From Tannerellaceae bacterium (lineage in GTDB: Bacteria > Bacteroidota > Bacteroidia > Bacteroidales > Tannerellaceae), in assembly GCA_031266215.1 (NCBI GenBank), contig JAISBL010000071.1:1-44121 (forward strand): a stretch of DNA of 44,121 bases, given 5' to 3'. This document shows, one piece after another, positions 1-44,121 of this stretch. The position numbers and the translations under genes were made by a program. Below the pieces are notes generated by a model. It saw only the letters and a list, made by a program, of their open reading frames with translations, had not been told where the DNA came from and ran no database searches. The stretch's first letter is position 1. Each line of letters opens with the position of its first letter.

Positions 1-17
1 AAGTTGCACAGATAATC

Positions 18-269
18 TTATTTACACACGTTGCGAATCGCAGTCTGAACGGACAGTACCCGGAGACCTGCCAGACCGGCTGACAGACAATCGCAGCCGG
101 CTACAGGCGCCGATATACAAGCACCGATATACAGGCGCCGGACGGCAGAAGTATCGAAGGCCGGCAGGCGACCGCGCAACACACTGCTTAATTCTGCATC
201 AGTCCGGCGCCTCATCAGAGTAAACCGCATTGCGGCAAACTCCTCCGGGAGTTTTTTGTCGCTACTCAT
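18..269 (-). CDS. Doubtful small ORF, unknown
   Basis: This 83-residue open frame has an ATG start and a charged, protein-like first 40 residues (MSSDKKLPEEF...), but the second half is rich in Cys, Ala and Arg without any recognisable domain and overlaps short repeats of the ACCGATATACA type. I do not recognise it. The ATG sits next to a short element (267-307) that recurs at 14937-14983 without a following ORF, so the apparent leader may be part of a dispersed repeat. It may be a decayed gene or chance. Confidence 0.2.
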   Translation of the reverse strand: MSSDKKLPEEFAAMRFTLMRRRTDAELSSVLRGRLPAFDTSAVRRLYIGACISAPVAGCDCLSAGLAGLRVLSVQTAIRNVCK

Positions 270-307
270 GTTTTTAAATGCGTTTGCCCTGGGATTCAGG
301 TCAAATG
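267..307. repeat. Dispersed short element, copy 1
   Basis: The bases CATG-TTTTTAAATGCGTTTGCCCT followed by GGGATTCAGGTCAAATG match a stretch at 14937-14983 with a few substitutions and a 6-7 base insertion. Both lie in gene-poor sequence. The role is unknown; on the minus strand it reads as an A-rich leader ending at an ATG. Confidence 0.45.
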
Positions 308-418
308 CACATGAAATAACTTAAAAAGATTGTACATTCGCGTTCTGTTAATTCTTTTACAAAATGACGCCTCCGAAAACATCTTCAAAAAGCTGTCATT
401 TAATTAAGCAAATAATCT

Positions 419-625
419 ATGAATCGTAAGAAACTACTCTCCGGATCCTTTCTTCTTATCATGGCGATACATATCGTTGTATTTACATCAATCGGCCTGT
501 TTACAACCAGGGGATGGAGGTTGCTCATTATTTTCCTTGCCGGACTGGCCGTAATGACTGCCGCCGGATGGCTTTTACGCCTGTATTACAAACGTCGCCT
601 GCGGAAACAGGGTAAAGATGCATGA
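419..625 (+). CDS. Small two-helix membrane protein
   Basis: The 68-residue product has two hydrophobic segments (about residues 8-27 and 33-53) and a strongly basic C-terminal tail (YYKRRLRKQGK), so it is predicted to sit in the inner membrane with the tail in the cytoplasm by the positive-inside rule. I do not recognise a named family. It lies about 230 bases before the sigma factor gene, on the same strand, with a repeat-bearing spacer between, so it is probably not in the same operon. The ATG is the first in frame, with no clear Shine-Dalgarno, which is usual in Bacteroidetes. Confidence 0.6.
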   Translation: MNRKKLLSGSFLLIMAIHIVVFTSIGLFTTRGWRLLIIFLAGLAVMTAAGWLLRLYYKRRLRKQGKDA

Positions 626-667
626 GGTGTGCAAAAAAATTGCTTTTACGGATTAAAATACCGTTAA

Positions 668-730
668 GAAACCGGTGATTACTGTACAGAAATCATCGAT
701 TTCTCCCCTGAAACCGGCGATTTTTGTACG
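668..730. repeat. Three 21-bp tandem units
   Basis: Three consecutive 21-base units begin GAAACCGGTGATT (668), GAAATCATCGATT (689) and GAAACCGGCGATT (710). The first 20 bases of units 1 and 3 are identical at 17 positions, while unit 2 is more diverged. The period equals that of the large array at 15061-15416, although the sequence differs. It lies in the spacer between the small membrane protein and the sigma factor gene. Confidence 0.6.
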
Positions 731-854
731 TGTTTTGGCATTCGCCTGTAAGTATTTTTTACGGCTGTGCGCATTTTTTCATATGTATGAATAAGTAAAT
801 AATACCTCGCGATCGTTTCTTATTATAAGGAGATACCTCTGAATTTGTTTCGCG

Positions 855-1400
855 ATGGAAACAGTAATGAACGAACCGCTGAAGGAGCAGGAGTTACTTG
901 AAAAATTCCGGGCATTGTACAAGCAATATGCACCGGCATTGATATTTTACGCCACCAGACTTGTTGATACGACTACGGCGGAAGATCTTGTGCATGATGT
1001 ATTCTTAAAGGTGTGGAATAAACGGTCGTTTATTTTCTGGGAAGAGAGTCTGAAATCTTACCTCTATAACGCAGTGCGACACGGATGCCTTGACTACCTG
1101 AAACATGAGGAGGTGAAAGCTAATTTTGAAAACAGCACGCTGATCAAACTTAAAATCGAAAAACTGTATTATAGCGAAACGACGGCTTTACTGTGGCAGG
1201 ACGACAACCGGCTACAGTATATTTATAAGCAAATAGACGCCCTGCCGCCGAAATGTCGCGAGATATTCATAATGGCCTACGTCGAGGAACGCAAAACGTC
1301 AGAGATAGCTTCGCTCCTGAGCATTTCCAAACGCACCGTAGAAGCCCAGTTGTATAAGGGCCTTAAATACATAAGAAAATCCCTGCATGCCTTTGTCTGA
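855..1400 (+). CDS. ECF sigma-70 family RNA polymerase sigma factor
   Basis: This 181-residue protein matches the ECF sigma class that Bacteroidetes pair with FecR-type anti-sigma factors to control SusC/D loci. Region 2 covers about residues 18-85, with the core-binding/-10 stretch AEDLVHDVFLKVW, and region 4 covers about 125-178, with the helix-turn-helix TSEIASLLSISKRTVEAQ. The usual length is 160-200 residues. It is followed by the anti-sigma gene and then susC, the classic order, so it should recruit RNA polymerase to the susC promoter when the outer-membrane transporter signals. The start could be the ATG at 855 or the one at 867; an AAGGAG 23 bases upstream of 855 is too far away to decide. 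Confidence 0.93.
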   Translation: METVMNEPLKEQELLEKFRALYKQYAPALIFYATRLVDTTTAEDLVHDVFLKVWNKRSFIFWEESLKSYLYNAVRHGCLDYLKHEEVKANFENSTLIKLKIEKLYYSETTALLWQDDNRLQYIYKQIDALPPKCREIFIMAYVEERKTSEIASLLSISKRTVEAQLYKGLKYIRKSLHAFV

Positions 1401-1537
1401 GCGCCACGGATGCGTTCGTCCCGCCTTCAGGCCGCGACGTTGCAGCAGCTAAGGTTTACATATCAGACGTGTTATTTATACTATCAGACGGTAAGTGTTT
1501 TTCGCCCCCGGATCGTGTATATTAAAAAAGAAGACGA

Positions 1538-2620
1538 ATGAACGAGGAAGACATGAACCAGATCGTATCCGGGTGGGTGATACACTACCTGCATCAGGAT
1601 ATTTCGGAGGGCGAATTGACGGATTTATACCAATGGTTGCAGGAATCGCCTGAAAACAAAGAATTTTTCTTCCAGATAAAAAGCATATACGATTCTACCC
1701 GCCATCACAGGCTGATGAGCGCCGAAGAGGTGGAAGAAAGCTGGCAACGCATGCAACGCCGGTTGTTCTCCCCCCCAGCCACCACCTCCCCTACCCTTCC
1801 CGAAAAAAGCGATCCTTCGCAGCCTGCGGGTGGTAAGAGACGCTTTCTCCGCCCGTTCACATACATGGCCGTAGCCTCGGTGGCCGCACTTCTGGGGTTC
1901 GGGATAAGTATGCTCACACAGTCGGTATTTCCTGAAACATCTCCGGTAAATGAAATGAGCTATAACGAGATCAGCGTGCCCAAAGGCGGAAGACCCGGCG
2001 CAATCACGCTATCCGATGGCACGAGAGTGCAATTGAACGTAGCCGGAACATTACGCTATCCCGCCGGCTTTTCAGACGATTGCCGCGAAGTATATCTCAA
2101 TGGGGAAGCATGGTTTGAAGTGGCGCATGATGCAGAAAAGCCCTTCATCGTCCATTTAAACCGGCAGGACATCATCGTACACGGAACCAGCTTCAACGTA
2201 GAAGCCTATCACGACGAACCGTACAGCGCTGTAACCCTGATGGACGGGAGCATCTCGCTGGAAACATCCAATAGCAGCGGCGAACGCATCAGCCGGATAT
2301 TTATCAGGCCCGGGCAGAAAGCCAATTTTGACAAGGTGTCGGAACATATTTATGTCGAAAATGCCGATGCAACTATGGCTAACGCCTGGACAAGGGGCGA
2401 ATACAAATTCAGGGACGAGCCGCTCGGACTTATTGTCAAACGGCTTGAGAACTACTACAACGTGAGGATAATGCTGGACTATGACCTCAGAGACATCCGC
2501 TACACGGGCACCTTTTCATTCAGCCAGAGTATAATACAGGCGCTGAACATCATCAATTACGAAAAACAATTCAGCTTCAGACAGAATGGTGAGAACGAGA
2601 TACTTATCAGGAAACAATAA
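1538..2620 (+). CDS. FecR-family anti-sigma factor
   Basis: The 360-residue protein has a cytoplasmic N-terminal region (1-100) expected to bind the sigma factor, one transmembrane helix near 105-126 (YMAVASVAALLGFG), a periplasmic FecR domain (about 140-245, including GEAWFEVAHDAEKPF) and a C-terminal DUF4974-like domain (about 285-360) that in this family contacts the N-terminal signalling domain of SusC. The SusC encoded next carries such an STN domain, so sensor and transporter match. The 137-base gap from the sigma gene is longer than usual. The family and order make this role secure; the inducing sugar is unknown. Confidence 0.93.
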   Translation: MNEEDMNQIVSGWVIHYLHQDISEGELTDLYQWLQESPENKEFFFQIKSIYDSTRHHRLMSAEEVEESWQRMQRRLFSPPATTSPTLPEKSDPSQPAGGKRRFLRPFTYMAVASVAALLGFGISMLTQSVFPETSPVNEMSYNEISVPKGGRPGAITLSDGTRVQLNVAGTLRYPAGFSDDCREVYLNGEAWFEVAHDAEKPFIVHLNRQDIIVHGTSFNVEAYHDEPYSAVTLMDGSISLETSNSSGERISRIFIRPGQKANFDKVSEHIYVENADATMANAWTRGEYKFRDEPLGLIVKRLENYYNVRIMLDYDLRDIRYTGTFSFSQSIIQALNIINYEKQFSFRQNGENEILIRKQ

Positions 2621-2799
2621 TAACATTAGTCGTATAATCCCTAAACACCCCAATGCCTATGAAACACGCAAAAGGATAAAAATCAATGACCCCGGAGGAA
2701 AAACCGGTTCAAAAACCCTTAGTTAACCACGCTCATACGTTGCGCGTCGGTCAAAAACAAGCAACTAAAGAGCTATCAATAAAAAAAACTATTAAAAGC

Positions 2800-5700
2800 A
2801 TGAAGAAAAGACTAAACTGTAACAGCAGTAATAGTAAGCTTAGTTGTAAGCTGCATATCAAAAGAATCGCACGCATAACACAGGTGCTGACAGTCCTCAT
2901 CATGGCAGGCATCCTCCATGTATCGGCCGCCACCTACGCCCAGGAACAACGTATATCTGTACGGATTGAGAATGGGACTTTTTATGACGTTGTCACACAA
3001 ATAGAAAAACAATCAGAGTTTATGTTTTTCTACAAAAGCGAAGATATAGACAATAATCAGCGCATTACTCTCGAAGCCCGCAACAAACTGGTATCAGACA
3101 TCCTCAATGAATTGCTCAAAGGCCGGGGAATGAGTTATCAGATCATGGATAAGCATATCATCATTACAAAAAACAACACTTCGTCTGCCGCCGCCCCTCA
3201 ACAGCAAATGCGTACGATCAGCGGCGTTGTAACGGATGCCGCACGGGAACCGCTCGTCGGAGTGAACGTGATCGTCAAAGGCACAACCAACGGCTCCATC
3301 ACCGACATAGACGGTAAATTCACGATAACCCAGGTGCCGCCCGGAGCTATCCTTCAGATAAGCTACATCGGCTACGCTTCACAGGAAATACAGGCAGGCA
3401 ACGCGTCTAATTTAAACATCACGCTGCTGGAAGACTCCAAAGCTCTGGAAGAAGTTGTAGTAACGGGTTACAGCACCCAGAAGAAGCGTGACCTTACGGG
3501 ATCGGTCGCCGTTGTCAAACTCGACGAAGTAGAATCCATCGTATCAAGTAACGTCATGCAGACGCTGCAGGGCCGCGTTCCGGGCGTATTCATCACCTCA
3601 ACCGGGAATCCCAACGGAGACGCTACCGTACTTATACGAGGCGTCAGCACCCTTGGCACATCAAGCAACCAGGCGCAAAGGAGCACGCCGCTTTACATCA
3701 TTGACGGCGTACCGACACAGGCTAACATGAGTACCCTTTCATCACAGGATATAGAATCCATACAGGTGCTCAAAGACGCTTCGTCGGCAACCATATACGG
3801 CTCGCGGGCTTCCAACGGCGTTATCATCATAACAACCAAGAAGGCCGACAGGCAAACCACTTCGATAAGGCTGAGAAGCTCCATGAGCGTAAGGCAGTAT
3901 ACCGAAAAGCCCCTTAACTGGCTCAATACCTACGAACGCGGATGGGTGCAGTGGCGCGCCGCCCGTAACGACGGCACAGACCCTGCAAACAACGGCTGGC
4001 CTTATTCCTTCGTCGATCATCAGGACGCTAATGGCAACTGGGTGTTGGACGAGATACAGTACCCGGAGTTCCTGGACGCTACCACGCAAACCATGCGCCC
4101 GGCCGATACCGACTGGGTGAACGAGATATTACAAACATCGGTTACGCAAAACTATAACGTCACCGTTTCTACCGGAGGCAACAAGGGACGGGCCCTGCTG
4201 GCGCTGGACTATCTGGACAACGTAGGTTCTGTGAAAGGGACGTACAACAACCGTATGAGCCTGCGCATCAATTCAGACTATTCGGTAATCGAGAACAGGC
4301 TGACAATAGGCGAAAACATTTCTCTGTCGAAGACCAAAAGAAGCCGCCTCAACGCCAGTTCGCTATTGAACTCCACGCGGCAGATACAGCCAATCGTGCC
4401 CATACATACCGTGAACGGCGTTGACTGGGGAGGCGCTACAGGCGCTATGGATGATAATGGAAAGAATCCGCTTCGTATCATCGAATGGAATGAAGACAAT
4501 TACGATAATATCATGAGGCTGTTCGGAGACGTACACCTGGACCTGGAAATTATCAGGAACCTGCACTACCGGACAACACTCGGGCTGGATCAGAACTTTA
4601 CATGGCGAAGGGTTATGACGAGGCCTTTCAGGGACGGCGGACAGTCTGACCCGACTTCACGCGTGGAAAGCACCCTCAACCGGCAGGGTACGCTCATCTG
4701 GAACAATACCCTCAACTACTCCTTCAATCTGAATAATCATGCCTTCGATGTACTCGTCGGGCACGAACAGACTGATATGACGCAGGACTACCAGTCGTAT
4801 ATGCGCGATGGTTACGATTCGCTGGACAAAGACTATATGTATATCTTCACCGGCACTTCGGGCATCACGCTAAACAGCTCCGGCGGAACGAACTCGGCAA
4901 CCCAGTACCGGTTACTGTCTTACTTCGGCAAGGCTAATTACAATTACAACAACAAATACCTGGCGTCATTTACCCTCCGGCACGACGGGTCTTCACGGTT
5001 CGGCGCCAACAACCGCTTCGCCACCTTCCCGGCCTTCTCACTCGGATGGCGCATAAGCGAAGAAGACTTCTTCAAGTCGGCCGTACCATTTGTCTCAGAC
5101 CTGAAGCTCCGCTACGGATGGGGTATGACAGGTAATCAGAACATTGACGACTTTGCTTCCTACGGGCTCTACGAAGCCCGATATACCAGCGACTGGACGG
5201 GCCGCACGACCTACGACATGAGTACGGCTTACGACATCACGGGACAGGGCACGGGCATCGCCCCGATGGGTTTCAGGCGTACGCAGTTGGCAAACTCCAA
5301 CCTTAAGTGGGAGGCCTCTACGCAGAACAACGGAGGTATCGACTTCGGACTGTTCGACCAGAAGCTTACCGGGTCGGCAGACTATTTCTTCATCAAGACT
5401 ACCAACATCCTCGTTACGCCTCCGTCACTGGCTGTACTGGGCGAAGGCGCCAACCGGTCGGTCAACGGCGCATCGATGGAAAACAGGGGATTTGAGTTCC
5501 TCCTGTCTTATAACGACAAGATAAGCGACCTGCGTTACACCGTAACCGCCAACCTCAGCGCTTATAGCAATAAGGTGACTTCGCTCCCCAATGAAGTTAT
5601 AACACAGTATCCCGGTAACGGCGTGGATAAAACGATACTGGGACGTCCGCGCAGCGTGGTCTTCGGCTACGTAACCGATGGTATCTTCAAATCACAGGAT

Positions 5701-6336
5701 GAAGTAGACGCCCATGTCACCCAGGCCGGAAAGGGAGTAGGAAGGCTGCGTTACCTCGACATAGCCGGCCCGAACGGCAGCGGCCCCGATGGTCTGATCT
5801 CCGATGCCGACCGCGACTTTATCGGCAAGACCGATCCCGATTTCACGTACGGCTTGAACATCACGCTGCAATACAAGCAGTGGGATATGAATGTCTTTTT
5901 CAACGGAGTGCAGGGTAGTTACGCCAATGTAGGCTCTACCAAGCGCAACGAGCAGTTCATAGGAGCTTCCGAAGCCGCCGGACAAAACTACGGCAAGAGC
6001 ACACTGGAAACATGGACGTATGAGAATTCGAACTCCAACATTCCCGCCCTGTCGCTCAGGGACGTGAACTCCGAAAAGTCAAGGATGTCTACCTACTTCC
6101 TCGAAAACACGTCATACTTCAAACTGCGTAACGTAGAAATAGGTTACACCATTCCAAAACACATCACCTCAAAGGCGCTTATTCAGAACGCACGCGTGTA
6201 CTTCATCGGTGAGAACCTGTTCAAGATATACAAGAAATCCGGCGACAATGCCTTTACCGGAGCCGATCCCGAAACACCCGGAACGGCCTATCCCATTCCT
6301 CTCTCTATGACCGTAGGTCTTAATGTTACATTCTAA
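2800..6336 (+). CDS. SusC/RagA TonB-dependent outer-membrane transporter
   Basis: From the chosen ATG the product is 1178 residues. It has a signal peptide (hydrophobic TQVLTVLIMAGILHVSA, cleavage near TYAQ), an STN domain (about 50-123) for signalling to the anti-sigma factor, a CarboxypepD_reg-like beta-sandwich (about 139-210), then a TonB plug beginning near EEVVVTGYSTQKKRDLTGSV and a beta-barrel to the C-terminus, ending NVTF with an aromatic last residue. It imports oligosaccharides across the outer membrane with SusD as lid, powered by TonB. The ORF track starts 38 residues earlier at 2686, but that stretch is hydrophilic and would bury the signal peptide, so I prefer 2800. Confidence 0.95.
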   Translation: MKKRLNCNSSNSKLSCKLHIKRIARITQVLTVLIMAGILHVSAATYAQEQRISVRIENGTFYDVVTQIEKQSEFMFFYKSEDIDNNQRITLEARNKLVSDILNELLKGRGMSYQIMDKHIIITKNNTSSAAAPQQQMRTISGVVTDAAREPLVGVNVIVKGTTNGSITDIDGKFTITQVPPGAILQISYIGYASQEIQAGNASNLNITLLEDSKALEEVVVTGYSTQKKRDLTGSVAVVKLDEVESIVSSNVMQTLQGRVPGVFITSTGNPNGDATVLIRGVSTLGTSSNQAQRSTPLYIIDGVPTQANMSTLSSQDIESIQVLKDASSATIYGSRASNGVIIITTKKADRQTTSIRLRSSMSVRQYTEKPLNWLNTYERGWVQWRAARNDGTDPANNGWPYSFVDHQDANGNWVLDEIQYPEFLDATTQTMRPADTDWVNEILQTSVTQNYNVTVSTGGNKGRALLALDYLDNVGSVKGTYNNRMSLRINSDYSVIENRLTIGENISLSKTKRSRLNASSLLNSTRQIQPIVPIHTVNGVDWGGATGAMDDNGKNPLRIIEWNEDNYDNIMRLFGDVHLDLEIIRNLHYRTTLGLDQNFTWRRVMTRPFRDGGQSDPTSRVESTLNRQGTLIWNNTLNYSFNLNNHAFDVLVGHEQTDMTQDYQSYMRDGYDSLDKDYMYIFTGTSGITLNSSGGTNSATQYRLLSYFGKANYNYNNKYLASFTLRHDGSSRFGANNRFATFPAFSLGWRISEEDFFKSAVPFVSDLKLRYGWGMTGNQNIDDFASYGLYEARYTSDWTGRTTYDMSTAYDITGQGTGIAPMGFRRTQLANSNLKWEASTQNNGGIDFGLFDQKLTGSADYFFIKTTNILVTPPSLAVLGEGANRSVNGASMENRGFEFLLSYNDKISDLRYTVTANLSAYSNKVTSLPNEVITQYPGNGVDKTILGRPRSVVFGYVTDGIFKSQDEVDAHVTQAGKGVGRLRYLDIAGPNGSGPDGLISDADRDFIGKTDPDFTYGLNITLQYKQWDMNVFFNGVQGSYANVGSTKRNEQFIGASEAAGQNYGKSTLETWTYENSNSNIPALSLRDVNSEKSRMSTYFLENTSYFKLRNVEIGYTIPKHITSKALIQNARVYFIGENLFKIYKKSGDNAFTGADPETPGTAYPIPLSMTVGLNVTF

Positions 6337-6348
6337 ATCTTATTTATC

Positions 6349-8106
6349 ATGAATATCATAAAATATATATGTATCGGCGGGCTGGCTGTAATGCCGTTGG
6401 CATGTACCGATTTTCTTGACGTTAACCCCAAGGGAACACTGAGCGACGGTCAGTTGAACAGCGTCGATATGGTGGAGAAAATGATCCTCGCCGCTTATTC
6501 CCATGTAGAAAACGACAACCGCGAGCAGTCTCCCTGGCTGTTTTCAGACATCCGGAGCGGCGATGCCTACAAAGGCGGCAGCAACTCCGGCGACATGGCC
6601 TGGGCCGGAGATATCGAGGTTTCATCCACTATCAAGGAAAGTTCCGTGGAATTCAGTTATAAGTGGGAACGGGCCTACGTTGCCATCTCACGTGCAAACA
6701 ACGCCCTGGCGCGTATCAACCAGCTATCCGAAGCCGAGTACCCCGATAAGGTAAAGAGAATGGCCGAGATGCGTTTCCTCCGTTCATTCCAGTTGTTTCA
6801 GATCAAGCAGATATTTAATCATGTCGTCTGGGTAGACGAAAACATGACCGAAGACGACCTTCTGAATGAATCTAACGTGAAGTACTCTGATCAGGAGCTT
6901 TGGGGCAAGATAATTGAAGACTTTGAGTATGCAACGAATAACCTGCCTGCCAATAACGGAGATATTGGCAGGGTGAGCAAATACTCGGCCATGTCATTCC
7001 TTGCCAAGGCTCTGATATATGCCGCCTATGTGCAGGCGCCCAATTATACGATCGAGCGTATCGACCTCGACAAGATGAGGCAGGTGGTAAACCTGGTGTC
7101 GCAGATCGAGGGTAGCGGCAAATACAGGCTCAACGACGACTTTGCCAAGAACTTCCTCTGGGAATATGAAACCCAGTCGACCGCCGAAGTTACCGAGTCG
7201 ATCTTTGCCGTCCAGAGCACGCACGATGACGGAACGACATACGGCAGGCTCAACCAGTTCAGCCTCCTCTCCTACCCGGCCTCCCCGGAATATGGATGCT
7301 GCGTAATGCACCTGCCGTCGCAGAATCTGGTGAATGCTTTCAAGACAGACCCACAGACCGGACTGCCTTTGTTTGATACCTATGATGAAGGGTTCCAGAT
7401 CACGACGGGCGAAGACATCGACAACCATCCCGAAGTAACGGTTGACCCCCGCCTCATGCACACGGTAGGCATGATAGGCAAACCGTATAAATATGATGTA
7501 GACTATCCTCTGCCGGAGAGCGGCATCAGGGCCGGCGGATACTACGGGACCTTTGTCTCGCTCAAGGAGGTGGAGACCTTCAACTGCCCCTGCTACCGGG
7601 TCGCACTGTATTTCAGGGGAAGCTCTTTGAACCGTGACCTGATCCGCTACGACGAGATATTGCTGTTCAAGGCCGAGGCTCTTATCCAGATCGGCGGCGC
7701 TGCCGAGCTTGAAGAAGCGCGCCAGATAATCAACCAGATCCGTGTGCGCGCAAAGAACAGCACAGGCCGGCTGGTTATGAAGGACGGAACGCCTTCGGCA
7801 AACTTCAAAATCGAAGAATATCCTAACGACGGTAAGTGGACAAAGGACTATGCATGGCAGGCGCTGCAATGGGAAATGCGTCTCGAACTGGCGATGGAAG
7901 CCCGCCGCGGTTTCGACCTCGTCCGCTGGGGAATTTCAGCCGAAACGGTCAACAAGTATTATACGGTAGAGAAAACCCGCAGGACGGCTTATATGACCAA
8001 TGCCGAGTTCACTCCCCAGAAGCACGAGTATCTGCCCATACCCAACCGACAGATAACATACAGCAGGGGCTTGTACAAGCAGAATTTAAATTATGACCAG
8101 ATATAA
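6349..8106 (+). CDS. SusD/RagB-like glycan-binding lipoprotein
   Basis: The 585-residue protein begins with a lipoprotein signal peptide (lipobox around MPLAC, Cys 19) followed by TDFLDVNPKG, the usual SusD N-terminus. The C-terminal part has the RagB/SusD signature (EMRLELAMEARRGFDLVRW, then YLPIPNRQI near the end). The helical TPR-like body forms the surface lid over SusC and binds the incoming glycan. It starts 12 bases after susC and is surely co-transcribed. Its ligand cannot be read from sequence; the GH32-like neighbour suggests fructose-containing chains. Confidence 0.95.
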   Translation: MNIIKYICIGGLAVMPLACTDFLDVNPKGTLSDGQLNSVDMVEKMILAAYSHVENDNREQSPWLFSDIRSGDAYKGGSNSGDMAWAGDIEVSSTIKESSVEFSYKWERAYVAISRANNALARINQLSEAEYPDKVKRMAEMRFLRSFQLFQIKQIFNHVVWVDENMTEDDLLNESNVKYSDQELWGKIIEDFEYATNNLPANNGDIGRVSKYSAMSFLAKALIYAAYVQAPNYTIERIDLDKMRQVVNLVSQIEGSGKYRLNDDFAKNFLWEYETQSTAEVTESIFAVQSTHDDGTTYGRLNQFSLLSYPASPEYGCCVMHLPSQNLVNAFKTDPQTGLPLFDTYDEGFQITTGEDIDNHPEVTVDPRLMHTVGMIGKPYKYDVDYPLPESGIRAGGYYGTFVSLKEVETFNCPCYRVALYFRGSSLNRDLIRYDEILLFKAEALIQIGGAAELEEARQIINQIRVRAKNSTGRLVMKDGTPSANFKIEEYPNDGKWTKDYAWQALQWEMRLELAMEARRGFDLVRWGISAETVNKYYTVEKTRRTAYMTNAEFTPQKHEYLPIPNRQITYSRGLYKQNLNYDQI

Positions 8107-8128
8107 CGTCGCACATCAGGCGCCTGTG

Positions 8129-8183
8129 CTGCACTGTCGCAGGCGCCTTCCTTTATAGCTCTCAGGTGTCTGCGACAGCGCAG
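8129..8183 (+). promoter_or_regulatory. Long hairpin between susD and the GH32-like gene
   Basis: Bases 8129-8148 can pair with 8164-8183: 20 positions with two G-U pairs and one A.C mismatch, around a 15-base loop (TCCTTTATAGCTCTC). An overlapping alternative hairpin pairs AGGCGCCTG (8118-8126) with CAGGCGCCT (8140-8148). No U-run follows directly, so it is not a textbook terminator. Its place suits 3'-end protection or partial attenuation that lowers downstream expression relative to susCD. Confidence 0.55.
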
Positions 8184-8220
8184 AGTGCAGGCCTGGCTAA
8201 CGTTATTTAAGCAAGATAAT

Positions 8221-9786
8221 ATGTTTTACACATCACATACTGTTTGTTTTTTCATGTTCATGCTCGTCCTGTTCTGTTCATGCGGACAGGACGACGCAGG
8301 AACTGATCCCCGTGTTCACTTCTCATCATCCGGAGGCGACCCCGTCGGCGCACCTGCCGGAATGATATATTACGATAATGTATACCACCTGTTTTACCTC
8401 CATGACGGTAATAGCATGAAAAACCCCGGGCGCTGGGGACATGCCGTAAGCAACGACCTCATCAGTTGGGAGCATAAGGACGTCGTCATTTTCCCCCACA
8501 TCCCAGGCTCGGTTGGGGCGGGGAGCATAGTGGCCGACGTGCGGAATACTTCCGGACTGGGAACAGACGGCAATCCTCCGCTTGTGGCCATCTTCACCTG
8601 CACTGATAATGAGAAGTTGCAGGAAGGAGATATTTACACCCAGACGCAATGCCTAGCGTATAGCCTAGATAAGGGTGATACGTGGACGGCGTATGAGGGT
8701 AATCCTGTTATTTCAAATCCCGGTATATCCGACTTCCGCGACCCTAAAGTCTTCTGGTATGAGCCGCAGGGCTACTGGGTCATGGTAGCAGTGACTAATG
8801 GAAGGGTCGGATTCTATACCTCTCCTGATCTGAAAAGCTGGACGCATAGCGGCGACTTCGGTTCCGGTGTAGACATGGCCGAGAATGCATGGGAACGCCC
8901 AGACCTCTTTGAGCTTTCGGGTGATGACGGAGGCGAAAGGCAGTGGATACTGACCGTAAGCGTCGGGATGGGCTTGTATAATGACTGGGTGACCGGTTTC
9001 TTTGCAGGCGTATTTGATGGGAAAACCTTCGTAACCGACCAGACCTCTCCTTACCGTATGGACTATGGCCGGGATAACTACGGCGGCATGACGATAAGCA
9101 ATACAGGCGACAGGCGCCTGTGGATAGGGTGGCTGAATAACCCTGCATATGCCGACGCCGCAGCGGCGTCGCGATGGCCGGGGGCGATGACCATCCCGCG
9201 CAGCCTGCGCCTGGAAAAGACGCCATACTACTCTTTTGTGGCCTCGCTTCCTGTCCGGGAGCGGAGCGTCCTGCACGGAGAACGGGCGGAGGCGGACGGA
9301 CTGGTAGTTAAACAGGATATTCACTCCGAAGGTATATCAGACCTCACCCCGCTACTCTCAGCCCCGCTTACTCCCTCGGAGGTAAGCATCCGTTTCAGGG
9401 CCAGTGGCGATCACTGGTTGCAAATGGGGAACGCCGAGAAATTCGGACTGAGGCTCAGCAACGGCAGAGGCGAATATATCCTTGCCGGCTACGACGCCTA
9501 TCACCAGCAATTCTATATAGACCGTACCAGCTCTGCGGCGCTCGATTTACCGCCCTCGTACGCAGGCGTTCACCTGCAACAATATCCAATGGAGGAGTCA
9601 AACAGTCTTGAGATGCAGATAATCATTGACGCTTACTCGCTCGAGATGTTTGCAATGGACGGGAAGGTAGTATTTACCGAGCGGCTGTACCCTTCCACGG
9701 CGTTTGACCGTCTGGAAGTGTTTGCCGAAAACGGTAAGGTGAATGTTGAGAATATATCTGTCACCCCATTCAAATCGCACGAGTAA
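8221..9786 (+). CDS. GH32-like lipoprotein lacking the usual nucleophile
   Basis: From the ATG at 8221 the product has 521 residues with a lipoprotein signal (LVLFCSCGQ). The N-terminal five-bladed propeller is GH32: YHLFYLHD, WGHAVSNDLISWEH, the transition-state motif FRDPKV and the acid/base motif WERPDLF are all present, and a C-terminal beta-sandwich follows (about residues 360-520). However, the WMNDPNG block reads GDPVGAPAGMIYYDNVYH; aligned without gaps, the nucleophile Asp is Ala (GCA at 8350-8352). An Asp four residues earlier could substitute only with an insertion in the loop. GH32 enzymes cleave fructans or sucrose; here the protein may be a binder or an altered enzyme. The ORF-track GTG at 8185 lies in the hairpin, so I use the ATG at 8221. 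Confidence 0.85.
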   Translation: MFYTSHTVCFFMFMLVLFCSCGQDDAGTDPRVHFSSSGGDPVGAPAGMIYYDNVYHLFYLHDGNSMKNPGRWGHAVSNDLISWEHKDVVIFPHIPGSVGAGSIVADVRNTSGLGTDGNPPLVAIFTCTDNEKLQEGDIYTQTQCLAYSLDKGDTWTAYEGNPVISNPGISDFRDPKVFWYEPQGYWVMVAVTNGRVGFYTSPDLKSWTHSGDFGSGVDMAENAWERPDLFELSGDDGGERQWILTVSVGMGLYNDWVTGFFAGVFDGKTFVTDQTSPYRMDYGRDNYGGMTISNTGDRRLWIGWLNNPAYADAAAASRWPGAMTIPRSLRLEKTPYYSFVASLPVRERSVLHGERAEADGLVVKQDIHSEGISDLTPLLSAPLTPSEVSIRFRASGDHWLQMGNAEKFGLRLSNGRGEYILAGYDAYHQQFYIDRTSSAALDLPPSYAGVHLQQYPMEESNSLEMQIIIDAYSLEMFAMDGKVVFTERLYPSTAFDRLEVFAENGKVNVENISVTPFKSHE

Positions 9787-9803
9787 AACTAACTGTTAAC
9801 ATC

Positions 9804-11174
9804 ATGGCTCAGCAAAACACACAGTCGCTTAAAGTCGGAATGACCTTTATGGCGATCATCTTCTTCGTTCTCGGATTCATCACCAACTTTAACATGGCGC
9901 TCAAGGATCAGGTGCAAACCACATTTGACCTCAGCGCCACAATGGCCCAGTTGGTCAACGGGGTTTTCTTTTTCGCCTACTTCTGCTTTTCGCTGGTCTG
10001 CGGCGGATTTATAAGGAAGATAGGATACAAGAACGGCGTAATATCAGGGCTTCTGCTGGTAGCCGCGGGCAGCTTCCTGTTTTACCCTGCCGTTGCGGGG
10101 ACGCCTTCCTACGCCCTATTCCTGACTGCGATCTTCATAATGGCGACAGGCGTCGTTTTCCTCCAGACAGCGGCCAATCCTTATGTGGTTGTCCTTGGGG
10201 CTCCCGAGACGGCCCCGGCCCGCCTGACCACAGTGCAGGCCATGAACAGCATCGCCACCACGATCGCCCCGTTCCTTGTAGGGCTTTTCATCCTCACGCC
10301 GGCTTCGCTGGCGATGGGGCCCGGAGCGGTTCAGATGCCTTTTGTTATAATAGGCTCGCTGGTATTGCTGATTGCGGCTGGCGTCTACCTGTCCAGACTC
10401 CCCGGCATTGAACAATCGGATACGGGCGGCAAGAAAGTATGGCAGTACCCGCAGGTTTTGCTTGGCGCCCTGGGCATCTTCTGTTATGTAGGGGCAGAGG
10501 TAGGATGCTCCACGCAGATAGTCCCATATCTCGAAACGGGCGGTTTCTCAAAGGGCGAGGCAGGGCGGATTGTAGCCATCTACTGGGCCGGAGGCATGAT
10601 CGGGCGTTTCCTGGGTTCGTTCATGCTAAGTTCCCTCAGCAATTCCCGGAAATACCTTTATTCGTCGGCCATACTGCTCTTCTCCTTTTTCGCGGGCTGG
10701 TTTATTTTCAGTTCGCAGATAGTGGAAGGCAGGTTCGTTTTTCATTCGCAACTCCTTCACGGCATGATATTTTTCGGCATGGCTATAGTCAATTTCCTTG
10801 CTATGATAGCCGGCAGAGGAAATCCTAATGTATCTTTGGGCGTTTTTGGCATAGCAGGAGCTTTACTGGCGGCAGCGGCTTTCGTCCTTCCGATTCCTCT
10901 GGGGATGTGGACTTTGCTGGGTGTAGGATTCTTCAATTCCATCATGTTCCCGACCATATTCTCGCTTGGGGTCCGCGATCTTGATCCGACCGAAATGCCT
11001 CTGGCATCGGGCATGATAAATACGCTGATCGTCGGAGGGGCTGTTGTTCCACTGGCTATGGGTTGGTTCACCGACCATATAAGCGTGCGTTCGGCCCTTA
11101 TCCTGCCCGTTATATGCTTTGCATACATAGCTTTTTTCGGGCTTAAGGGCAGTAAGATCAGGAGGAGGGTTTAG
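9804..11174 (+). CDS. FHS/FucP-like MFS sugar permease
   Basis: This 456-residue protein has about 12 hydrophobic helices and the traits of the fucose/glucose-galactose permease group: a short start, FVLGFITNFNMALKD in helix 1, and QTAANPYVVVLG in the middle of the N-half. It should import a monosaccharide by proton symport across the inner membrane. It lies 17 bases after the GH32-like gene, matching fructan loci in which a permease takes up released fructose. The actual substrate (fructose or another hexose) is inferred from context. No frame problems are visible. Confidence 0.88.
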   Translation: MAQQNTQSLKVGMTFMAIIFFVLGFITNFNMALKDQVQTTFDLSATMAQLVNGVFFFAYFCFSLVCGGFIRKIGYKNGVISGLLLVAAGSFLFYPAVAGTPSYALFLTAIFIMATGVVFLQTAANPYVVVLGAPETAPARLTTVQAMNSIATTIAPFLVGLFILTPASLAMGPGAVQMPFVIIGSLVLLIAAGVYLSRLPGIEQSDTGGKKVWQYPQVLLGALGIFCYVGAEVGCSTQIVPYLETGGFSKGEAGRIVAIYWAGGMIGRFLGSFMLSSLSNSRKYLYSSAILLFSFFAGWFIFSSQIVEGRFVFHSQLLHGMIFFGMAIVNFLAMIAGRGNPNVSLGVFGIAGALLAAAAFVLPIPLGMWTLLGVGFFNSIMFPTIFSLGVRDLDPTEMPLASGMINTLIVGGAVVPLAMGWFTDHISVRSALILPVICFAYIAFFGLKGSKIRRRV

Positions 11175-11211
11175 TAAGTAGAATATTATTCACCAATAAA
11201 AAATAAAGTTT

Positions 11212-11850
11212 ATGAAATCAACATCTGGCATCAGAGCCGCATTCGTTTTCGCATTCTCAGTCATGTTCATGTGTGTTTCCGCCCAAAAGAAAGATATGGG
11301 CGTATTTGATGGTTACGGCGACGTAGGCAACCCCAAACTGACAGGCAGCTTCAGCTACGACCAGTCTTCCGGGGCTTACACTATCTCCGGCGGAGGCATC
11401 AATATCTGGAATGGGAGCGATCAGTTTTTCTATGCGTGGAAGAAAGTGAACGGTAACTTCTCGCTCACGGCAAAGGTGGCTTTTGAGGGTAAGGGTGTAG
11501 ACCCGCACCGTAAAATCGGAGTTATGATACGCCAGTCTCTTACCGGGGAGGCGAAGTACGCTGATGTTGCCATTCATGGCGACGGACTGACTTCACTGCA
11601 ATACCGTTCCGAAAACGCAGGCCAGACCAAAGAGGTCGTAGGCCCAAAGGGCGGCAATTACGTCACCCTGGAAAAGGTCGGTAATAAGATCCGTATGAGA
11701 ACGGCTACGGATGCGGCCCCACAGGAAGTGACGGGAGAAATAGAGCTGGATTTCACAGGTACTTTCTATGTAGGTATTTTCATCGGCTCCCACAATACCG
11801 ACGTGCTCGAGACAGCGCATTTCACCAGCGTAGAATATAAAAAGTTATAA
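11212..11850 (+). CDS. Secreted concanavalin-like (DUF1349-type) domain protein
   Basis: The 212-residue product has a signal peptide (FVFAFSVMFMCVSAQ) and a single beta-sandwich domain. Its motifs GVMIRQSL, YADVAIHGDGLTSLQYRSE and FYVGIFIGSHN are typical of DUF1349-like, LamG-type carbohydrate-associated modules. The same domain forms the C-terminal third of the next protein, with matching GGG-NxW, MIR-SL, HADGLTSLQYRSE-like and FYIGMF stretches, so the two arose by duplication or domain sharing. It sits 37 bases after the permease gene and 22 bases before its relative. A glycan-binding role in the periplasm or at the surface is an inference from the fold class; no catalytic residues are evident. 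Confidence 0.7.
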   Translation: MKSTSGIRAAFVFAFSVMFMCVSAQKKDMGVFDGYGDVGNPKLTGSFSYDQSSGAYTISGGGINIWNGSDQFFYAWKKVNGNFSLTAKVAFEGKGVDPHRKIGVMIRQSLTGEAKYADVAIHGDGLTSLQYRSENAGQTKEVVGPKGGNYVTLEKVGNKIRMRTATDAAPQEVTGEIELDFTGTFYVGIFIGSHNTDVLETAHFTSVEYKKL

Positions 11851-11872
11851 CCACACTTAAATCTCTGTTTTT

Positions 11873-13390
11873 ATGACATACAAATCAATTGCATTATGCC
11901 TTGCGGCCTGCCTTTCTGTTCCCGCCGTTATTGCGCAGCAGAATTTTGGGCGCGGCCCGAGGGTTGTCAGTATACTCGAAGTATACGACGTAAGTACAGG
12001 CTCCCGCAGGGTAGTCAAAGAATTTAACGGCACTATCGAAGCCCCTAACTGGACTCCCGACGGCAAATGGCTCGTGTATAACAGTAACGGACAGCTTTAC
12101 CGTATATCTCCCGACCTGCCCGGCGCCAGTCAGGAAGCAATCAATACCGATTACGTAACGAGTTGCAATAACGACCATGTAATAAGCGCCGACGGTAAGT
12201 TCATCGCCCTCAGCAGCAGTCCGGCCGAAGACCGGCGTTCACGCGTCTATGTCGTGCCGATAGAGGGAGGCGTCCCCCGGCTGGTAACTCCCATAGGCCC
12301 CAGCTATCTTCATGGTATCAGTCCGGATAATAACTTCCTTGCCTATTGCGCCGACCGTAACGGCAACTACGATATCTACGTCACCCCTACCCTTGGCGGA
12401 CGTGAACGGAGACTGACTACGGCCGAAGACCTCGACGACGGTCCTGAATATTCGCCCGACGGCAAACACATCTGGTTTAATTCCGTACGTACCGGACTGA
12501 TGCAGGTGTGGAGGATGAAAGCCGACGGGTCTGAACAAACGCAGATGACCTTTGACGAGGATCGTAACTCATGGTTCCCGCATGTTTCTCCCGACGGCAA
12601 ACAGGTAGTCTACATCACCTACCGCAAGGGAGACCTGGAGCCAAACCAGCATCTGCCCAACAAGAACGTAGAACTTCGCCTCATGCCCGCTGCCGGCGGA
12701 TCGCCCAGGACTGTTGTCGAACTGTTCGGCGGACAGGGAACGATCAATGTAAATTCATGGGCGCCCGACAGCCGGCGTTTCGCTTTTGTAAGCTACCGGC
12801 TCGAAGCCCCTACCGCTCCCGTGCAGATACCCGCCCAGTTTACCGGCTCAGGTGACGTAGGAGCAGTGAAGTCGAAAGGTTCCTATAAGTATGACTCCTC
12901 CACAGGCCGCTATTCCATAACCGGCGGAGGCGAAAACCTCTGGGCGCAGGCCGATGAGTTTTATTATGTATGGAGAAAAGACAGCACCGACTTTACCCTA
13001 TCGACCACCCTTGCATTTAACGAAAAAGAGGGCAACGCCCACAAAAAGACGGGCCTCATGATACGTGAGTCGCTTGCTCCCGACGCTAAATACGTGGATA
13101 TAGCCATCCATGCCGACGGGCTTACATCCTTGCAATACCGCTCTGAAACAGGAGGAATAACCCGTGAGATCACCACGCTCACAAAAGGAGCCGACCACAT
13201 CGTACTGATCCGCAAGGGCACAAAGCTGACCATGCGCACGGCTGTCGGTGGAACGCCACGTCAGGACAATGCCTCGATCGAGATTGACCTCCCAAAGGAG
13301 TTTTACATCGGCATGTTTGTATGCGCCCATGAAGCAGGCGTCACCCGCACCGCTGATTTTTCGGAGGTGAGATATATCAGACAGCAATAA
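11873..13390 (+). CDS. PD40 beta-propeller with C-terminal DUF1349-type domain
   Basis: This 505-residue protein has a signal peptide (LAACLSVPAVIAQ), then about six TolB/PD40 blades (APNWTPDGKW, SADGKFIAL, SPDNNFLAYC, SPDGKHIWF, SPDGKQVVY, APDSRRFAF; about residues 30-310), and finally a beta-sandwich domain (about 325-505) homologous to the preceding small protein. No peptidase catalytic domain is present, so a binding or scaffold role is more likely than hydrolysis. Being secreted and in the locus, it could act in the periplasm on sugars or partner the small domain protein. The function is not known to me. Confidence 0.75.
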   Translation: MTYKSIALCLAACLSVPAVIAQQNFGRGPRVVSILEVYDVSTGSRRVVKEFNGTIEAPNWTPDGKWLVYNSNGQLYRISPDLPGASQEAINTDYVTSCNNDHVISADGKFIALSSSPAEDRRSRVYVVPIEGGVPRLVTPIGPSYLHGISPDNNFLAYCADRNGNYDIYVTPTLGGRERRLTTAEDLDDGPEYSPDGKHIWFNSVRTGLMQVWRMKADGSEQTQMTFDEDRNSWFPHVSPDGKQVVYITYRKGDLEPNQHLPNKNVELRLMPAAGGSPRTVVELFGGQGTINVNSWAPDSRRFAFVSYRLEAPTAPVQIPAQFTGSGDVGAVKSKGSYKYDSSTGRYSITGGGENLWAQADEFYYVWRKDSTDFTLSTTLAFNEKEGNAHKKTGLMIRESLAPDAKYVDIAIHADGLTSLQYRSETGGITREITTLTKGADHIVLIRKGTKLTMRTAVGGTPRQDNASIEIDLPKEFYIGMFVCAHEAGVTRTADFSEVRYIRQQ

Positions 13391-13426
13391 CCCTCTGTAT
13401 TATTTACTTCAAACCAACATAGTATC

Positions 13427-14020
13427 ATGATAAAGAAAACAGCTTTTCTCCTGTGCCTGCTCCTCATTGCTATTTCCCCGAAAGCCCAGACAGGGCAGAT
13501 CAGCGAAGGGAGTATCATTAACGGAACCAACGGCAAACCGGCCGGCGTGGTCTACCAGTACGATCCCGCTACGGCTACAGGATATATGGTAAGCCTTGTG
13601 GAGACGCAACTGCCCTGGGGGGATACCGGTACAAACATCGACCGCCTCGACGACCACATCAACAGCGCACTTGCCGGGCAGGAACTTTCGGGGTTAGTCA
13701 ACACCGCCGCTATCGTATCGCAACTGGGCGCAAAAACCCCGTATGCGGCCCGCTGGTGTTTTGAACTCAATGCCGGAGGGCTCACCGGATGGTACCTGCC
13801 TTCCTGCGGCGAATTAAACATACTCCTCTCCAAAAAGCAGATCGTGAATCAGGCCCTCGAAAAAGCCAAAGCCCCGCGCATAGCCAATGCCTGGCACTGG
13901 TCGAGTTCCGAAGGCGACGACACTCTTTCGTGGAACGTCAATATGTCGGGCGGCGATAACTATCCGGCCGATAAAAGCGCAACCCGGCAGGTTCGTGCAA
14001 TCCGGAAGTTTTACAAGTAA
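13427..14020 (+). CDS. Small secreted DUF1566-like protein
   Basis: The 197-residue product starts with a signal peptide (LLCLLLIAISPKAQ). Its C-terminal half shows the DUF1566/Lcl pattern: a Gly-rich TGWYLPSCGELNILL stretch, then WHWSSSEGDD and a closing TRQVRAIRKF. Such domains form C-type-lectin-like folds in secreted or surface proteins of Bacteroidetes. It follows the PD40 gene by 36 bases and is likely the last gene of the operon. Ligand and role are unknown, and no cysteine pair pattern or metal site is obvious. Confidence 0.65.
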   Translation: MIKKTAFLLCLLLIAISPKAQTGQISEGSIINGTNGKPAGVVYQYDPATATGYMVSLVETQLPWGDTGTNIDRLDDHINSALAGQELSGLVNTAAIVSQLGAKTPYAARWCFELNAGGLTGWYLPSCGELNILLSKKQIVNQALEKAKAPRIANAWHWSSSEGDDTLSWNVNMSGGDNYPADKSATRQVRAIRKFYK

Positions 14021-14036
14021 CGTATTCCTTATAAGA

Positions 14037-14058
14037 GAATACCATGCACAAGGTATTC
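14037..14058 (+). promoter_or_regulatory. Inverted repeat near the regulator promoter
   Basis: GAATACC and GGTATTC form a 7-bp inverted repeat separated by 8 bases; a further GTATTC lies just upstream at 14022. It covers the expected -33 area of the putative promoter at 14078-14085, so it is a candidate operator, perhaps autoregulatory. Confidence 0.35.
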
Positions 14059-14077
14059 CGCGCATACCGGCTTGTCG

Positions 14078-14085
14078 TATCTTTG
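14078..14085 (+). promoter_or_regulatory. Bacteroidetes -7 box upstream of the LuxR regulator
   Basis: TATCTTTG fits TAnnTTTG exactly and lies 23 bases before the ATG at 14109. No clear TTTG is seen 19-21 bases upstream. It supports the late start of the regulator gene and transcription separate from the locus. Confidence 0.5.
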
Positions 14086-14108
14086 CGCTTCACGTGAATC
14101 GCGCAATT

Positions 14109-14759
14109 ATGAGGACAGTTATTTTAGCGGATAATCAGGATATAACGAAGACCGGCATGCAGTATTTGTGCAGCCGTATCTCGGAGGCCGGCCCGGTGCA
14201 GCATGCGGCAGACAAGAAAGCGTTGATCCGGCTGCTTTCTTCTGCCGCGCATGCTGTGGTGATACTTGATTATACGCTTTTCGACCTTTCAGGCGTGGAA
14301 GAATTGTTGATTCTGCACGATCGTTTCCACGCAGACTGGATACTTTTCAGCGAAGACCTGAGCCTCGACTTTATCCGCCAGGTGACATTTCATGATGAAG
14401 CGTTTTCGATCGTATTGAAAGACTGCCTTCTGGAAGAGATAGAAGTAGCGCTCAGGCTCGCCATACTGAAGTCTGAGCGCTACATCTGCCGCCGGGTCAC
14501 CAATCTTCTGCAGAATAACAAAAAACACTCCGGCATAGACGAACGTCCCGCGCTTACATCCACCGAATGGGAAATACTGAAGCTGATCGCCCTGGGCAGG
14601 ACTACAAAAGAAATCGCCGAAGAACGTTTCTCCAGCGCCCACACGATTACCACACATCGCAAGAACATCTTCCGCAAACTGGACGTCAACAACGTGCATG
14701 AAGCCACCAAGTACGCCCTGCGCGCCGGGATAATAGACCTGGCGGAATACTACATCTGA
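14109..14759 (+). CDS. LuxR-family response regulator
   Basis: From the ATG at 14109 the protein has 216 residues, a normal length for this class. The N-terminal receiver-like domain starts VILADNQD (acidic pocket) and has a probable phospho-acceptor Asp in VVILDYTLFDLSG and a Lys in VLKD. The C-terminal LuxR helix-turn-helix (about 150-210) reads LTSTEWEILKLIALGRTTKEIAEE with RKNIFRKLDVNN after it. The ORF track starts 74 residues earlier, inside the previous gene; the -7 box and the family's usual N-terminus argue for 14109. No histidine kinase is encoded nearby, so it is an orphan. A degraded second copy of its 5' end lies at 15694. Confidence 0.88.
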   Translation: MRTVILADNQDITKTGMQYLCSRISEAGPVQHAADKKALIRLLSSAAHAVVILDYTLFDLSGVEELLILHDRFHADWILFSEDLSLDFIRQVTFHDEAFSIVLKDCLLEEIEVALRLAILKSERYICRRVTNLLQNNKKHSGIDERPALTSTEWEILKLIALGRTTKEIAEERFSSAHTITTHRKNIFRKLDVNNVHEATKYALRAGIIDLAEYYI

Positions 14760-15060
14760 CGTAAACGCTATCGGGATAAAGAAGAAAAGGCAATTCTCCA
14801 AAAGACTTCAATATAAAACTTCAATATCATTCTTAAATACGCGCTCGTATTATTGACAAAGGATCAGGCCTGTTCCTGCAGTAACAAACGGAAAAGATTC
14901 ATGGCCGCGTTAAATCAGGTATATCGGCATGATTTACATGAGTTTTAAATGCATTTGCCCTACGGCGGGGATTGGGACAAGTGTCTCAAACAGGTATTTG
15001 CTTTGATTCCCGGAAAAACGGGTATCTGTTGATAAAAATCTTCAGATGGCCGGCAAATTA
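14760..15060. other. Gene-free spacer before the tandem array
   Basis: I see no convincing coding frame here. The stretch holds a short direct repeat (ACTTCAATAT twice near 14806-14828) and the second copy of a dispersed element at 14937-14983. It leads directly into the 21-bp array. Confidence 0.5.
14937..14983. repeat. Dispersed short element, copy 2
   Basis: CATGAG-TTTTAAATGCATTTGCCCT and GGGATTGGGACAAGTG resemble the stretch at 267-307. On the minus strand the ATG here is followed at once by TAA, so any leader function does not serve an ORF in this copy. Confidence 0.45.
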
Positions 15061-15416
15061 GTACCTTCTTTTAGCCGAAAAGTAGGTACGTTTAACCGAT
15101 TCGTACCTGCTTTTAAGCCAAACGTAGGTACGTTTAACCGATTCGTACCTACTTTAAGCCAACCGTAGGTACGTTTAATTGATTCGTACCTACTTTTAAG
15201 GTTAACGTATGTACTTTTAATCGATTCGTACCTACTTTTAAGGTTAACTTAAGTACGTTTTGCCTAAAAGTACATACGTTTCGACGAAAAGGAAATGCGT
15301 TTCGGCGGAAAGGAAATGCGTTTCGGCGAGAAGGAAGTATGTTTGGACGATAAGGAACTACTTTCAGACGAAAAGCAGGTGCTTTTCGTCTGAAAGTAGC
15401 TATTTCCCGGCGGAAT
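15061..15416. repeat. 21-bp minisatellite, 17 contiguous units
   Basis: Units begin at 15061, 15082, 15103, 15124, 15145 (20 bases, one T lost), 15165 and then every 21 bases to 15396. The first nine alternate between GTACCTACTTTTAAG-type and GTAGGTACGTTTAA-type units, giving a 42-bp higher-order period; the later ones resemble GGAAATGCGTTTCGGCGG. A last related unit may lie at 15452-15472. Units touch each other without spacers, so this is not CRISPR. Because 21 is a multiple of three, the minus strand stays open as heptapeptides (the ORF at 15149-15436 contains FRRNAFP twice). Confidence 0.9.
15358..15399. repeat. Perfect 20-bp inverted repeat
   Basis: The arm CTACTTTCAGACGAAAAGCA (15358-15377) is followed by GG and then by its exact reverse complement (15380-15399). 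It lies inside the distal part of the 21-bp array and spans parts of three units. RNA or extruded single-stranded DNA would form a long stem with a tight loop. It has no T-run on either side, so a simple terminator is not obvious. Confidence 0.9.
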
Positions 15417-15472
15417 AGTAACAATAATGCTGGCACATATAGCCTAAAAAAGCAGATACGTTTCGGAATGCC

Positions 15473-15693
15473 TGACGGACATTTGAAAATGTTTTTTCCT
15501 ATTGATATACAAGTCCTAACGGACTATTCTTAGCCAAAACTCAGGTTTATAAAAAGCATTCCGGGTTACAACAAAACGTCACCGCCTGTTTCACCCTCCG
15601 GTAAAATACACCTGCACAAAGCCTTTCTTAATGCAATTTATCTGTATTCCTGCGCTTTTTATATGATCCGTTACGGAATATCAGACCTTAATT
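15473..15693. other. AT-rich spacer after the array
   Basis: No coding frame, hairpin or repeat that I can support is present here. It separates the array from the response-regulator fragment. Confidence 0.4.
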
Positions 15694-15765
15694 ATGAGGA
15701 CAATTATGTTTTTAGCGGACAGTAATGGTTTTTTCCAATATAAGCTTTTTTGTTTGTCCAAATAA
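15694..15765 (+). pseudogene. 5' fragment of a response-regulator gene
   Basis: The sequence AATTATGAGGACAATTATG...TTAGCGGACAG closely resembles the start of the intact regulator at 14104-14137 (AATTATGAGGACAGTTATT...TTAGCGGATAA). It encodes MRTIMFLADSN, compared with MRTVILADNQD, and the frame then runs into unrelated sequence and a stop after 23 codons. I read it as a remnant of a second copy or of a rearrangement; the similarity stops after roughly ten codons. Confidence 0.5.
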
Positions 15766-15839
15766 AGATAGCAACTCCACTAAGTGCGTGGCAGGCAGAT
15801 TTATTGCGTCGTATGTTTCCTGCCTTGGGATTTAATTCT

Positions 15840-15847
15840 TTCCTTTG
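15840..15847 (+). promoter_or_regulatory. Possible -7 box for the trpB2-like gene
   Basis: TTCCTTTG differs from TAnnTTTG at one base and lies 24 bases before the ATG; TTTC 21 bases upstream could serve as -33. This is a weak assignment. Confidence 0.3.
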
Positions 15848-15871
15848 CCATGCTAATAAAATAAAGAAGTA

Positions 15872-17239
15872 ATGAATACTAAAAAGTTTTTACTCCAGGA
15901 AAAAGACATACCTGTGGCATGGTATAATATTGCTGCGGATATGGAGAACAAACCGCGCCCGATACTTAATCCGGCGACTAAGGAACCTGTCGGCGAGGAA
16001 GATCTTTATCCCTTGTTCGCTCAAGAGCTTGCACGGCAGGAATTGAACCAGACGGATGCGTGGATTGAAATACCCGATGAGGTACGCGATATGTATAAGA
16101 TATGGCGCCCAACTCCACTGGTGCGCGCCTATGGGCTGGAGAAAGCCCTTGATACGCCGGCGCATATATACTTCAAGAACGAAAGCGTCAGTCCGGTTGG
16201 CTCGCATAAACTCAACTCTGCTATTGCACAGGCTTATTTCTGCAAAAAAGAAGGCGTTACCAACATTACAACCGAGACGGGAGCCGGACAGTGGGGGGCT
16301 GCTATGGCTTATGCCGCAAATGCATTCGGACTGGAACTGGCGGTTTATATGGTTAAGGTGAGCTATCTTCAGAAACCTTACCGGCGTTCAGTTATGCAGA
16401 CCTTCGGGGCTCAGGTTATAGCTTCGCCGAGTATGAGCACCAAGGCCGGACGTAAGATTCTGACCGGGAATCCTAACTACCAGGGAAGCCTGGGTACGGC
16501 CATATCCGAGGCGGTTGAGCTTGCAATCCAGACACCTGACTGCAAATATACGCTTGGCAGTGTACTTAACCATGTTATGCTGCATCAGACGGTTATAGGG
16601 CTGGAAGCAGAAAAACAGATGGAGATGGCGGGCGAATATCCCGAAATAGTGATCGGCTGCTTTGGCGGCGGTTCCAACTTTTCAGGCATTTCTTTCCCCT
16701 TCATGCGACATAAATTGAAGGCTGGTAAAGACATTCGCATCATTGCCGCCGAACCTGAGTCATGCCCGAAGCTGACTCGCGGTGAGTTTCAATATGACTT
16801 TGGCGACGAGGCAGGTTATACGCCGCTTATCCCGATGTTTACGCTCGGTCATACTTTTTCGCCAGCGCATATACATGCCGGTGGACTGAGGTATCATGGC
16901 GCAGGGGCCATTGTTAGTCAGTTGCGCAGGGATGGCCTGATGGAAGCTGCCGACATACCGCAGTTGGAGACTTTTGACGCCGCCACATTGTTTGCCCGTA
17001 CAGAGGGGATAATACCCGCTCCCGAATCAGCGCACGCCATTGCCGTAGCAATACGTGAAGCAAGGCAGGCCAAGGAGGAGGGTAACAGAAAAGTGATACT
17101 ATTTAACCTCTCAGGCCACGGACTTATCGACATGGCGGCTTACGATCAGTATTTTGCCGGTGATTTGATGAATTACGAACTTACCGACGAGGATCTGGAA
17201 GTGAATCTGGCCGGACTGGACAGGATAATCACTCAATGA
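15872..17239 (+). CDS. trpB: TrpB2-type tryptophan synthase beta chain
   Basis: The 455-residue protein belongs to the longer, stand-alone TrpB2 group. It has the PLP lysine in SPVGSHKLNSA, the ETGAGQWG loop and the Gly-rich phosphate-binding GCFGGGSNFSG. It would join indole and serine to make tryptophan, cytosolic and PLP-dependent. The N-terminal extension before RPTPLVRAYGLE and the length above 430 residues separate it from TrpB1 (about 400 residues). No trpA or other trp genes are nearby, so it likely salvages indole rather than working in an alpha-beta complex. It is followed by a good terminator and is monocistronic. Confidence 0.92.
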   Translation: MNTKKFLLQEKDIPVAWYNIAADMENKPRPILNPATKEPVGEEDLYPLFAQELARQELNQTDAWIEIPDEVRDMYKIWRPTPLVRAYGLEKALDTPAHIYFKNESVSPVGSHKLNSAIAQAYFCKKEGVTNITTETGAGQWGAAMAYAANAFGLELAVYMVKVSYLQKPYRRSVMQTFGAQVIASPSMSTKAGRKILTGNPNYQGSLGTAISEAVELAIQTPDCKYTLGSVLNHVMLHQTVIGLEAEKQMEMAGEYPEIVIGCFGGGSNFSGISFPFMRHKLKAGKDIRIIAAEPESCPKLTRGEFQYDFGDEAGYTPLIPMFTLGHTFSPAHIHAGGLRYHGAGAIVSQLRRDGLMEAADIPQLETFDAATLFARTEGIIPAPESAHAIAVAIREARQAKEEGNRKVILFNLSGHGLIDMAAYDQYFAGDLMNYELTDEDLEVNLAGLDRIITQ

Positions 17240-17246
17240 TAAATAA

Positions 17247-17285
17247 GGGGTTGTGTCATCTGCGTGCTTTTGACACACCCTCTTT
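17247..17285 (+). terminator. Terminator after trpB2
   Basis: GGG-T-TGTGTCA pairs with TGACACACCC (one bulged T), with a 12-base loop, and is followed by TCTTTTAG. It sits just after the trpB2 stop and before the proline genes. Confidence 0.6.
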
Positions 17286-17341
17286 TAGTTTCCGTAAATT
17301 TATACTCCTTGAAAACAAACTAAATATCAACACTTATTTTT

Positions 17342-18973
17342 ATGAACAACGCTATTTTTAAATTTGCTAAACCTGTAAACGAACCGGTAAAAGCCTATGC
17401 CGCCGGAAGCGCCGACAAAACATCTCTTAAAAACGCTCTGAAACAATTATCATCTGAGGAATGGGATATTCCGTTAGTGATCGGAGGTAAGGAAATACGG
17501 ACCGGAAATACCGGGAAAGTTGTTATGCCGCATGATCACAGGCACGTGCTGGCTACGTATCATAAAGCCGGCGAAAAAGAAGTGCAGATGGCCATCGACG
17601 CTGCAATGAAAGCGCACCGTGAGTGGTCTGAACTTCCGTGGGTCGAACGGGCTTCGGTCATGATGCGTATTGCCGAGCTTATATCGACGCGTTATCGTTA
17701 CCTTGTGAATGCGTCCCTTATGCTGGGGCAGAGTAAGAATCCGATGCAGGCCGAGATTGATGCGCCCTGCGAATTGATAGATTTCCTCCGGTTCAGCGCT
17801 TATTACGCCGGACAGATATATGAAGAACAGCCCTATTCCGATGCCGGGATAATCAACCGGATGGAATACCGTGCGCTGGAAGGTTTTGTGTTCTCGCTCA
17901 CTCCGTTTAATTTCACATCAATAGCAGGTAATCTCAATCTGGCTCCTGCCATGATGGGTAACGTAGCAGTGTGGAAACCGTCTACTACCGCTATCCATTC
18001 CAATTATCTCCTGATGAAGATATTTCAGGAAGCCGGATTGCCCGACGGAGTTGTAAACTTCATTCCCGGACAGGGAAGCGTGATAGGTAAAGTCGTCACC
18101 TCCAGCAGTGACCTGGCAGGGTTCCATTTTACCGGTTCTACCGGAACATTTAATAAGCTGTGGCTCCAGATGGCAGAAAATCTGGGTAGTTACAAATCAT
18201 ATCCGAAGATAGTAGGCGAAACCGGGGGTAAGAACTTCATCTTCGTACACCCGACAGCCGAGGCGGCTGACGTAGCTACAGCTATCGTACGCGGGGCATT
18301 TGAGTATCAGGGTCAGAAATGCTCTGCCGGTTCGCGCGCCTATATCCCATCGTCCCTATGGAATGAGATAAAGGAAAGGACAGGCGAGATGCTGAAAGAG
18401 ATCCGGATGGGTGATGTGCAGGACTTCTCCAACTTTGTTAACGCCGTAATTGATGAGACTTCGTTTGATAACATCATGGGATACATAGAACATGCACGTC
18501 AGGCGCCGGATGCAGAGATACTATTTGGCGGGAAGGGAGATAAATCCGTGGGTTACTATATCGAACCAACGGTCATACTGACCACTAACCCGGCATTTAA
18601 GACCATGAAGGAAGAAATATTCGGCCCGGTCATTACCATTTATGTGTATGAGGATAGCAAATACGAAGAAACTCTGGATATCTGCGATCGTACTTCGCCT
18701 TACGGGCTGACCGGATCAATATTCGCGCGCGACCGTTACGCCATAGATACGGCATTCAATAAGCTGCGTTACTCGGCAGGCAACTTTTACATAAACGACA
18801 AACCAACCGGGGCGGTGATTGCACAGCAGCCTTTCGGAGGCTCTCGTGCTTCGGGTACTAATGATAAAGCCGGCGGCCCGTTGAATCTGATCCGCTGGAC
18901 AAACCCGCGCACTATAAAGGAAACTCTTGTGCCGCCGACGGATTATACATATCCATTTCTTGGAGAGAACTAA
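17342..18973 (+). CDS. 1-pyrroline-5-carboxylate dehydrogenase
   Basis: The 543-residue aldehyde dehydrogenase oxidises glutamate semialdehyde (from P5C) to glutamate with NAD+. The general-base Glu is in VGETGGKN and the catalytic Cys in GQKCSAGSRAY, and the C-terminal PFGGSRASGTNDKAG is the P5CDH type rather than a generic ALDH. The protein acts in the cytosol. It lies 35 bases upstream of the proline dehydrogenase gene, so the two form a proline-to-glutamate catabolic unit made of separate proteins and not a fused PutA. The length is typical for the eukaryotic-like P5CDH group. Confidence 0.94.
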   Translation: MNNAIFKFAKPVNEPVKAYAAGSADKTSLKNALKQLSSEEWDIPLVIGGKEIRTGNTGKVVMPHDHRHVLATYHKAGEKEVQMAIDAAMKAHREWSELPWVERASVMMRIAELISTRYRYLVNASLMLGQSKNPMQAEIDAPCELIDFLRFSAYYAGQIYEEQPYSDAGIINRMEYRALEGFVFSLTPFNFTSIAGNLNLAPAMMGNVAVWKPSTTAIHSNYLLMKIFQEAGLPDGVVNFIPGQGSVIGKVVTSSSDLAGFHFTGSTGTFNKLWLQMAENLGSYKSYPKIVGETGGKNFIFVHPTAEAADVATAIVRGAFEYQGQKCSAGSRAYIPSSLWNEIKERTGEMLKEIRMGDVQDFSNFVNAVIDETSFDNIMGYIEHARQAPDAEILFGGKGDKSVGYYIEPTVILTTNPAFKTMKEEIFGPVITIYVYEDSKYEETLDICDRTSPYGLTGSIFARDRYAIDTAFNKLRYSAGNFYINDKPTGAVIAQQPFGGSRASGTNDKAGGPLNLIRWTNPRTIKETLVPPTDYTYPFLGEN

Positions 18974-19008
18974 ATAATTATTTTCAACTTGTAACACTTT
19001 TAACTGAT

Positions 19009-20196
19009 ATGTTAGATTTCAATAATACTGAAATAGCTTTCGCCTCAAAATCTAAATCGGAACTGAAGAATGCATATTTGCTCTTTAATGTCATGAAACA
19101 CCCCGGTATTGTGAGACTGGGTAAGTGGGCATGCCTTATAGCGCTGAAAATGCGCTTTCCTCTCGCATGGATTGTTAAACCCACATTATATAAACAGTTT
19201 GTGGGCGGAGAGACCTTGCAGGATTGCACAAAATACATTAACCTTCTGAAGCATGAAAATGTAAAATCTACACTGGATTATTCTGCCGAGAGCAAACAAA
19301 CGCCAGAAGGTATTCATGATACCTGGACGGAAACGATCCGATCGATCGATTTTGCACAAAAGAACCCGTATATAGCCTATGCCGTATTCAAACCCTCGAC
19401 TATTACGACAGACGAACTGCTGAGCAAAGCCTCCGAAAAAAAGGAAAAACTTAGCATAGATGAGATCAAAGATTTTAGTGTATTCAGCTCGCGATTCATG
19501 ACGTTGTGCAAGCGGGCTTACGATAATAATGTGCGTATACTGGTGGACGCCGAAGATTATTGCTTTCAGAACGCCATAGACGAACTTACCGACGAAGCAA
19601 TGAGGCGTTTTAATAAGGAACGGGCCATAGTGTTTGCTACCTTGCAGATGTACCGCCATGACCGTATGCCGTATCTGCGACGTATTTACGACGACGCAGT
19701 GGAAAAAGGGTATTACCCGGGGATCAAATTTGTGAGAGGCGCCTATATGGAAGAAGAACGCAAGCGGGCCGAAATCATGGGCTATCCCGATCCTATCTGC
19801 AAAGATAAGCAGGCGACAGACGATAACTTTGATGCCGGCGTAAGGTTCGTAGTAGAGCATATAGACCGTATGGAGCTTTTTATGGGGACACACAATGAGA
19901 CAAGTAACTATAAACTGGCGTCCCTCATTGACGAACGTAAATTGGAAAGAAATACCCCGCGTATCTTTTTCTCTCAATTATTGGGAATGAGTGACAACAT
20001 TTCTTTCAATCTGGCTCACGAAGGATATAACGTAACAAAATACGTTCCTTATGCCAAAGTAAGAGATGTGCTCCCTTATTTGTTGCGCCGGGCGGAGGAA
20101 AATACTTCAGTCGCCGGGCAAACAGGACGTGAACTCCGGATGCTTAGGGCCGAGATGGAACGCCGTAAGAAATCCGGAACAGCCATTGTCAGGTAA
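19009..20196 (+). CDS. Proline dehydrogenase
   Basis: This 395-residue FAD enzyme oxidises proline to P5C. PRODH motifs are present: VDAEDYCFQ, KFVRGAYMEEERKRA, FMGTHNETSN and the C-terminal YLLRRAEENTSVAGQ that binds the substrate carboxylate. It is a monofunctional (not PutA) enzyme and would pass electrons to quinone at the membrane. It follows the P5C dehydrogenase gene directly and precedes the DUF3078 gene by 17 bases, so all three are probably one transcript. Confidence 0.93.
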   Translation: MLDFNNTEIAFASKSKSELKNAYLLFNVMKHPGIVRLGKWACLIALKMRFPLAWIVKPTLYKQFVGGETLQDCTKYINLLKHENVKSTLDYSAESKQTPEGIHDTWTETIRSIDFAQKNPYIAYAVFKPSTITTDELLSKASEKKEKLSIDEIKDFSVFSSRFMTLCKRAYDNNVRILVDAEDYCFQNAIDELTDEAMRRFNKERAIVFATLQMYRHDRMPYLRRIYDDAVEKGYYPGIKFVRGAYMEEERKRAEIMGYPDPICKDKQATDDNFDAGVRFVVEHIDRMELFMGTHNETSNYKLASLIDERKLERNTPRIFFSQLLGMSDNISFNLAHEGYNVTKYVPYAKVRDVLPYLLRRAEENTSVAGQTGRELRMLRAEMERRKKSGTAIVR

Positions 20197-20213
20197 TATA
20201 AAAAAAGACAGGA

Positions 20214-21716
20214 ATGAATGTGAAAAGGAATTGTCTGTACAGTATTGTTCTTATATGGGCGTTTGCCTGCTCTTATGCTGAAGCTCAGCAGGCAAATACA
20301 CTCATGGATACGGTTGTTGTTATCGCGCCTGACGATATGGATAAAATCCCGGACCTGCGCACGCAGCTAAATATGGAGAATGAGACATACTCTGAACCGG
20401 CGCCGGCGAATAGCCGGTTGCTCCGTTTTGTGCAAGACAATAAAACGGGCTTGTCGGACGAAGCTCTTTATTGGGCGCGCTTAGTGATGGATGCTTCATC
20501 GCGATTTGGCGAAACAATGAACTTCGGTGATACGATAATTGTAGACCACATCTTCATGCCGCCTCTTTTCAGAGGTAATGTGCTGCCCGGCAGATTATAT
20601 CTATACGACAAAGACATATTGAAATCAGGGACTGTCATTGCTCCCTGGTTTCAGCCGGACACTACGTTATTCCTTGATGTATTGGAGAAATACGCTTTAG
20701 ACGATAAGGCTTTAAGGTACATTGAAGATAACTACCCGGCTTATTTTCACTATTCAAAAAGAGATTTGCCGGATGATATTATCAAGATCGCCAACATCAG
20801 GACGCCGGCATATGATGAAGTACCTCTGAAAGTTACTTCCAGTGTTGTGCAAAGCGATATGGAAGCTCCTGAAAAGTTCATTCCCGACAGGCTTTATTGG
20901 CGTTCTTCCTTTGAAAGCGCTATCCAATTCTCGCAAAATTATGTTTCTCCCAACTGGCACAAAGGAGGAAGCAGCAACCTGAACATCTTTACCAAGAATT
21001 ATCTCAAATATGATTATAACAAGGACAAAGTACAAATCACCAATGAGATAGAAATAAAGGCCAGCGTCTACAACGCCCCTAATGACACCTTGCATGACTA
21101 TAAAATAGGCGATGACATCTTACGCCTGCATAGTAACATTGGCTACAAGGCTTTTAATAAATGGTTTTATACGTTTGACACCGAATTTAAAACACAGTTG
21201 TTCAGTAACTATCAGGAAAATACGCAGGTAAAGCAGGCGGCCTTACTTTCACCCTTCACATTCAATGCAGGTATAGGTATGAAATACGACCTGAAGAAAA
21301 CCTTTAAGGAACGTAATAGAAACCTGAATTTAAGTATAAACTTCGCTCCTGTCTCTTATACTTTTATGAAGAGTCTCAACGAGGACATAGACCTTGGACG
21401 TCATGGCTTCAGGAAGAATGAAGAAACAGATAAGTACAGCAGCACGTTAAACCGTTTTGGTATGACGATCCGTACTGATATGATGATGAATTTCAATCGT
21501 AATGTCAGTTGGCAATCACGTTTATATTATTTTACAACATACGAAATCACTCAGTTTGAATTTGAGAATACCTTAGTCCTCGCCATCACAAGGCATTTCT
21601 CTACCCGCATATACGCTCATCTCCGCTTCGACGATTCTGTGATTAAAAAAGCAGACTTTAATAGTTATTTCCAATTAAATGAATTGTTAAGCTTTGGCTT
21701 CAACTACAAATGGTAG
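20214..21716 (+). CDS. DUF3078 outer-membrane protein
   Basis: The 500-residue protein has a signal peptide (LIWAFACSYAEAQ) and a C-terminal region typical of DUF3078 (YWRSSFESAIQFSQNYVSPN, WHKGGSSNLN), with alternating beta strands ending in an aromatic residue (FGFNYKW). It is predicted to be an outer-membrane barrel of unknown role conserved in Bacteroidales. It lies 17 bases after proline dehydrogenase, but a functional link to proline is not established. The N-terminal 180 residues have no recognisable domain. Confidence 0.8.
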   Translation: MNVKRNCLYSIVLIWAFACSYAEAQQANTLMDTVVVIAPDDMDKIPDLRTQLNMENETYSEPAPANSRLLRFVQDNKTGLSDEALYWARLVMDASSRFGETMNFGDTIIVDHIFMPPLFRGNVLPGRLYLYDKDILKSGTVIAPWFQPDTTLFLDVLEKYALDDKALRYIEDNYPAYFHYSKRDLPDDIIKIANIRTPAYDEVPLKVTSSVVQSDMEAPEKFIPDRLYWRSSFESAIQFSQNYVSPNWHKGGSSNLNIFTKNYLKYDYNKDKVQITNEIEIKASVYNAPNDTLHDYKIGDDILRLHSNIGYKAFNKWFYTFDTEFKTQLFSNYQENTQVKQAALLSPFTFNAGIGMKYDLKKTFKERNRNLNLSINFAPVSYTFMKSLNEDIDLGRHGFRKNEETDKYSSTLNRFGMTIRTDMMMNFNRNVSWQSRLYYFTTYEITQFEFENTLVLAITRHFSTRIYAHLRFDDSVIKKADFNSYFQLNELLSFGFNYKW

Positions 21717-21752
21717 TCAACGTATATTTTTCAGGGAAATATTACTAGGATT

Positions 21753-21785
21753 TTTGGACATTGTTACGGGAAATAATTACTTTTG
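21753..21785 (+). promoter_or_regulatory. Promoter of the rnf operon
   Basis: TTTG (21753-21756), a 21-base spacer and TACTTTTG (21778-21785) fit the Bacteroidetes TTTG-N19-21-TAnnTTTG consensus. Transcription would start about 21790, some 25 bases before the RseC-like ATG, and it rules out the earlier in-frame start at 21694. Confidence 0.7.
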
Positions 21786-21816
21786 CCGTGGTTTTTGCTA
21801 TGTCGAGATTACAATC

Positions 21817-22236
21817 ATGAAGAATAGTGTTAATTATTGCGGAGTAGTAGATCGCGTGGAAAAGGATCGTATTTGTGTGAAGATTACTCAACAGCCGGCA
21901 TGTTCCGGATGTAATGCAAAGTCAGCATGTATGGCGGCTAACGGAAAAGAACATATTATAGAGGTAACAGATTATACGGGAACATTCCAGGCAAACGAAG
22001 CGGTTATACTCGAAGGTAAAGATTATATGGAACTTAAAGCCATTCTGCTGGCATTTGTTATTCCTCTGGCGCTGGTTGTTGCATTTATTGTCGTTGGCGC
22101 AGGCATACAATTGAAAGAAAGCGTCAGCGCATTAGCAGGGTTATCATTGCTGCTTCCTTATTATATTATTTTATATTCCTTTCGAAAGGCCCTGAAAAAA
22201 AGATTTGTTTTTACAATTAAGAAAATAAACCAATAA
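21817..22236 (+). CDS. rseC: RseC/SoxR-reducing-system-like membrane protein
   Basis: From the ATG at 21817 the protein has 139 residues: an N-terminal cytoplasmic part with a cysteine cluster (CSGCNAKSAC), then two transmembrane helices (about 76-96 and 101-119). RseC-like proteins accompany Rnf operons in Bacteroidetes and are linked to redox sensing or reduction of SoxR in proteobacteria. It lies 4 bases before rnfB. The ORF track begins 41 residues earlier, but that part overlaps the DUF3078 gene and lies upstream of the promoter. Confidence 0.85.
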   Translation: MKNSVNYCGVVDRVEKDRICVKITQQPACSGCNAKSACMAANGKEHIIEVTDYTGTFQANEAVILEGKDYMELKAILLAFVIPLALVVAFIVVGAGIQLKESVSALAGLSLLLPYYIILYSFRKALKKRFVFTIKKINQ

Positions 22237-22240
22237 ATAT

Positions 22241-23116
22241 ATGATATTGATAGCCATTATTACGTTAGGAGGGATTGGTATTATCAGTTCCGGCTTGTTA
22301 TATCTTGCTTCCAGAAAATTTGAAGTTTATGAAAATCCTCTTATCGCACAAGTTCAGGAAATATTACCGGCAGCTAACTGTGGAGGGTGCGGGTATCCCG
22401 GATGTGCCGGTTTTGCCGATGCATGCGTAAATGCACCTTCTTTGGAAGACCTGCTATGCCCGGTTGGCGGAGCGGCAGTTATGAGCCGGGTGGCCGGGAT
22501 CCTCGGTAAAGACACGGCGGGAGCTGATCCGAAGATTGCAGTGGTGCGTTGTAACGGGAATTGCGAAGCGCGTCCGCATGTGAACCAGTATGATGGGGCG
22601 GGTAATTGTGCGATAGCATCTTCATTATACGGCGGAGAAACAGGATGTTCGTATGGCTGTCTGGGCTATGGAGACTGCGCGGCTGCCTGTACATTCGGCG
22701 CAATTATTATCAATTCATCGACAGGATTGCCGGAAGTGATCGAAGACAAATGCACTTCCTGTGGAGCTTGTGTAAAAGCCTGCCCGAAAAATATTATTGA
22801 ATTACGAAAGAAAGGCCCGAAGTCGCGCCGCATATTTGTCAGTTGCGTTAATAGAGATAAGGGAGGTGTTGCCCGGAAATCATGCTCCAATGCATGCATT
22901 GGCTGTAACAAATGCGAGAAGGAATGCAAGTTTGAGGCCATAACCATAACCGATAATTTAGCCTATATAAGCTCGCAAAAGTGTCGCTTATGCCGTAAAT
23001 GTACGGCCGTATGCCCCACTAACGCCATACATGAATTGAACTTTGCTCCCCGCAAAGAAACCAGTCTGGAAGACAGCCCGAAAACGGACGAAAAAACAAA
23101 TCAAAAAAACATATAG
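22241..23116 (+). CDS. rnfB: Rnf complex subunit B, iron-sulfur protein
   Basis: The 291-residue protein has an N-terminal membrane helix (IAIITLGGIGIISSGLLYL), a 4Fe-4S site of NCGGCGYPGC type, further Cys-rich stretches (VRCNGNCEARP, CSYGCLGYGDCAAAC) and three ferredoxin motifs (CTSCGACVKACP, CIGCNKCEKEC, CRLCRKCTAVCP). This high cluster number is as in RnfB of anaerobes rather than the short proteobacterial form. It takes electrons from ferredoxin and feeds the ion-pumping complex. It is the first structural gene of the rnf operon. Confidence 0.95.
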   Translation: MILIAIITLGGIGIISSGLLYLASRKFEVYENPLIAQVQEILPAANCGGCGYPGCAGFADACVNAPSLEDLLCPVGGAAVMSRVAGILGKDTAGADPKIAVVRCNGNCEARPHVNQYDGAGNCAIASSLYGGETGCSYGCLGYGDCAAACTFGAIIINSSTGLPEVIEDKCTSCGACVKACPKNIIELRKKGPKSRRIFVSCVNRDKGGVARKSCSNACIGCNKCEKECKFEAITITDNLAYISSQKCRLCRKCTAVCPTNAIHELNFAPRKETSLEDSPKTDEKTNQKNI

Positions 23117-23119
23117 CGC

Positions 23120-24451
23120 ATGTTAAAGACATTCCGAATCGGAGGTATTCACCCGCCCGGGAACAAACTGTCGGCAGGGAAAAAGATAACCTCCATACCT
23201 GTTCCACGACAGGTTATTATACCCTTGGGGCAACATATAGGTGCGCCGGCACAGGCTGTGGTAAAGAAAGGCGACCAGGTGAAGGCAGGAACCCTGCTGG
23301 GTGAATCCGGCGGTTTTGTTTCCGCCAATATTCATTCATCCGTCTCCGGCAAAGTAAACAAGATAGATAATGCTGTGGATGCAAGCGGCTACAAACGTCC
23401 TGCCATCTACATAGATGCAGAAGGCGACGAATGGGAGGACACCATCGACCGCAGTGAAACGCTGGTGAGAGAATGTTCCATCTCTTCACAGGAAATTATA
23501 GATAAAATAGCCCAGGCCGGCATAGTAGGATTAGGCGGAGCTACCTTTCCCACACAAGTAAAACTGACTCCTCCCGCCGGATTGCGACCGGAAATACTGA
23601 TCATTAACGGCGTGGAGTGCGAACCCTACCTTACATCCGACCATTCGCTGATGATAGAAAAAGGCGAACAGGTATTAACAGGTGTCACCATTTTGATGAA
23701 AGCGATAAGCGTAGATAAGGCTGTTATCGGTATTGAGAACAACAAACCTGATGCTATCATACATTTAAAGGACCTGGCGAAAAGATATACAGGTATTGAA
23801 ATCACACCCCTGAAAGTGCAATACCCTCAGGGCGGCGAAAAACAACTGATCGATGCAGTGGTGCGCCGCCAGGTGAAAAGCGGGGCGCTTCCCATATCAG
23901 TAGGCGCAGTAGTACATAATGTAGGCACGGCGTATGCGGTATATGAAGCTGTGCAAAAAAACAAACCGCTTATCGAACGGGTAGTAACGGTTACGGGGAA
24001 AGGCGTTGCCAACCCTTCCAACTTCATGGTTCGTATAGGTACGCCGGTTCGCGACCTGATTGAAGCTGCCGGCGGCATGTCTGAAAATACGGGAAAGATC
24101 ATCGGAGGCGGTCCCATGATGGGTAAAGCGCTTACCAGCGCAGACATCCCTGTAACCAAAGGCAGCTCCGGGATATTAGTATTCTCAAAGGAAGAGTCTT
24201 TACGGAAACCTGTGCACAACTGCATCCGCTGCGCTAAGTGCGTGCAGGTCTGCCCAATGGGATTGAATCCGACTTTGTTGATGAACGCGACTGAATTTGC
24301 CAACTGGGAACTGGCGGAAAAGAACTACATCGTAGATTGCATAGAGTGCGGTTCATGTAGTTTCACATGTCCGGCCTGCCGTCCGCTGCTGGATTATATC
24401 CGCTCGGGCAAAGGAAAAGTAATGGGCATCATCCGTGCCAGAAAGTCATAA
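23120..24451 (+). CDS. rnfC: Rnf complex subunit C
   Basis: The 443-residue protein carries the peripheral NADH/FMN-binding part (IGIENNKPDA, GLGGATFPTQVK) and two C-terminal 4Fe-4S motifs (CIRCAKCVQVCPMG and CIECGSCSFTCPACRP). It is the site where NAD+ is reduced, or NADH oxidised in reverse, in the Rnf ferredoxin:NAD+ oxidoreductase. It lies 3 bases after rnfB. Confidence 0.95.
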   Translation: MLKTFRIGGIHPPGNKLSAGKKITSIPVPRQVIIPLGQHIGAPAQAVVKKGDQVKAGTLLGESGGFVSANIHSSVSGKVNKIDNAVDASGYKRPAIYIDAEGDEWEDTIDRSETLVRECSISSQEIIDKIAQAGIVGLGGATFPTQVKLTPPAGLRPEILIINGVECEPYLTSDHSLMIEKGEQVLTGVTILMKAISVDKAVIGIENNKPDAIIHLKDLAKRYTGIEITPLKVQYPQGGEKQLIDAVVRRQVKSGALPISVGAVVHNVGTAYAVYEAVQKNKPLIERVVTVTGKGVANPSNFMVRIGTPVRDLIEAAGGMSENTGKIIGGGPMMGKALTSADIPVTKGSSGILVFSKEESLRKPVHNCIRCAKCVQVCPMGLNPTLLMNATEFANWELAEKNYIVDCIECGSCSFTCPACRPLLDYIRSGKGKVMGIIRARKS

Positions 24452-24463
24452 AACACTTGTAAT

Positions 24464-25423
24464 ATGGAAAATAAACTGATTATATCCCCATCGCCACACA
24501 TCCACGGCGGCGACAGCATAAGCAAAAACATGTATGGAGTACTGATTGCCCTCGTCCCGGTTTTTCTGGTATCTCTTTACTATTTCGGATTGGGAGCGTT
24601 GATCGTCACAGCGGTATCAGTGCTCTCATGCGTACTTTTTGAATATCTGATCCAGCGATTCGTCCTGAAAAAAGAACCGTCTGTCGGAGACGGCTCTGCT
24701 ATACTGACCGGCGTATTGCTGGCATTCAACCTGCCTTCCAACCTGCCGGTATGGATCATTATCATTGGCTCCCTTGCAGCTATAGGCATCGGTAAAATGT
24801 CTTTTGGAGGATTAGGGAATAATATTTTCAATCCGGCGCTGGCAGGACGTGTATTCCTGCTCATCTCCTTCCCGGCGCAGATGACTACCTGGCCGCTTCC
24901 CGGAAAGCTGCCGATGGACTATATCGACAGCGTAACAGGCGCTACGACGCTTTCCATGATAAACGAAGGCGTCGCCCGGTTACCATCGTTCGCAGACATG
25001 CTGCTGGGTAATATGGGAGGCAGTCTGGGAGAAGTCAGCGCCGCAGCTTTGCTCTTAGGCTTTGCTTATTTGCTGGTGCGCAGGATCATAACATGGCATA
25101 TCCCCGTCGCGATCATTGTAACCGTATTCGCGCTGACAGGCATCATGTACCTGATCGATCCGCTGAGCTACGCCGATCCGGTGGTGCATCTGTTGTCGGG
25201 CGGCCTGTTGCTGGGCGCCATCTTTATGGCAACTGATTACGTCACGTCGCCAATGAGCCGGGACGGTATGATTGTTTACGGCGTTGGCATCGGATTACTG
25301 ACCTCCGTCATACGTTTGTTTGGCTCTTATCCCGAAGGCGTTTCGTTTGCCATCCTTATCATGAATGCACTGACGCCTATAATCAATACATATTTCAAAC
25401 CTAAACATTTCGGAGGGAGATAA
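24464..25423 (+). CDS. rnfD: Rnf complex subunit D
   Basis: The 319-residue integral membrane protein has about nine helices and the covalent FMN site in DSVTGATTLSMIN, where the Thr is expected to be flavinylated. NQR2/RnfD family motifs such as GGLGNNIFNPALAGRVFLL are intact. It is part of the membrane ion-translocating core. Twelve bases separate it from rnfC. Confidence 0.95.
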   Translation: MENKLIISPSPHIHGGDSISKNMYGVLIALVPVFLVSLYYFGLGALIVTAVSVLSCVLFEYLIQRFVLKKEPSVGDGSAILTGVLLAFNLPSNLPVWIIIIGSLAAIGIGKMSFGGLGNNIFNPALAGRVFLLISFPAQMTTWPLPGKLPMDYIDSVTGATTLSMINEGVARLPSFADMLLGNMGGSLGEVSAAALLLGFAYLLVRRIITWHIPVAIIVTVFALTGIMYLIDPLSYADPVVHLLSGGLLLGAIFMATDYVTSPMSRDGMIVYGVGIGLLTSVIRLFGSYPEGVSFAILIMNALTPIINTYFKPKHFGGR

Positions 25424-25425
25424 AC

Positions 25426-26049
25426 ATGGAAAAATTAAAGTCTACATTACCCAATATGTTCCTCTCACTGATGATCACATGCTCGGCCTCCGGCATCATA
25501 TTAGCCGGAGCCAGCCTGTATACATCCGGGCCCATCGCCATATCCAAAGCCGCCGCGCTGGAAAAAGCCATCAAAGATGTAACGCCGGAATTTGATAACA
25601 ACCCGCTGGAGGACTCCTACAAAGGCGTTACTGCCGACGGAGATTCTCTCCTGATATATCCGGCAACCAAAGACGGACTACCCGTAGGCGTTGCAGTAGA
25701 CAGCTATACCAAAAACGGTTTTAGCGGTGAGATAAAAATAATAGTGGGATTTGACACGGAAGGGACACTGGTAAACTATTCCGTCCTCCAACATGCCGAA
25801 ACGCCCGGTTTAGGTTCAAAGATGGAGCTGTGGTTTCGCACCGACAAGAATAAGCAAAGTGTTATAGGACGCTCACTGGCTAACGGAAACCTGTCGGTAA
25901 CGAAAGACGGCGGAGACGTTGACGCTATCACGGCGTCAACCATTACCAGCCGGGCTTTCCTGAACGCCGTCAACCGGGCATACAGCGCCTATAAGGGAAC
26001 AGATTCCACTACCGGAGCTACAATAAAGAAAGGAGATAACGATGAATAA
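25426..26049 (+). CDS. rnfG: Rnf complex subunit G
   Basis: The 207-residue protein has one N-terminal membrane anchor and a periplasmic FMN-binding domain. The flavinylated Thr lies in DAITASTITSRAFLNAV, the equivalent of the usual SGATxTS motif with Ala and Ser in place of Gly and Ala. A flavin transferase (ApbE) would be needed, but none is in this window. It overlaps rnfE by 8 bases. Confidence 0.93.
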   Translation: MEKLKSTLPNMFLSLMITCSASGIILAGASLYTSGPIAISKAAALEKAIKDVTPEFDNNPLEDSYKGVTADGDSLLIYPATKDGLPVGVAVDSYTKNGFSGEIKIIVGFDTEGTLVNYSVLQHAETPGLGSKMELWFRTDKNKQSVIGRSLANGNLSVTKDGGDVDAITASTITSRAFLNAVNRAYSAYKGTDSTTGATIKKGDNDE

Positions 26050-26626
26050 CATAAAGATACTGTTAAACGGCATAATCAGGGAAAACCCCATTTTCGTCTT
26101 ACTGTTAGGCATGTGCCCTACGCTGGGCACAACCTCCTCGGCCATAAACGGGATGGGCATGGGGCTTGCCACCACCTTTGTGCTGACCTGTACAAATATG
26201 GCGATCTCAGCTTTGAAAAACCTTATACCAAATGCGGTGCGCATACCTGCTTATGTGGTTATCATTGCAACTTTCGTTACACCTCTGCAGATGTTCATAG
26301 AAGCCTTCCTGCCGTCGTTATACCAAAGCCTGGGATTGTTCATACCCCTGATTGTGGTTAACTGCATCGTTCTGGGTCGCGCCGAAGCCTTTGCAGGCAA
26401 ACACGGTGTGGTTCCGTCGGGGTTTGACGGACTGGGGACCGGACTGGGGTTCACCCTTGCTCTGACACTGCTGGGCGCTACGCGCGAACTGCTTGGGTCC
26501 GGAAAAGTTTTCAACCTTACTTTTATGCCTGAAGAATACGGTTCGCTTATCTTTGTGCTGGCTCCCGGAGCGTTTATAGCCCTGGGTTTCCTGATTGCTA
26601 TTATAAACAAGGTTCGTAAAGTCTGA
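26042..26626 (+). CDS. rnfE: Rnf complex subunit E
   Basis: The 194-residue membrane protein has six predicted helices and the RnfA/RnfE half-channel fold; KNLIPNAVRIPAYVVIIATFVT is the family pattern. It partners RnfA to carry the buried iron-sulfur site and to move ions. It starts inside the last codons of rnfG, suggesting translational coupling. Confidence 0.93.
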   Translation: MNNIKILLNGIIRENPIFVLLLGMCPTLGTTSSAINGMGMGLATTFVLTCTNMAISALKNLIPNAVRIPAYVVIIATFVTPLQMFIEAFLPSLYQSLGLFIPLIVVNCIVLGRAEAFAGKHGVVPSGFDGLGTGLGFTLALTLLGATRELLGSGKVFNLTFMPEEYGSLIFVLAPGAFIALGFLIAIINKVRKV

Positions 26627-26641
26627 TAACACACATAAGAG

Positions 26642-27214
26642 ATGGAATATATACTAATATTTATAGCAGCCGTATTTGTCAATAACATTGTATTATCACA
26701 ATTCCTCGGGATATGTCCCTTCCTGGGGGTATCCAGGAAGGTAGAGACGGCCGGAGGCATGAGCGCCGCCGTCACTTTTGTGCTCACCATTGCCACTATC
26801 GTAACATTCATTGTGCAGAAATACGTTCTTGACGCTTTTGGATTAGGCTTCATGCAAACAATTACTTTCATACTGATCATAGCATCTCTGGTGCAGATGC
26901 TTGAAATCATATTAAAGAAAGTATCCCCGGCCTTATACCAGGCTCTGGGCGTATACCTGCCGCTGATAACTACCAACTGTTGCGTACTGGGTGTCGCTAT
27001 AATGGTTATTCAGAAGGATTACAACTTATTGCAGGCCGTTGTGTACGCCATATCAACAGCCATTGGGTTTTCACTCGCACTGACAATCTTTGCCGGCATA
27101 CGTGAGCAACTGTCCGTTACGCACGTGCCGGAGGGAATGAAAGGAACGCCGATTGCACTCATCACCGCCGGATTACTCGCGATGGCCTTCATGGGTTTTT
27201 CCGGTATCGTATAA
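26642..27214 (+). CDS. rnfA: Rnf complex subunit A
   Basis: The 190-residue membrane protein is the inverted counterpart of RnfE, with NNIVLSQFLGICPFLGVS near the start and LITTNCCVLGVAIM in the middle. It is the last gene of the rseC-B-C-D-G-E-A set, so the complex is complete. galE follows after 13 bases, so read-through is likely. Confidence 0.94.
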   Translation: MEYILIFIAAVFVNNIVLSQFLGICPFLGVSRKVETAGGMSAAVTFVLTIATIVTFIVQKYVLDAFGLGFMQTITFILIIASLVQMLEIILKKVSPALYQALGVYLPLITTNCCVLGVAIMVIQKDYNLLQAVVYAISTAIGFSLALTIFAGIREQLSVTHVPEGMKGTPIALITAGLLAMAFMGFSGIV

Positions 27215-27227
27215 AAACACAATTATC

Positions 27228-28262
27228 ATGAACAAAAAGATCTTAGTAACAGGTGGAACCGGATATATCGGTTCGCACACAGTAGTAGAACTGCAAACCG
27301 CCGGATACGAAGTAGTCATCGTAGACAACCTCTCCAATTCCAGCGAAGACGTTATCGATGGCATAGAAAAGATAACGCATATACGTCCTGACTTTGTAAA
27401 GCTGGACTGTAACGACAAGGAACGCCTGAGCGCACTATTCCGCAATCACGCCGGCATACGCGGGATAATACACTTCGCCGCAAGTAAAGCCGTTGGCGAA
27501 TCGGTACACAAACCGCTGGAGTATTACCGTAACAACATCGTAACCCTTCTCAATCTTCTGGACCTGATGCCGGAATATAAGGCAGATGGTATTGTTTTCT
27601 CTTCCTCCTGCACTGTTTACGGTCAGCCCGATGTCCTTCCCGTGACCGAAGACGCACCGGTGAAGCCGGCGCTTTCGCCCTACGGAAACACCAAACAGAT
27701 AGACGAAGAAATCCTTCGCGACGCCATTCATGCCGGACTGCCGTTCAAGAGCATAATACTGAGGTATTTCAATCCGATAGGGGCGCATCCGAGCGCCGAA
27801 ATAGGCGAACTGCCAAACGGCGTGCCGCAGAACCTGGTTCCCTTTGTGACGCAGACCGCTATGGGCATACGTGGCGAACTTAGCGTATTCGGTAACGACT
27901 ACGACACCCCCGACGGTTCCTGCATACGCGACTATATCAACGTAACAGACCTGGCCAGGGCCCATGTCATCGCTATGGATCGAATGCTGGAAAACAAATC
28001 GGAAGCCCCCCTGGAGATATTCAACCTCGGCACAGGGCGCGGAGTATCGGTATTGGAACTTATCAATGCCTTTGAAAGCGCTACCGGTGTGAAAGTGCCC
28101 TACAGGATAGTCGGACGGCGCGAAGGCGATATAGAAAAAGTATGGGCCAACCCCCGGCATGCAAACCAGACGCTGGGATGGACGGCCGCAGAAACGATGG
28201 AAGACACGCTCCTGTCTGCCTGGAAGTGGCAGAAGAAACTCCGCGAACGCAACATACAGTAA
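27228..28262 (+). CDS. galE: UDP-glucose 4-epimerase
   Basis: From the ATG at 27228 the protein has 344 residues, the usual size. The Rossmann motif TGGTGYIGSH, the Ser in FSSSCTVYG and the catalytic YGNTK Tyr/Lys pair are intact, and RRxGD-like substrate residues (GRREGDIEKVWA) are present. It interconverts UDP-glucose and UDP-galactose using bound NAD+. The 25-residue extension in the ORF track overlaps rnfA and is unlikely. No other gal genes are nearby. Confidence 0.94.
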   Translation: MNKKILVTGGTGYIGSHTVVELQTAGYEVVIVDNLSNSSEDVIDGIEKITHIRPDFVKLDCNDKERLSALFRNHAGIRGIIHFAASKAVGESVHKPLEYYRNNIVTLLNLLDLMPEYKADGIVFSSSCTVYGQPDVLPVTEDAPVKPALSPYGNTKQIDEEILRDAIHAGLPFKSIILRYFNPIGAHPSAEIGELPNGVPQNLVPFVTQTAMGIRGELSVFGNDYDTPDGSCIRDYINVTDLARAHVIAMDRMLENKSEAPLEIFNLGTGRGVSVLELINAFESATGVKVPYRIVGRREGDIEKVWANPRHANQTLGWTAAETMEDTLLSAWKWQKKLRERNIQ

Positions 28263-28275
28263 CACCGGCAATACA

Positions 28276-29700
28276 TTGGCAGGAAACAATAAGCAACTAC
28301 CCGTACTGGAGGGCGTGGAAGTCAGCGGAGTGGCGGCGGAAGGGAAAGCGATAGCACGTGTTGGCGACCGCGTCATTTTCATCCCATACGCAGCTCCCGG
28401 AGACGTGGCGGATATTCAGTTGACAAGAAAGAAGAACAACTATGCCGAAGGCAAAGCCATACGCTTCCATAAATACTCTCCGCTACGGGTAGAACCTTTT
28501 TGCCGCCACTTCGGCACATGCGGAGGATGCAAATGGCAGCACCTCGGATACGAAGAACAATTGAAGTATAAGCAGCAGCAGGTGACCGACAGCCTCACAC
28601 GTATCGGTAAACTTCCCATGCCTGAGGAAATACTCCCGATCCTGGGCTCCGGGCAAACCCAATACTACCGCAACAAACTTGAATTTACCTTCTCCAATAA
28701 AAAGTGGCTGACAGAAGAGCAGATACGATCGCAGGAACACTTTGAAGACATGGACGGACTGGGATTTCACATCCCCGGCATGTTCGACAAAGTGCTCGAC
28801 ATCGACACCTGCTACCTCCAGGCAGATATATCAAACCGTATACGCCGGTGCGTAAGAGAATACTGCCTCTCCAACCACTATACCTTCTTTGACCTCCGGA
28901 AGCAGGAAGGACTTATGCGCACGCTCATCATACGCACCTCGCCGACGACAGGAGAGGTGATGCTGATAGTTGTCTTCTTCTACGAAGACAAAGCCAGGCG
29001 TGAAGCCCTCCTTTCGCACCTGTCCGCCACCTTCCCTGAAATAACATCGCTGCTGTACATCATAAACGATAAATGCAACGACACCATCACCGACCGGCAG
29101 GTGAACCTCTTCAGCGGCAAAGACCATATCATAGAAGAAATGGAAGGACTGCGCTTCACCGTCGGGCCAAAGTCATTCTACCAGACAAACAGTCTTCAGG
29201 CATATGAGCTATACAAAACGGTGCGGAGCTTCGCCGGTCTCACTGGAAATGAGTCGGTATACGACCTGTACACTGGAGCCGGCACGATAGCCGGCTTTAT
29301 ATCAGCACGGGCGCGTAAGGTCACCGGCATCGAGTATGTAACCGAAGCCATTGAAGACGCCCGCCTGAACACCCGCCTGAACGGTATCACCAACACGGAC
29401 TTCTTCGCCGGAGACATGAAAGACATCCTGACTGCCGATTTCATCCTCAGCCACGGGCGCCCGGACGTGATCATCACCGACCCGCCCCGCCAGGGAATGC
29501 ACCCGGGCGTCATCAGCGCCATAATGAACGCCATGCCCCGGCGCATCGTATACGTAAGCTGCAATCCGGCCACCCAGGCCAGAGACCTCAGCCTGCTGCA
29601 CCCAGGCTACACCCTGCGTAAGGTACAGCCCGTGGATATGTTTCCACACACACACCACGTAGAAAACGTAGCCCTCCTTACGAAAAATGAAGAAGACTGA
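28276..29700 (+). CDS. rlmD: 23S rRNA (uracil-C5)-methyltransferase, RlmD-like
   Basis: The protein has an N-terminal TRAM domain, a 4Fe-4S cysteine set (CRHFGTCGGCKWQ and DTCYL), a SAM-binding motif (YDLYTGAGTI), the ITDPPRQGM motif and the catalytic Cys in VYVSCNPATQARD. The track ORF starts at 28159, but its first 39 residues lie in the galE gene in another frame. Bacteroidales relatives begin near MARKK.LPLLE, which matches TTG GCA GGA AAC AAT AAG CAA at 28276. I therefore place the start at TTG, giving 474 residues. It lies 13 bases after galE and overlaps mltF. Confidence 0.9.
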   Translation: MAGNNKQLPVLEGVEVSGVAAEGKAIARVGDRVIFIPYAAPGDVADIQLTRKKNNYAEGKAIRFHKYSPLRVEPFCRHFGTCGGCKWQHLGYEEQLKYKQQQVTDSLTRIGKLPMPEEILPILGSGQTQYYRNKLEFTFSNKKWLTEEQIRSQEHFEDMDGLGFHIPGMFDKVLDIDTCYLQADISNRIRRCVREYCLSNHYTFFDLRKQEGLMRTLIIRTSPTTGEVMLIVVFFYEDKARREALLSHLSATFPEITSLLYIINDKCNDTITDRQVNLFSGKDHIIEEMEGLRFTVGPKSFYQTNSLQAYELYKTVRSFAGLTGNESVYDLYTGAGTIAGFISARARKVTGIEYVTEAIEDARLNTRLNGITNTDFFAGDMKDILTADFILSHGRPDVIITDPPRQGMHPGVISAIMNAMPRRIVYVSCNPATQARDLSLLHPGYTLRKVQPVDMFPHTHHVENVALLTKNEED

Positions 29701-31105
29701 CACCTGCGCCCTCCTGCTCTGCCTGCTCCCGGTAATCATGTGCGCAGGAGGATGCCGGGCCGGGGAAAAGCCGCACGGGGGAGATAACGAGCGCGTGGCC
29801 GCAGACTTCCCACAGATCATGGAGAAGGGGTATCTGACGGCAGTAACCCTGTACAGTTCGACATCATATTTCCTTTACCGTACAGAACCAATGGGTTATG
29901 AGTATGAACTGATAAATGATTTCGCCGCCTCCCACGGCCTTAAGCTAATCATAAAGGTTGCCGAAGACAGTTCGCACCTTATTGAGATGCTGCAAAACGG
30001 CGAGGCGGACGTTGTGGCGTACCCCATCGTCTACAACCAGGAACTGAAGCGCGAAGTCGCCTATTGCGGACGCCTGAGTACATCGACCCAGACGCTTGTC
30101 CAGCCTGCAGGTGATGGCGTAAAGCCGCTCACCGACGTGACCCAGCTGATCGGTAAAGACGTATACGTCGGGCGCGGAACTCCTTACTACGACCGCCTGG
30201 TCAACCTGGACAAGGAGCTCGGAGGCGGTATCCGCATCCATGAAGCAGAGGGCGACACCGGCGTTGAAGACCTTATAGAGATGGTCTCGGCCCGCAAAAT
30301 ACCCTACACCGTAAGCGACGACAGGACTGCGAGGCTGAACCGGACCTATTACCGCAATCTGGACGTAAGTCTGGATATCAGCTTCCGCCAGCGCTCCTCA
30401 TGGGTAGTACGCAGGAACTCGCCCCGGTTGTCGGCCGCCATCAACCGCTGGGCTTCGGGCAGGGCTGCCGACGATTCTTTCAAAGCCTCTGCAAAACGGT
30501 ACTTCGTCATGAGCAAAAAGATACTCGAACTAAGTATGCCTGAGATAAAGAAAGGACATATATCACCCTATGACTCACTGTTCAGGCAGCACGCCGCCAC
30601 GCTGGGATGGGACTGGCGCCTGCTGGCCGCCCTGGCCTATCAGGAATCGCACTTCAGGAACACCGTAACCTCATGGGCCGGCGCCAGTGGAGTGATGGGC
30701 ATAATGCCTTCCACGGCCCGGACGCTCAGAATACCCATCGACCACCTAACCGACCCGGAGGTAAACATACGCGCCGGCGTAGAAGTTCTCCGCCTCTTTC
30801 GCGAAGGACTGAGCGAGATAACCGACACGACGGAGCTGGTCCGCTTCACACTCGCCGCCTACAATGCCGGTATCGGGCACGTATACGACGCCCGCCGCCT
30901 GGCCGCGAAGTACGGCAAAGACCCCTCCGTATGGAACAACAACGTAGACAGCTTTATATTACTCAAACAGGAACCTGCCTTCTACAACGACGCCTCCTGC
31001 CGTTACGGCTACCTTCGCGGCCGCGAGACCTTCAACTATGTAAGGGAAATCCTCGGACGCTACGAATATTACTGCCGGCAGACTCAACAGTCACCTTCCA
31101 TATAA
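29687..31105 (+). CDS. mltF: Membrane-bound lytic transglycosylase F-like lipoprotein
   Basis: The 472-residue protein begins with a lipoprotein signal (LLPVIMCAGGCRAG). An SBP_bac_3 domain (about 45-280) binds an unknown ligand and regulates a C-terminal SLT domain (about 290-440), where the catalytic Glu is in YQESHFRN followed by SGVMGIMPSTA and AAYNAGIGHV. It cleaves peptidoglycan glycan strands with formation of 1,6-anhydro ends, from the periplasmic face. The ATG lies in the last codons of rlmD (14-base overlap). Confidence 0.92.
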   Translation: MKKTDTCALLLCLLPVIMCAGGCRAGEKPHGGDNERVAADFPQIMEKGYLTAVTLYSSTSYFLYRTEPMGYEYELINDFAASHGLKLIIKVAEDSSHLIEMLQNGEADVVAYPIVYNQELKREVAYCGRLSTSTQTLVQPAGDGVKPLTDVTQLIGKDVYVGRGTPYYDRLVNLDKELGGGIRIHEAEGDTGVEDLIEMVSARKIPYTVSDDRTARLNRTYYRNLDVSLDISFRQRSSWVVRRNSPRLSAAINRWASGRAADDSFKASAKRYFVMSKKILELSMPEIKKGHISPYDSLFRQHAATLGWDWRLLAALAYQESHFRNTVTSWAGASGVMGIMPSTARTLRIPIDHLTDPEVNIRAGVEVLRLFREGLSEITDTTELVRFTLAAYNAGIGHVYDARRLAAKYGKDPSVWNNNVDSFILLKQEPAFYNDASCRYGYLRGRETFNYVREILGRYEYYCRQTQQSPSI

Positions 31106-31117
31106 CCTGACGTACCC

Positions 31118-31224
31118 GCGGATAGTGATCCGGTACACATGCGGATAGTGATCCGGCATACACGCGGATAGTGATCCGGCACACACGCGGATAGTGATCC
31201 GGCGCACTCGCGGATAGTGATCCG
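31118..31224. repeat. Five 23-bp tandem repeats
   Basis: GCGGATAGTGATCCG starts at 31118, 31141, 31164, 31187 and 31210, always 23 bases apart, with variable 8-base tails such as GCATACAC. The core is identical in all five copies and contains an inverted repeat CGGAT/ATCCG with a 4-base centre. It lies between mltF and hypA. No spacers separate the units, so it is a minisatellite or a protein-binding cluster, not CRISPR. Confidence 0.9.
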
Positions 31225-31347
31225 CTATACCTTTACCCCAAAACCCGGTATATGGTGAGGCGACGGTGGCATTGCCCTCTGCACGGGAGGGTGTGATGAG
31301 TAAGAGAAAAGCATAAAGGAGGAATGCACGGTCATGAAAAATTGTAC

Positions 31348-31355
31348 TACATTTG
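31348..31355 (+). promoter_or_regulatory. -7 box for hypA
   Basis: TACATTTG fits TAnnTTTG and ends only 5 bases before the MHELS ATG at 31361, so the transcript may be leaderless or nearly so. It excludes the earlier in-frame ATG at 31334. No clear -33 box is present. Confidence 0.5.
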
Positions 31356-31360
31356 CCGGC

Positions 31361-31705
31361 ATGCATGAATTATCTATCGCGCAAAGCATAGTGGAACTTG
31401 CAGAAGAGCAGGCGGCCAAACGCCGGGCTTCAGGCGTTGAAGAGGTGGAGATAGAGATCGGACGCCTGGCCGGGGTAGAGTCTCAGACACTAAGGTTCGC
31501 CCTTCAGAGCGCAGTAAAGAACACGATGCTGGAAAAAGCGCATATCGTCTGCCATGATATTGACGGCGAAGGACGGTGCGGCGATTGCGACGCCACTTTC
31601 GCCATGCCGGAACTCTTCACACCATGCCCCCGGTGCGGGTCATACGCCGTCAGACTGATAAGAGGAAAAGAACTCCGCCTGAAATCAATTATTATCAATA
31701 AATAA
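31361..31705 (+). CDS. hypA: Nickel metallochaperone HypA
   Basis: The 114-residue protein has the invariant MHELS start, with the Ni-binding His2 and Glu3, and a zinc site made from two CxxC pairs (CGDC and CPRC). It delivers nickel to the large subunit of [NiFe]-hydrogenase or another Ni enzyme together with HypB. The ORF-track start nine codons earlier precedes the promoter and would bury the essential N-terminus. It is joined directly to hypB (TAA then ATG). Confidence 0.93.
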   Translation: MHELSIAQSIVELAEEQAAKRRASGVEEVEIEIGRLAGVESQTLRFALQSAVKNTMLEKAHIVCHDIDGEGRCGDCDATFAMPELFTPCPRCGSYAVRLIRGKELRLKSIIINK

Positions 31706-32416
31706 ATGTTTATGTGTTACGATCACGACCATCACTATGATGAACAAGCCGCTATCGCGGTAGAACAGGATATTTTGCAACGGAACAACCTCCTGGCCGA
31801 ACGCAACAGGGGATACTTTGAAGCAAAGCGTATATTGGCGCTGAACCTGATGAGCTCGCCCGGTTCGGGCAAAACCTCTCTGCTGGAGGAGACAATACGC
31901 CGGCTGAAAGACCGCCTGGATATATATGTGATCGAGGGCGACCAGCAAACCTCGAACGACGCCAACCGTATAGCCGCCCTTTCGGTCCCGGCCTTTCAGG
32001 TAAACACCGGGATGGGCTGCCATCTTGAGGCAGGAATGGTGAACCATGCCGTCAGACATCTGGAACCTTCAACAGGTGCGCTGCTGTTTATCGAGAACGT
32101 CGGGAACCTGGTCTGCCCCGCAATGTTTGACCTGGGTGAGGCAAAGAAAGTGGTTATTGTCAGTACAACCGAGGGCGACGACAAACCGCTTAAATACCCC
32201 AACATCTTCAGTGAAGCCGATGTATGCGTTATCAACAAGACCGATCTGCTCCCTTATCTCGGTGGGTTTGACATGCGCACACTGCGGGATAACATCTTAA
32301 AGGTCAATCCACGCACTCACGTCTTTGAGCTGTCGGCCGCAAAAGGCGACGGTATGGACGCCTGGTGCGGGTGGCTGCTTAAAAACCTGCCGGTATCCGC
32401 CGGCGGTAATGCCTGA
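31706..32416 (+). CDS. hypB: Hydrogenase nickel incorporation GTPase HypB
   Basis: The 236-residue GTPase has a P-loop SSPGSGKTS, a switch/metal site NTGMGCHLEAGMV, and NKTD for guanine recognition. The N-terminus has a short His-rich stretch (DHDHHYDEQ) instead of a long poly-His tail. It hydrolyses GTP while passing nickel from HypA to the client. The ATG at 31706 follows the hypA stop at once; an internal ATG at 31712 is possible. Other hyp genes (C, D, E, F) and hydrogenase subunits are not in the window. Confidence 0.93.
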   Translation: MFMCYDHDHHYDEQAAIAVEQDILQRNNLLAERNRGYFEAKRILALNLMSSPGSGKTSLLEETIRRLKDRLDIYVIEGDQQTSNDANRIAALSVPAFQVNTGMGCHLEAGMVNHAVRHLEPSTGALLFIENVGNLVCPAMFDLGEAKKVVIVSTTEGDDKPLKYPNIFSEADVCVINKTDLLPYLGGFDMRTLRDNILKVNPRTHVFELSAAKGDGMDAWCGWLLKNLPVSAGGNA

Positions 32417-32436
32417 CATAATTTAAATTGCAATAT

Positions 32437-34494
32437 ATGATAAACCGAGAATTAATTAATCCGCAAAGTATAGTTGTAGTCGGTGGCTCCAACAATGTAC
32501 ACAAGCCCGGCGGACGTACAGTGAGAAACCTGCTGGACGGTAAATACAAAGGGGAGCTCTATGTAGTGAACGCCAGGGAAACGGAAGTGCAGGGACTGAA
32601 GTCCTACCAAAACGCCGGCGACATTCCGGAAACGGAGCTTGCCATCATCTCCATACCGGGGCCGTCGTGCCCCGAAGTGATCGAAGTGCTTGCAAAAGAA
32701 AAAAAGGTTAAAGCCTTCATTGTCGTCTCTGCCGGCTTCGGGGAAGAATCAGCGGAAGGCGGCCTGCTGGAAGACAGGATACTGCAAAGCGTCAATGAGG
32801 CCGGCGCCACAATGATAGGGCCCAACTGCATCGGGATGATGAATATGAACTACCACGGCGTCTTTACCCAGCCGATCCCGGAGTTTCATCCCGAAGGCGT
32901 AGACTTTATATCAAGCTCCGGAGGGACGGCGCTCTTCATCATAGAGTCGGCCCTTACCAAGGGGCTTCGCTTCTCTTCGGTATGGACGGTAGGTAATTCC
33001 AAACAGGTAGGGGTAGAAGATGTGCTTGAATATATGGATCATAATTTTGATCCCCTGCTTGACTCAAAGATCAAGATGCTGTACGTGGAAAGCGTGAAGA
33101 ATCCCGACAAGCTGCTGTTCCACGCCTCCTCGCTTATCCGTAAGGGATGTCGCATAGCGGCCATCAAGGCCGGCAGCACCGAGTCGGGCAAACGCGCCGC
33201 ATCGTCGCATACCGGGGCCATAGCAAGCTCAGACTCTGCCGTGGAAGCCCTGTTCCGCAAGGCCGGTATTGTGAGGTGTTTCAGCCGCGAGGAGTTGACG
33301 ACCGTGGCGTGCATCTTCACCCTGAAGGAGATAAAAGGGAGGAACTGCGCCATAGTGACCCATGCCGGAGGGCCTGCCGTGATGCTGGCCGACGCCTTGT
33401 CCAAGGGCCGTATGAATGTGCCGAAACTGGAGGGCCCGATGGCAGACGAACTTAAGTCCAGACTATATCCCGGCTCAGCCGTGGGCAACCCCATTGACAT
33501 CATCGGGACGGGAACGCCGGAGCATCTGGCCACAGCTATTGATTACTGCGAACAGAATTTTGAAGAGATAGACCTGATGATGGTTATCTTCGGCAGTCCC
33601 GGACTGGTGAAGCTGTATGATACTTACGAAGTGCTTCATAAGAAGATGGAAGAATGTAAAAAGCCCATCTTCCCCGTCCTGCCATCCATTGTCACAGCCG
33701 GCCCGGAGGTTAAGAGCTTCATAAAAAAAGGGCACGTTAACTTCTCAGACGAGGTGACGCTTGGCACAGCCATCTCACGCGTGATCAACACTCCCAGACC
33801 TGCCGGTATGGATTTGCAGCTCTATGGTGTGAACATACCTGAAATACGCCGTATGCTGGAATCTATGACCGATGGCTATTTATCGCCTGAAGACGTGCGA
33901 AGGATACTGAAAACCGCACAGATACCGCTCGTGGAAGAGCTCGTGACAACCGACAGGCAGGAACTGGCGGCTTTCGCCCGGAAAGTGAAATACCCGGTAG
34001 TGATAAAGGTGGTAGGTCCGGTACACAAGAGTGATATAGGCGGCGTGGCGCTCAATATACGCGGCGAAGAGCACCTGATGTTTGAATACGAAAGGATGAT
34101 GAAGCTGCCGGAAGTTGTTGCCGTCATGATACAACCCATGCTGAAAGGACAGGAACTGTTCCTTGGCGCCAAGTACGAAGACCGCTTCGGGCACATTGTC
34201 CTGTGCGGCCTGGGCGGTATATTCGTGGAAGTGCTTCAGGATGTGTCTTACGGACTGGCGCCGCTCTCGTACGACGAGACATTTTCAATGATCCGCTCCC
34301 TTCGCGGCTACCCGATAATTAAAGGAACCAGGGGGCAGAAAGGAATAGACGAACAACAGTACGCCGACATCATTGTACGTCTCTCTACTCTGCTGCGTAT
34401 CTCGCCGGAAATCAAAGAGATTGATATAAATCCGCTACTGGCCACCGACCGTGGTCTGTTTGCCGTAGACGCACGAATCAGGATTGAAAAATAG
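32437..34494 (+). CDS. ADP-forming acetate-CoA ligase, fused alpha-beta
   Basis: The 685-residue protein has a CoA-binding domain (about 5-130), two succinyl-CoA-synthetase-like ligase domains with the phospho-His motif SSHTGAIASSD (His near 253), and a C-terminal ATP-grasp domain (about 465-685; VIKVVGPVHKSDIGGV). It converts acyl-CoA, ADP and phosphate to acid, CoA and ATP, gaining ATP by substrate-level phosphorylation. The acyl substrate (acetate, propionate or branched acids) is not evident. I use ATG 32437; TTG at 32428 also fits. It follows hypB by 20 bases and may share its promoter. Confidence 0.88.
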   Translation: MINRELINPQSIVVVGGSNNVHKPGGRTVRNLLDGKYKGELYVVNARETEVQGLKSYQNAGDIPETELAIISIPGPSCPEVIEVLAKEKKVKAFIVVSAGFGEESAEGGLLEDRILQSVNEAGATMIGPNCIGMMNMNYHGVFTQPIPEFHPEGVDFISSSGGTALFIIESALTKGLRFSSVWTVGNSKQVGVEDVLEYMDHNFDPLLDSKIKMLYVESVKNPDKLLFHASSLIRKGCRIAAIKAGSTESGKRAASSHTGAIASSDSAVEALFRKAGIVRCFSREELTTVACIFTLKEIKGRNCAIVTHAGGPAVMLADALSKGRMNVPKLEGPMADELKSRLYPGSAVGNPIDIIGTGTPEHLATAIDYCEQNFEEIDLMMVIFGSPGLVKLYDTYEVLHKKMEECKKPIFPVLPSIVTAGPEVKSFIKKGHVNFSDEVTLGTAISRVINTPRPAGMDLQLYGVNIPEIRRMLESMTDGYLSPEDVRRILKTAQIPLVEELVTTDRQELAAFARKVKYPVVIKVVGPVHKSDIGGVALNIRGEEHLMFEYERMMKLPEVVAVMIQPMLKGQELFLGAKYEDRFGHIVLCGLGGIFVEVLQDVSYGLAPLSYDETFSMIRSLRGYPIIKGTRGQKGIDEQQYADIIVRLSTLLRISPEIKEIDINPLLATDRGLFAVDARIRIEK

Positions 34495-34497
34495 TAC

Positions 34498-34505
34498 TAT
34501 ATTTG
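34498..34505 (+). promoter_or_regulatory. -7 box for the small acidic protein gene
   Basis: TATATTTG fits TAnnTTTG and lies 23 bases before the ATG at 34529, just after the ligase stop. It indicates that the start given in the ORF track (34484) is too early. No clear -33 box is present. Confidence 0.5.
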
Positions 34506-34528
34506 CGGCACATAAATCAAAAGAAATC

Positions 34529-34837
34529 ATGGCAGAAAAAGAAGAATTGCAGTATGATGAGGAAGAATCGGTAAAGTTCATCCGTAACTATCTTCCTCTG
34601 GAGTTAAAAGAAAAGTTCAGTGACGACGATATTCTCTATTTATTAGATCTGGCAGAAGAGTTTTACGAGTCCAAAGGAGAGATAGACTCCCTGGAAGAAG
34701 ACGATGAGAATGAACTGGTAGAGTACGTCATTAAAAACGCAAAAGAAGACGGAGTAGGCTCATTCGATGCCGGCGATATTCTTCACATTCTGGACGGCGA
34801 CCTTGAATATTGCCAGTCCATCAACCTCTTTGATTAA
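34529..34837 (+). CDS. Small acidic conserved hypothetical protein
   Basis: The 102-residue protein is very acidic (runs such as YDEEESVKF and LEEDDENEL) and predicted to be mostly helical, with no signal peptide or membrane segment. I do not recognise a function, although its length and form suggest a small cytosolic family conserved in Bacteroidales. A -7 box lies 23 bases upstream, so it is expressed separately from the ligase gene. Confidence 0.75.
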   Translation: MAEKEELQYDEEESVKFIRNYLPLELKEKFSDDDILYLLDLAEEFYESKGEIDSLEEDDENELVEYVIKNAKEDGVGSFDAGDILHILDGDLEYCQSINLFD

Positions 34838-34885
34838 ACTCCGTTTCCCGGACATATTATATCGTTTTAAATAAAAATAAGTATT

Positions 34886-35560
34886 ATGAGAATTTTAAGA
34901 TTATCAGGTATTATGCTGCTTTGCATGACCGTACTGCTATCAGGATGCGGCGTGAGTAACACAATCAAAGGTACAGGTATTGGCGTGGGCGCCGGTGCCG
35001 CCGCCGGCGCCGGTATTGGCGCTATTGCGGGTAACACGGCGCTGGGCGCTGTTATTGGCGCTGCCGTAGGAGGAACGGCCGGCGCATTGATAGGTAAAAA
35101 GATGGATAAGCAAAAGAAAGAGCTGGAAGCTGCCGTGCCTGACGCTACGATAGAAAGCGTAAACAATGGCGAGGCGCTGAAGGTCACGTTTGATTCGGGC
35201 ATCTTGTTTGCCACCAACTCAAGCTCCGTGAGCGACGCTTCCAGGAACGCACTCCGTAACTTCTCAGTCAGCCTTAGGGGTAATCCTGACACTTACATAA
35301 AAATCGTAGGCCATACCGATAATACGGGCAGGGTGGATTATAATCAGACTTTATCGGAAAAACGTGCCCAGAGCGTATACGATTATTTACTGAACCAGGG
35401 AGTGGTAAATGACAGGATGGCCTATGAAGGAAAAGGTATTCATGAGCCGGTTGCCAACAACAGTACGGTTGAAGGTCGCGCCTTGAACCGCCGTGTGGAA
35501 ATACTGATCATGGCTAACGAAAAGATGATCATGGAAGCCCGCCAGGGAACGCTACGCTGA
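34886..35560 (+). CDS. OmpA-family lipoprotein with glycine zipper
   Basis: The 224-residue protein has a lipoprotein signal (TVLLSGCGV), a Gly/Ala-rich glycine-zipper segment (about 30-70, IGVGAGAAAGAGIGAIAGN) and a C-terminal OmpA/peptidoglycan-binding domain (about 100-215, with IVGHTDNTGRVDYNQTLSEKR and NRRVEI). It likely anchors the outer membrane to the peptidoglycan. It is followed by an AT-rich spacer and a bidirectional terminator. Length and order of parts match YiaD/OmpA-like proteins. Confidence 0.9.
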   Translation: MRILRLSGIMLLCMTVLLSGCGVSNTIKGTGIGVGAGAAAGAGIGAIAGNTALGAVIGAAVGGTAGALIGKKMDKQKKELEAAVPDATIESVNNGEALKVTFDSGILFATNSSSVSDASRNALRNFSVSLRGNPDTYIKIVGHTDNTGRVDYNQTLSEKRAQSVYDYLLNQGVVNDRMAYEGKGIHEPVANNSTVEGRALNRRVEILIMANEKMIMEARQGTLR

Positions 35561-35796
35561 CACGGCATTAGATCGTCCTTATATTATTGTATCGTTTTAT
35601 CCTTTGTATTGTCTTTTGAATTTAACTGTATTGTTATATAATGATCATTGCCGGTTGACGCTGATTTGTTTTACATATTGTAATTATGTTCATATTGCTT
35701 CATCCTGATATGTATTGTTTATCATAACGGATTGCCGCCTTACAGATCATTGTTTTTATATGGTTTATCATCTTGAAAACAGGCATATATAAAATG

Positions 35797-35829
35797 GAAA
35801 GGGAAACAACACCGTATTGTTTCCCTTTC
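35797..35829. terminator. Bidirectional terminator between convergent genes
   Basis: GAAAGGGAAACAA (35797-35809) and TTGTTTCCCTTTC (35817-35829) form a perfect 13-bp stem with a 7-base loop. It lies between the OmpA-like gene and the convergent HEAT-repeat gene, with an A-rich stretch upstream and a T-containing one downstream, so it can end both. Confidence 0.75.
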
Positions 35830-35847
35830 TGATTTTCATTTGTTTTA

Positions 35848-38703
35848 TTATTTAAGCTCCTTTATCCGTATATCACGAAACCTGACCGGCGACCCGTGTC
35901 CGAGGAAACCTATATGCCCTTTCTTATTGAAAAGTCCGGGATGCTCACGTTTATCCGGCGTCCCGTTTTTTGTAGCCTCGCGGATATTCCCGTCGAGTAT
36001 CACTTCGCCATTCAAAGTTACCCTGATGTGGTCGCCGTCGGCAATTACTTCCTGGGTGTTCCATTCGCCGGCAGGTTTGAGATAACCTCTCTTTGCCGGC
36101 AGTATTCCATACACTGAACCATGATACTGATAGGGCCTCTGGTTTTTATAAGCAGGATGTTCATTGTCTAATATCTGCAATTCCATTCCGACATAGGCCG
36201 CATCGCCTTCTTTAGGCGTACGGATGCCCAGGCCATTGTTAGCAGCCGGGGTCAGCTGAAAATCAAAGCGGAGGACAAAGTTAGCGTACTCGTCCTTTGA
36301 ATACAGGTTCCCGCCGGAGCCTTTGCCCGGTGTCAGTGTGATAGCGCCGCCCTGCAGGGTATAATCTATGGTATTACCTGTCCACTCAGACATATTCGTT
36401 CCGTCGAACAGTACCTTATACCCCTCTTTCTTTTCCTCATCGGAAAGGACGAACGGTTCCGTGCGATCCGGTTTCAACTCTTCTTTTGACAGCTCTTCCA
36501 GATGTTTCCTTATGTTTTCACGCTGGTAATCGGCATCCGGATTATCTAATACCGCTGATACCTTATTTAATAGCTCCCTAACTTCGGCGCCCGTGTAAGA
36601 CGTATTGTTTAACGCGATATTCATAACGGCACTGGAGGCAGCCTGCTGTACGGGCTTATCATCCAGGAAGCCTCCGGCGTACAGTAGCGCCCGGAATGAG
36701 CCGGTTCTTCCTATTTGTCTGAGGATCGTATTAGTCTGTTCATTGGTACGGGCTATCTCCATTGCCTTGCGAAGGTTCAGGTAGCGACTTTCGCCGGTAA
36801 GGGCCGCATTTGTGGATACAGACCTCACATAGGCGGTAAGAGCGCGGTCAAAATAGGCCGATGCAGAGGCGTCTACGCATATAGTGTACAATTCATCCGC
36901 CGACTCCGCGCCCTTCCACGCCAGCAAAGCTTCAAAAGCCGCCTCCCTGGATGCGCCGCTGCCTTGCCGGAAGCCGGTTACAATAGTCGTCAGTGCATTC
37001 CTGTCGCCTGTCGCCGACAGCACTACATAATATAAATGCCTGGCGCTTTCTTCCGCCTGTAACATACGTCGCGAAATGACCGGCGCTTGTTCCTTTGCCG
37101 GAAGAGAGGACACAGAGGCTATGACAGCCTGCTGCAAAGGGGAAACGGCCGTAGCGTCAGCCGTTTCAAGCATGCCGCATAACAATGTCATGTCTTTTTC
37201 GGTCGCTACGTTTTTAAGCGCAGTATAAGCCGCTTTCTTCACTTCGGGTGAACCTGTTTTTATAAGGTCGAGAACCGTATTGATCCGCGTATGGGCCTTG
37301 CGCATAGCCAGGATTTCAACGGCGGCGATCTTCCCTGCGTCCGGAGCGCTGGAAATGACGCGGGCTACGTCGGGCACCACATCTCCCCTGAAAGCAATCA
37401 GCGCGTTGCGTCCCAGTGAAATATCATGTGCTTCTGTCCGGGTAAGCAGATTCGCCAGCGATGGAATAAAAGAAGAATCGCCTATCCTGACCAGAGCCCA
37501 TACGGCAGCCTGCCTGACGGAAGAATCGCCGCTCTTGAGCTGGTCGAGTATCACCTGTCCGGCAGGAAGGTCGAAGCGGATATTGAGAGTTCTGATAAGA
37601 GCGCTCTTTTCCGTTATCTGGCTCTCGCGTCCTATCCAGTTCAGTATATCTGCTTTCGCCTCCGGTTTCGCTTTCACCATTGTTTTGAGCAATTCCACGT
37701 ATACCTCGCGTGAAGCAAAATCAGAGGTGTAGTCCAATGCCGCATTCCGGTATTCGCGGGAAGAATCCTTTAGCGCGGCCTGGACTCGTTTCAGACCTTT
37801 TTCTTTCTCCACAGAAAGCAAAATCTGTAAAGCCGCGTTCCGGGTATGTGGCTTCCCTTCCTTTGTAGCCTTTTTGAGCAGTTCTGAAGCCGCTTTTGAT
37901 GCCTCCTGGGTATCCCCCTGTTTCACTAATTGTTTAAGCAATGCTATGTATGCCTCGTTCGCGCCTGTTTTATCCCAATCAAGATTTACTTTTTCGGCGC
38001 CTGAAGATAATTCATTCAATGATGATTTACCTCCGACCTGGCTCAAGGCATAAAATATTGCCTTCTGAGAATCCTCGTCCCGATTTGCAATCATATCTTT
38101 CAGGAGGTTTTCTGTATCGGATATATGGGTTTCTCCTAATGCAAATATTACGTCACGCATGGAATTGGGCGTCCCAGACCGTCTTAATAGCGCTGATTTC
38201 AAAGCCTGTACAGCTTTCTCCGTGCCTATGGAAGCCAAAGCCCGCGCGGCTGGGTCGCTGAGGCTTTCTTCATTGAGATAACGCGCCAGGGCATCTACGC
38301 TCTCATCCTTGCCGATTATTTGCAATTGGCTTATTATGAAAGCTTTCTTTTCGCGCTCATCTACTATGTTCAAAGCTTTAACGTAGGCATTGGATGTAGC
38401 CAGGCGAAGGCTCTCATCGCCTTTTCCCGCCGAATAATTTGAAATACCACTCAGGGCGTACTCCACTTTTGAATTGTCTCCCTGCCCGGGAGCATGGAGC
38501 ATTTTTACCAGTGCCAAAACACCTTCTTCACCTGTTGAAAGCACATCAGCTAATAGTTTGTTATAGTCAGCCTGGTTATTGGCAGGCATTTGAGCTAATA
38601 CGTCGGCTACGATGGTCGCGACAGTACGGTTCTCCTGTGATTGCAGCGCCGGAATGTTTACCAACAGAAAAAGTAATGAAATCAGTGCATATATTCTTTT
38701 CAT
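35848..38703 (-). CDS. HEAT-repeat protein with C-terminal 3-keto-disaccharide hydrolase (DUF1080) domain
   Basis: From the ATG at 38703 the protein has 951 residues with a signal peptide (LISLLFLLVNIPALQSQ). About 700 residues of HEAT/PBS-type helical repeats (AVWALVRIGDSS, AALDYTSDFAS and similar) precede a C-terminal DUF1080 domain (about 770-951; YKVLFDGTNMSEW, ANFVLRFDFQL, EWNTQEVIADGDHIRVTLNG). Stand-alone DUF1080 proteins are 200-260 residues; this fusion is large. The domain is linked in other bacteria to hydrolysis of 3-keto-glycosides. It lies 28 bases after a Gfo/Idh/MocA oxidoreductase gene on the same strand, which would supply the 3-keto substrate. The track start 33 residues earlier lies in the intergenic gap and upstream gene. 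Confidence 0.85.
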   Translation of the reverse strand: MKRIYALISLLFLLVNIPALQSQENRTVATIVADVLAQMPANNQADYNKLLADVLSTGEEGVLALVKMLHAPGQGDNSKVEYALSGISNYSAGKGDESLRLATSNAYVKALNIVDEREKKAFIISQLQIIGKDESVDALARYLNEESLSDPAARALASIGTEKAVQALKSALLRRSGTPNSMRDVIFALGETHISDTENLLKDMIANRDEDSQKAIFYALSQVGGKSSLNELSSGAEKVNLDWDKTGANEAYIALLKQLVKQGDTQEASKAASELLKKATKEGKPHTRNAALQILLSVEKEKGLKRVQAALKDSSREYRNAALDYTSDFASREVYVELLKTMVKAKPEAKADILNWIGRESQITEKSALIRTLNIRFDLPAGQVILDQLKSGDSSVRQAAVWALVRIGDSSFIPSLANLLTRTEAHDISLGRNALIAFRGDVVPDVARVISSAPDAGKIAAVEILAMRKAHTRINTVLDLIKTGSPEVKKAAYTALKNVATEKDMTLLCGMLETADATAVSPLQQAVIASVSSLPAKEQAPVISRRMLQAEESARHLYYVVLSATGDRNALTTIVTGFRQGSGASREAAFEALLAWKGAESADELYTICVDASASAYFDRALTAYVRSVSTNAALTGESRYLNLRKAMEIARTNEQTNTILRQIGRTGSFRALLYAGGFLDDKPVQQAASSAVMNIALNNTSYTGAEVRELLNKVSAVLDNPDADYQRENIRKHLEELSKEELKPDRTEPFVLSDEEKKEGYKVLFDGTNMSEWTGNTIDYTLQGGAITLTPGKGSGGNLYSKDEYANFVLRFDFQLTPAANNGLGIRTPKEGDAAYVGMELQILDNEHPAYKNQRPYQYHGSVYGILPAKRGYLKPAGEWNTQEVIADGDHIRVTLNGEVILDGNIREATKNGTPDKREHPGLFNKKGHIGFLGHGSPVRFRDIRIKELK

Positions 38704-38731
38704 AACTGTTATGTATTTACTGTTTGTCTGA

Positions 38732-39988
38732 CTATATATTCCATGGAGAACGCATTGGCTGCCACAGGAGGCGGTTAGCCTCTTCGTCATTGATGAACTC
38801 AAGTTTCACAGGGTCAAACTGAAGTGTCCGGTTCAGGCGCAATGCCACTGCTCCCATATTTACAATTGTAGCAGAGCGAAATCCGCTACGTTCATTCAGA
38901 GCGAAGGGTTGACGTGTTTTTACCGATTCGATAAAGTCGGACACCTGTGGCTCCGGCTCGGGATAATCGGCAAGTTTCTTTTCCCAGCCGGGTATGTCGC
39001 ACACAAAGTTCTTATACACATTCCCGTTAGGCCCGGATATATATGGCGTTTGGGGGTCGCCGTAATCGCCTCCCCAAAGGATAATCCGGCAACCATCGCC
39101 GTATGTATACGTAATAGATCTCCATGTTCCCACTGCGTCGGGATGTTGCTGTGGAGCATCCACTTCCACTTTTATAGGACTTGTATGGTCTTTTCCCAGG
39201 AAATACTGTACCGGGTCTATATAATGTTGCCCCATATCGCCGAGACCTCCCCCGTCGTAATCCCAATAGCCCCGGAATGTCTGGTGTGTGCGGTGCAGGT
39301 TATATGGCTTATAAGGGGCGGGGCCTAACCAGAGGTCGTAATCCAATCCTGCCGGGATAGTTTGTGGTTCCAGGTATTCCTTTCCTACCCAATAAAACTT
39401 CCAGTCAAAACCGGTATGCTTGCTGATGGTCACAGTCAGTGGCCAGCCAAGAAGTCCGCTTTGCACTAATTTCTTCAGTGGTTTCACCGGCGTTCCTAAT
39501 CCGTAGAACGTATCTGTGAAGCGAAACCATGTGTTCAACCTGAACATGCGCCCGTACTGCCTGACTGCTTCCATAACTCGCCTGCCTTCTCCAATGGTGC
39601 GTGTCATCGGCTTTTCGCACCATATATCTTTCCCGGCTTTAGCGGCTTCTACCGACATAATCCCATGCCAATGCGGCGGCGTGGCAATGTGAACAATATC
39701 AACGTTAGGATCTGATATGAGTTCGCGGAAGTCATGATAGGCGGCAATCTTGTCCGCCACCAGTTTCTGACCCAATTCAAGATGGCTTTTGTCTACGTCG
39801 CACACGGCTACCAGGCGTGTGCCTGCATAGTTGAGATGGCTTCGTCCCATCTCTCCGGTTCCAATAATACCTTTTGTCAATTGGTCGCTTGGGGCTATGA
39901 AGCCTTTTCCCAAAACGTGCCGCGGAACAATCGTCAGTACCGTCATTCCGCCCAAAGTTTTTAAAAAGTTACGTCTGTTTGTTATCAT
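38732..39988 (-). CDS. Gfo/Idh/MocA-family oxidoreductase, Tat-type signal
   Basis: From the ATG at 39988 the protein has 418 residues, with a twin-arginine-like start (NRRNFLKTLGG) suggesting export with cofactor bound. The Rossmann motif KGIIGTGEMGRSH and the EKPM motif (catalytic Lys) are present, followed by the alpha/beta substrate domain. Such exported enzymes oxidise or epimerise sugars or glycosides with a tightly bound NAD(P). Upstream of the HEAT-DUF1080 gene, it probably makes a 3-keto-glycoside. The ORF-track start 23 residues earlier would place a hydrophobic stretch ahead of the RR motif and is less likely. Confidence 0.85.
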   Translation of the reverse strand: MITNRRNFLKTLGGMTVLTIVPRHVLGKGFIAPSDQLTKGIIGTGEMGRSHLNYAGTRLVAVCDVDKSHLELGQKLVADKIAAYHDFRELISDPNVDIVHIATPPHWHGIMSVEAAKAGKDIWCEKPMTRTIGEGRRVMEAVRQYGRMFRLNTWFRFTDTFYGLGTPVKPLKKLVQSGLLGWPLTVTISKHTGFDWKFYWVGKEYLEPQTIPAGLDYDLWLGPAPYKPYNLHRTHQTFRGYWDYDGGGLGDMGQHYIDPVQYFLGKDHTSPIKVEVDAPQQHPDAVGTWRSITYTYGDGCRIILWGGDYGDPQTPYISGPNGNVYKNFVCDIPGWEKKLADYPEPEPQVSDFIESVKTRQPFALNERSGFRSATIVNMGAVALRLNRTLQFDPVKLEFINDEEANRLLWQPMRSPWNI

Positions 39989-40152
39989 GATATAGATGTA
40001 ATAAAATAGTTTTAAAGTTAAGCTACACAGAAAATATATCGTGGTTGTGTCTTTCACTCCTTGCCGGGGAAGTATATGAGACCTTTACAAGAAGCCGGTG
40101 TGTGCTGAGATAAGCTATACCTGCCGCGGTTATAACTCATTTTTCATAGCGA

Positions 40153-41058
40153 TTAGTCTAATTCAAAGCTTTTCTGTCCTATCAGATTACCATCCGCAAA
40201 GATGTCTACCCTATAAGTGCCCGGTGACAAGAACTCTTCTATATCCCAATACATCGTAACCGCCAGTTCTTCGCCGTCATATTCCACCAATCGTTTCATG
40301 GAATAGTTAATCTCCCTGCCTTCAAACATAAATACGTTTGCACGGCTTTTTACCAGAATGTCATCATCCGGCTTTTTCAGTCGTACATAAATGGTCTTTT
40401 CCCCGACTGGAGCCGTTATATTTCTGACAATGCGAAAATTAACGACAAACTGTTCCATCTGTTTGATTCGCTTAGCCTCTTTCCCCCGTGCATTCAGAGG
40501 TGTTACGGTAATCCCGGTTGCGTCCAGCCGGCTTGCCAGCGTAACCCGTTCAGTTTGTTTCTCAAGTTCTTTGGTTAGCTCAGCGGCTGTATTTGAAACC
40601 TGACGATAGCGTTGCACTGCCTGGTTTTTTTCTTTTGTTAATTGTTCATTTGCCTGGTTTAGCGAGTCTATTTGGATGACATAATTACGCATAATCTTCC
40701 GCAATGTCTCCAATTCTTTCTTCAATTCATTAATGCGTCGTGCATTGGTAGCTTTTATAGTTTTCAATTCTTCCATCAGACGCTGCACCTTAGCCTGCTC
40801 CGTACTCAGCAAAGCTACCAGGGAATCGTTACTGACACTGAATCTATATCCTTCATACTGAATAGAAAGTTCGTTAAATTCATCTGCCAGCGATTCTTTT
40901 TCCAAGTCAAATGTTTCGACAAGATTTGTCATTTGCTGCTTCTGATAATAAATGTAATATACTGTTCCGGCTACTATCAGAATCAAAACAACAACAACTA
41001 TTATAAGTAGCGAAAGTCTGTTGATTTCCTTATTCTCTTTTTTCTCCACGCTCATCAT
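40153..41058 (-). CDS. Membrane-anchored coiled-coil protein
   Basis: The 301-residue protein has an N-terminal membrane helix (about 15-38, LLIIVVVVLILIVAGTVYYIYY), a long coiled coil (about 45-175, rich in Glu, Lys and Leu) and a C-terminal beta domain (about 195-301, TVRL-like strands ending GTYRVDIFADGNLIGQKSF). I do not recognise a named family; similar proteins in Bacteroidales are called hypothetical. Topology suggests a periplasmic coiled coil anchored in the inner membrane. It stands alone on the minus strand, divergent from guaA, with its own -7 box. Confidence 0.75.
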   Translation of the reverse strand: MMSVEKKENKEINRLSLLIIVVVVLILIVAGTVYYIYYQKQQMTNLVETFDLEKESLADEFNELSIQYEGYRFSVSNDSLVALLSTEQAKVQRLMEELKTIKATNARRINELKKELETLRKIMRNYVIQIDSLNQANEQLTKEKNQAVQRYRQVSNTAAELTKELEKQTERVTLASRLDATGITVTPLNARGKEAKRIKQMEQFVVNFRIVRNITAPVGEKTIYVRLKKPDDDILVKSRANVFMFEGREINYSMKRLVEYDGEELAVTMYWDIEEFLSPGTYRVDIFADGNLIGQKSFELD

Positions 41059-41078
41059 AAATTATGTCTAATGGTGGG

Positions 41079-41086
41079 CAAAGGTA
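41079..41086 (-). promoter_or_regulatory. -7 box for the coiled-coil gene
   Basis: On the minus strand TACCTTTG fits TAnnTTTG and lies about 20 bases upstream of the ATG at 41058. The -33 element is not clear. Confidence 0.5.
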
Positions 41087-41207
41087 ATGCTAAATACCAT
41101 TTTACCAGATGCTATTTGATTATATTTATGTATTTAAGTTGCCATTAACATATTGATATACCAATCTCATCTATCTTTTTGAATTATCGCTCGTTACCAA
41201 AAAAGAT

Positions 41208-41215
41208 TAACTTTG
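41208..41215 (+). promoter_or_regulatory. -7 box for guaA
   Basis: TAACTTTG fits TAnnTTTG and lies 25 bases before the guaA ATG. A TTTG at 41178-41181 is 26 bases upstream, longer than the usual 19-21, so the -33 box is uncertain. Confidence 0.5.
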
Positions 41216-41240
41216 TATCTTACTTTAATAAGATACTTTT

Positions 41241-42761
41241 ATGTATGAGAAAATAGTCATTCTTGACTTCGGGTCGCAGACGACTCAATTGATAGGGCGA
41301 AGAATCAGAGAGCTAAACACTTACTGTGAGATCGTCCCTTTTAACAAATTCCCGCATGATACTGCCGGAATTAAAGGTGTAATACTCTCAGGAAGCCCTT
41401 ATTCGGTGTATGATAGCGGAGCTTTCAAGGTTGACCTGACAGGTATAAGGGGGAAATATCCTGTACTGGGAATATGTTATGGCGCTCAATATATGGCATA
41501 TACTTCCAATGGGAGCGTTGAGCCGGCTGATTCCCGCGAATATGGAAGGGCGTACCTTTCTGTCGTTGACAATAGTAGTCCTCTGTTAAAGCAGGTGAAT
41601 GCAGGCACACAGGTGTGGATGTCACACGGCGACACGATTACACACTTGCCCCCATCGTTCCGGATTATCGCAAGCACAGAGAATGTGAAAGCTGCCGCCT
41701 ATCAGGTAAAAGATGAGCAAACTTTCGGTGTGCAGTTTCACCCCGAGGTGTTTCATACTACTGACGGGATGCTGTTGTTGGATAATTTCCTGAACATATG
41801 CGGGTGCAGGAAAGACTGGACGACAGCCTCTTTTATCGAATCGACAGTAGCAGAACTGAAAAAACAATTGAAAGACGATAAGGTAATCCTTGCCCTTTCA
41901 GGCGGGGTGGACTCTTCAGTAACAGCCGTACTGCTCAATAGAGCCATAGGCAATAACCTGATTTGCATTTTTGTAAATCACGGCCTGCTGCGTAAAAATG
42001 AGTTTGAGAATGTGCTAAAAGACTATGAACATTTGGGTTTGAATGTAACAGGAATAGACGCCAGTGCAAAGTTTTACAGGGAACTGAAAGGAGTTACAGA
42101 CCCGGAACAGAAACGCAAAATTATAGGGAAAGGCTTTATTGACGTATTCGATGAAGAAGCGCAGAAATTAAAAAATATCAAATGGCTGGGGCAGGGAACG
42201 ATATACCCTGACGTTATCGAGTCATTGTCAATAACCGGCACTGTTATAAAGAGCCACCACAATGTAGGCGGACTGCCTGAAAAGATGCACCTGAAGCTTG
42301 TTGAGCCGCTTCGCCTCCTGTTCAAAGACGAAGTACGCCGTGTAGGAAAAGAATTAGGGATAACGCCTGATCTTATCAAACGCCATCCTTTTCCCGGGCC
42401 GGGACTGGGAATCCGTATACTGGGCGACGTTACGCCTGAGAAAGTTCATATCCTGCAGGAAGCAGACCATATATATATGTCGCTGATGCATGAATGGGGA
42501 CTGTATGACTCTATATGGCAGGCCGGAGCTATCCTTCTGCCTGTACAATCGGTTGGTGTAATGGGTGACGACCGTACGTATGAGAACACCATAGCCCTGC
42601 GCGCCGTTACGTCTACGGATGCCATGACTGCCGACTGGGCGCAATTACCTTATGGTTTCCTATCTAAAGTGTCGAACGAAATAATAAACAAAGTAAAAGG
42701 AGTTAATCGTGTAGTATATGATATAAGTTCCAAGCCTCCGGCGACTATAGAGTGGGAGTAA
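41241..42761 (+). CDS. guaA: GMP synthase (glutamine-hydrolysing)
   Basis: The 506-residue protein has an N-terminal class I glutamine amidotransferase (nucleophile Cys in GICYGAQYM, His/Glu in QFHPEVFH), an ATP-pyrophosphatase domain (P-loop [14 protein letters not shown]) and the C-terminal dimerisation part ending KPPATIEWE, the usual GuaA end. It turns XMP, glutamine and ATP into GMP. It is alone, with its own promoter. Confidence 0.97.
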
Positions 42762-42837
42762 ATGCGATCCGTATGAAAGGCGGTAAATATCTGATTTTTC
42801 CATTGAAATGATTCTTAATCCATAAAAATGTGATCTT

Positions 42838-43752
42838 ATGAAATTGCGTGGTTTTTTGTTTTTCCTCACGCTTACAGTAAGCCTTCAGGGAGCGTATGCA
42901 CAGACGTTCACCGTTGGTGATTTTATGTTTATTATAGACTCTTACGATGGCAGTATCAGTGTTTATGCTTTATATGATGCCATAAGTGGAGATATAACTA
43001 TACCTTCCAGTGTAGAGTATGGCGAGACGACACATGAAGTGACAGCGATTGGGGTCGATGCTTTTGAGGGATGTCGCAATTTAACTTCTGTGATTATTCC
43101 AAATTCGGTGACAAATATCCGGGCGGACGCTTTTCGAAATTGCAACAGATTAACTTCTGTGACAATTCCTAATTCTGTGACAAAGATTAAGAGGATTACT
43201 TTTGCCAGTTGCAGGAGCTTAGCTTCTGTGACGATACCCAATTCGGTGGCAACGATTGAGGGTCTTGCTTTTGCTAATTGCACCAGCTTAGCTTCTGTGA
43301 CGATACCCAATTCGGTGACAAAGATTGAAGGTTTTGCTTTTGTCAATTGCCATGGACTAAAAGATGTAACTGTTTCATGGAATATGCCCTTGTCGTTATG
43401 GGAAGATAACAGTCCATTCAATGAAATTACTCTTTCCAGGGTTACGCTCCATGTCCCTGACGGGACGGAAAATTTCTATGGTGTAGCTCCGGTATGGAAG
43501 GAGTTCAGGGTGGCTACTTCCGTGGGCAATGAGCGTGTAGAACCTATTGCTACCCTTAACGCGTGGACGACGGATGGTATAGTGCACATCGCTGGTCTCC
43601 GTACAGGTGAAGCTTTTGTTATTTATAATATGCAAGGGCAACTTATCTATAAAGGCATAGCTCGGACTGACGAAGAAGAAGTGCCCTTAGGCAGTACATC
43701 CGGTGTTTATATCCTTGCAGCAAGTAAAAGACAGATCAAGTTTTACCTCTAA
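42838..43752 (+). CDS. Secreted BspA-like leucine-rich repeat protein
   Basis: The 304-residue protein has a signal peptide (FLTLTVSLQGAYA) and five LRR_5 repeats of about 23 residues (about 67-190; e.g. LTSVIIPNSVTNI, LASVTIPNSVATI), each about 69 bases at DNA level, with 33-base identical pieces at 43216 and 43285. A C-terminal module (about 225-304; GIVHIAGLRTGEAFVIYNMQGQ) resembles the type IX secretion type-A sorting domain, ending RQIKFYL. It is likely to be surface exposed or released; BspA-like proteins bind host or bacterial partners. The sorting-domain match is partial, since the usual PNP start is missing. Confidence 0.82.
   Translation: MKLRGFLFFLTLTVSLQGAYAQTFTVGDFMFIIDSYDGSISVYALYDAISGDITIPSSVEYGETTHEVTAIGVDAFEGCRNLTSVIIPNSVTNIRADAFRNCNRLTSVTIPNSVTKIKRITFASCRSLASVTIPNSVATIEGLAFANCTSLASVTIPNSVTKIEGFAFVNCHGLKDVTVSWNMPLSLWEDNSPFNEITLSRVTLHVPDGTENFYGVAPVWKEFRVATSVGNERVEPIATLNAWTTDGIVHIAGLRTGEAFVIYNMQGQLIYKGIARTDEEEVPLGSTSGVYILAASKRQIKFYL
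43216..43317 (+). repeat. 69-bp in-gene LRR repeats
   Basis: The start AGCTTAGCTTCTGTGACGAT at 43216 recurs 69 bases later at 43285, with 33 identical bases in each copy, so the repeats are recent duplications that keep the reading frame. Confidence 0.75.
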
Positions 43753-44121
43753 TCTATGGTCATATTTATTGGTGTGTCAAAAGGTACATTTTCTTTTTTT
43801 GCAATCGAGTAGAAAGAAAATGAAGTAGTTTTTCTTCCTACTTTCATTTTCCTCCTCTCGCAACTCCCCATACGGAGCAACGTAAAAAAACAGCCTTTTT
43901 CTAATGAATACAGCAAAAATAATTACTAAATGCCTGATTTACAGTAAGAGATAAACAAAGTGTTAAAAAGCCGTTAAGGAATATAGGGGGGGCAATCAGT
44001 ACTATTTAGTCGCACCTGAAGAATTAGCTTTATTTACGACTAGATGTTATGCGACCTGGAAACTAAAATTTATCCTGTAAGTAAAAACTCTATCAATCCA
44101 TTTTTCCAAGAGCCAGGAAAT
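43753..44121. other. Terminal region without gene; weak hairpin
   Basis: I find no ORF longer than about 30 codons that looks coding. GAAAATGAAGTAG (43816-43828) and CTACTTTCATTTTC (43838-43851) pair with one bulge and could end the LRR gene. Beyond 43900 the sequence is AT-rich and may hold the upstream region of a gene outside the window. Confidence 0.45.

Follow-up and report, generated by a model that had tools for sequence, protein, structure and literature searches.

The open frame at 8221-9786 of the window, by which we mean the whole stretch of 44,121 nucleotides analysed here, encodes a GH32-like predicted lipoprotein whose catalytic pocket is degenerate, and on balance we consider it to be a GH32 pseudoenzyme, which would derive from a fructosidase encoded in a fructan PUL of Tannerellaceae and now serve as a non-catalytic binding or scaffold subunit associated with SusCD. 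Gut-type relatives of Tannerella keep it beside a fructan-type import system, presumably a former fructan SusCD system, of which it is probably a non-enzyme part. In the mechanism we propose, the protein, a predicted outer-membrane lipoprotein, would descend from such a fructosidase, and its pocket would have decayed in a lineage of the locus with ECF-sigma/FecR control and without a fructokinase. Having presumably lost hydrolysis, it may now stand beside SusCD at the cell surface, perhaps in contact with SusC, as a non-catalytic binding or scaffold subunit whose position would be comparable to that of the GH32 levanase in the B. thetaiotaomicron levan utilisome, minus hydrolysis. Its C-terminal sandwich would be the indispensable part.

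The gene and the region with an insert shared by its clade are as follows.

8221-9786, plus strand: GH32-like predicted lipoprotein, open frame of 521 aa plus stop, lipobox LFCS followed by C21
9256-9783, plus strand: region with a short insert (about residues 367-371), common to the clade and missing from active GH32s

The region 8326-8400, on which the original prediction had focused, falls within this 521-codon frame and reads SSSGGDPVGAPAGMIYYDNVYHLFYL, just as described there. Both GH32 domains are present (Pfam PF00251, 3e-65; PF08244, 5e-22), and the top Foldseek matches of the AF2 model all belong to GH32 (8i12, 1y4w and 3sc7; TM about 0.72-0.77), which places the protein in this fold and sequence family; matches in NCBIfam are far under the curated cut-offs. 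The AF2 model, built on an 11-row alignment, has a pLDDT of 71.8 and a pTM of 0.75, and it does not place Asp40 because residues 1-43 have a pLDDT below 50. The lipobox was taken from the sequence by reading, and lipidation is predicted. No other GH32 match was found in the 87% complete genome to which the window belongs, and the protein is 41-44% identical to its closest active-type relatives.

The following positions of the pocket were assigned from alignments.

8338-8352, plus strand: D40 to A44 in GDPVGAPAG, Ala44 at the nucleophile site (Asp40 codon 8338-8340, Ala44 codon 8350-8352)
8398-8400, plus strand: Leu60 at the fructose-binding Gln site (1y4w Q57)
8515-8520, plus strand: Gly99-Ala100 replacing FS of FSGS (1y4w F102, S103)
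8737-8745, plus strand: RDP motif Arg173-Asp174-Pro175, kept
8893-8898, plus strand: acid/base Glu225, kept, with the next Cys changed to Arg226
9142-9144, plus strand: Pro308 at the Trp site of active GH32s (1y4w W335)

Active beta-fructosidases carry the nucleophile Asp in WMNDPNG, and the window protein reads GGDPVGAPAG here, with Ala44 at the nucleophile site, while FRDPKV, WERPDLF and WGHAVSNDLISWEH are all found; in these points the sequence agrees with the original prediction. Its further claim that the nucleophile Asp becomes Ala holds too: phmmer against solved GH32s placed GAPAG on NDPNG, with one residue inserted upstream. The register is fixed independently by three orthologs from the same genus (G013, NWVDGPSG; G003, NRMDAPAG; G017, RQINAPTG), since their boxes WVDGPSG, RMDAPAG and QINAPTG align to WMNDPNG without a gap. 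These boxes are one residue shorter than that of the window, and xxP[AST]G stands right before the same strand. It turned out that the nucleophile site holds Ala in the window, Gly in G013, Ala in G003 and Ala in G017, so that none of the four has the Asp, and that the letters of the box differ among the orthologs, while the close active-type relatives we examined retain NDPNG. As the four boxes all differ and come from separate assemblies, a sequencing error is very unlikely, and we ruled it out on this ground.

The loss extends to most of the remaining -1 pocket. In the exo-inulinase 1y4w we take the contacts of this subsite to include Asn40, Gln57, Trp65, Ser103 and Trp335, and none of these five is found in the window protein, which in 1y4w numbering has lost Asn40, Asp41, Gln57, Trp65, Ser103 and Trp335 and retained Arg188, Asp189 and Glu241. 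Among nine textbook -1 residues, only the RDP Asp (Asp189, here Asp174) and the acid/base Glu (Glu241, here Glu225) are kept throughout the four orthologs; G003 has His in place of the RDP Arg. The triad roles assigned here agree with PMC6560043. Two changes had been missed by the original prediction: the EC cysteine is gone, WEC having become WER or WEQ (Arg or Gln in the orthologs), and Gln57, Trp65, Ser103 and Trp335 are mostly lost across the orthologs.

When positions invariant in 13 active-type relatives were counted in the four orthologs, 14 of 36 pocket cells (nine -1 positions in four orthologs) were kept, against 325 of 436 cells at the other invariant positions, the cells not being independent of one another. 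A position-wise Fisher test of the pocket against the other invariant sites, with nine positions, is marginal (p 0.06-0.09), so the argument for pocket loss is drawn from the cell counts and from the identity of the changed residues. Since 62 of the 118 active-invariant positions survive in all four proteins, the survival of the RDP Asp and the acid/base Glu is compatible with chance, and also with a remaining function of the pocket. The replacements vary among the four orthologs (G/D/D/N, A/G/A/A, L/E/L/L, A/Y/S/L and P/W/R/R), and such variation speaks against a single new active site under conservation. With the fructose contacts lost and replaced differently from one ortholog to the next, fructan binding through the old -1 pocket seems unlikely, and binding at another surface would be possible.

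The four degenerate proteins form one clade (100/100, stem 0.82), which is sister to the active or exo-type GH32s of Tannerellaceae; identity to the window protein is 51-52% for G013 and G003 and 45% for G017. No further clade members were found beyond these four and G059 among 125 family or 393 order genomes, and the other top matches whose boxes were read, including order-level ones, have NDPNG. The four carriers are draft genomes and partly incomplete. The family was assigned by inference from the Tannerella forsythia contig L031, whose locus is also that of G029, and G029 belongs to the family of the window.

For pairs within the clade, pS is 0.70-0.88 (near saturation) and pN 0.23-0.34, and the single pair with a finite dS gives a dN/dS of about 0.14. 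As pN lies well under the near-saturated pS, the frame is under purifying selection. With four intact frames under such selection we ruled out a pseudogene, and together with the conserved operon this supports the earlier proposal of a pseudoenzyme with an intact frame. We also compared the divergence of the propeller with that of the sandwich, as the ratio of -ln identity (N/C ratio). In 45 active-type pairs its median is 0.38, with 43 of the 45 below 0.59, and in the six pairs of degenerate proteins it is 0.59-1.03; the propeller no longer shows the extra conservation seen in active relatives, and this is general across the clade. With respect to SusD of the same operon, the degenerate protein diverges 3.3-4.4 times faster in three close species, which exceeds every one of 45 canonical GH32/SusD pairs (median 1.2, maximum 2.7). 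The excess is confined to the close species, as pairs with G017 (1.3-1.4 times) fall inside the canonical range.

The neighbouring genes of the locus, all on the plus strand, are listed below.

855-1400, plus strand: ECF sigma factor (PF08281/PF04542)
1538-2620, plus strand: FecR-like anti-sigma factor (PF04773/PF16344)
2686-6336, plus strand: SusC-like transporter with STN signalling domain; best solved relative is the B. thetaiotaomicron levan SusC Bt1763 (5t3r_D)
6349-8106, plus strand: SusD-like lipoprotein; best solved relative is the B. thetaiotaomicron levan SusD Bt1762 (5t3r_A)
9804-11174, plus strand: MFS sugar permease, FucP/GluP-like, under the curated cut-offs
11212-11850, plus strand: secreted ConA-like beta-sandwich protein, weak PF17851, AF2 pLDDT 79.5
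11873-13390, plus strand: TolB/PD40 beta-propeller fused to a second ConA-like domain
13427-14020, plus strand: Lcl_C-domain protein, the last conserved gene of the locus

The genes for SusC, SusD, the degenerate GH32, the ConA-like protein and the TolB-like protein are common to the window, G013, G003 and G017. G017 lacks the MFS gene at this locus. G013 has neither an ECF sigma gene nor a FecR-like gene upstream, whereas one or both precede the locus in the window, G003 and G017. The operon is related to fructan PULs. The SusC and SusD are of levan type (9e-253 to Bt1763 and 5e-115 to Bt1762, respectively), and neither an active GH32 nor a fructokinase was found among the genes of the window-type locus. 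Canonical relatives consist of SusC, SusD, an NDPNG GH32, a kinase-like gene of about 288 aa (putatively PfkB-like, by eye) and a different MFS, which is less than 30% identical to the window-type MFS. In G004, which has the SusD closest to that of the window (89%), the contig ends inside SusD, and an NDPNG GH32 is found on a separate contig, where its neighbours are a kinase-like gene and an MFS gene.

When the levan contacts of B. thetaiotaomicron SusD listed in PMC7782687 were compared, the window SusD was found to keep the vicinal Cys pair, Asp67, Arg368 and an aromatic residue at Tyr395, but not Trp85 and Asn43; Trp85 is missing from the canonical relatives too. The kept contacts suggest a ligand that may still be fructan-like. 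The ligand residues of SusC are uninformative as a fructan test, since most of them are unconserved even in canonical PULs and only Asp406 is kept in nearly all. Adjacent enzymes give no substrate clue either: GH2, GH26, GH127 and GH9 adjoin relatives of the locus, and no family is found beside all of them. The AF2 model of the ConA-like protein resembles ConA-like folds, among them GH43 C-terminal domains. We rejected the TolB-like protein as a locus-specific partner, because its family is widespread in the order, with relatives in 39 of the 393 order genomes, and because the genome that carries the locus also has standalone copies. Genes of the ConA-like and TolB-like types are found repeatedly near SusCD loci (11212-14020 in the window; contigs C28 and C29 of G000). 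Elsewhere in the window, 35851-38802 (minus strand) encodes a HEAT-repeat protein of 980 aa, which has a 3-keto-disaccharide hydrolase domain (PF06439) at its C-terminus and adjoins a Tat-signal oxidoreductase-like gene (38735-40057, minus strand; by eye), possibly a 3-keto glycoside pathway.

Relatives of the locus carry less of the protein still. In G059, SusC, SusD, the ConA-like and the TolB-like genes are kept and the GH32 propeller is deleted: directly after SusD stands a 206-aa predicted lipoprotein, in which a signal peptide is followed by the GH32 C-domain and which carries the short insert of the clade, and the G059 SusD nests inside the group of the degenerate proteins (100/99). No GH32 was found next to SusD in the sister loci of G046, G040 and G013 (contig 116), the G040 contig ending shortly after. 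Since canonical PULs carry a GH32, loss would be a simpler reading than gain, and relatives without any GH32 indicate that the subunit is dispensable in some of them. We tentatively propose, at somewhat less than even confidence, a SusCD utilisome whose surface GH32 turned purely structural or binding, with three successive stages: loss of the pocket within an intact fold (four species), deletion of the propeller leaving only a C-domain lipoprotein (G059), and absence of the gene (G046, G040 and the second locus of G013).

Several other explanations have to be weighed against a non-catalytic subunit. The gene might be a decaying passenger that is losing all function and survives only because the loss is recent. 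This would agree with its divergence, which is faster than that of its operon (51-60% identity in the three close species, where SusD has 82-86%), with the propeller deletion in G059 and with the sister loci free of GH32, yet we find it unlikely: the four frames are intact at near-saturated synonymous sites, the fold-defining motifs are present in 4 of 4, a clade-specific insert and clade-specific residues are conserved, and G059 has kept a signal peptide and a C-domain rather than debris. It is rather unlikely that the protein is a fructan-binding pseudoenzyme still using the ancestral pocket, in the manner of laboratory traps with the nucleophile changed to Ala. GH32 Asp-to-Ala mutants do bind fructans or sucrose analogues (D50A, 3u14; D81A, 9tdv; D42A levanase, PMC7618045), but they keep the remaining -1 residues, and the proteins studied here also lack Gln, Trp, Ser and mostly Trp335.

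Two further alternatives would preserve catalysis. A remodelled pocket with Asp174 and Glu225 could perform another reaction or use another glycan; these two residues are kept, as are Asp218, Asn222 and Arg/Gln226, which surround the acid/base and are conserved in the clade, and a permease and a regulator different from those of canonical fructan PULs would fit a new substrate. We regard this as quite improbable, as the known GH-J chemistry requires the blade-1 Asp, the pocket residues vary among the orthologs and the G059 relative manages without the propeller. The original prediction had allowed that the Asp of GDPVG might replace the nucleophile, in which case Asp40 would enter the -1 site by a loop shift and the protein would be an ordinary active fructosidase. 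GDPVG is similar to NDPNG, a GDPTG box is present in L054, another GH32-like protein of Tannerellaceae, and the Asp40 region is left undefined by AF2. The ortholog alignment nevertheless led us to reject this as highly improbable, because Asp40 has no counterpart there: the shorter boxes fix the register, in two orthologs an Asp immediately precedes the nucleophile site, the G017 box is free of Asp, and further fructose-binding residues are gone as well.

The non-catalytic subunit that we prefer shares the five-bladed propeller and beta-sandwich of exo-inulinases and fructosidases of fructan PULs (8i12, 1y4w; Tannerella forsythia L031) and, like Tannerellaceae GH32 fructosidases, is encoded near SusC/SusD. 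It differs from them by the absence of the nucleophile and most -1 residues, and its operon has no fructokinase and has ECF/FecR upstream. The levan utilisome of B. thetaiotaomicron consists of the GH32 levanase Bt1760, the surface glycan-binding protein (SGBP) Bt1761 and the SusDC pair Bt1762-1763 (PMC7618045); in both systems a GH32-fold lipoprotein accompanies SusCD, but the endo-levanase Bt1760 is active, and the window locus showed no SGBP resembling Bt1761. Loops 1 and 9 of SusC carry the levanase, whose D42A variant still joins the utilisome and binds levan, including at a secondary site off the catalytic centre (PMC7618045), which makes a structural or binding role plausible for the degenerate protein. 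Counting against our explanation, the C-domain of the endo-levanase is reported not to be a carbohydrate-binding module (PMC6560043).

Like surface glycan-binding proteins of PULs, the window protein is a predicted lipoprotein (by its lipobox) at a conserved position in a SusCD operon and without evident catalysis, and it differs from them by descent from an enzyme. To our knowledge it is not homologous to SusE/F or Bt1761. GH32 pseudoenzymes are already known from plants. Plant defective invertases such as Nin88 have the GH32 fold without normal activity and are thought to act indirectly; they are never affected in the catalytic triad according to a review and are defined by an intact triad with a lost sucrose-binding couple (PMC3713406), whereas the window protein has lost the nucleophile itself. 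No bacterial GH32 pseudoenzyme of this kind was found in the open-access literature searched (one library). Since GH32 proteins are routinely annotated as fructan hydrolases, predictions of fructan use from PULs would give this clade a wrong annotation, and if our explanation is true, the clade offers a natural series in which to ask what parts of a surface glycosidase the SusCD complex needs when catalysis is irrelevant.

Other degenerate GH32-like proteins were also observed. L054/L057 (contig C56 of G004) are GH32-like, with a shortened N-terminal box GDPTG and without YHLFYQ, in a cluster of several GH32-like frames. A second, separate degenerate group comprises L025 (G058, contig C6), L030 (G012, contig C38), L091 (G107), L092 (G131), L093 (G109) and L094 (G117, fragmented), in which the box is WTGEP[AVS]G (Asp to Glu), RDP has become RSP, KNP or RYP, and WEC is changed. 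In G012, G131 and G117, this group adjoins an NDPNG GH32.
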